Assembly: GCA_013043965.1 (NCBI GenBank)
Contig: JABEVF010000024.1
Coordinates: 1-36,036 of the forward strand
Origin: Gallionella sp.
Lineage (GTDB): Bacteria > Pseudomonadota > Gammaproteobacteria > Burkholderiales > Gallionellaceae
Reading direction: 5' to 3'
DNA: 36,036 nucleotides
Positions 1 through 36,036 of this stretch are shown here, piece by piece. Made by a program: the position numbers and the translations under genes. The notes beneath the pieces are model-generated. The model had not been told where the DNA came from. It was given only the letters and a program-made list of their open reading frames with translations, and ran no database searches. Position 1 is the stretch's first letter; each line of letters begins with the position of its first letter.

Positions 1-28
1 CAACCCACCTCTTCATTCGACCTCAGAT

Positions 29-196
29 TTATTGCTTCAGGCTCATTCCTCGTTGGAAATACAGCCATCCTTCAGGCTCATACCACATTGAATAAGGCTC
101 CCGCTCGACTTTGTCACCTGAACTGGCTAGAATCGCCCGCCCGACTTTGGAGGGCAATTCAGTCTCACCGCGAGGTGTAAGCCAGGCAGACTCCAT
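29..196 (-). CDS. Small hypothetical protein, divergent from the efflux operon (doubtful)
   Basis: A 55-residue reading frame beginning MESAWLTPRG and ending QRGMSLKQ. I do not recognise it. The start at 196 is chosen because a purine-rich ribosome-binding site (GAGGGA, complement of 201-206) lies 4 bases upstream; the frame stays open further upstream to 295, but that would overlap the lipoprotein gene start. The peptide is mixed in composition, with several Trp and Tyr and no membrane segment or motif. It could be a real small gene, a decayed remnant, or chance. It is the only candidate in the first 237 bases. Confidence 0.22.
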   Translation of the reverse strand: MESAWLTPRGETELPSKVGRAILASSGDKVEREPYSMWYEPEGWLYFQRGMSLKQ

Positions 197-237
197 CGCT
201 TCCCTCTCGGCTGGCAACCGAAACTTTATTTTATGCC

Positions 238-1893
238 GTGAAAGCTGGAACCACTGAATTGATCGTCGCGCCAAAACTACCCGCCAGACTCTCATGCTCG
301 GCCATCGCGATTGCGTTCGCGCTGGCCGGTTGCGCCGTCGGCCCGGATTTCAAACGACCCGCCGCGCCTGAGGCAAGCAGTTACTCGCCCAAGCCCATGC
401 CCGACACGACGACTTCGGCAGCGGTGCTGGCGGGAGAAGCGCAACACTTCAACCCGCAAGCGGACATTCCTTTCGACTGGTGGACATTGTTCCAGTCACC
501 ACAGATCAACTCGCTGATCCAGCGCGCGTTCAACGCCAATCCCGACGTCGAATCCGCGCAAGCCGCATTGCGCCAGGCACAGGAATCCGTGATCGCCCAA
601 CAGGGGTTCTTCTACCCCACCGTCAGCGCGAGTTACTCGCCGTCACGGAATAAGCTGGCGGGCAACATGGGCGGCAACTCGCCCGGCATACAGGGCAATG
701 GCACAATCGTTCAAACTTATGCCAATCCCGCCGGCCCGGTGTTCAACGGGCCGACCTATTACAACTTTCATGTCGCGCAATTGACGGTGGGCTACGTGCC
801 GGATGTGTTCGGCCTGAACCGCAGACAGGTCGAATCCGCGAAGGCCCAGCTAGCCGCGCAGAAACTGCAACTGGAAGCGACCTATATCACGCTGGCCGCC
901 AACGTGGTCGCCGCCGCCATACAGGAAGCGTCGGTGCGCGCGCAGATTGCGGCATTGGAACGTATCGTCGCGATCAACCAGGAGTCACTGGGTATTCTGC
1001 GCAATCAGGCCAAGCTCGGCTATGTTTCCGGGATGGAAGTCGCAGCTCAGGAGTTTTCGCTGGCATCGGCGGAACAAGCACTGATCCCTTTACAGAAGCA
1101 ACTGGAACAGACCCGCAACCTGATCCGCGCCCTGGCGGGCAATTTGCCGAATGAAGATGTGGCGGAGACCTTCGATCTTGCCAGCCTGCATCTGCCGCAG
1201 GAACTGCCCTTGAGCCTGCCCTCCAGGATCGTCGAACAACGTCCCGACGTGCGTGCCGCCGAAGAGCAAATGCATTACGCCAGCGCGCAAGCGGGGGTTG
1301 CCATCGCCAACACCTTGCCGCAATTCGCGATCGCCGCGGGCGTGGGCGGCATGGCCACCACGCCCGACTGGATGTTCCGCACCGGCGGTGGTTTCTTCAA
1401 TCTCGCGGCCAGCGTAAGCCAGACCATCTTTGATGGCGGCACCTTGCACGCCCGATCTCGTGCGGCCGGGCAGGCACTGATACAGGCCGGTGCGCAATAC
1501 CGCAGCACCGTCATCACCGCGCTGCAGAATGTCGCCGACACGCTGGTTACGATTCAGTCCGATGCCGATTTGTTGAAGGCCGCTGCCAAGACCGGGTTAG
1601 CCGCGCAGACCATGTTCGATCTGAGCCGCAAACAATATCAGGCTGGCCAGATCGACTACCTGACCCAGCTCGTCGCCGAGCAGAACTTCCAGCTGGCGAC
1701 CCTCAATCTGGTGCAGGCACAAACCAACCGTCTCGGCGACACGGCCGCGCTTTATCAGGCACTGGGTGGCGGCTGGTGGAATCGCCCGGCAGCGGATGCC
1801 ACTCGCACCACCACACCCGATACCCAATCGCAAGCAGCGGCTTCATCCGGCGTACCGCCGACTTCTTCGGCAAATGGAGAACATGTTCAATGA
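238..1893 (+). CDS. RND efflux outer-membrane lipoprotein, NodT/OprM (CzcC-like) family
   Basis: Outer-membrane channel of a tripartite RND efflux pump; trimers form the exit duct joined to the adaptor and inner-membrane pump encoded next. The 551-residue protein starts at GTG 238 (an in-frame stop lies 60 bases upstream with no ATG between; TTG 259 is an alternative). It has a lipoprotein signal with lipobox LAGC, Cys32 being the likely lipidation site, followed by the family-typical CAVGPDFKRP. Two outer-membrane efflux (OEP) repeats follow, with the usual Ala/Gln-rich coiled-coil helices and the signature RPDVRAAEEQ near residue 335. The C-terminal ~35 residues are a Thr/Ser-rich tail. Its TGA overlaps the ATG of the adaptor gene (ATGA at 1890-1893), indicating translational coupling in one operon. 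The family is certain; the exported substrate is inferred to be metal from the pump downstream. Confidence 0.93.
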   Translation: MKAGTTELIVAPKLPARLSCSAIAIAFALAGCAVGPDFKRPAAPEASSYSPKPMPDTTTSAAVLAGEAQHFNPQADIPFDWWTLFQSPQINSLIQRAFNANPDVESAQAALRQAQESVIAQQGFFYPTVSASYSPSRNKLAGNMGGNSPGIQGNGTIVQTYANPAGPVFNGPTYYNFHVAQLTVGYVPDVFGLNRRQVESAKAQLAAQKLQLEATYITLAANVVAAAIQEASVRAQIAALERIVAINQESLGILRNQAKLGYVSGMEVAAQEFSLASAEQALIPLQKQLEQTRNLIRALAGNLPNEDVAETFDLASLHLPQELPLSLPSRIVEQRPDVRAAEEQMHYASAQAGVAIANTLPQFAIAAGVGGMATTPDWMFRTGGGFFNLAASVSQTIFDGGTLHARSRAAGQALIQAGAQYRSTVITALQNVADTLVTIQSDADLLKAAAKTGLAAQTMFDLSRKQYQAGQIDYLTQLVAEQNFQLATLNLVQAQTNRLGDTAALYQALGGGWWNRPAADATRTTTPDTQSQAAASSGVPPTSSANGEHVQ

Positions 1894-3044
1894 TCAAGAT
1901 GGAAAAAAAACTCGTTGTGTCGGCCATCATTTTGTTGCTGGTTGCGGCGGGCGGCTACTGGGGCTGGCAGCGCTCCCATCCCGCCAATAACGCGAGCGAC
2001 AAACCCGCACCCCGCAAGTCATCCGATACGCTGCACTTCGATTTGAATGCACCGCAACTGACCTTTTTGCAGATCAAGCCCGCCGAGGCGTTCCCCGAGC
2101 CGCTGGTGGAAGCCCTCAACGCCCGCATCGCTTATGACGACAACCACACCGCGCGGATCTTCTCGCCCCTCGCCGGACGGGTGGTCAAGATCGCTGTCGA
2201 GGCCGGGCAGCACGTCAAAGCCGGAGATGTGCTGTTGCAACTGGATTCGCCGGACTATGCCGCAGCCGCCTCCGACTATGCAAAGGCCGAGGCCGATCTG
2301 AAATACAAGAAGCAGGCATACGAGCGCGCCAAACAATTGTTCGACACGCAGGGCATCGCCCGCCGCGACCTCGAGTCCGCCGAAGCAGACTGGCATCAAG
2401 CCGAGGCCGAGGCGCTGCGCACCAAGGCCCGCATGAACTATCTGGAGAGCATCGCAAAGACCACGGACGGCCAATTCAAACTGCGCGCCCCGATAGCCGG
2501 CATCATCAGCGAGCGTCAGGTCAATGCCGGCAGCGAGGTCAGGCCGGATGCCGCGAATCCGCTGTTCGTCATCACCGACCCGCAACACCTGTGGGTGCTG
2601 ATCGATCTTCCGGAACGCCAGCTCGACAAAGTCAAAGTCGGTCAGCCGGTATTCGTCGAGGTCGATGCTTATCCCGATGAGATTTTCTATGGTCGCGTGA
2701 CCGTGGTCGGGGCCACGCTGGATCCGCTCACGCGCCGGGTGCAGGTGCGCTGCTATCTGAGCAACCCGGAACACAAGCTGAAGCCGGAGATGTATGCGCG
2801 CGTGACGCCCGATGTGGACAATGAAGCCCATCTGCCGCGCATCCCCAATTCCGCGCTGTTCACCCAGGGCGTGTCCAGCTATGTCTTCGTCGAACTGTCC
2901 CCCGGCGTGCTGCAACGCCGCAAAGTCGAGCTCACCCTGCAGGACCATGAATACAGTTTTGTGAAACAAGGTTTAAGTACCGGTGAGCGCGTGGTCACGA
3001 GCGGCGCTTTGCTGCTGAACTCAGAGCTGTCCGGCGAAAACTGA
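1890..3044 (+). CDS. RND efflux periplasmic adaptor (membrane fusion protein, CzcB/CusB-like)
   Basis: Periplasmic adaptor linking the RND pump to the outer-membrane channel. The frame is open upstream to 1776, but ATG 1890 is preferred: it overlaps the previous stop and has GGAGA at 1876-1880. The resulting 384-residue protein begins MIKMEKK, then a single membrane anchor at about residues 8-27. It has a biotinyl-lipoyl (barrel-sandwich) half beginning SPLAGRVVKIAVEAGQHVKAG, a coiled-coil hairpin rich in Ala, Glu and Lys, the second lipoyl half (APIAGIISERQVNAGSEV), and beta-barrel and membrane-proximal domains. This is the HlyD/CzcB architecture. No His/Met-rich N-terminal metal-binding stretch is apparent. 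It lies between the channel and pump genes in the C-B-A order typical of heavy-metal RND operons. Confidence 0.93.
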   Translation: MIKMEKKLVVSAIILLLVAAGGYWGWQRSHPANNASDKPAPRKSSDTLHFDLNAPQLTFLQIKPAEAFPEPLVEALNARIAYDDNHTARIFSPLAGRVVKIAVEAGQHVKAGDVLLQLDSPDYAAAASDYAKAEADLKYKKQAYERAKQLFDTQGIARRDLESAEADWHQAEAEALRTKARMNYLESIAKTTDGQFKLRAPIAGIISERQVNAGSEVRPDAANPLFVITDPQHLWVLIDLPERQLDKVKVGQPVFVEVDAYPDEIFYGRVTVVGATLDPLTRRVQVRCYLSNPEHKLKPEMYARVTPDVDNEAHLPRIPNSALFTQGVSSYVFVELSPGVLQRRKVELTLQDHEYSFVKQGLSTGERVVTSGALLLNSELSGEN

Positions 3045-3089
3045 GATCGCGAAGACATAAACCGCAGGGAATAGAATGCCAAAAACAAG

Positions 3090-6000
3090 ATGCTAGACAA
3101 ACTCATCACCTTTGCGCTGCAACAGCGCGTATTCGTTCTCAGTGCCAGCCTGGTGCTGGTCATCTTCGGCTGGTACGCTTGGGAAAACCTGCCTATCGAA
3201 GCCTTCCCCGATGTGCAGGATGTGCAGGTGCAAGTCGTCACCCAGGGTCTGGGTCTGGCCCCGGAAGAAATCGAGCGCAATGTGACCTTGCCCATCGAGC
3301 GCGAGATGAGCGGCGTGCCGCGCATGACCCAGTTGCGTTCGGTCTCCATCACCGGCCTGTCCATCGTCACGCTGACCTTCTCCGATAACACCGACGATTA
3401 TTTCGCCCGCCAGCAAGTGCTGGAAAAACTGCAAAACGTCACGCTGCCCAATGGCATCCAGCCCAGTATCGCGCCCCTCACCAACGCGGTCGGCGAGGTC
3501 TATCGTTACGTGCTGGATACGCCCGCCGACATGCCGGTACAGGACGTGCGCGTCCTGCAGGACTGGGTGATACGCCCCGCGTTGCGCACCGTCCCCGGCG
3601 TTGCCGATGTCAACAGCTTCGGCGGGGTCATCAAGGAATACCAGGTTCACGTCAACCCGTCGCTGCTGCGCAAATTCAATGTCACGCTGGACCAGGTTTC
3701 GCAAGCACTGGCCAACAATAGCTCGAACAGTGGCGGCGGCGTTTTACGGCGCGGCGATGAAGCGCTGGTGATACGCGGTATCGGCTTGTTTCAGACACTG
3801 GATGACATCGGGCGCGTTGCCGTCGTCACGCAGGGGGGCCGGCCCATCCTGGTTCGCGAAGTGGCATCGGTCGCCATCGGCGCGCGTCCGCGCTCCGGCA
3901 TCGTCGCCTTCAACGAGCGCGACAACGTGGTGCAGGGCATCGTGCTGATGACCAAGGGGCAGAACGCCACCAAAGTCGTCGCCGGCATCAAGGCCAAGAT
4001 AGAGGCGCTGCAGCACAAGCTGCCGCCCAACGTCAAACTGGTCCCCTATTACGACCGCACCGACCTGGTCAAGCACACGGTGCATACCGTAGTCGACAAT
4101 CTGCTGGTTGGCGCGCTGCTGGTGGTATCCATCCTGGTGATCTTCCTGCGCAACTGGCAAGCCGCGCTGGCCGTGGCCGCGGTGATTCCGCTGTCGCTGT
4201 TGTTCGCTTTTGTGCTGATGGATATGCGCGGCGTATCCGCCAACCTGATCTCGTTGGGCGGGGTGGACTTCGGTATCATCATCGACAGTGCCGTCGTGCT
4301 GGTCGAAGCGCTGATGGTGAAGCTGGCTCTCGGCAATGCCGGACAATTCCCGCATCACGCCAACTATTCCTGGCGTGTGCACACCTTGAAAAATACCGCG
4401 CTGGAACTGGGTCGCCCCATCCTGTTTTCCAAAGCCATCATCATCCTCGCCTTCCTGCCGATCTTCACTTTCCAGCGCGTCGAGGGCAAAATCTTTTCGC
4501 CCATGGCTTTCACGCTGACCTTTGCCCTGCTCGGTGCGATCCTGCTGACGCTCACGCTGGTCCCGGTGTTGGTGAGCTATGCGATGAAGAACGGCGATCT
4601 CGCGGAAAAACACAGCAGCTGGATGAGCGCATTGCAGCAGCGTTATCGCCGCTTGCTGGCCTGGGGTGAGACACGGCGCAAACCTATCGTGACTGTTTCG
4701 GTGGTGCTGCTCGCGATCACGCTGCTGCTTTCGCCGCGCCTCGGCAGCGAGTTCCTGCCCAAGCTCGACGAGGGCAACATCTGGCTGACTATCACCCTGC
4801 CCCCCTCCACCGCGATTGATAAGACCAAAGAAATCGAACGCCGGGTGCGCAAGATTCTGAACGACTACCCCGAGGTGAATAACGTCACCACGCAAGTCGG
4901 ACGGCCCGATGACGGCACCGATCCGAAAGGCGTGAACAATCTGGAGATAATGGCCGACCTGAATCCCAAGGACACCTGGAAATTCGCCGACAAGGAAGCG
5001 TTGATCACCGACATGGAGAAAAAGATCCACGACATCCCCGGTGTGCCCACCAACTTTTCGCAGGTGATAGAGGACAATCTGGAGGAAGCCCTGTCGGGCG
5101 TGAAAGGCGAGATCGCGGTGAAAATCTACGGTCCCGACCTGGAGATACTCGAGGACAAGAGCGAACAGATCGCCAACGTGCTGCGCAGCATACGCGGCGC
5201 GACCGATGTGGCCGCCATCAAGATCGGCGGGCAAAGCGAGCTGAATATCGTGATGAACCGCGAACAGATGGCGCGCTACGGCATCAACGTCAACGATGTG
5301 AACAGCACCATACAGACCGCGCTGGGCGGCACTGCCGTCAACGCGTTCTTCGAGGGGGACAAACGCTTCGACGTGACCGTGCGTTTGCAGGCGAGCTATC
5401 GTGACGCGGTGGACGATGTCGCCGACCTGCCGATCAATTTGCCGAACGGTAACGGCACGATCCCGCTGGGCGAGATCGCCAAGGTCGAGATCAAACAAGG
5501 CGCGGGGCGTATCAGCCGCGAGAACGGCGGCCGCCTGGTCGCAGTGAAAGCCAATCTGCTCGGTCGCGACCAGGGCGGCTTCGTCGCCGAGGCGATGGAA
5601 GCGGTCACAGACCAGGTCAAACTCCCCCCCGGCTACAGCATCACCTGGGGCGGCCAGTTCGAGAACCAGCAACGCGCTTTGGCGCGGTTGAAGATCATCG
5701 TCCCGCTCTCGGTGCTGATGATCTTCGTGCTGCTGTTCTGGGCGTTCCGTTCGATGATGAAAGCGCTATTGGTGATGCTGATGGTACCGTTCACCATCAT
5801 CGGCGGCCTGGCGGGCCTGGGCCTGGCGGGCCTGCATCTGTCGGTGTCGGCGGCGGTGGGCTTCATTGCCGTGGCGGGCATCTCGGTGCAGAACGGCGTG
5901 ATCATGGTCGAGCAATTCATGGAGATCATGCTCAAGGGCAAGGGTTTGAAAGAAGCGGTCGTGGAAGGCGCGGTGCTGCGTCTAAGACCCATCCTGATGA

Positions 6001-6191
6001 CCGCATTGATGGCCGGGCTGGGCTTGCTCCCGGCAGCGCTCTCGCACGGCATCGGCTCGGAAACCCAACGTCCGTTTGCGGTGGTGATCGTGGGCGGTAT
6101 CGTCACCGGCACTTTGTTCACCCTGCTGCTGCTGCCGATGTTGTACCCGCTGTTCGCCGATGAGGCACGCCATACAAACATAGTCGAGTAA
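3090..6191 (+). CDS. Heavy-metal-type RND inner-membrane efflux pump (CzcA/CusA family)
   Basis: Proton-driven inner-membrane pump, 1033 residues, the usual size for the HME-RND family. The start MLDKLITFALQQRVFVLS matches the family N-terminus. Two groups of six transmembrane segments alternate with two large periplasmic loops. The fourth-helix signature DFGIIIDSAVVLVE places acidic residues at D393, D399 and E406, the same spacing as the proton-relay residues of CzcA. A Ser replaces the Gly usually following the second Asp. The second half has the matching VGFIAVAGISVQNGVIMVEQF. Forty-five bases separate it from the adaptor gene. Family knowledge says such pumps export Zn/Co/Cd/Ni or Cu/Ag; which metal cannot be decided from the sequence. 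No adjacent metal-responsive regulator or two-component system is visible. Confidence 0.93.
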   Translation: MLDKLITFALQQRVFVLSASLVLVIFGWYAWENLPIEAFPDVQDVQVQVVTQGLGLAPEEIERNVTLPIEREMSGVPRMTQLRSVSITGLSIVTLTFSDNTDDYFARQQVLEKLQNVTLPNGIQPSIAPLTNAVGEVYRYVLDTPADMPVQDVRVLQDWVIRPALRTVPGVADVNSFGGVIKEYQVHVNPSLLRKFNVTLDQVSQALANNSSNSGGGVLRRGDEALVIRGIGLFQTLDDIGRVAVVTQGGRPILVREVASVAIGARPRSGIVAFNERDNVVQGIVLMTKGQNATKVVAGIKAKIEALQHKLPPNVKLVPYYDRTDLVKHTVHTVVDNLLVGALLVVSILVIFLRNWQAALAVAAVIPLSLLFAFVLMDMRGVSANLISLGGVDFGIIIDSAVVLVEALMVKLALGNAGQFPHHANYSWRVHTLKNTALELGRPILFSKAIIILAFLPIFTFQRVEGKIFSPMAFTLTFALLGAILLTLTLVPVLVSYAMKNGDLAEKHSSWMSALQQRYRRLLAWGETRRKPIVTVSVVLLAITLLLSPRLGSEFLPKLDEGNIWLTITLPPSTAIDKTKEIERRVRKILNDYPEVNNVTTQVGRPDDGTDPKGVNNLEIMADLNPKDTWKFADKEALITDMEKKIHDIPGVPTNFSQVIEDNLEEALSGVKGEIAVKIYGPDLEILEDKSEQIANVLRSIRGATDVAAIKIGGQSELNIVMNREQMARYGINVNDVNSTIQTALGGTAVNAFFEGDKRFDVTVRLQASYRDAVDDVADLPINLPNGNGTIPLGEIAKVEIKQGAGRISRENGGRLVAVKANLLGRDQGGFVAEAMEAVTDQVKLPPGYSITWGGQFENQQRALARLKIIVPLSVLMIFVLLFWAFRSMMKALLVMLMVPFTIIGGLAGLGLAGLHLSVSAAVGFIAVAGISVQNGVIMVEQFMEIMLKGKGLKEAVVEGAVLRLRPILMTALMAGLGLLPAALSHGIGSETQRPFAVVIVGGIVTGTLFTLLLLPMLYPLFADEARHTNIVE

Positions 6192-6313
6192 TCCATAGCA
6201 TCGCAGCAAATCAACATCGTGCTGTCGGCATCGGCGACTCGCTGCCGCAATGGGTTACCTCGACGCTGACCGCTGGAGCCGACGCGAAATGCGGTGGGAT
6301 GGCAAAAAACAAC

Positions 6314-6342
6314 TTTACGGAACAACCGCCTTTTGTTATGTT
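6314..6342 (+). promoter_or_regulatory. Candidate sigma-70 promoter of the mgtA leader transcript
   Basis: TTTACG (6314-6319) resembles the -35 box (4 of 6), then a 17-base spacer and TATGTT (6337-6342) as the -10 box (4 of 6), preceded by TG one base upstream, an extended -10. Transcription would begin near 6349, about 25 bases before the start codon of the leader ORF. Prediction by eye only. Confidence 0.4.
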
Positions 6343-6373
6343 GCGCGCCGTTTCGTTATGTGGAGGTATCCCG

Positions 6374-6439
6374 ATGGATACGTGTTCTGGTCATTGTAGT
6401 CATTACATCCCGACGGTTGGCATACTCCCGGCAAGATAA
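6374..6439 (+). CDS. Candidate 21-residue leader peptide upstream of mgtA
   Basis: An ATG at 6374 follows a near-perfect Shine-Dalgarno, GGAGG at 6362-6366, with a 7-base spacer, and opens a 21-codon frame ending TAA at 6437-6439. The peptide begins MDTCSGHCSHYIP and ends LPAR; it has two Cys, two His and two Pro codons. It lies between the candidate promoter and two hairpins in the 424-bp gap before the Mg2+ ATPase gene. In enterobacteria, mgtA is controlled by a leader with a short Pro-containing ORF (mgtL) whose translation decides between hairpins. This peptide does not resemble MgtL in sequence, so the analogy is positional and structural only. Translation and a regulatory role are inferred. 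Confidence 0.45.
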   Translation: MDTCSGHCSHYIPTVGILPAR

Positions 6440-6458
6440 CCGCACAGCACCATCCTGT

Positions 6459-6508
6459 CGCTATCTCGCCGAGAGCGAGATAGCGTTCCCACCCAGAGCC
6501 TTGCTCTG
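6459..6508 (+). promoter_or_regulatory. Two hairpins in the mgtA 5' leader
   Basis: An 11-bp perfect stem (CGCTATCTCGC at 6459-6469 with its complement at 6475-6485, 5-base loop) starts 20 bases after the leader ORF. It is followed by a 6-bp stem (CAGAGC 6494-6499 with GCTCTG 6503-6508). Neither is followed by a T-run, so they are not ordinary intrinsic terminators. They are more likely regulatory structure in a leader that runs another ~107 bases to mgtA. Apart from the promoter and short ORF listed, I see nothing else definite in 6192-6615. Confidence 0.45.
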
Positions 6509-6615
6509 ATCGTATACCTTCTCATCGCGCCCGGAGACAAGCTGGATCTGCTGTCGCCCCGGTCGTTATTGCCGACCTCTTACACACGCTGTATATCAAG
6601 CATAGAGGGGGAAGC

Positions 6616-9381
6616 ATGAGCCCGATTTTTGTTAAGGAATTCTTCGCGGGGTTTATTCGCACCCGCGCCATCAGCCGTCACTTCCGGCGGCTCGCGATAC
6701 TCGACGCGATCAGAGGCACGACGGTCGCGCGCGACGTTCCTTCCGCGCTAGGTCACACCTTGACGGACGCGGCCTATAGCGCGGTAGATCCGCTGCTGGC
6801 CGGGCTGGACAGTCATCTCGACGGCTTGTCCGAGACCCAGGCGGAGCTGATCCGCGCGCGCGTCGGCACCAATGAGGTCGAGCATGAGAAGCCGCTCCCG
6901 GCCTGGCTGCATCTTTGGCATTGCTACAAGAACCCCTTCAGCCTGTTGCTGACGGTGCTGGCCGCGATCTCTTTCTTCACCGAGGACATCAAGGCGACCA
7001 TCGTGATTTCCGCCATGGTGGTGCTGGCCACGTTCATCCGCTTTGTCCAGGAAAGCCGCTCCAACAATGCGGCGGACAAACTCAAAGAGATGGTGAGCAA
7101 TACGGCGACCGTGCTGCGCCGCGACCCCGCGCAGGACGCCGCCGAGGAAGCGCGCCGCTATTTCAATGTGGTGCTTCACCCGAAAGGGCCGCGCAAGGCC
7201 GAGATCGCCATCAAACTGTTGGTGCCCGGCGATCTGGTGCTGCTGTCGGCGGGTGACATGATCCCCGCCGATCTCCGCATCCTGTCGGCCAAGGATCTGT
7301 TCGTCAGCCAATCGGCGATGACGGGCGAATCCATGCCGGTGGAAAAATTTGCCGCCCAGCGCGTCGCCGATGTCGGCAACGCCATCGAGCTAGACAATAT
7401 CCTGTTCATGGGTACCAACGTGGTCAGCGGTTCGGCCAAGGCAGTGGTGATCGCCACCGGCGGCAACACCTATTTCGGTGCGCTGGCGCAACGGGTGACC
7501 GCCACCACGCGCACCCTGACTTCCTTTCAGGCCGGGATCAACAAGGTCAGCTGGTTGCTGATCCGTTTCATGCTGGTGATGACCCCGGTGGTGCTGCTCA
7601 TCAACGGCTTTACCAAAGGGGATTGGCTGGAGGCCTCGCTATTCGCTTTGTCGGTGGCGGTGGGTCTGACACCCGAGATGCTGCCGATGATCGTCACCAC
7701 GACGCTCGCCAAAGGCGCGGTGGTGTTGTCGCGGCAAAAGGTAATCGTCAAACGCCTGGATGCGATCCAGAACTTCGGCGCCATGGACGTGTTGTGCACC
7801 GACAAGACCGGCACCCTGACCCAGGACAAGATTTTTCTCGAACGCCACACCGACGTGTTCGGGCAGGCATCCGACACGGTGCTCAATTACGCTTACCTGA
7901 ACAGCTATTACCAGACCGGTTTGAAAAATCTGCTGGATGTGGCGGTGCTGGAGCATGTGGAAGTTCACCGGGAACTATCCATCAACACGGCGTTTTACAA
8001 GGTCGACGAGATCCCTTTCGACTTCGTGCGCCGCCGGATGTCGGTGGTGGTTGCCGAACAGGACGGGCAACATTTGCTGATCTGCAAAGGGGCGGTGGAA
8101 GAGGTGCTCGCGATATGCGGCCAGGTCCGGCATGGCGACCAAGTGGAACCGTTGCAACCCGACGTGTTGGCGCGTATCCGCGCCGTGACCGCCTCCTTGA
8201 ATGAGGAGGGCTTGCGGGTCGTCGCGGTCGCGGCAAAAGAAATGGCCAGCCCCAATATTTCGTACAGCGTTGCCGATGAAAACGCATTGACGCTGATCGG
8301 CTATATCGCCTTCCTCGACCCGCCCAAAGAATCCACCGCGCCAGCCATCAAGGCCCTCAAAGAGCATGGTGTGACCGTCAAGGTATTGACCGGTGACAAC
8401 GAGCTGGTGACGCTCAAGATCTGCCGCGAAGTGGGGCTGCGGATAGAGGGGGTGCTGCTGGGCGCGCAGGTCGAAGATATGCCCGAAGCAGCGTTGGCGG
8501 AGCGGGTCGAGCAGTGCAACATTTTCGCCAAGCTGACCCCCGCCCACAAAGAGCGCATCGTCCAGGCACTGCGCCGCAACGGCCACGTGGTCGGGTTCAT
8601 GGGGGACGGCATCAACGATGCGCCGGCACTGCGCGCCGCCGACATCGGCATCTCGGTGGATACCGCAGTGGACATCGCCAAAGAAGCGGCGGATATCATC
8701 CTGCTCGAGCGCAGCCTGATGGTGCTGGAAGAAGGCGTGATCGAAGGGCGCAAGACCTCGGCCAACATGCTCAAGTACATCAAGATGACCGCCAGCTCGA
8801 ATTTCGGCAACGTGTTCTCGGTGCTGGTGGCGGGCGCATTCCTGCCGTTTTTGCCGATGCTGCCGCTGCATCTGCTGGTGCAGAACCTGCTGTATGATTT
8901 CTCCCAGATCGCCATCCCGTTCGATAGCGTGGACGAGGAACAGGTCAAACATCCGCAAAGCTGGAGACCGGATGACATAGGCCGCTTCATGATATTTTTC
9001 GGGCCTATCAGCTCGATATTCGACATCGCCACGTATTGTCTGATGTGGTTCGTGTTCTCCGCCAATACGACGGATCAGCAAACCCTGTTCCAGTCGGGTT
9101 GGTTTGTCGAGGGACTGATGTCGCAGACATTGGTCGTGCATATGATACGCACGCAAAAGATCCCTTTCATCCAAAGCAAACCCAGCTGGCAATTGATGGG
9201 CGCGACGATATTGATCGTCACCGCCGGGATCTTTCTGGTGATGGGGCCGTATGCGAGCTACTTCAAACTGCAAGCTTTGCCGCCGATTTACTTCGTGTAT
9301 CTGTCCGTCATCCTGCTGGGTTATATGCTGCTGGCCCAAGCCATGAAAGGCATCTACACCCGCAAGTATGGCTGGCAATAA
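6616..9381 (+). CDS. mgtA: Magnesium-translocating P-type ATPase, MgtA/MgtB type
   Basis: P3B-type ATPase that imports Mg2+ across the inner membrane. It has 921 residues (enterobacterial MgtA/MgtB are about 900). The ATG at 6616 has GAGGGGG just upstream. In order it shows an N-terminal cytoplasmic segment; the cation-ATPase N domain; the actuator motif TGES; the phosphorylation motif DKTGTLT with the phosphorylated Asp at 396; the nucleotide-binding KGA; TGDN; and the hinge GDGINDAPALR. C-terminal membrane helices follow, including the MgtA-like NLLYDFSQIAIPFD. A 424-bp leader precedes it, consistent with leader-mediated control as in other mgtA genes. The OprB-like porin gene begins 72 bases downstream on the same strand and may be co-transcribed. 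Confidence 0.95.
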   Translation: MSPIFVKEFFAGFIRTRAISRHFRRLAILDAIRGTTVARDVPSALGHTLTDAAYSAVDPLLAGLDSHLDGLSETQAELIRARVGTNEVEHEKPLPAWLHLWHCYKNPFSLLLTVLAAISFFTEDIKATIVISAMVVLATFIRFVQESRSNNAADKLKEMVSNTATVLRRDPAQDAAEEARRYFNVVLHPKGPRKAEIAIKLLVPGDLVLLSAGDMIPADLRILSAKDLFVSQSAMTGESMPVEKFAAQRVADVGNAIELDNILFMGTNVVSGSAKAVVIATGGNTYFGALAQRVTATTRTLTSFQAGINKVSWLLIRFMLVMTPVVLLINGFTKGDWLEASLFALSVAVGLTPEMLPMIVTTTLAKGAVVLSRQKVIVKRLDAIQNFGAMDVLCTDKTGTLTQDKIFLERHTDVFGQASDTVLNYAYLNSYYQTGLKNLLDVAVLEHVEVHRELSINTAFYKVDEIPFDFVRRRMSVVVAEQDGQHLLICKGAVEEVLAICGQVRHGDQVEPLQPDVLARIRAVTASLNEEGLRVVAVAAKEMASPNISYSVADENALTLIGYIAFLDPPKESTAPAIKALKEHGVTVKVLTGDNELVTLKICREVGLRIEGVLLGAQVEDMPEAALAERVEQCNIFAKLTPAHKERIVQALRRNGHVVGFMGDGINDAPALRAADIGISVDTAVDIAKEAADIILLERSLMVLEEGVIEGRKTSANMLKYIKMTASSNFGNVFSVLVAGAFLPFLPMLPLHLLVQNLLYDFSQIAIPFDSVDEEQVKHPQSWRPDDIGRFMIFFGPISSIFDIATYCLMWFVFSANTTDQQTLFQSGWFVEGLMSQTLVVHMIRTQKIPFIQSKPSWQLMGATILIVTAGIFLVMGPYASYFKLQALPPIYFVYLSVILLGYMLLAQAMKGIYTRKYGWQ

Positions 9382-9411
9382 TTCGGGAGCGCCGAAAAAC
9401 AACGCCAGACA

Positions 9412-9431
9412 GCCGACATCGCGATGTCGGC
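9412..9431. repeat. Perfect 20-base palindrome between mgtA and the porin gene
   Basis: The arms GCCGACATCG (9412-9421) and CGATGTCGGC (9422-9431) are exact reverse complements with no spacer. It lies 30 bases after the mgtA stop and 22 before the preferred porin start. As RNA it would form an 8-bp stem with a CGCG loop, and no T-run follows. It could be a protein-binding operator or an attenuating hairpin. Confidence 0.5.
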
Positions 9432-9453
9432 CAAACGAATTTGGACATACGCC

Positions 9454-10836
9454 ATGAAAAAAATATTGATGCTGGCTCTGCTCGCCATGCTGCCGTGCCT
9501 CGCGCACGCCGGACCATCCGAGATTATCCTGGCTGCGGCCGATGTCTCGCCAGCGGCTCAACTTTCGCCCGATACGCCCATGCAGGGTGTTCCACAAGCA
9601 TGGGGCATATACGGTCAATTTACCGGTGTCAGCCAGGCGCACCCGGGTTTCACCTCGCCCTATCAAGGGGCGAACAGCCTAAGCCCCAATAACAGCAGTG
9701 CCGAAACGACCGATCTCACGCTGTTTGCCGGTGGGAGTATCTGGAGCGGTGGCGAGTTTTGGATCAACCCGGAAATCGATCAAGGGTTCGGTTTGTCCAA
9801 CACGGTGGGTTTGGCCGGTTTTTCGAGCGGCGAAGCCTACAAGGTCGGCGCAAACTCGCCCTATCTGCGCCTGCCCCGCGCCTTTTATCGGCAGACCCTC
9901 AATCTGGGCGGCGCAGAGCAAACCATTGCGCCGTCCACCAACCAGATAGAGCGAACCCAATCTGCCGACAACATCGTTCTGACGTTGGGCAAGTTCTCAG
10001 TGGTGGACATCTTCGATACCAATAGTTACGCGCACGACCCCAGGTCCGACTTCATGAACTGGTCTATTGTGGACGCGGGGGCATTTGATTATGCGGCCGA
10101 TGCGTGGGGGTTCACCGAGGGTGCATCCGCAGAATGGACACAATCCTGGTGGACGGTGCGCGGCGGATTTTTCAGCCTGTCCCAGACCCCGAATTCGACA
10201 GTGTTGGACCGAACCTTCACTCAGCACGAATGGGTCGGCGAGCTGGAGGAAAGACACCGGTTGTGGGACCATCCGGGCAAGGCAAAGCTACTGGGTTTCA
10301 TCAACCAGGGCTATATGGGAAGCTATGCCGACGCGTTGCGTCTTGCAAGACAGACCAACAGCACGCCGAGTACGGCACTGGTGCGCCGCTACAGTTCGCA
10401 ATCCGGGTTCTCGCTCAACCTAGAACAGGAGTTTTCTGCCGACATGGGGGGATTTGCGCGGGTAAGCAAGAACCAGGGCAACAATGAGGCGTTTGATTTC
10501 ACCGAAATCAATCAGTCGGTATCCGCAGGGCTGTCTCTGAAAGGCGATCGTTGGAGCCGCCACGATGACACATTTGGCTTGGCCGCGGTCGCCAACGGAT
10601 TATCCGGCGCGGCACGCAGTTATTTTGCGGCAGGAGGGATCGGCATATTGATAGGTGACGGGCAGCTTCCGCATTACGGCATGGAGAAGATCATGGAGAC
10701 TTATTATGCCTATTCCGTGCGCGCGGTGAATCACTTGACCCTTACCCTGAACTATCAATACGTGGTCAACCCGGCCTACAACCAGGACCGGGGGCCGGTC
10801 TCGATTATCGGCGCCCGATTGCATGTAGAGTTTTAA
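9454..10836 (+). CDS. Outer-membrane porin, carbohydrate-selective OprB family
   Basis: A 460-residue outer-membrane beta-barrel. The start at 9454 gives a clean Sec signal peptide (MKKILMLALLAMLPCLAHA). An in-frame ATG at 9424 sits within a palindrome and would add ten residues before the signal. The mature protein has the alternating strand pattern of OprB-type porins, with conserved-looking blocks FWINPEIDQGFGLSNT, GEAYKVGANSPYLRLPRAF, GKFSVVDIFDTNSYAHDPR and FMNWSIVDAGAFDYAADAWG. The end RGPVSIIGARLHVEF finishes on Phe as expected for barrel assembly. Family members are annotated as carbohydrate porins, but the true solute here is unknown; position after mgtA makes a role in cation or general solute uptake possible. 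It converges on chrA with 20 bp between. Confidence 0.85.
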   Translation: MKKILMLALLAMLPCLAHAGPSEIILAAADVSPAAQLSPDTPMQGVPQAWGIYGQFTGVSQAHPGFTSPYQGANSLSPNNSSAETTDLTLFAGGSIWSGGEFWINPEIDQGFGLSNTVGLAGFSSGEAYKVGANSPYLRLPRAFYRQTLNLGGAEQTIAPSTNQIERTQSADNIVLTLGKFSVVDIFDTNSYAHDPRSDFMNWSIVDAGAFDYAADAWGFTEGASAEWTQSWWTVRGGFFSLSQTPNSTVLDRTFTQHEWVGELEERHRLWDHPGKAKLLGFINQGYMGSYADALRLARQTNSTPSTALVRRYSSQSGFSLNLEQEFSADMGGFARVSKNQGNNEAFDFTEINQSVSAGLSLKGDRWSRHDDTFGLAAVANGLSGAARSYFAAGGIGILIGDGQLPHYGMEKIMETYYAYSVRAVNHLTLTLNYQYVVNPAYNQDRGPVSIIGARLHVEF

Positions 10837-10856
10837 CCTGGAGGGGTGATGCGGGC

Positions 10857-12209
10857 TTACGCTACAAGAGTCTTGTAAACCAACCCGGCCGCCGCACAGG
10901 CGGCGATAACTTCGATGACACCACGCTGATAACGGAACAGCGCGCCAGCCGCCGCCAGCGCAATCAGAGCCGAGGCGCTATCGAACGCCCCCGCAAAACC
11001 TTTTGGCCACAGCACGTGATAGCCGAAGAACAGGACCAGGTTCAAAATGACTCCGACGACCGCCGCCGTTATCGCGGTGAGCGGGGCGGTGAACTGGAGA
11101 TTGCCGTGCGTCGCTTCGACCAACGGGCCGCCCGCCAAAATGAAAATGAATGACGGCAAAAAAGTGAACCAGGTCACCAGGGTCGCCGCCAGCGCACCCG
11201 CCATAAACAACATGTCCGGCCCGAACACAGCCTTCACATAGCCGCCCACAAAACCGACAAAGGCCACCACCATGATGAGCGGCCCCGGCGTGGTTTCGCC
11301 GAGTGCCAGACCGTCCATCATCTGGGCGGTCGTGAGCCAGCCGTAATGCCCTACCGCACCCTGGTAGACGTAGGGTAATACCGCGTAAGCCCCGCCAAAC
11401 GTCAGCAGCGCGGCCTTGGTGAAGAACCAGCCCATCTGCGTCAGCGTGTGATCCCAACCAAATTCCGCCGTCAATAATGCCATTGGCAGCAACCACAGCA
11501 AGCTACCGGCCAGCACCACTTTCACCAGCCCGGACCAGCGAAAGCGCGCATGTTCCGGAGTCGGCGTGTAGTCATCGATCAAGGCCGCGCCGAAAGATTT
11601 ATTAGACTTGCCGTGCCCCCCGCCGGCCTTGAATTTTTCCGGCGCGATGCGCCCGCCCGCATAGCCGATCAATGCCGCCGCCGCAACAATGACGGGGAAG
11701 GGCACGTTAAGCGCGAAGATCGCCAGAAAAGCACACGTCGCGATCGACCATAGCAGACTGTTCTGGAGCGCGCGCGTACCAATGCGGTGCGCCGCCTGGA
11801 GCACGATGGCAGTCACGGCAGGCTTGATGCCATAGAACAATCCGGCCACCAGCGGCACATCACCGAACGCGATATAAATCCACGACAGCGCGATCAGGAC
11901 AAACAGCGAGGGCAACACGAACAACACACCCGCGATGATGCCGCCCCAAGTGCGATGCATCATCCAGCCGATGTAGGTCGCGAGCTGCTGCGCTTCCGGG
12001 CCCGGCAGCAGCATGCAGTAGTTGAGCGCATGCAAAAAACGCTGTTCCGATATCCAGCGTTTTTTCTCGACCAGGTCGTGATGCATGATGGCGATCTGCC
12101 CCGCCGGTCCGCCGAAGCTGATGAGGCCCAGCTTGAGCCAATACCGGAAGGCTTGCGCCAGTGTGACCGGATCTGGTGGCCGGTTATCGCGCGGCGCGTT
12201 GTTGAGCAT
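10857..12209 (-). CDS. chrA: Chromate transporter, ChrA (CHR) family, two-domain form
   Basis: A 450-residue membrane protein with two CHR domains. The N-terminal half has LGLISFGGPAGQIAIMH and PGPEAQQLATYIG; the C-terminal half has the matching LTFGGAYAVLPYVYQ and GLALGETTPGPLIMV. These paired FGG and PGP motifs define the long-chain CHR family, which typically exports chromate by proton-linked antiport. The many hydrophobic stretches fit about ten or more transmembrane helices. The start at 12209 overlaps the 3' end of the HPP gene by 26 bp, so the two are probably co-translated. The family is sure; chromate as the actual substrate is from family knowledge, since many CHR proteins are untested. 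Confidence 0.92.
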   Translation of the reverse strand: MLNNAPRDNRPPDPVTLAQAFRYWLKLGLISFGGPAGQIAIMHHDLVEKKRWISEQRFLHALNYCMLLPGPEAQQLATYIGWMMHRTWGGIIAGVLFVLPSLFVLIALSWIYIAFGDVPLVAGLFYGIKPAVTAIVLQAAHRIGTRALQNSLLWSIATCAFLAIFALNVPFPVIVAAAALIGYAGGRIAPEKFKAGGGHGKSNKSFGAALIDDYTPTPEHARFRWSGLVKVVLAGSLLWLLPMALLTAEFGWDHTLTQMGWFFTKAALLTFGGAYAVLPYVYQGAVGHYGWLTTAQMMDGLALGETTPGPLIMVVAFVGFVGGYVKAVFGPDMLFMAGALAATLVTWFTFLPSFIFILAGGPLVEATHGNLQFTAPLTAITAAVVGVILNLVLFFGYHVLWPKGFAGAFDSASALIALAAAGALFRYQRGVIEVIAACAAAGLVYKTLVA

Positions 12210-12876
12210 GTTGCATGGCGCGGCTATAAATCTCGAGCAGATCTTCCTCGCTCACATCGATCACGCTGTCCATTTCCTCGAGCGCGGCTTCGATAGCATC
12301 CACGGTGATCACTGCGGGCAGGATGCGCGCAGCCTGGGGTACGAACGGCTGATGCGGTGCGGGATAGTGTCGACCAGGCAGCAGATTGTTGATCAGCAAG
12401 GCAAACAACAAAGAAACACCGGTATTCATGGCGACGATACCGGTCAACCATAATCCGCCCATCTGATGGAACTGGCTTGCACCCAACACGACCGTGAGTG
12501 CGGTCGCCGCACCGGGCGGATGCAGCGCGTCCAGCACATGCATCAGCAAGATCGCCAAGGCCACGGCAAGCGCCGCCGCGACAATAGGGTCGGGGATGAG
12601 CAGGCTGATGATCCAGCCCGCCAGTGCCGAGACCGCATGCCCGACCACCAGGTTCCACGGCTGCGCCATCGGGCTGTGCGGTACCGCAAACAGCAGCACC
12701 GCCGATGCCGCAGTCGATCCCAACATGAGCAAAGGATATTGGCCCTGCGGCAGGAATTCGATCAGCAGCCCCAGCCACAAAATGGCGATGCCGCCAGCCA
12801 AGCCCCCGCGCAACTTCTCCGCGAACGTCACCGTCGCGTGGTGGTGGGGCAAAAAAAGCCGGAGGAAATGTTTCAT
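12184..12876 (-). CDS. HPP-family integral membrane protein
   Basis: A 230-residue protein with about five hydrophobic helices in residues 20-165 and the family-defining HPPGAATALT motif near residue 130. A charged C-terminal cytoplasmic tail of about 60 residues is rich in Glu and Asp. HPP proteins are poorly understood; plant and cyanobacterial members have been linked to nitrite transport. No CBS domain follows, unlike in some bacterial members. It is the first gene of a minus-strand pair with chrA (26-bp overlap), suggesting a linked anion-transport role, but the substrate is unknown. The ribosome-binding site is weak, so the exact start (ATG 12876) is less sure than the identity. Confidence 0.85.
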   Translation of the reverse strand: MKHFLRLFLPHHHATVTFAEKLRGGLAGGIAILWLGLLIEFLPQGQYPLLMLGSTAASAVLLFAVPHSPMAQPWNLVVGHAVSALAGWIISLLIPDPIVAAALAVALAILLMHVLDALHPPGAATALTVVLGASQFHQMGGLWLTGIVAMNTGVSLLFALLINNLLPGRHYPAPHQPFVPQAARILPAVITVDAIEAALEEMDSVIDVSEEDLLEIYSRAMQHAQQRAAR

Positions 12877-13007
12877 GTTCAGAGCAGCAAGTCATATGGG
12901 GGCGCTATGATAACCGCACAGGCAAAAAGTCGCCGCGCCTTGCCTATGATACGGGCGGATGCCCTGTTTGCCCGGCCGACAGCACAGCGCTGTTGCTTTT
13001 TGCAACG

Positions 13008-14009
13008 TCAACCATTCAGCATTTTCATGCTTCCCTCCGCGTAACGCGTGCCGGACGCCGCTCCGATGGGAAAGAGCGCATCGAGTTCCGCCAACTGATC
13101 CTTGCTCAACCTCAGGTCCAGGGCTCGCACATTTTCTTCCAGATAGACGCGCCGCTTAGTGCCGGGGATGGGGACGATGTCATTGCCCTGCGCCAGCACC
13201 CAGGCAAGCGCGAGCTGACCCGGTGTGCAGCCGATACGTGCCGCGAGTTCTTTGAACTTGTCCACCAAGGCCAGATTTTTGGTGAAGTTCTCGCCCTGAA
13301 AGCGCGGGGTCTGGCGACGGTAATCGTCCTCGCCAAACTGATCCGGACGGGTGATAACGCCAGTCAAGAAACCCCGTCCCATCGGGCTATATGGGACAAA
13401 CCCGATGCCCAGTTTGCGACAGGTCGCTAGTACGCCTTGTTCCGGGTCGCGCGACCAAAGGGAATATTCGCTTTGCAGTGCCGTGATGGGATGCGTCTTG
13501 TGCGCGCGCTCCAGTGTTTGAGAGGAGGCTTCGGACAGGCCGATGTAACGGACCTTGCCCGCCTTGACCAGCTCCGCCAGCGCACCGACCGTGTCTTCTA
13601 TCGGTGTTTGCGGGTCGATACGATGCTGGTAGTAAAGGTCTATCGTTTCGACGCCGAGGCGCTTCAGGCTGCCTTCGACCGATTGCCGGATATAACCCGG
13701 GCTTCCATCGACACCACGCGCATTCGGGTTGCTGTGATCGCGCACGATACCGAATTTGGTAGCGATAAAAACCTGGTCGCGCTTACCCTTGATCGCTTTC
13801 GCAATCAGCTCTTCATTGGTATACGGACCGTACATATCGGCGGTGTCGAGAAAGTTGATGCCCAGTTCCAGGGCCCGATGAAGGGTGGCGATGGATTCGA
13901 CATCATCCCGATTTGCGTAAAAATCGCTCATGCCCATACAGCCGAGGCCGATGGCGGAAACGGTTGGGCCATTAGCGCCCAGCCGGCGTGTGCCGATACG
14001 AGTGTTCAT
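13008..14009 (-). CDS. Aldo/keto reductase
   Basis: NADPH-dependent oxidoreductase of the aldo/keto reductase superfamily, 333 residues, cytoplasmic TIM barrel. The catalytic tetrad is visible: Asp55 and Tyr60 (DTADMY), Lys85 (IATKFG) and His129 (YYQHRID). The C-terminal cofactor motif is [15 protein letters not shown]. The sequence resembles the YajO/Tas/AKR13 branch (start [21 protein letters not shown]). Substrates for this branch are aldehydes and ketones; the physiological one is unknown. AAGGAG (complement of 14015-14020) lies 5 bases before the ATG, and a good sigma-70 promoter sits upstream, so it is probably a single-gene unit. Confidence 0.93.
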
Positions 14010-14029
14010 TTGATCTCCTTATCAAGAAA

Positions 14030-14058
14030 TTTATTGTCGTTGCGCGGAATGGGGTCAA
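14030..14058 (-). promoter_or_regulatory. Sigma-70 promoter of the aldo/keto reductase gene
   Basis: On the minus strand, TTGACC (complement of 14053-14058, 5 of 6 matches to the -35 box) is separated by exactly 17 bases from AATAAA (complement of 14030-14035, 4 of 6 matches to the -10 box). The start codon is about 20 bases further on, giving a short 5' leader with AAGGAG. Confidence 0.5.
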
Positions 14059-14201
14059 TCAAACCGATTTGTTAGCGCGCTCGAAGTCAAGCAACCTTAA
14101 CACATGCACGATAGCTGGCTGACCGTGACGGTATATTTTCACCGCCAATGTACCGCCAATTGCGCTCGGCTGCCACAGAGCCGTTGGACATCCCGGACAA
14201 T

Positions 14202-14235
14202 AAAAAACCCGCGAATGCCTGTAGCAGTGCGGGTT
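14202..14235 (-). terminator. Intrinsic terminator downstream of tRNA-Ser
   Basis: On the minus strand, AACCCGC (complement of 14229-14235) pairs with GCGGGTT (complement of 14206-14212) and is followed directly by a T-run (TTTTTTATTG). It begins 25 bases after the tRNA 3' end and has the form of a rho-independent terminator. The rest of the region between the reductase and the tRNA gene shows nothing else definite. Confidence 0.75.
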
Positions 14236-14259
14236 AGTAAGACGGGTAAAACTGTTAAC

Positions 14260-14350
<91 letters not shown>

Positions 14351-14417
14351 GGTATGCGGCTTAATCATTGCGGCGCGCATTCTACCAGCAAGGCCGAAAC
14401 TCGTGCAGAATGTTGCC

Positions 14418-15859
14418 ATGCCATACACCCGACACCTGTTCAGTCCAGCCCGTTGCGCGCTGTACCCAGCCGCGCTGGCTTTGTGGCTGCTGTTGAGCGG
14501 CTGCGAACCCGCGCGGCAGCAGGTATTGCCCGACTGGCAAAACGGTGATCTGGTGGTCTTGGAAGACTCGCTGCAACCCGGCGCCGATTTTCAATTCAAC
14601 CATGAATTAGCCAAGCTGTTCGCCGGATATCTGCATGCAAAACTAACCGTGATTCCCGCTGATGTAGCACATGCGCCCGAGATGCTGGCACAACATCGCG
14701 CCCATCTGGCGGCCATCGGTTTTCGCAGCAATTCCGCCTCACCCGGGTTGGTCTACGCACCCAGTTATCAGACGGTCGCCGAGCAATTGGTGTTCAACAA
14801 CGCGCACGACGCACCCGCTGATATTGCCGGCATACTCGAGCTGAAGATCGCCGTGGTATCGGGTTCCGCCCAGGAAACGCTGCTGCAAGAGATCAAACGC
14901 AAACAGCCCCAGCTGCACTGGGAATCGCGTTCCGGGGTCGGGGTAGATGACCTGCTGGACGAGGTGGCGAACAGCCAATTGGATGTCACTTTTGCCAACC
15001 AGCAGCAATTCGGGGCAGCGAAGAACTTCCACGAGAATCTGGGCATAGCGAAGTTTGCTATCGCCACACCCAGCCAGCTGGCATGGGCTTTCGCGCCCGA
15101 TAGCGATGCCAGGTTGCGCGAACAAGCGACGCAATTCTTCGCGGATATCAGCAAGGATGGGCGGCTGCATGGTCTGGTCGATCGCTTTTACGGGTTTAAT
15201 GAACGACTGGCACCCCTCGATGCGGCGGCTTTCCTGGAGCAAGTCAATTCCACCCTGCCGCGCTATCGCGCGCTGTTCAAGGAGGCCGCTCACTGGAGCG
15301 GACTGGATTGGAAATTGATAGCGGCATTGGCCTATCAGGAATCGCACTGGAACCCGCTCGCCACCTCTTTCACAGTGTGCGCGGCATGATGATGTTGACC
15401 GAAGACACGGCCGACCAGATGAACGTGGACGACCGTCTGGACGCGCGGCAAAGCATCTTGGCCGGGGCCCGCTATCTGGCTGCGATACGCGACCAGTTAC
15501 CGCTGCGCATCGCCGAGCCGGACCGCACCTGGATGGCGCTGGCCGCCTATAACCAAGGCAACGGCCATCTGGAGGACGCGCGGGTGCTCACACAACGCAT
15601 GGGCATGAATGCGGATCGCTGGGTGGACGTGAAGCAATGGATGCCAAAACTGACCCGGCCCGAGTTCTTCGAACACCTCTCGCACGGTTATGCGCGAGGC
15701 GGCGAGGCGGTGATACTGGTGGAGAACATCCGCACCTACTACGACATGCTCAAACGCGCCGAATCGATCAAAGCCTCCGGCGACTTGTCCGCCACGCCTT
15801 ATTACAGACTGCTGGACAGCGACAAGAAGCAGCGTATCAAGAATTTTTCCAACCGATGA
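14418..15859 (+). pseudogene. mltF: Membrane-bound lytic transglycosylase F, split by a one-base frameshift
   Basis: MltF cleaves peptidoglycan glycan strands while attached to the outer membrane. The first part (14418 or GTG 14403, to TGA 15387-15389) has a lipobox-like LLLSGC, a solute-binding-protein-like domain, and the start of the transglycosylase domain with YQESHWNPLATS (catalytic Glu about residue 308). The family continues SPTGVRGMMM. Here the frame reads SFTVCAA and stops, while the next frame resumes at once with VRGMMMLTEDTADQM and runs to 15859, with the later motif AAYNQGNGHLEDAR. Adding one G at about 15375 restores S-F-T-G-V-R-G and about 485 codons overall (E. coli MltF 518). 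It may be a real inactivating mutation or a sequencing/assembly error. The rest of the gene shows no decay, which favours a recent event or an error. Confidence 0.88.
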
Positions 15860-15962
15860 TCGCGATCGTGCTGGCAGACATTCCGCCCGCATTTCGCGCG
15901 CACATAAAGTCATCACAATGTCATAATCGCGGCGCACAATTACCCACTCGGAGATAGTCAAC

Positions 15963-16235
15963 ATGGCAAGAATGGTTCAATGCATCAAACTCGGGCGCGA
16001 AGCAGAAGGCCTGGATAGACTCCCCTACCCCGGCGCTTTAGGCCAGCGCCTCTTCGAACAAGTATCCAAGGAAGCATGGCAGGGCTGGATCAAGCACCAG
16101 ACCATGCTGGTGAATGAGAACCGGCTGAACCTCGCCGATTTGCAGGCGCGCAAATACCTTGCGACACAAATGGAAAACTATTTCTTCGGCGGCGGCACGG
16201 ACGCGATACAAGGCTATGTCCCGCCCAAGAAATGA
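15963..16235 (+). CDS. yggX: Fe(2+)-trafficking / oxidative-damage protection protein YggX
   Basis: A 90-residue cytoplasmic protein matching the YggX family over its full length. It has the N-terminal [19 protein letters not shown] with the conserved Cys7, the central [17 protein letters not shown], and a C-terminal tail ending GYVPPKK. YggX protects Fe-S clusters from superoxide damage and is proposed to take part in Fe(II) trafficking. CGGAG at about 15949-15953 precedes the ATG. It is followed by ppk1 on the same strand after 117 bases. Confidence 0.96.
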
Positions 16236-16352
16236 GCTCTCATGAGGGCTTAAGATCCACTTTCCGGATGGAATGCAAAATGCCGAGGTTCGCTCAAATG
16301 ATTTAAGCAGGCAATCCGCATCGCGGATACCCGCAGAAAATGGGTTTTTAGT

Positions 16353-18440
16353 TTGAATAAGATCTTTACCCCGCAGCAATTCCTCAACCGTGAACTCGGA
16401 CAACTGGCTTTCAACCACCGCGTATTGGCTCAGGCGGAAAATGCCGCGCTGCCTTTGCTCGAGCGCCTGAAGTATCTGTGCATTGTCAGCAGCAATCTCG
16501 ATGAGTTCTTTGAGATACGCGTGGCGGGTTTGAAGGAACAGATCAAGTTAGGCGTGGTCGCGAACGGTGCGGATGGCATGACCGCCAAACAGACGCTCGA
16601 ACTGGTGCGCGAGCAAGCGCATCCGCTCATCGAAAGACAGTACCAGCTGTTCAATGAAGAACTCACCCCGGCGCTCGCGCAGGCCGGCATCAAATTTTTA
16701 CGGCGCACGCATTGGAACGAGGCGCAACGGGCGTGGGTGCGCGACTTTTTCTTTCGCGAAGTGATGCCGGTCTTGACCCCCATCGGGCTGGATCCCGCGC
16801 ATCCGTTCCCGCGCGTCCTCAACAAGAGTTTGAATTTCGCCATCGAGCTGCGGGGCAAAGATGCCTTTGGCCGCAATTCCGCGCGCGCCATCGTGCAGGC
16901 TCCGCGTATTCTGCCGCGCACCATCCCTATACCGAGTGAGATCAGCGGCTGCGAGCATGGCTTCGTGTTCCTCTCCTCTATCATCCATGCCCATGTCAAC
17001 GAGCTGTTCATCGGCATGGAAGTGCTGGGTTGTTTCCAGTTCCGCGTGACCCGCAACAGCGATCTGTTCGTGGATGACGAAGAAGTTAAAAATCTGCGCC
17101 TCAGCCTTCAGGGTGAATTGCCGCAGCGCCATTTCGGCGATGCCGTGCGCCTCGAGATCGCCGACAATTGCTCGCCGCAGATCGAAGCGATGTTGCTCAA
17201 AGAACTAGACCTGGCAACGGAAGATGTGTTCCGCGTGCGTGGCCCGGTGAATCTGGTGCGCCTGATGGAAATCCCCGGCATGCTGGCACGCGACGATTTG
17301 AAGTTCCCCGCTTTTGTCCCCAGCGTGCAAACCACTTTGCAAAAAAAAGGCTCGGACATGTTCAAGGTGATACGCAAGAGCGATGTGCTATTGCACCACC
17401 CGTTCCAGTCCTTCAAACCGGTCATCGATTTCATTCAGCAGGCCGCGAGCGACCCGAAAGTCGTCGCGATCAAGCAAACCGTGTATCGCACCGGGGTCGA
17501 CTCTGCCCTGATGGAAGCCCTGATAGGCGCAGCCAAGCGCGGCAAGGAAGTGACCGTGGTGGTGGAATTGCTGGCGCGCTTTGACGAGGAAGCCAATATC
17601 AACTGGGCCGGCAAGCTCGAAGAAGTCGGCGCCCATGTCGTGTACGGCGTGGTCGGTCACAAAACCCACGCCAAGATGCTCATGGTGGTGCGCCGCGAGG
17701 AAGGCAGGCTGCGCCGCTACGTGCATCTTGGTACCGGGAACTATCATCCGCGCACCGCGCTGCTCTACACCGATTTCGGGCTGTTCACTTGCCATGAGCA
17801 GATCTGCGCCGATGTGAACGAGGTGTTCGGGGAACTCACCAGCCTGGGCAAGGCGCGCACCCTGCATCATCTATGGCAGTCGCCGTTCACTTTGCACGAA
17901 CAAATATTGCGTGCCATCCGGCAAGAGTCGGACTTGGCCAGGCAAGGCAAACGTGCGCATATCATGGCGAAAATGAACGCGCTGCTGGAGCCGGAAACGA
18001 TCAACGCGCTCTACGAAGCCTCACAAGCCGGGGTAAAGGTGGATTTGCTGGTGCGCGGCGTATGCGCGCTGCGGCCGGGTGTGAAAGGGCTGTCGGAGAA
18101 CATCCGCGTGCGCTCCGTGATAGGGCGTTTCCTGGAACACTCGCGCATCTATTATTTCCGCAACGACCTGCTGCACGATGTGTATCTGGCGAGCGCGGAC
18201 TGGATGGACAGGAATTTCTTCCGGCGCATCGAGGTATGCTTCCCGGTGCTGGATAAGAAACTCAAAAAACGCGTTCTGGATGAAGGCCTGAAGATCTATA
18301 TGCAAGATAACTGCCAGGCATGGGACATGGATAGCGAAGGCGCCTACAGGCTCAAACCCGCGCCCCGCAGTGCGCCCAAATGCGCACAGGACGAGCTGCT
18401 CAAACTGCTCGCGGGGACATCCGGAAAAAAGACGGGTTAA
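16353..18440 (+). CDS. ppk1: Polyphosphate kinase 1
   Basis: PPK1 reversibly polymerises the gamma-phosphate of ATP into polyphosphate. It has 695 residues, the usual length. The four-domain arrangement is evident from the N-terminal FLNRELGQLAFNHRVL and two C-terminal phospholipase-D-like catalytic domains. Active-site histidines are H439 in GHKTHAKM (aligning with the phosphorylated H435 of E. coli), H458 in VHLGTGNYH, and H596 in LEHSRIYYF (aligning with H592). The start is TTG 16353: a TGA lies in frame at 16299-16301 and no ATG or GTG falls between. No clear ribosome-binding site precedes it, suggesting modest translation. Its stop overlaps by 4 bp the stop of the convergent H1-like gene. 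sixA and pap lie just beyond. Confidence 0.96.
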   Translation: MNKIFTPQQFLNRELGQLAFNHRVLAQAENAALPLLERLKYLCIVSSNLDEFFEIRVAGLKEQIKLGVVANGADGMTAKQTLELVREQAHPLIERQYQLFNEELTPALAQAGIKFLRRTHWNEAQRAWVRDFFFREVMPVLTPIGLDPAHPFPRVLNKSLNFAIELRGKDAFGRNSARAIVQAPRILPRTIPIPSEISGCEHGFVFLSSIIHAHVNELFIGMEVLGCFQFRVTRNSDLFVDDEEVKNLRLSLQGELPQRHFGDAVRLEIADNCSPQIEAMLLKELDLATEDVFRVRGPVNLVRLMEIPGMLARDDLKFPAFVPSVQTTLQKKGSDMFKVIRKSDVLLHHPFQSFKPVIDFIQQAASDPKVVAIKQTVYRTGVDSALMEALIGAAKRGKEVTVVVELLARFDEEANINWAGKLEEVGAHVVYGVVGHKTHAKMLMVVRREEGRLRRYVHLGTGNYHPRTALLYTDFGLFTCHEQICADVNEVFGELTSLGKARTLHHLWQSPFTLHEQILRAIRQESDLARQGKRAHIMAKMNALLEPETINALYEASQAGVKVDLLVRGVCALRPGVKGLSENIRVRSVIGRFLEHSRIYYFRNDLLHDVYLASADWMDRNFFRRIEVCFPVLDKKLKKRVLDEGLKIYMQDNCQAWDMDSEGAYRLKPAPRSAPKCAQDELLKLLAGTSGKKTG

Positions 18441-18841
18441 TGCTTCTTGGGACGACCGGTCGGGATCTTATCCAGCTTGGCCAGGGCGCTCTTCAGTTGC
18501 GCCACACTCAACGCGGTCAACGCCTGCAAACCAGCACGTAAAACCTCGCTTTTCCTCACGTGCAGGCCCATTTTCAGGCAAGCCTCTTTGAGGTCCGCGA
18601 TTTTCTGATATTCGGGTTGCGGCATGGTAAAACTATCGCGCACCACTTTTACCTTGGCTTCCTTCCTGCCCTTTTTCGCGTCGGCGGCTTTTTTGTCGGC
18701 CGTTTTAACGACGGGCTTGCTCACCGTTTTAGCGGCAGGCTTGACGGTCGCATTTTTTTTTGCGGTCGCGGTTTTTGGTTCTGGTTTTCTTGGCGCGGCT
18801 TCAGGTTTTGCTGCTGCGGCTTTGGGCGCATCTGCGTTCAT
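18437..18841 (-). CDS. Histone-H1-like basic protein with a ribbon-helix-helix-like C-terminal domain
   Basis: A 134-residue, very basic protein. ATG 18841 is preferred over GTG 18847 because AAGGAG lies 5 bases before it. Residues 1-65 are low-complexity, built of Ala, Lys and Pro (for example KPAAKTVSKPVVKTADKK), like bacterial histone-H1-type tails. Residues ~66-115 (VRDSFTMPQPEYQKIADLKEACLK, here split as VRDSFTMP then EYQKIADLKEACLK, then RKSEVLRAGLQAL) have the strand-helix-helix pattern of ribbon-helix-helix DNA-binding domains. The end TGRPKKH contains an AT-hook-like GRP core. I infer a nucleoid-associated or DNA-binding protein; related genes of unknown function occur in betaproteobacteria. 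It converges on ppk1 and is divergent from sixA across 80 bp, so it could affect transcription of the polyP genes. Confidence 0.75.
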   Translation of the reverse strand: MNADAPKAAAAKPEAAPRKPEPKTATAKKNATVKPAAKTVSKPVVKTADKKAADAKKGRKEAKVKVVRDSFTMPQPEYQKIADLKEACLKMGLHVRKSEVLRAGLQALTALSVAQLKSALAKLDKIPTGRPKKH

Positions 18842-18870
18842 GATCACTCCTTAAAATTGATGTGGAATAA

Positions 18871-18884
18871 ACAGTGTATACAGT
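18871..18884. promoter_or_regulatory. Short direct repeat in the divergent H1-like/sixA intergenic region
   Basis: ACAGT at 18871-18875 and again at 18880-18884, nine bases apart, within an AT-rich stretch (GTATAC, TATATT). This lies in the 80-bp gap between the two divergent genes, where both promoters must lie. It could be a binding site or part of overlapping -10 regions. Confidence 0.25.
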
Positions 18885-18921
18885 ATATTCTTCCGGGTGA
18901 AATGTAATATTTGGGGCTGGA

Positions 18922-19374
18922 ATGGATCTCATTTTATGGCGGCACGCCGAAGCACACGACAGTTCGCCCGACATGGCGCGCGAACTGACTCCCAAAGGCA
19001 AGAAGCAAGCCGAAAAGGTTGCCGCCTTTTTACACCGGCAGCTATCTCCCGATGCGCGCGTCCTGGTCAGCCCGGCCACGCGTACCCGCCAGACAGCCGA
19101 CGCCTATACCGACCATTACACCCTCGCTCCCGGCATCGCGCCGGGAGCCTCGGCTCACGCCGTATTGCAGGCTGCGCACTGGCCCAATGCCGAAGACGCA
19201 GTGCTGATCGTCGGCCATCAACCCACCTTGGGCGCGGTTGCCGCGTTGTTGCTGGGCAGTACCGAGCCCTCGTTGAGTTTCAAGAAAGGCGCACTGTGGT
19301 GGTTCAGTCGCCGCGAGCGTGATGAATTTGCGCAGACCACTTTACGACTCGTCATCACGCCTGATCTTCTGTGA
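18922..19374 (+). CDS. sixA: SixA-type phosphohistidine phosphatase (histidine phosphatase superfamily)
   Basis: A 150-residue cytoplasmic protein starting MDLILWRHAEAHD. The RHx signature gives Arg7 and catalytic His8; the second conserved basic segment is SPATRTRQTADAY and the later catalytic His lies in VGHQPTLGAVAALLL. Length and motifs fit SixA, which removes phosphate from histidine phosphotransfer domains (ArcB, or NPr of the nitrogen PTS in E. coli). It starts 80 bp from the divergent H1-like gene and ends 27 bp before pap, so sixA and pap probably form one operon. Its physiological target here is unknown. Confidence 0.9.
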   Translation: MDLILWRHAEAHDSSPDMARELTPKGKKQAEKVAAFLHRQLSPDARVLVSPATRTRQTADAYTDHYTLAPGIAPGASAHAVLQAAHWPNAEDAVLIVGHQPTLGAVAALLLGSTEPSLSFKKGALWWFSRRERDEFAQTTLRLVITPDLL

Positions 19375-19401
19375 ACCCACTTCAGTCTGAGAGAGTCGAT
19401 C

Positions 19402-20892
19402 ATGTTTGAGTCTGCCGAACTGGGTCACAAAATAGCCAAAACGACTTACGACAAAGCAGTCCCAAAGCTGCGCGTCGCCTTGCTCGACGCGCAATTCGAC
19501 CTAGCGCAACAAGCCAGGTTTCCGGTCATCATCCTGGTCGGCGGCGTTGACGGTTCGGGCAAGAGCGAGACGGTGAACCTGCTCAACGAATGGATGGATC
19601 CGCGTCATATCCAGGTTCACGCCATGTCCGAACACAGCGACGAGAAACGCCGGTATCCGCCGATGCGGCGTTACTGGCGGGCACTGCCACCCAAAGGCAA
19701 GATCGGCGTGTTTTTCGGCTCCTGGTACACGATGCCCATCGTGCAACGCGTGCAGGGGAAAATCAATACCAGCCATCTAGACCGGCACATCGATGCGATC
19801 AATCATTTCGAGACCCTGCTCAGCGACGAAGGCGCGCTGATCATCAAGCTGTGGTTCCATCTGTCCAAAGATGCGCAGAAGCAGCGCCTCGAGGCATTGG
19901 GCAAGGATCCGCAGACCCGCTGGCGCGTCACCGATCTGGATTGGGAGCGCTACCGGCAATACGACCAATTCCGCAGCACCTCCGAACATACTTTGCGCGC
20001 CACCAGCAGCGCGCAAGCCCCGTGGATGGTCATCGAGGGAACGGATGCGCGCTATCGCAGCCTGACGGCGGGCAACATAGTGCTGGAGGCTCTGCGCAAG
20101 CGGCTCGATCGTCCGGCCCCGATACCCGCCAGCGCGCCGCCCTTGCAAGCCGCTATCGACCATCTCGACTTGTTCGACAAACTCGATATGACGCAGCGGA
20201 TAAGCAATAAAGAATTCGCCTCCGAACTGGAAAAATACCAGGGCAAATTAAACCTGCTCACGCGCGATAAGCGCTTTGCCAGGCTCTCAGTCATCGCCGT
20301 ATTCGAAGGCTCGGATGCGGCAGGCAAGGGTGGCGCGATACGGCGCATCACCGGCGCGCTGGACGCGCGGAATTACCGCATCGTCCCGGTCGCGGCGCCC
20401 ACCGAGGAAGAACGCGCGCAGCCCTATTTGTGGCGGTTCTGGCGACACATCCCGCGCACCGGGAGATTCACGATCTTCGATCGTTCCTGGTACGGGCGAG
20501 TACTGGTGGAGCGCGTCGAAAAATTCTGCTCCGAGGCAGACTGGATGAGGGCATACGGCGAGATCAACGACTTCGAGGAACAGCTCGTCGGAAACAACGC
20601 CGTGCTCGTCAAATTCTGGCTCACCATCAGCAAGGACGAACAGTTGCGCCGCTTCAAAGAACGCGAACAGAGCACATTCAAGCGTTTTAAAATCACCCCC
20701 GATGACTGGCGAAATCGCGAAAAATGGGATGCGTATCAGACCGCCGTGTGCGACATGGTGGACAGAACCAGCATCTCCATTGCCCCGTGGACCGTGGTCG
20801 AGGCCAACGACAAAAACTTCGCCCGCATCAAGGTCCTGAAGACGCTATGCCAGCGCATCGAAGCCGCGATGAAAAAGACGCGCTCACAATAA
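19402..20892 (+). CDS. pap: Polyphosphate:AMP phosphotransferase (two-domain PPK2 family)
   Basis: Transfers phosphate from polyphosphate to AMP, giving ADP. The 496 residues hold two PPK2 domains, the class II arrangement (the Acinetobacter enzyme is about 475). Domain 1 has a Walker-A-like GGVDGSGKS at residues 47-55, but its lid/Walker-B region reads GSWYTMPIVQRV, lacking the usual Asp-Arg. Domain 2 has EGSDAAGKGG at 302-311 and an intact FDRSWYGRVLVERVE, so domain 2 is the likely active half and domain 1 structural. With ppk1 nearby, the locus can both make polyphosphate and use it to recharge adenylates, with adenylate kinase completing the cycle. It converges on rsmA with 69 bp between; no clear terminator is seen there. 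Confidence 0.94.
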   Translation: MFESAELGHKIAKTTYDKAVPKLRVALLDAQFDLAQQARFPVIILVGGVDGSGKSETVNLLNEWMDPRHIQVHAMSEHSDEKRRYPPMRRYWRALPPKGKIGVFFGSWYTMPIVQRVQGKINTSHLDRHIDAINHFETLLSDEGALIIKLWFHLSKDAQKQRLEALGKDPQTRWRVTDLDWERYRQYDQFRSTSEHTLRATSSAQAPWMVIEGTDARYRSLTAGNIVLEALRKRLDRPAPIPASAPPLQAAIDHLDLFDKLDMTQRISNKEFASELEKYQGKLNLLTRDKRFARLSVIAVFEGSDAAGKGGAIRRITGALDARNYRIVPVAAPTEEERAQPYLWRFWRHIPRTGRFTIFDRSWYGRVLVERVEKFCSEADWMRAYGEINDFEEQLVGNNAVLVKFWLTISKDEQLRRFKEREQSTFKRFKITPDDWRNREKWDAYQTAVCDMVDRTSISIAPWTVVEANDKNFARIKVLKTLCQRIEAAMKKTRSQ

Positions 20893-20961
20893 AACGATTG
20901 GCGTTCCGTATGCTGCACTCTAACGATCGGGCCCCGGTCGGCGCGGCAGCACACAGGTGGC

Positions 20962-21762
20962 TTACCTGACAGCCCGTTCCCCTGATCCAACAGAATCCTC
21001 GGCGCAGTAGTTCCCGACCTTGATAAACTCGGCCACGGCGAGGTTTTCCGCGCGTAGCTGCGGGTCGATGCCCAGTGTTGCAAAATCGTTTTCCTGCAAA
21101 TAAGTGCGCAAGGTATTGCGCAGAGTTTTGCGGCGCTGCCCGAATGCGGTGGCGACAATAGCCGCGAATAGTTTTTCGTCGCGCACCATAATCTGCGCGG
21201 CTGGCAGCGGAATCATTCGCACGATGGCGGAGTCTACTTTGGGCGCGGGACGGAACGATTCCGGCGGCACGTCGAGCAATTTTTCCATCGCGAAACGGTA
21301 TTGCAACATCACCGACAAACGCCCATAAGCAGGCGTGGAGTGATCGGCCACCATGCGTTCGACCACCTCGTTTTGCAACATGAAGTGCATGTCGGTGACA
21401 CGTTCGGCGCAGGCGGCGAAGTGGAACAGCAACGGGGTGGAGATGTTGTAGGGCAGATTGCCCACGATGCGCAGCGGCCTTGGCAGCGTCGAAAAGTCGA
21501 ACTCCAGCGCGTCGCCTTCGTGGATGACGATCTTGTCCTGCGGGTAGTCCGTCTTCAAGCGCGCGATGATGTCGCGGTCGATCTCGACCACATGCAACCG
21601 GTCCAGTTTTTTCAACAGCGGGCGGGTTAGCGCGCCCAAGCCCGGACCGATCTCGACCATGTTGTCTGCGGATCCGGGACGTATCGCGGCAACAATGTCG
21701 GCGATGATGTTTTGATCGACCAGAAAATTCTGGCCAAAACGTTTCTTGGCTTGATGGCTCAT
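20962..21762 (-). CDS. rsmA: 16S rRNA adenine dimethyltransferase RsmA (KsgA)
   Basis: Dimethylates two adjacent adenines in the 3' terminal helix of 16S rRNA (A1518 and A1519 in E. coli) during small-subunit maturation. The start at 21762 ([14 protein letters not shown]) matches the family N-terminus and has AAAGGA upstream; the frame is open to 21810. This gives 266 residues (E. coli 273). Motifs: RFGQNFL, the SAM-binding [24 protein letters not shown] and the catalytic NLPYNIS. It is the last gene of lptD-surA-pdxA-rsmA, 74 bp after pdxA. Confidence 0.96.
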
Positions 21763-21836
21763 TTCATCCTTTTGCAGCTTTTCGGTGCAGGCTAACCTGT
21801 ACGCAAGCACCAGTGCTGCCGGGGCTAAATATGGCG

Positions 21837-22823
21837 TTATGTGCGCTCATTTGATCGCATTGCCCGAGCGACCTTGATCGCCTCGAGCAGGCTGCCGCTG
21901 TCGGCCTTACCCGTTCCCGCCAGGTCCAGTGCAGTGCCGTGATCGACCGAGGTGCGTATAACGGGCAGACCCAGTGTCACGTTCACGCCCTGCCCGAAGC
22001 TGGCATGTTTCAACACCGGCAAACCCTGATCGTGATACATGCTCAACACGGCATCGCATTGCGCCAGGTTGTGCGGCGTGAACAGCGTGTCGGCTGGCAA
22101 CGGCGCGCTGACATCCATGCCCGCAGCGCGCAACTTGTCAAGCACCGGGACCATCACATCAAGCTCTTCACGCCCCAGATAACCACCTTCGCCCGCGTGG
22201 GGGTTGAGTCCGGCGACCAAGATACGCGGTTGTGCGATGCCGAAGCGGTTTTGCAGCTCGCGTTGCAGGATATGCAGCACGTTTTCGAGCAGCGGCGCGG
22301 TAATGGCATCCGCCACCTCGCGCAGGGACAAATGCGTGGTGGCCAGGGCCACGCGCATCCCGCCGCCGACCAGCATCATCACGACTTGCGGCGTGCCGGT
22401 TTGCTCGGCCAGGAATTCGGTGTGGCCGGTAAACGGGATACCCGCATCGTTGATGATGCCCTTGTGCACCGGCGCGGTCACCATGCCGGCGAACTCGCCG
22501 CTCTGGCAGCCTTGCAGGGCACGGCTCAATGTGGCCAGCACATAGCGGCTGTTTGCGGCATCCAGCACGCCCGCCCGGGCGGGCACCGCCAGCGGGACAT
22601 GGGTCACCGTCAGTGTGCCGGGCCGATCCGAGACGGCCCGGCCCGCCGCATAGTCCTCGACGCGCAGCGCGATACCCAGTTGGGCCGCGCGTTGTTGCAG
22701 CAGGAATTTATCGGCGATACAAACCAGTGCCTGCGTATGGCGGCGCGCGGCCAGCTGCACGCACAGATCAGGGCCTATGCCGGCAGGCTCACCCGCAGTG
22801 ACAACAAGTAGCCGAGTAGGCAC
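21837..22823 (-). CDS. pdxA: 4-hydroxythreonine-4-phosphate dehydrogenase PdxA
   Basis: NAD-dependent oxidation of 4-phosphohydroxy-L-threonine in pyridoxal 5'-phosphate synthesis. It has 328 residues, starting at GTG (complement of 22821-22823) with [20 protein letters not shown], the family N-terminus. Metal- and substrate-binding His motifs are present: [30 protein letters not shown] and [11 protein letters not shown]. It begins 3 bases after the surA stop, so translation is probably coupled. This is the standard neighbourhood of pdxA in proteobacteria. Confidence 0.96.
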
Positions 22824-22826
22824 GGC

Positions 22827-24176
22827 CTAGTTCTTCGGGTCGGTGTGGTATTCGACAAACGCGCGGTCACGCAACTGGCGCAACCAGTCCTGATACAAAT
22901 CGTCCGATTTGATCGTGCCGATGGCGACGCGGGCCTGCTGGCGTTGTTGCTGCACGCTGACATCGGTGTTGCGGCGTTCCAAGACCTGGATCAGGTGCCA
23001 GCCGAATTGCGTTTGCACCACACCCATCTGTTTGGGTTGCAACTTGTTCATCGCCTCTTCAAATGCTGACACGGTCTGCCCCGGCGACAACCAACCCAGA
23101 TCGCCGCCCTGTTGCGCGCTGCCATCTTCGGAATAGCGCTTGGCCTGCTCGGCAAAATCGGCACCGCCTTCGACACGCTGTTTGATCTCCAGTATGCGTT
23201 TTTTGGCTTCGGCTTCGGGCGTGATCTCATTGGTCTTGATCAGGATATGGCGCGCGTGGGTCTCGACCACCACCACGGGCGTGCTGCCGCTGCGCTTGGC
23301 GATCAACTTCAATATATGGAACCCGCTGCTGCTGCGCATCACCGCCGTGATTTGTCCGGGCTGCAGCTTGCGCAAAACATCAAGGAATGCCGGCGGCAAC
23401 CGGTCGCTGGCGCGCCAACCCAGATCGCCGCCGGTTAACGCATCGTTGGCATCTGAAATGCCCGCCGCGACTTGGGCGAAATCCGCCCCCGATTTCAATT
23501 CGCTGTAAGCGAGCTCGGCACGCGCGCGACTCGCCTGTATCTTCTCCGCGCTGGCCTGCTCGGGCACCACCACCAGGATATGCGCGAGATGGAATTCCTC
23601 GGTGCTATCGCCCATCTTGGCTTTGTTGGCCAGGTAACCATCGACCTCGCTGTCGCTGATAATCAATTTACTTTCGACCTCGCGTTCGCGCAAACGGGTA
23701 AAGATCATCTCGTTGCGCACCTCTTCACGATACTTGGCGAAATCGATGCCGTCTTTTTCCAGCCTGGCGCGAAACGCTGCCAGATCGGCAAATTTGTTTT
23801 GTTCGGCGATCCGTTTGATCGCCAGATCAAGCTGGGCATCATCCACATGCACCCCGGATTCTTTGGCGAACTGGAGTTGTACCAGCTCATTGATCATGCG
23901 TTCCAGCATTTGCTTTTCGAGCACGTCGGCGGGAGGCAGCGGCGTACCCTGCTTTTGCAACTGCCCCACCGTCTCGCGCAACTTTTCATCCAGCTCTTGA
24001 CGGGTGATCACATCGTCGTTTACCACCACGATCACCGCATCGATCAACCCGGTCTGCTGCTGAGGATCGATCTTTGGCGGCGTTTGCCCGGCGGCCTGGT
24101 CAGGCTGCGGCGCGGCGTAGGCAACCGGCAAAAAAAGCAGTGCCAGACATAGCATCAAATAATTTGTTCGCATCAT
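22827..24176 (-). CDS. surA: Periplasmic chaperone / peptidyl-prolyl isomerase SurA
   Basis: Periplasmic chaperone that escorts unfolded outer-membrane proteins, including LptD, to the BAM complex. It has 449 residues. A signal peptide (MMRTNYLMLCLALLFLPVAYA) is followed by a short Pro/Gln-rich linker, the N-terminal chaperone domain (DAVIVVVNDDVITRQELDE onward), and two parvulin domains at about 195-295 (AHILVVV to GFHILKL) and 307-405 (RHILIKT to GWHLIQVLERR), each with GGDLGW. The C-terminal helix follows. It lies 14 bp after lptD and 3 bp before pdxA. Confidence 0.96.
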   Translation of the reverse strand: MMRTNYLMLCLALLFLPVAYAAPQPDQAAGQTPPKIDPQQQTGLIDAVIVVVNDDVITRQELDEKLRETVGQLQKQGTPLPPADVLEKQMLERMINELVQLQFAKESGVHVDDAQLDLAIKRIAEQNKFADLAAFRARLEKDGIDFAKYREEVRNEMIFTRLREREVESKLIISDSEVDGYLANKAKMGDSTEEFHLAHILVVVPEQASAEKIQASRARAELAYSELKSGADFAQVAAGISDANDALTGGDLGWRASDRLPPAFLDVLRKLQPGQITAVMRSSSGFHILKLIAKRSGSTPVVVVETHARHILIKTNEITPEAEAKKRILEIKQRVEGGADFAEQAKRYSEDGSAQQGGDLGWLSPGQTVSAFEEAMNKLQPKQMGVVQTQFGWHLIQVLERRNTDVSVQQQRQQARVAIGTIKSDDLYQDWLRQLRDRAFVEYHTDPKN

Positions 24177-24190
24177 TGTCTTTCAGGATT

Positions 24191-26386
24191 TCAAGGGGTC
24201 CCCTGCGCGGAAGTGGCCGCAGGATTGTTGCTCGTTTTACTATATCCGGGCACGTTTTGTTGGAGCAGCGACATCGGGTCCCCCGTGCCGAATTGCATAA
24301 AATTCTTCAGGTCCAGCTGCACAAAGATACCAGTAATGGATTGGAGTGTCGTGGTGACGAAGCGCTGCGCTACCAGCCGCACCGTCCAGCAGGCTTCATT
24401 ATACTCAAGCCCCGCGACGGTATTCAACAGACGCTTATCGAGGAACGAATAATTGACCCGCGCGACAGTCCCCCAGTGTTGCGATATCGGCCATTGCTCG
24501 GAAACGTCGATTTGCTGATATATGTCGCGCATGAACTGATAGCCGAAGTTGAAAGTCTTTCCGGGTTCGGGACGGTAGTGCGTCACCCAGCTGTATTGTT
24601 GCATCTGGGACTGGGCGGAATTGAAGTCGACGGCCGTTTCCGCGGACAAGGTGCGCGTCAGATTACCGCTTACACCCAGCAAACTGTCGGAAATCCCCAT
24701 ACTCGCGCCGGGCTGGTACAGCGTGACTTGCGGCGTGATGAAACTAATACGCTGTCCCACAGTCACGTTAAAAAGCTCGGCCCCATTGTTTTTCGACAGT
24801 ATCCGCGTGGTCGTCGCCAGCGTGACCTGATTGGCATCGCCAATCAAATCACCCCCGACGAACCGGTTCTCGGAGAACATCTGGGTCACATTAAAATCCG
24901 GCAGGGCCGAATCGAAATTCGGCAACATGGTTTGGTTGCGATAGGGGACATAGAGATAAAACGCGCGGGGCTCCAAAGTCTGCACATAATCCTTACCGAA
25001 GAAATTCGCATCACGTTCGAACGTCATCCCGCTATCCAAACTAAACAAAGGCAAATTACGCGATGCGTTGGGTAGCCCCGCCACATTATTGGCCCCCATC
25101 GTATATTGGGTACTGCTCAGAGTCAGCTTGGGCGTGACATAAACGGCGGGCTCGCTCACCAAAGGATAACTGATGCTGGGCGCCAGTGTTAAACGGCTTC
25201 CGTTAACGAGAGTAGGGTGCACAAAATCAACATATTGCCCGGTAAAAGCAAGCGTTGCCCCCGAAAATTCCGTTGATGTATGGGTGTTGAGTTCGGGTAA
25301 CCGCGCGTAAGGCGCAATGAGGGGCGCTAGTGGGTTTTGCAATGTTTGGTATTGCTGCACCCGCACGAGGCTGTTCCAGCCGTCGGAATTTATCTTGACC
25401 CCACCCTCCTGCAACAAGTTAGCTTGCGCGGTGCTGAACATCGATGTGCCCAAATCGGTGAAGTAGTTATTATCCGACACCCGCTCGTAGTTCACATACC
25501 CGCTCACGTTGCTATTTATGACCTGATTATGCTTGACCGCGATGTGTTCCCGGTTGGTATGGGTCAGCATGTCGTTGGGCAGGATGTCGTAACTCAACGA
25601 GCCGCTGTAACTCGGGGTCAGGTAGCGAAATTCATCGTTCAGCTGCACGCCGCGTTTGGATATCAGGCGGGGGGCTATCGTTGCATCCATATTGGGTGCG
25701 ATGCTCCAGTAATACGGCTCGGTAATATCCAGTCCGCCATTGCTGGTGGTGCCCTGTATAGGTGCCAGGAATCCAGATTTACGGCCATCATCGAGCGGGA
25801 AATCCATCCACGGCGCGTAGATGAAAGGCACGCCTTTGAATTCCACCGAAGCTTCATGCGCCGTACCCACCTGGCCGGCACGATCCAGTTCCAGCGTTCC
25901 CATGTTCAGCTGCCAATCGTCATTACCCGCCGGACAAGTCGTGTAGGTGGCATTGCTCAAACTGTAATGCTGCTTATCCTCTATCTCCATCACAGAACCG
26001 GTAGCGTGCCCGAAATCTCCCTGGAACTGGAATTTAGGCTGTTCCATCTTGCCACGGCCCGTGGTCATATTCATGTGCAGATGCGGCCCGCTGATTTTGT
26101 CGCCTGACGGCTGCTCCAGCACCACCCCGCCCTGGCCATCCACTTCGCGCTCGGCGGGCAAATACAACAATTTGTCGGCGCGGATCACCTTGCCGTCTTT
26201 ACGCAAGGTCGCATCACCGGTTGCTTCGACCTGCTGGTCTTTTTGGCCGGACAGGCTGTCGGCCTCAAGCACGGCCTCGGTCTCACCTTGCACCGCGGGC
26301 ACGGCGGACACGGGCGCGGCTGCATAAGCGCTATGCATGGCATAAAACAATAATGAGACCAGGGCGGATAAGACGCGAAACCGCAT
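24191..26386 (-). CDS. lptD: LPS-assembly outer-membrane protein LptD
   Basis: Outer-membrane barrel that, with the lipoprotein LptE, inserts LPS into the outer leaflet. ATG 26386 gives a good signal peptide (MRFRVLSALVSLLFYAMHSAYA); an upstream in-frame TTG at 26398 is less likely. The protein has 731 residues. The N-terminal OstA/jellyroll domain (EADSLSGQKDQQVEATGDATLRKD, given here as EADSLSGQKDQQ and EATGDATLRKD) is followed by FKGVPFIYAPWMDFPLDD and a long C-terminal barrel. The whole chain has only two Cys, C151 (TTCP) and C666 (EACW). E. coli has four, forming two interdomain disulfides, so a single disulfide is predicted here. It is first in the operon with surA and divergent from amgK. 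Confidence 0.95.
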   Translation of the reverse strand: MRFRVLSALVSLLFYAMHSAYAAAPVSAVPAVQGETEAVLEADSLSGQKDQQVEATGDATLRKDGKVIRADKLLYLPAEREVDGQGGVVLEQPSGDKISGPHLHMNMTTGRGKMEQPKFQFQGDFGHATGSVMEIEDKQHYSLSNATYTTCPAGNDDWQLNMGTLELDRAGQVGTAHEASVEFKGVPFIYAPWMDFPLDDGRKSGFLAPIQGTTSNGGLDITEPYYWSIAPNMDATIAPRLISKRGVQLNDEFRYLTPSYSGSLSYDILPNDMLTHTNREHIAVKHNQVINSNVSGYVNYERVSDNNYFTDLGTSMFSTAQANLLQEGGVKINSDGWNSLVRVQQYQTLQNPLAPLIAPYARLPELNTHTSTEFSGATLAFTGQYVDFVHPTLVNGSRLTLAPSISYPLVSEPAVYVTPKLTLSSTQYTMGANNVAGLPNASRNLPLFSLDSGMTFERDANFFGKDYVQTLEPRAFYLYVPYRNQTMLPNFDSALPDFNVTQMFSENRFVGGDLIGDANQVTLATTTRILSKNNGAELFNVTVGQRISFITPQVTLYQPGASMGISDSLLGVSGNLTRTLSAETAVDFNSAQSQMQQYSWVTHYRPEPGKTFNFGYQFMRDIYQQIDVSEQWPISQHWGTVARVNYSFLDKRLLNTVAGLEYNEACWTVRLVAQRFVTTTLQSITGIFVQLDLKNFMQFGTGDPMSLLQQNVPGYSKTSNNPAATSAQGTP

Positions 26387-26406
26387 AACGCGCAGCAAAT
26401 AGTATG

Positions 26407-26432
26407 ATGGTAAACTTTTGCGAGTTTACCAT
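26407..26432. promoter_or_regulatory. Perfect dyad between divergent lptD and amgK
   Basis: ATGGTAAAC (26407-26415) and GTTTACCAT (26424-26432) are exact 9-base inverted repeats around an 8-base spacer. They lie between the divergent starts at 26386 and 26456. The symmetry, lack of a T-run and position over both likely promoters suggest an operator for a dimeric regulator rather than a terminator. Confidence 0.45.
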
Positions 26433-26455
26433 TAAGACCCTCCGGGAATCCCACT

Positions 26456-27451
26456 ATGCAACGACAGCAACAACTGGTCACTTGGCTGCACGGTCACTAT
26501 CCGAACGAAACTTTCACTCTCGCCCCGGCTTCCGCCGATGCGAGTTTCCGCCGCTACTTCCGCGCCACGTTCGCGGGCGGCAACACCAAGATCGTCATGG
26601 ACGCACCGCCGCAACATGAAGACTGCGCACCGTTCCTGCATGCGGGGAAGCTGTTCGAGCAAGCCGGGGTACATGTACCGCATGTGTACGCGCAAGATCT
26701 GAAGCAAGGTTTTTTGCTGCTGTCGGACCTGGGAGACACCACTTATTTGCAAGCGTTGACCGCCGACAATGCGCCGCAACTTTACGGTGCGGCCACCGAC
26801 GCCCTGATAAATATCCAACTCGCCTCGCGTCCGGACGAATTGCCACTCTACGACGAAGCCCTGTTGCGCCGCGAACTGGATCTGTTCCCGGTATGGTACA
26901 TCGGCCGGCATCTGGGCGTGGTGCTGAACGCCAAGCAACAGGCCAAGCTGGAAGAGGTGTACGCCCGCATCCTCGCCAACAATCTCGCACAGCCGCGCGT
27001 GTATGTGCATCGCGATTACCACTCCAGGAATCTCATGCTGACAGAACCCAATCCCGGCATCATCGATTTTCAGGATGCCGTGTACGGCCCCATCACCTAT
27101 GACCTCGCCTCGCTGTTCAAGGATGCCTACGTTCGCTGGGAGGAACCGGACATCATGGACTGGCTGATACGCTATTGGGAAAAGGCACGCAAAGCGGGGC
27201 TGCCGGTGCGCGCCGACTTTGGCGAGTTCTACCGCGACTATGAAATGATGGGCGTGCAGCGCCACATCAAAGTGCTGGGCATCTTCGCCCGCCTGAGCCA
27301 CCGCGACGGCAAGGATGGTTACCTGAAAGACATGCCACTGGTGATGGACTACCTGCACCGCGCCTGCGCGCGCTATATCGACCTCAAGCCGCTGCTCAAT
27401 ATATTGGATGAGCTGGAGCAGAAACAACCGCAAGCGGGGTACACCTTTTGA
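26456..27451 (+). CDS. amgK: N-acetylmuramate/N-acetylglucosamine kinase AmgK
   Basis: Anomeric sugar kinase of the aminoglycoside-phosphotransferase fold, 331 residues. It phosphorylates MurNAc (and GlcNAc) at C1 in the peptidoglycan-recycling route that bypasses MurQ. N-terminal nucleotide-binding elements are around ASFRRYFRA and IVMDAPP; the catalytic loop HRDYHSRNLML has Asp187 as likely base, and the metal motif is IIDFQDAVYGPITYDLASL. The identity rests on the next gene being murU, with a 4-bp overlap (TTGA at 27448-27451). AmgK and MurU act in sequence to give UDP-MurNAc, a route associated with intrinsic fosfomycin tolerance. Confidence 0.92.
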   Translation: MQRQQQLVTWLHGHYPNETFTLAPASADASFRRYFRATFAGGNTKIVMDAPPQHEDCAPFLHAGKLFEQAGVHVPHVYAQDLKQGFLLLSDLGDTTYLQALTADNAPQLYGAATDALINIQLASRPDELPLYDEALLRRELDLFPVWYIGRHLGVVLNAKQQAKLEEVYARILANNLAQPRVYVHRDYHSRNLMLTEPNPGIIDFQDAVYGPITYDLASLFKDAYVRWEEPDIMDWLIRYWEKARKAGLPVRADFGEFYRDYEMMGVQRHIKVLGIFARLSHRDGKDGYLKDMPLVMDYLHRACARYIDLKPLLNILDELEQKQPQAGYTF

Positions 27452-28152
27452 AGGCCATGATCCTTGCGGCGGGGCGCGGCGAGCGCATGAGGCCGCTCAC
27501 CGACCATACCCCCAAGCCTCTGCTGCAAGCGGGCGGGAAAGCTCTTATCGTATGGCATATCGAGAGACTGGTGCGCGCGGGCATCACCGAACTCGTCATC
27601 AACCACGCGCATCTCGGCGACCAGATCGAGCAGGCATTGGGTAACGGCGGCCAGTTCGGCGCAACGATACACTACTCGTCCGAAGGCACGGCGCTCGAAA
27701 CGGCGGGTGGCATCGCATTTGCATTGCATCTACTGGGCCACGAACCGTTCGCCGTCATCAACGGCGACATCTGGTGCGACTACGATTTCGCCCGGCTGCC
27801 CGCGCTCCTCGAACAGATGCGGCCTGCCCAGGATCTGGCACATCTGGTGCTGGTAGACAACCCGGCCCATCATCCCAAGGGGGATTTCACGTTGTCCGGA
27901 AACCGTATTGCCCCACTCCCTTCGCCACTTTCCGCGCCTTTGACTTTCTCCGGCATCGGCCTTTATCAGCCGTCGCTGTTCGCCCACATCCCGCGCGGAA
28001 CCAAAGCCGCCCTCGCCCCCTTGCTGCGCGAACAGCTCGCGCTGGGCAAAGTAAGCGGCGAGCACCATCGCGGGGCATGGGTCGATGTCGGCACACCACA
28101 ACGTCTGCACGAACTTGATGCACAATTACGCCATGACCACAGCCATGTTTGA
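27448..28152 (+). CDS. murU: N-acetylmuramate alpha-1-phosphate uridylyltransferase MurU
   Basis: Nucleotidyltransferase converting MurNAc-1-phosphate and UTP to UDP-MurNAc. It has 234 residues, starting at TTG 27448 (KAMILAAGRGERMRPLT; ATG 27457 is an alternative). The GRGERMRP loop is the nucleotide-binding signature, followed by KPLLQAGGKALI, the metal-binding VINGDIW, GDFTLSGNRI and the C-terminal WVDVGTPQRL. The size fits MurU rather than the longer glucose-1-phosphate transferases. It is translationally coupled to amgK and overlaps pepP by about 20 bp. Confidence 0.93.
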   Translation: MKAMILAAGRGERMRPLTDHTPKPLLQAGGKALIVWHIERLVRAGITELVINHAHLGDQIEQALGNGGQFGATIHYSSEGTALETAGGIAFALHLLGHEPFAVINGDIWCDYDFARLPALLEQMRPAQDLAHLVLVDNPAHHPKGDFTLSGNRIAPLPSPLSAPLTFSGIGLYQPSLFAHIPRGTKAALAPLLREQLALGKVSGEHHRGAWVDVGTPQRLHELDAQLRHDHSHV

Positions 28153-29461
28153 TCCCGAGATTTACGCCAAACGCCGCGCCGCACTGCTGAACAGGATGCA
28201 GCGCGGCATCGCCATTTTTCCTGCCGCAGCGGAGGTGGTGCGCAACGGCGATGCGCACTACGCCTATCGCTTCGACAGCAACCTCTATTACCTGAGCGGC
28301 TTCACCGAACCGGAAACCGTGCTGGTGCTGGTCGCCGGCCAGGAAGACAACAGCGCGCCCAGAACCATTTTGTTTTGCCGCGAGAAGAATCCGGAACGCG
28401 AGATATGGGACGGGCACCGCTTCGGCCCGGATGCCGCGCGCGAGCAGTTTGGTTTCGATGCCGCCTACCCCATCGCCCAACTCGATGAAAAGCTCATCGA
28501 GTTGATGGGCAATCAGCCCGTGCTGTTCCACCCGCTGGGGGCAAGCGCGGACTGGGACGCGCGCCTCATCAGGCTGCGCGCGGCGGTGCGGGAGAAATCG
28601 CGCAGCGGCCTGCGCGCACCGGACGAAATACACGATGTGCGCCGTTTGCTTAACGAGATGCGCTTGTTCAAAGACGAACATGAGCTGAACATCGTGCGCC
28701 GCGCCGCCGCAATTTCTACCGCAGCGCATGAACGCGCGATGCGGTTTACCCGTGCCGGGCAGTTTGAATATCAGGTCGAGGCCGAACTGCTGCATGAATT
28801 CTGCCGTCACGGCGCGCGCGACCCGGCTTACACCTCCATCGTCGCGGGGGGCGCGAACGCCTGCACGCTGCACTATGTCGGCAACGACGCTCGCCTCAAA
28901 GACGGCGACCTGCTGCTCATCGATGCGGGGTGCGAATTCGCCGGATACGCCTCCGACATCACACGCACCTACCCGGTGAACGGGAAATTCTCAGCGGCGC
29001 AAAAGGACGTGTATGAGATCGTGCTCACCGCGCAAGCCGCCGCGATCTCCCGCGCGTCACCAGGACATCATTGGAATGCGCCGCACGAGGCCGCCCTGCG
29101 CGTGTTGGCGCAGGGTTTTATCGACCTCAAACTTTGTCATGGCACGGTGGATGGCGTGCTGGAAAGCGGGAGTTACAAACAGTTCTACATGCACCGCACC
29201 GGCCATTGGCTGGGCATGGACGTGCATGATGTAGGCGACTACAAAATAGCCGAAGACTGGCGCGCCCTGCAACCCGGCATGGTGCTCACGGTCGAGCCGG
29301 GCTGCTATATCCGCCCGGCGGACAATGTCCCGCTGGCCTTGTGGAACATCGGCATACGCATCGAGGACGATGTGGTGATCACCGCGCAAGGCAATGAAGT
29401 CTTGACCGATGCCGCCCCCAAGACGGTCGCCGCCATCGAGGAGGTGATGCGGCATGAATGA
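28133..29461 (+). CDS. pepP: Xaa-Pro aminopeptidase PepP
   Basis: Releases N-terminal residues that precede proline; a cytoplasmic dinuclear (usually Mn) enzyme with the pita-bread fold. Start 28133 (MTTAMFDPEIYAKRR) gives 442 residues, almost exactly E. coli PepP; the frame is open to 28085 and 28145 is a further alternative. The N-terminal domain holds YYLSGFTEPE. Metal ligands are visible in LLLIDAGCEFAGYASDITRTYP (two Asp, given as LLIDAGC and ASDITRTYP), HRTGHWLGMDVHD, MVLTVEPGCYI and IGIRIEDDVVIT. It overlaps murU and ubiH, so the four genes form one unit; pepP-ubiH is a conserved pair. Confidence 0.95.
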   Translation: MTTAMFDPEIYAKRRAALLNRMQRGIAIFPAAAEVVRNGDAHYAYRFDSNLYYLSGFTEPETVLVLVAGQEDNSAPRTILFCREKNPEREIWDGHRFGPDAAREQFGFDAAYPIAQLDEKLIELMGNQPVLFHPLGASADWDARLIRLRAAVREKSRSGLRAPDEIHDVRRLLNEMRLFKDEHELNIVRRAAAISTAAHERAMRFTRAGQFEYQVEAELLHEFCRHGARDPAYTSIVAGGANACTLHYVGNDARLKDGDLLLIDAGCEFAGYASDITRTYPVNGKFSAAQKDVYEIVLTAQAAAISRASPGHHWNAPHEAALRVLAQGFIDLKLCHGTVDGVLESGSYKQFYMHRTGHWLGMDVHDVGDYKIAEDWRALQPGMVLTVEPGCYIRPADNVPLALWNIGIRIEDDVVITAQGNEVLTDAAPKTVAAIEEVMRHE

Positions 29462-30632
29462 TGCGCTATGCGACATCGCCATCATCGGCGGCGGCCCGGT
29501 GGGAGCCGCGCTGGCTCTGGCGTTGCGCGGCAGCGGCCTGAAAATCTTCGTGCTCGAAGCGCGTGCCGCGAACGTTTCCAGCCAGGACGCGCGCGCGCTG
29601 GCTTTGTCCTACGGCAGCCGCCTGTTGCTGCAACGTCTGAACGTGTGGAACGGGTTGCAGGACGTGTCCCCGATACGCACCATCCATATTTCCCAACAAA
29701 GAAGTTTCGGTCGCACCGTGCTGAAAGCGGCGGAATTGGATGTGCCGGAACTGGGCTACGTGCTGCCCTACCCCGCCCTGCAAGGTGCTCTGGATCAAGC
29801 CCTTTCCCCCGCAAACAGAGGGGGGGAAAGGGTGCAAATAAATTATGGCGCACAGGTGACCCAATTGCGCGGCGAGCCGGACTACGCGCTGGTCCGCTAC
29901 CAGCAAAACGGCGTGGAGAATTCGCTCCGTGCGCGTCTCGCGGTGGTCGCCGATGGCGGGAAATTACTGGCAGCGCTTCACCCGCCCGAAGTGCGCGACT
30001 ACGGCCAGAGCGCGCTCGTCACCCACGTCACGTGCTCTGCCCCCAACGCATACACGGCTTACGAACGCTTTACCCCGCAAGGGCCGCTGGCCCTGCTGCC
30101 GTTCAAGGACGGCTATGAACTGGTGTGGACCGCGCCGCACCGGACCGCGCAAGATATGCGGGACTGGGATGACAATAAATTCTTGCGCGAACTGCAGCTA
30201 CACTTCGGCGACCGCGTCGGCGAGTTCATAAGCGTGGGCAAACGCAATTGCTTCGCGCTCGGCTTGAAACGCGCACCGCACCAAACCCCGGAGCCGCACA
30301 TCGTGTTGCTCGGCAACGCTGCCCAGACACTGCATCCCGTGGCGGGACAGGGTTTCAACCTGGGGCTGCGCGATGCGTGGGAATTGGCGCAGAACATCCT
30401 GGATATCGCACCCGGCGCATTGGGCATGGAGGCCATGCTCGCCGTTTACCGCAAGCAGCGCCGCGCCGACCGCGAGGCGGGGATACGCTTTACCGATAGC
30501 CTGGTGCGGCTGTTCTCCAACGATATGCCGCTGCTCAGTGCGGGGCGCGCCGCCGCGCTCACCGCGTTGGACTGCCTGCCATTTGCCGGCAAGTTTGTCG
30601 CCAGACGCATGATGTTTGGCGCGAACGGCTAA
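29454..30632 (+). CDS. ubiH: FAD-dependent ubiquinone-biosynthesis hydroxylase (UbiH family)
   Basis: Flavoprotein monooxygenase hydroxylating the quinone ring in aerobic ubiquinone synthesis. It has 392 residues. The FAD Rossmann motif is IIGGGPVGAALALALRGSG (residues ~9-27), the middle motif ARLAVVADGG, and the second FAD motif LLGNAAQTLHPVAGQGFNLGLRDA (given as LLGNAAQTLHPVAGQG). The 8-bp overlap with pepP matches the E. coli pepP-ubiH order, favouring UbiH over UbiF/UbiI. Residues ~117-125 (LSPANRGGE) are encoded by an 11-bp-arm palindrome that looks inserted. The 3' end overlaps the convergent DUF4124 gene by 4 bp. Confidence 0.9.
   Translation: MNDALCDIAIIGGGPVGAALALALRGSGLKIFVLEARAANVSSQDARALALSYGSRLLLQRLNVWNGLQDVSPIRTIHISQQRSFGRTVLKAAELDVPELGYVLPYPALQGALDQALSPANRGGERVQINYGAQVTQLRGEPDYALVRYQQNGVENSLRARLAVVADGGKLLAALHPPEVRDYGQSALVTHVTCSAPNAYTAYERFTPQGPLALLPFKDGYELVWTAPHRTAQDMRDWDDNKFLRELQLHFGDRVGEFISVGKRNCFALGLKRAPHQTPEPHIVLLGNAAQTLHPVAGQGFNLGLRDAWELAQNILDIAPGALGMEAMLAVYRKQRRADREAGIRFTDSLVRLFSNDMPLLSAGRAAALTALDCLPFAGKFVARRMMFGANG
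29800..29832. repeat. REP-like palindrome inside ubiH
   Basis: CCCTTTCCCCC (29800-29810) and its exact complement GGGGGAAAGGG (29822-29832) flank an 11-base loop. It is in frame and adds roughly LSPANRGGE between the substrate-domain strand and VQINYGAQ. C/G-run palindromes of this form are typical intergenic repeats in GC-rich proteobacteria. I saw no second copy here. Confidence 0.6.
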
Positions 30633-31081
30633 TTGCAGTACTGGTTCACCGCCTGCTGCGCGGCATCCAACTGCTGCTGCCGCTGGTTATCGTCCATGTA
30701 AACACGCTCGCCGTTCTGGTCCATTTTGAACATGCGCCGACTCTGCTCCATGAGCCTCAGATTGTTGCGCGCGCCCGCGCAGTTGGCCTGCCTGGTTTGA
30801 GCGTCGGCGCGATCTTTTTCTTCTTTTTTCGCTTCTTGATCCCGGGCGGCTTTGGCCCTTTGGAAATCGGCCTCCATTTCCGCCGTAGATTTGCGCCCGT
30901 ACGGGTTATCCGCGGGCGGCGCGCCGGGCTTATCCGGGAAGTGCAGCTGCTCCACATTGGTCTGGTTTTTGGGGGGATGGTCTGAGTAATGCACTTCGCC
31001 ATGCTCATCGACCCACTTGTCCGGGCCCGCATAAACGCTACCACTCAGCAACAGCAGAAACAACAGCAGATATTTTTTCAT
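30629..31081 (-). CDS. DUF4124-domain secreted protein
   Basis: A 150-residue exported protein. ATG 31081 gives the signal peptide MKKYLLLFLLLLSGSVYA and has AAAGGA at proper spacing; an earlier ATG at 31099 would add six residues before the signal. After cleavage comes the short DUF4124 motif DKWVDEHGEVHYSDHPP, a small beta element found at the N-terminus of many periplasmic proteins. A charged helical region follows (AEMEADFQRAKAARDQEAKKEEKDRA, given as EADFQRAKAARDQEAKK), probably coiled coil, ending QAVNQYCN. Two Cys in the mature part (NCAGAR and QYCN) could form a disulfide. Function unknown. Confidence 0.85.
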   Translation of the reverse strand: MKKYLLLFLLLLSGSVYAGPDKWVDEHGEVHYSDHPPKNQTNVEQLHFPDKPGAPPADNPYGRKSTAEMEADFQRAKAARDQEAKKEEKDRADAQTRQANCAGARNNLRLMEQSRRMFKMDQNGERVYMDDNQRQQQLDAAQQAVNQYCN

Positions 31082-31125
31082 GTTCTTTCCTTTATCCATC
31101 GCGACCGATTTACCCGCCGCCAAAA

Positions 31126-31159
31126 TGCGATGCCCCCGACTTGCATCGGGGGCATCGCA
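31126..31159 (-). terminator. Strong hairpin terminator after the outer-membrane protein gene
   Basis: A 14-bp perfect stem (TGCGATGCCCCCGA at 31126-31139 with its complement at 31146-31159, 6-base loop). On the minus strand it is followed by ATTTTGG, a short T-run. It lies 29 bases after the stop of the barrel gene, so it most likely ends that transcript and insulates the DUF4124 gene. Confidence 0.65.
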
Positions 31160-31187
31160 CAGTTCACAAAGCCGTTGCTGCGACAGC

Positions 31188-31898
31188 CTACCAGCGGAAA
31201 CCGAACTTGGCGGTGTAAGAAGGGATAGAGCCGGTCTTGTCGTATTCCAGCGCCAAGTTGGCCAAACCAAAATTGGCATTCGCGCCGAAGAACACCTTGT
31301 TTTGACGGAACGAATCGGACGCCGTCAAACCGAGGCCGCTGGTGCTGCTGTTGGTCCACACGCTACCCACGCCCCCATAAGGAGTGAGCATGGCAAAACC
31401 CTTGGAAACCAACACATCCAGCCCCTGGGTATCCAGAGACCAGCCGGTAACCCCAGACAACTTGCTGAATGAACCGCGCACCGCCACCGCGGGTTCCGCC
31501 ACGCCGCCGGCCAGAATCGCGTAACTCAGTTCGCCGCCATACAGACTGATGTTGGTGGTGGGTATCGCCGAATAGAACGCGCCCACGTCGATGTTGAAGG
31601 GCAGGCCTTTTTCGATTTGCAGCCTGGGCACGACCAAAGAGCCGGTATTGGGGCCCCCTGCTTTTTGCAACAAAGCAGAGTTTTGCAATTGAGTCGAAGT
31701 GGCTTCCACTCCTATATCGAATCCCGTCACACCCAGCGGGGCGGCCGGGGTCGCCGCCTTATAGCTCAATGCCGCACCCATATCCTGTGAGAACGACAGG
31801 AATTGTGCCTGAGAGAATCCCGCAAAATTAATATTGCCCGCCAATGCCGGTTGCGCGAAACATCCCAATACACATAACGCCGATAAACTCTTTTTCAT
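31188..31898 (-). CDS. Uncharacterised outer-membrane beta-barrel protein
   Basis: A 236-residue protein with a clear signal peptide (MKKSLSALCVLGCFAQPALA) and GGTGAG before the ATG at 31898. The mature chain is Gly/Ala/Ser/aromatic-rich with alternating strands, for example RLQIEKGLPFNIDVGAFYS and GGELSYAILAGG. It ends AKFGFRW, with a terminal aromatic residue as needed for outer-membrane barrel recognition. Size suggests an 8-10-strand barrel. I cannot assign a named family. It has its own terminator downstream and a 114-bp region upstream that should carry its promoter, so it looks monocistronic. Confidence 0.72.
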   Translation of the reverse strand: MKKSLSALCVLGCFAQPALAGNINFAGFSQAQFLSFSQDMGAALSYKAATPAAPLGVTGFDIGVEATSTQLQNSALLQKAGGPNTGSLVVPRLQIEKGLPFNIDVGAFYSAIPTTNISLYGGELSYAILAGGVAEPAVAVRGSFSKLSGVTGWSLDTQGLDVLVSKGFAMLTPYGGVGSVWTNSSTSGLGLTASDSFRQNKVFFGANANFGLANLALEYDKTGSIPSYTAKFGFRW

Positions 31899-32012
31899 AA
31901 AATCTCACCTTTCAACTCGTTGATCATAATGACTGCGACCGCGATGCTATCACAGTCCCGCGCGCTACCTTGCTCGGAGCTTGCAATCTTCTGAAAGTTC
32001 AATGGCAGCAGT

Positions 32013-32780
32013 CTAAACGGCGAGCTCCGCCACCACCGGCGCGTGATCCGAGGGCCGGTCGCGCTTGCGCGGCTCGCGGTCGATGACACAACTTTTGCAT
32101 GAAGGCACCAATGCTTCGCTGATGAGAATGTGGTCGATGCGCACGCCGTGGTTGCGGCGGAACGCCATCATGCGATAGTCCCACCAGGTGTACGCTTTAT
32201 CGGCCTGCTCGAACAAACGGAAACTGTCGTGCAAACCCAACTTGATGAGGTTCTGGTACTGGATGCGTTCCGCCTCGCTGACCAGGATATTGCCTTGCCA
32301 CACGACGGGATCATGCACATCGCGGTCTTCGGGCGCGATGTTGTAATCGCCCAACAGCACCAGTTTCGGATAACGCTGCAACTCCCCGCGCAGCCACTCG
32401 CGCAATGCGGAAAGCCAGCCCAGTTTGTAATAATACTTGTCCGAATCGACCGCCTGCCCGTTCGGGACATACACGCACACCACGCGGATGCCGTTGATGG
32501 TCGCTGCGATAACGCGCTTCTGCTCATCATCAAAGTCCGGGATGTCGGCTTGCACTTCTTCCAGCGGGACGCGGCTCAGGATCGCCACGCCGTTGTAAGT
32601 CTTCTGTCCGCTGAACGCCGCGTGATAACCGGCGGCCAGTAATTCGGCCTGGGGGAAATCCGCATCTTGCTGTTTGGTTTCCTGCAAACACAACACCTCG
32701 ACGGGATTTTTTTCCAGCCAGTCCAACACATGCGGCAGGCGCACATTCAGGGAGTTTACATTCCAGGTGGCGAGCCTCAT
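32013..32780 (-). CDS. xthA: Exodeoxyribonuclease III / AP endonuclease XthA
   Basis: Cuts DNA 5' to abasic sites and has 3'-5' exonuclease activity in base-excision repair. It has 255 residues and the complete set of EEP-fold motifs: TWNVNSLNVRLP, CLQETK (catalytic Glu), LLGDYNIAPEDRDVHDP, AYTWWDYR, RIDHILIS and the terminal SDHAPVVAEL. Its ATG overlaps the prlC stop (ATGA at 32777-32780), so it depends on translation of prlC. Confidence 0.95.
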   Translation of the reverse strand: MRLATWNVNSLNVRLPHVLDWLEKNPVEVLCLQETKQQDADFPQAELLAAGYHAAFSGQKTYNGVAILSRVPLEEVQADIPDFDDEQKRVIAATINGIRVVCVYVPNGQAVDSDKYYYKLGWLSALREWLRGELQRYPKLVLLGDYNIAPEDRDVHDPVVWQGNILVSEAERIQYQNLIKLGLHDSFRLFEQADKAYTWWDYRMMAFRRNHGVRIDHILISEALVPSCKSCVIDREPRKRDRPSDHAPVVAELAV

Positions 32781-34921
32781 GCCGCGTTTTCCGACAACCC
32801 GTTGTGGCGCAACAGCGCGTCTATGCTGGGTGCGCGACCACGGAAGGCGGTGAACGATTGCATCGCGTCGCGCGAGCCGCCCATCGCCAGGATCTCGGCG
32901 CGGAAGCGCGCGCCCACATCCGGGTTGAGCACGCCGTGTTCTTCAAACAGGCTGTAGGCGTCGGCGGACAACACTTCCGCCCATTTGTAGCTGTAATAAC
33001 CCGCCGCATAGCCGCCGGAAAAGATGTGCGAAAAGCTGTGCGGGAAGCGGTTGAACGCGGGCGGGATCAGCACCGCGACTTCAGCGCGCACTTCGTCGAG
33101 CAATTGCAATATGGTTTTGTTTCCGCCCGCTTCGAAGTTGCTGTGCATCAGCATATCGAACAGGGAAAATTCGATCTGGCGCAAGGTCGCCAGTCCGCTC
33201 TGGAAGTTCTTCGCGGCCAGCATCTTGTCGAACAGCGCGCGTGGCAGCTGCTCCCCCGTATCCACCTGCCGCGTCATGCCCTGCAACACCTGATATTCCC
33301 AGCAGAAGTTCTCCATGAACTGGCTGGGCAGCTCGACCGCATCCCACTCCACACCGTTGATGCCGGACACGCCCAGGTCTTCCACTTCGGTGAGCAGATG
33401 ATGCAAGCCGTGGCCGAATTCGTGGAACAGGGTGATGACTTCGTCGTGGGTGAACACGGCGGGCTTGCCGCCGACGGGCGATGAGAAATTACAGTTGAGG
33501 TAAGCCACGGGGGTCTGGATGCCGGCAGCCAAACGACGGCGGCCGATCACGTCGTCCATCCAGGCGCCGCCGCGCTTGCTGTTACGCGCGTACAGGTCGA
33601 GGTAGAACTGCCCGACCAGGCGGTTCTGCGCATTGCGTATGTCGAAAAAACCCACTGTCTCGTGCCACACCGGCGCGTTGGCGGCATTTATCTGCAAGCC
33701 ATACAGCGTCTCGACCAGACGAAACATTCCCGTTAATACCGCATCTTCGGGGAAGTATTGTTTTACTTCCTGCTCGGAAAACGCGTAACGCTGCTCGCGC
33801 AGTTTTTCGCTGGCATAGCTGACATCCCAGGAATTCAATTCGTTCAAGCCCAGCTCTTTGCGCGCGAATTCGCGCAGTTCGGCGAGATCTTTTTCCGCGA
33901 AGGGGCGCGCGCGTTGCGCCAGTTCGCGCATGAAGTTCACCACCTGTTCGGGCGTGTCGGCCATCTTCGTCGCCAGCGACAATTCGCCAAAGCTCTTAAA
34001 GCCCAACAAACGCGCTTCCTCGCCGCGCAGTTGCACGATCTCGTTCATCAGCGGCGTGTTGTCATGGAGCGTGGTGGTTGCCGCTGTGTCAATTCCGTCC
34101 AGCCTTTGGCTGGTTACGGATTGCCTGACTTTGTTATCAGCGGCTTTATAACCACGGCCTATCTCTTGCGGGTGCTCGGGCTTGCCGAATTCGGACGCGC
34201 GGGTGCTGTAAGCGCGGTACAGTTTTTCGCGCAACGCGCGGTTGTCGGCGAACTGCATGACAGGCATATAAGACGGGGCTTTTAGCGTGAACAGCCAGCC
34301 GGATTTCCCTGTTTCGGTAGCGGCTTCCCGGGCCACCTGCAAGGCATCGGACGGCAATCCGCGCAACTCATTTTCATCGGTAACGAGCAGCGTGTAGTCG
34401 TTGGTCGCGTCCAGCAGATTGTCGGAAAAACGCGAGGACAGCTCGGACAATCGCTCCTGTATCTCCAGATAGCGCGCCTTCTTGTCATCGGCCAGCTCCG
34501 CGCCGCCAAGCCGGAAATCGCGCAGCTCGTTCTCGATGATTTTTTTGCGTGCCGCGTTCAAGCCCCCGAATTCAGGACTGTTGCGCAGAGCTTTGTATTT
34601 GTCGAACAGCGCGAGATTCTGCCCCAGCTCGGCGTAGAACGCGGTGATCTTGGGCAGCGTGGCGTTATACACCTCGCGCAATTCCGGCGAGTTCATCACC
34701 GCATTCAGATGACTTACCGGCCCCCAGGCACGCGACACGCGCTCGTTCGCGTTTTCCATCGGAGCGACGAAGTTCTGCCAGGTCGGCGGTGCGGCATCGG
34801 CCAATAACCGCTCCACCAAAGCGCGGTTCTCGGCCAGCAACTGCTCGATCGCGGGCGCGACGTGTTCGGATTTGATCTCCGCAAAGCGCGGCAGACCGGA
34901 AAAATCGAGTAATGGGTTCAT
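32777..34921 (-). CDS. prlC: Oligopeptidase A (M3 metallopeptidase)
   Basis: Cytoplasmic zinc oligopeptidase that degrades short peptides, including cleaved signal peptides. The start at 34921 (MNPLLDFSGLPRFAEIKSEHV) matches the family N-terminus; the frame is open to 35095, but that extension has no family similarity and would overlap the glycosylase gene. This gives 714 residues (E. coli PrlC 680). The M3 zinc motif FHEFGHGLHHLL gives H500, E501 and H504; the later Glu ligand lies in GVSGINGVEWDAVELPSQ. The ribosome-binding site is weak. It is translationally coupled to xthA. Confidence 0.95.
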   Translation of the reverse strand: MNPLLDFSGLPRFAEIKSEHVAPAIEQLLAENRALVERLLADAAPPTWQNFVAPMENANERVSRAWGPVSHLNAVMNSPELREVYNATLPKITAFYAELGQNLALFDKYKALRNSPEFGGLNAARKKIIENELRDFRLGGAELADDKKARYLEIQERLSELSSRFSDNLLDATNDYTLLVTDENELRGLPSDALQVAREAATETGKSGWLFTLKAPSYMPVMQFADNRALREKLYRAYSTRASEFGKPEHPQEIGRGYKAADNKVRQSVTSQRLDGIDTAATTTLHDNTPLMNEIVQLRGEEARLLGFKSFGELSLATKMADTPEQVVNFMRELAQRARPFAEKDLAELREFARKELGLNELNSWDVSYASEKLREQRYAFSEQEVKQYFPEDAVLTGMFRLVETLYGLQINAANAPVWHETVGFFDIRNAQNRLVGQFYLDLYARNSKRGGAWMDDVIGRRRLAAGIQTPVAYLNCNFSSPVGGKPAVFTHDEVITLFHEFGHGLHHLLTEVEDLGVSGINGVEWDAVELPSQFMENFCWEYQVLQGMTRQVDTGEQLPRALFDKMLAAKNFQSGLATLRQIEFSLFDMLMHSNFEAGGNKTILQLLDEVRAEVAVLIPPAFNRFPHSFSHIFSGGYAAGYYSYKWAEVLSADAYSLFEEHGVLNPDVGARFRAEILAMGGSRDAMQSFTAFRGRAPSIDALLRHNGLSENAA

Positions 34922-35009
34922 GAAGTAAATGGAAATCAGGCTACGGTGGAAAATCTGTCGGCCGCATTTTACTACGAAACATTCCGGCAATCGCCCTGCT
35001 CCTTCTTGG

Positions 35010-35690
35010 TCAATGCACTCCAATCTTGGGACACCAAGCCGATATTGGACATCCATCACACCCAGGCGCAGTTGCGGTGCAAATCTCGCGCCCAAGAGAA
35101 ATCATGTTCACATGTAACGAGTAACGAAGCTCGGGCGGAATTTTGGATTGCAGGCGATCCATGTCGCGCGGGGCGCAGTGCTTGTCCTTTTGTGTCGGCC
35201 TGACCCAGCCGAGGCGGCGGGCGATACGCCAGCAATGCGTGTCCACGGGGAAAACCTGCCTGCCCAGCGAATACATCAAAACACAGCGCGCAACTTTCTT
35301 GCCGACTCCCGGCAGCGACAACAAAAAAGCTTCGGCATCCTCGTCGCTCATCTTGCGCAATGTCTTCAGAGTCGGCTCGCCGAACTTTGCCACGATCACG
35401 TCGAGCAGCTCGCGGATCGCCTTGGCTTTCTGGTTTGACAGGCCGCCGCTGACGATAGGCCGCGCGATATATTCGGCAGGTGCTTCGGCAATGTGCAGGT
35501 GAGTGGGGAAGGTTTCTTTCAGTGAACGGAAGGTGCTGCGGTAACTCGCTTCGCCGGTTTTAGTGCTGCAAATGATGAACAGCAATTCGTCCAGCGGGTC
35601 TTTGAGGTTGTAGTGGTTGAAGTCGCGGTAACGGGTTTTTAGCGCTGCGGCAACGTCCCAAACGGTTGGAGGATATGTTCGTGTAGCCAT
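35010..35690 (-). CDS. Endonuclease-III-like DNA glycosylase/AP lyase (HhH-GPD, 4Fe-4S)
   Basis: Base-excision repair glycosylase, 226 residues from ATG 35690 (MATRTYPPTVWDV). The frame is open to 35771, but that stretch is an out-of-frame reading of the restriction-gene remnant. The helix-hairpin-helix is LPGVGKKVARCVL with the catalytic Lys, then VDTHCWRIARRLG with the catalytic Asp. The C-terminal Cys pattern C-x6-C-x2-C-x5-C (CTATAPGCDGCPISAWC) binds a 4Fe-4S cluster. The N-terminal helix reads IICSTKTGEASYR rather than the classical LLSAQATD, so it may be a divergent paralogue rather than the main Nth; I leave the symbol empty. It is 88 bp upstream of prlC; that gap holds nothing I recognise. 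Confidence 0.88.
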   Translation of the reverse strand: MATRTYPPTVWDVAAALKTRYRDFNHYNLKDPLDELLFIICSTKTGEASYRSTFRSLKETFPTHLHIAEAPAEYIARPIVSGGLSNQKAKAIRELLDVIVAKFGEPTLKTLRKMSDEDAEAFLLSLPGVGKKVARCVLMYSLGRQVFPVDTHCWRIARRLGWVRPTQKDKHCAPRDMDRLQSKIPPELRYSLHVNMISLGREICTATAPGCDGCPISAWCPKIGVH

Positions 35691-35700
35691 GCCAGAGGTT

Positions 35701-35940
35701 TTAGGATAGTCGGTAACTCGGCCTCTTCGTAGAAATCTCTTCGTCGAAAAATTCGCGAAACGTGATGACATTGGCCTTGCCGCTGTAGCAGGTTTCCTTC
35801 GATTTTTTCAGTGACTCAGGAACGACCAGATGAATCCCCTGAGTGCTCATATCATCAATCGCGGCGCAGAGACGCGATCATCGACGGTTGCCAGAAACAG
35901 CGCGCAGTTGAATTTCTCCATCGCCACCTGCTTCCAGCGT
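35701..35940 (-). pseudogene. Frameshifted C-terminal remnant of a probable type II restriction endonuclease
   Basis: Two adjoining minus-strand frames read as one protein end. Upstream: RWKQVAMEKFNCALFLATVDDRVSA. That is 25 residues in two blocks, RWKQVAMEKF and NCALFLATVDDRVSA. Downstream in the next frame: AAIDDMSTQGIHLVVPESL, then CYSGKANVITFREFFDEE, ending at TAA 35701-35703. One missing base near 35866 explains the switch. The blocks R-W-K-Q-V, hydrophobic strand, x-LVVP-x-L and a Phe-rich last helix resemble, from memory, the C-termini of EcoRII-like and other PD-(D/E)XK endonucleases. No catalytic motif and no methyltransferase are in the window. The upstream part is missing where insertion-sequence-like DNA begins. 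Confidence 0.5.
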
Positions 35941-35989
35941 AAGCGTCCAGCCGAGCCACATTGATTCGGTAAGTGAAAGCTAAGAGCAT

Positions 35990-36016
35990 AGTGTCCACCA
36001 ATTTTTAGTGGACACT
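35990..36016. repeat. Inverted repeat at a possible insertion-sequence end
   Basis: AGTGTCCAC (35990-35998) and GTGGACACT (36008-36016) are exact complements around a 9-base AT-rich loop. It lies just beyond the decayed restriction gene and 3 bases before a start codon that runs off the window. A TGTCCAC-type end next to a truncated gene suggests the left terminus of an insertion sequence, but the other end is not visible. Nothing definite is seen in 35941-35989. Confidence 0.35.
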
Positions 36017-36019
36017 TTC

Positions 36020-36036
36020 ATGAACACATCCCAATC
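36020..36036 (+). CDS. Start of a gene running off the window, possibly a transposase
   Basis: ATG at 36020 followed by AAC ACA TCC CAA, giving MNTSQ before the sequence ends. Too short to identify. The placement next to an inverted repeat and a truncated gene makes an IS3-type transposase OrfA a reasonable guess only. Confidence 0.25.

Follow-up and report, generated by a model that had tools for sequence, protein, structure and literature searches.

In attenuators of the trp/his type, the position of the ribosome on a leader ORF selects between overlapping hairpins. Leader ORFs for Mg2+ transport have been described from Salmonella and E. coli (PMC11552253, PMC8092293). According to the available text on E. 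coli and Salmonella mgtA, poor translation of the mgtL ORF at low Mg2+ turns mgtA on, and good translation represses it (PMC11552253). In Salmonella mgtQ, likewise a short ORF, Asp2 and Glu5 are reported to lower translation, and mgtB is controlled through alternative stems (PMC8092293). In work on Pseudomonas aeruginosa the Salmonella leader served as a Mg2+ sensor, and the available part of that report leaves a native leader unmentioned (PMC11218974). Titles and abstract beginnings in the open-licence PMC literature yielded no description of the leader examined here; one may exist elsewhere.

The DNA analysed, referred to here as the window, is a 36,036-nt stretch from Gallionella sp. Positions 6314-6527 of the window very likely form a translation-read leader of mgtA, which encodes a Mg2+-translocating P-type ATPase (6616-9381; TIGR01524, 1330 bits). 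This gene and all leader elements lie on the forward strand. An earlier note had placed a promoter-like site, a leader ORF and two hairpins in the 424-bp gap before the ATPase gene (6192-6615), and direct reading confirmed every one of these sequence elements at the same bases. The promoter-like site, TTTACG-17-TATGTT (6314-6342), has its -35 at 6314-6319 and its -10 at 6337-6342, with TG one base 5' of the -10. A Shine-Dalgarno sequence, GGAGG (6362-6366), stands 7 nt 5' of the ATG at 6374, where a 21-codon ORF encoding MDTCSGHCSHYIPTVGILPAR begins (6374-6439, stop included); start codon, frame and stop placement are conserved in the family described below. The end of this ORF and the first two bases of its stop codon make up region 1 (GGCAAGATA, 6430-6438), which is complementary to region 2 (TATCTCGCC, 6462-6470). 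Folding places a small ACAG/CTGT hairpin (6444-6458) so that it lengthens the 1:2 stem. Region 2 can also pair with region 3 (6475-6485), the 3' arm of a perfect 11-bp hairpin, 2:3 (6459-6485; arms 6459-6469 and 6475-6485), which covaries in the family. Further downstream a 6-bp hairpin, CAGAGC-CTT-GCTCTG (6494-6508; arms 6494-6499 and 6503-6508), was read directly; many relatives show by eye some hairpin in this place.

Two further features link the window to the Pseudomonas leaders compared. TTTAC(T/G)-17-TA spacing is found upstream in 21/23 of them, as in the window, and CTTCTCATCG (6518-6527) is common to both: this sequence or a variant occurs at most 110 nt 3' of the element in 23/99 alignment rows, mostly Pseudomonas plus the window. 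A stem that would hide the Shine-Dalgarno sequence, formed in the window by 6 bp of GTATCC/GGATAC, was dropped as a candidate, since by eye relatives did not show it consistently. Directly 3' of mgtA, on the same strand, is the gene for an OprB-family porin of 470 aa (9424-10836; PF04966, no NCBIfam name). The mgtA-oprB pair stands in a metal-handling cluster, with genes for heavy-metal RND efflux (CusA/CzcA type, adaptor and outer membrane factor; 238-6191, forward strand) ahead of it and a chromate transporter gene (10857-12209, reverse strand) behind it.

Taken on its own, the leader region is no more than chance would give; comparison lifts it above that level. The single-sequence folding z-score of 6349-6640 was -0.78, near that of shuffles, and simple promoter and terminator scans of the region gave no match. 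Covariance model R1 was built from 23 rows including the window, chosen with an ATG, GTG or TTG start and, in all but one, a short ORF pattern. Model R2 contained 26 rows; the window was left out, as were the relatives nearest to it (L001, L002 and L179 in all). R2 matched the window at 6357-6489 with 60.7 bits (E 2.8e-17, a rough value), and the next best place scored 7.6 bits; over the window's own genome, R1 found the element once above noise. Alignment A3 was given 100 chosen loci, of which 99 matched (all except L275) and 98 were distinct, the window among them. Its sources were 53 of 69 named matches (16 duplicates or close relatives were omitted), 29 order-level mgtA leaders and others, and the weak or odd loci L006, L067, L168, L169, L175 and L272 were omitted. 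Among these, L006, L168 and L169 represent a further subtype (MDSPYSSSWK, MDSCSSRSSIR and LDSCSCRVVYVH) whose members share the 3' arm GCGGGACGGTGC and score lower with the model; by eye, L006 has a terminator-like site further downstream. Four matches of 24-27 bits (L258, L267, L268, L276), apparently within longer ORFs, were rejected as false.

Rfam searches returned tRNA only for the whole window at the gathering threshold, and three unrelated families for 6150-6700 at E up to 10, with nothing at the leader element in either case. Across 36 relative loci the matches were to cobalamin riboswitch, tRNA and Mn2+ riboswitch only, none of them at the element. The M-box riboswitch was absent from the matches to the window and from those to 6150-6700 (E up to 10). 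We take Mg_sensor to be the Rfam name of the enterobacterial mgtA leader. The window leader belongs to a conserved family that had no Rfam match in the searches made.

The spread of this family was assessed at several taxonomic levels. Within 41 genomes, several close mgtA orthologues had a similar upstream ORF, for example MDTCSSNSSRYTSLVGILLAR in L002 and MGTCSSDSCSQTRSGAASAR in L005, each followed by a stop. R1 gave 30 matches at E <1e-4 in 100 mgtA upstream loci, 23 of them its own rows, and the order-wide scan reached 44, their E values no higher than 6e-6. The mgtA upstream regions read covered nearly all orthologues found in 399 genomes of the order (G280, G419 and G075 excepted); scans of more than 40 genomes used stricter filters, so weak members may be lost. 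Named mgtA loci were limited to the 80 that scored best out of 572 related ones, and the element stood upstream at 69 of these 80: carriers were all 34 Pseudomonas records, Herbaspirillum, Glaciimonas, Dechloromonas and Pigmentiphaga, and, outside those groups, Thermomonas. A class-wide scan of 369 genomes (E up to 0.001) returned the window's own element and one 24-bit match within a long ORF. The Pseudomonas family scan matched 10/119 genomes, one apparently falsely, and in a second family the element was present in 76/195 genomes (92 matches). The element is thus concentrated in Burkholderiales and some Pseudomonas, with single others. When plasmids were searched with a leader from Pseudomonas, a single partial match came up, unannotated and with 37% coverage. 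The proposal that this is an analogous translation-sensing mgtA leader, which loss of the ORF or stems among close relatives would have undermined, survived this comparison: conservation of the ORF frame and of the hairpin extends well past Nitrosomonadales. The leader is real and conserved, and its reach is greater than first supposed.

Several features of the alignment bear on translation of the ORF. Start codons in the 98 distinct members were GTG in 74, ATG in 17, TTG in 7 and CTG in none, and the 75 rows outside R1 gave the same order (57, 12, 6 and 0); the T and G of the start codon were invariant in A3. A Shine-Dalgarno core (GGAG/GAGG/AGGA) was present in 91/98 members. The distance from the start to the column of the in-ORF hairpin was constant modulo three in 96/96 rows having that column. 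Frame 0 was stop-free over the first 9 codons in 98/98 members, and the other frames carried stops in 6 and 87. Indels in family ORFs were of three bases. Measured from the first base of region 1, the stop codon lay at -8 to +7 nt in 96/98 members; in the other frames, with a range of -10 to +9, the counts were 5 and 0. In a codon-substitution test, 14 and 13 of 200 column shuffles did equally well; for the short type, frame 1 had the higher score. Translation of the leader ORF looks constrained across the aligned members, and amino-acid-level selection forms no part of this claim.

The peptides share some composition. An acidic residue occurred in residues 2-9 in 94/98 peptides, compared with 39.9 +/- 4.8 when codon 2-9 bases were shuffled (kinship uncorrected), leaving 4/98 with none in these positions. 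Residues 2-10 held a mean of 3.3 Ser, with Cys in 84/98. A final Ala-Arg was seen in 54/98 and His in 12/98; Pro was absent in 30/98. The window peptide has one acidic residue (Asp) and two Pro. Its Cys and His content, which had been taken to leave room for a signal other than Mg2+ or proline, is incidental, and the pattern is not conserved: the window and L002, whose MgtA is 90% identical, differ at three Cys/His positions, and their leader ORFs differ by 11 codons (3 synonymous and 8 non-synonymous changes). The peptide had also been called unrelated to that of mgtL. It shows no obvious likeness to mgtL, whose sequence was not aligned, yet it does not stand alone, being a member of a large family.

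The key feature of the leader, absent from the earlier note, is that the end of the ORF pairs with the hairpin's 5' arm. In the window, the TAA at 6437-6439 overlaps region 1, and regions 1 and 2 as read from the sequence pair at 8/9 positions. Judged from the aligned sequences, 1:2 and 2:3 are mutually exclusive, because region 2 pairs with either region 1 or region 3, and both covary. The 1:2 pairing, which is not part of the model, was formed in 80.4% of cells, and slid controls reached at most 43.8%. Its covariation score was reached by 0/500 shuffles, its two-sided pair count by 24/500 and its pair-type count by 44/500; one 1:2 pair was unpaired in 52/96 cells. The model structure (2:3 plus the in-ORF hairpin, H1) was paired in 83.0% of cells, compared with at most 53.4% when slid, in an alignment fitted to this structure. 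H1 covaries and was paired in 81.1% of cells over the family; in the window, 3/5 of its modelled pairs are broken. Calculated window energies were -19.0 kcal/mol for 2:3 and -16.3 kcal/mol for 1:2, and the joint segment folds as 2:3. Formation of 1:2 would therefore need co-transcriptional priority, being made first.

The direction of the switch was examined in a different type of mgtA leader, one with a TTG-start ORF, represented by six loci (L091, L093, L094, L101, L102, L103). In these six, the 3' arm of the hairpin holds GAGG four bases 5' of the mgtA start codon, an in-frame ATG, and frame offsets, by hand arithmetic, were -75, -72, -78, -81, -54 and -81, all multiples of three. In 4/6 leaders, 1 to 8 of 200 shuffles were at least as good as the pairing of the stop region with the 5' arm; in L101 and L103 the 1:2 duplex was no better than shuffles. 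As modelled, 2:3 would hide the mgtA ribosome site in the TTG-type leaders and 1:2 would free it. Because region 3 holds the mgtA Shine-Dalgarno sequence in all six, we infer by analogy that 2:3 is the OFF form in the window. TTG-start leaders (LDC..., LEC..., LGS...) tried with R2 gave no match better than E 0.025; they are of similar design and were excluded from all family counts. The LDC... type may be a relative of the window family or an independent invention.

Region 3 of the window ends about 130 nt 5' of mgtA, away from its ribosome-binding site, and the output must therefore be another step. Intrinsic termination was rejected as a general output, with terminator-like sites in 15/98 members. 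In the next 100 nt downstream, C exceeds G in 89/98, compared with 61/96 upstream; this bias in base composition lends mild support to Rho, and Rho-dependent termination is a plausible output in the window. Pyrimidine runs downstream (60/99, against 40 in one shuffle each) were set aside.

To which genes the element belongs was read from adjacency. For the 44 order-level matches, assigned by hand, the following genes were mgtA (31), ABC genes (5), OprB (3) and a CorA-type gene (1), with 4 unresolved. Rows of R1 account for 22 of the 31 mgtA-preceding matches; among the 22 other matches, 9 precede mgtA. The element stands before a fused permease and ABC ATPase in L160, L162, L164, L165 and L167, before an OprB porin in L158, L159 and L169 (where an NRAMP lies behind OprB) and before a CorA-type Mg2+ transporter in L161. 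The four others are L163 and L168, at contig ends, and L166 and L176. In the case of L176 (G045:C308), an identical further copy of the element lies inverted beyond an incomplete mgtA, as an inverted duplication or an assembly error. On the L161 locus (3982-4155), a yybP-ykoY Mn2+ riboswitch accompanies the cluster of element, CorA and CDF; the gene starting at this riboswitch is presumably of the UPF0016 type.

Other gene arrangements extended this picture. In L170-L172 an OprB gene separates the leader from mgtA, and mgtC follows the element in Pseudomonas L273-L275 and Noviherbaspirillum L266. In the second family, 40 of 92 matches were sampled to include second copies, so that the counts are not frequencies: the first gene recognised was MgtA in 13, ABC in 9, OprB in 6, NRAMP in 5, MgtC in 3, a protein of about 240 aa in 3 and none in 1. 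All but one of these 40 (39/40) precede one of ten reference genes. Two NRAMPs tested had 7QIA as their best match (E 9e-50 and 2e-42), other chains giving E values no better than 5e-21 and 1e-18; the available text identifies 7QIA as the magnesium transporter EleNRMT (PMC8806188). The ABC permease of L160, L162, L164, L165, L167, L312, L330 and others has about 580 aa and two permease stretches, and the ATPase after it is of an ABC type with a C-terminal AAA-associated domain; these are often the first genes after the element. L173, L174, L177, L307, L311 and L333 carry a protein of about 240-280 aa (ARPMITDDARI) between leader and mgtA or mgtC, which had no Pfam match (L173) and no NCBIfam match (L307). 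In L272, a weaker match (34.2 bits by R1), no Mg2+ gene was recognised downstream; L272 and L314 are element-like matches before genes matching none of the ten reference proteins. The window OprB porin is 55% identical to that of L169. That the same porin family stands under the leader elsewhere suggests that mgtA and oprB of the window form one operon. As a whole the target set points to Mg2+, and the fused-permease ABC transporter is a candidate Mg2+-linked importer.

These results suggest the following course of events. RNA polymerase would start near 6349, and a ribosome would load at once on the 21-codon ORF. With ample Mg2+, it would complete the ORF and sit on the stop codon, masking region 1 (6430-6438); region 2 would then pair with region 3, and hairpin 2:3 would leave mgtA OFF. 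When Mg2+ is scarce, ribosomes with an acidic residue near the nascent N-terminus would be unstable, as reported for mgtL and mgtQ. Early abort of translation at low Mg2+ would leave region 1 free, and this region, made first, would pair with region 2. Formation of 1:2 would block hairpin 2:3, turning mgtA and the oprB porin behind it ON. We infer Mg2+ as the signal and abort as the trigger; the comparative data support a conserved translated frame, a stop codon placed on region 1, the alternative of 1:2 and 2:3, and Mg2+ genes as targets. A stop-coupled attenuator is highly probable in our judgement, and sensing of Mg2+ through abortive translation is rather likely. The model as a whole, a translation-read attenuator responding to Mg2+ in which abort leads to 1:2 and mgtA ON, we regard as probable.

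Other explanations have to be set against this model. A chance assembly of promoter-like site, random 21-codon ORF and unrelated palindrome would suit the window taken alone, which was unremarkable in its folding z-score and in the simple scans, but it is contradicted by conservation: a model that left the window out still matched it at 60.7 bits, and 369 genomes of the class at E up to 0.001 added to the window's element a single 24-bit match in a long ORF. We give chance almost no credence. Classical amino-acid attenuation, in which stalling at Ser, Cys or Arg codons would report serine, cysteine or redox supply, could draw on the frequency of Ser and Cys early in the peptides (residues 2-10). 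It is nevertheless very unlikely, given that 39/40 sampled matches precede metal-uptake reference genes or their neighbours (Ser and Cys genes lay outside the search) and that the 90% relative departs from the window at three Cys/His positions.

A riboswitch in which the RNA itself binds Mg2+, the ORF being no more than a decoy for ribosome entry or a side effect of RNA conservation, would account for the covarying stems and the Mg2+ gene targets; some ORF codons (AGT) are nearly invariant even at the third base, and the codon-substitution pattern falls short of proving amino-acid selection. For a pure aptamer, however, the avoidance of CTG starts, the three-base indels and the stop at region 1 in 96/98 members would be needless, and neither the window nor the 36 relative loci matched Rfam at the element. 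We therefore think this reading unlikely. The leader might instead sense another divalent metal (Mn2+, Ni2+ or Co2+) or general translation stress. NRAMP and CDF genes are among or near the targets, the window adjoins a CusA-type efflux operon, and loss of bL31 affects mgtL control according to the available text (PMC11552253). Against this, the targets include mgtA, mgtC, CorA-type and NRMT-like genes, and the L161 locus carries its own separate Mn2+ riboswitch; a signal other than Mg2+ appears improbable.

Beyond the window, we see an even chance that one undescribed, peptide-reading Mg2+ switch family governs, in Burkholderiales and some Pseudomonas, a whole regulon for Mg2+ uptake, comprising mgtA, mgtC, CorA-type channels, NRMT-type NRAMPs, the OprB-type porin and the fused-permease ABC transporter. 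If so, the ABC system would by association be a new importer of Mg2+, or a Mg2+-linked one, and the OprB proteins would be Mg2+ porins. The leader would serve as a marker for Mg2+ uptake genes, including the ABC transporter and porins without an assigned substrate. That a distinct family with an attenuator of its own occurs in beta- and gammaproteobacteria, before several kinds of gene, suggests that Mg2+ is widely read through translation. The role of the acidic N-terminal residue also becomes testable where much of the remaining peptide varies.

Compared with described systems, the window leader is like that of mgtL, as far as the available account of the latter goes, in its small ORF upstream of mgtA, in its two exclusive RNA forms (seen in the window family by comparison and energy only) and in the tie between efficient ORF translation and repression, which is proposed here (PMC11552253). 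It differs in having no Rfam match, in the stop codon placed on region 1 and in a family that extends beyond mgtA; its peptide, with one Asp and two Pro, appears less rich in Pro and acidic residues than is reported for mgtL, whose sequence was not aligned. With mgtQ, on the available description, it shares a short ORF, which in mgtQ has Asp at position 2, and alternative 1:2 and 2:3 stems (PMC8092293). In mgtQ, however, that text describes 2:3 as ON, with the mgtB ribosome-binding site hidden by 3:4 (PMC8092293), whereas here 2:3 is proposed as OFF, and region 3 of the window is not at the mgtA ribosome-binding site. A reported copper-linked upstream ORF resembles it, from the part of the report available, as a metal-linked upstream ORF with post-transcriptional control, and differs in serving copper and a three-gene operon rather than Mg2+ genes; the two sequences were not compared (PMC9426467). 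Selection of a hairpin by ribosome position on a leader ORF, as proposed here, is shared with trp/his-type attenuators, but the window family has no general U-run terminator and the targets seen are metal uptake genes. The window leader is a new family of known design, similar to mgtL and mgtQ.
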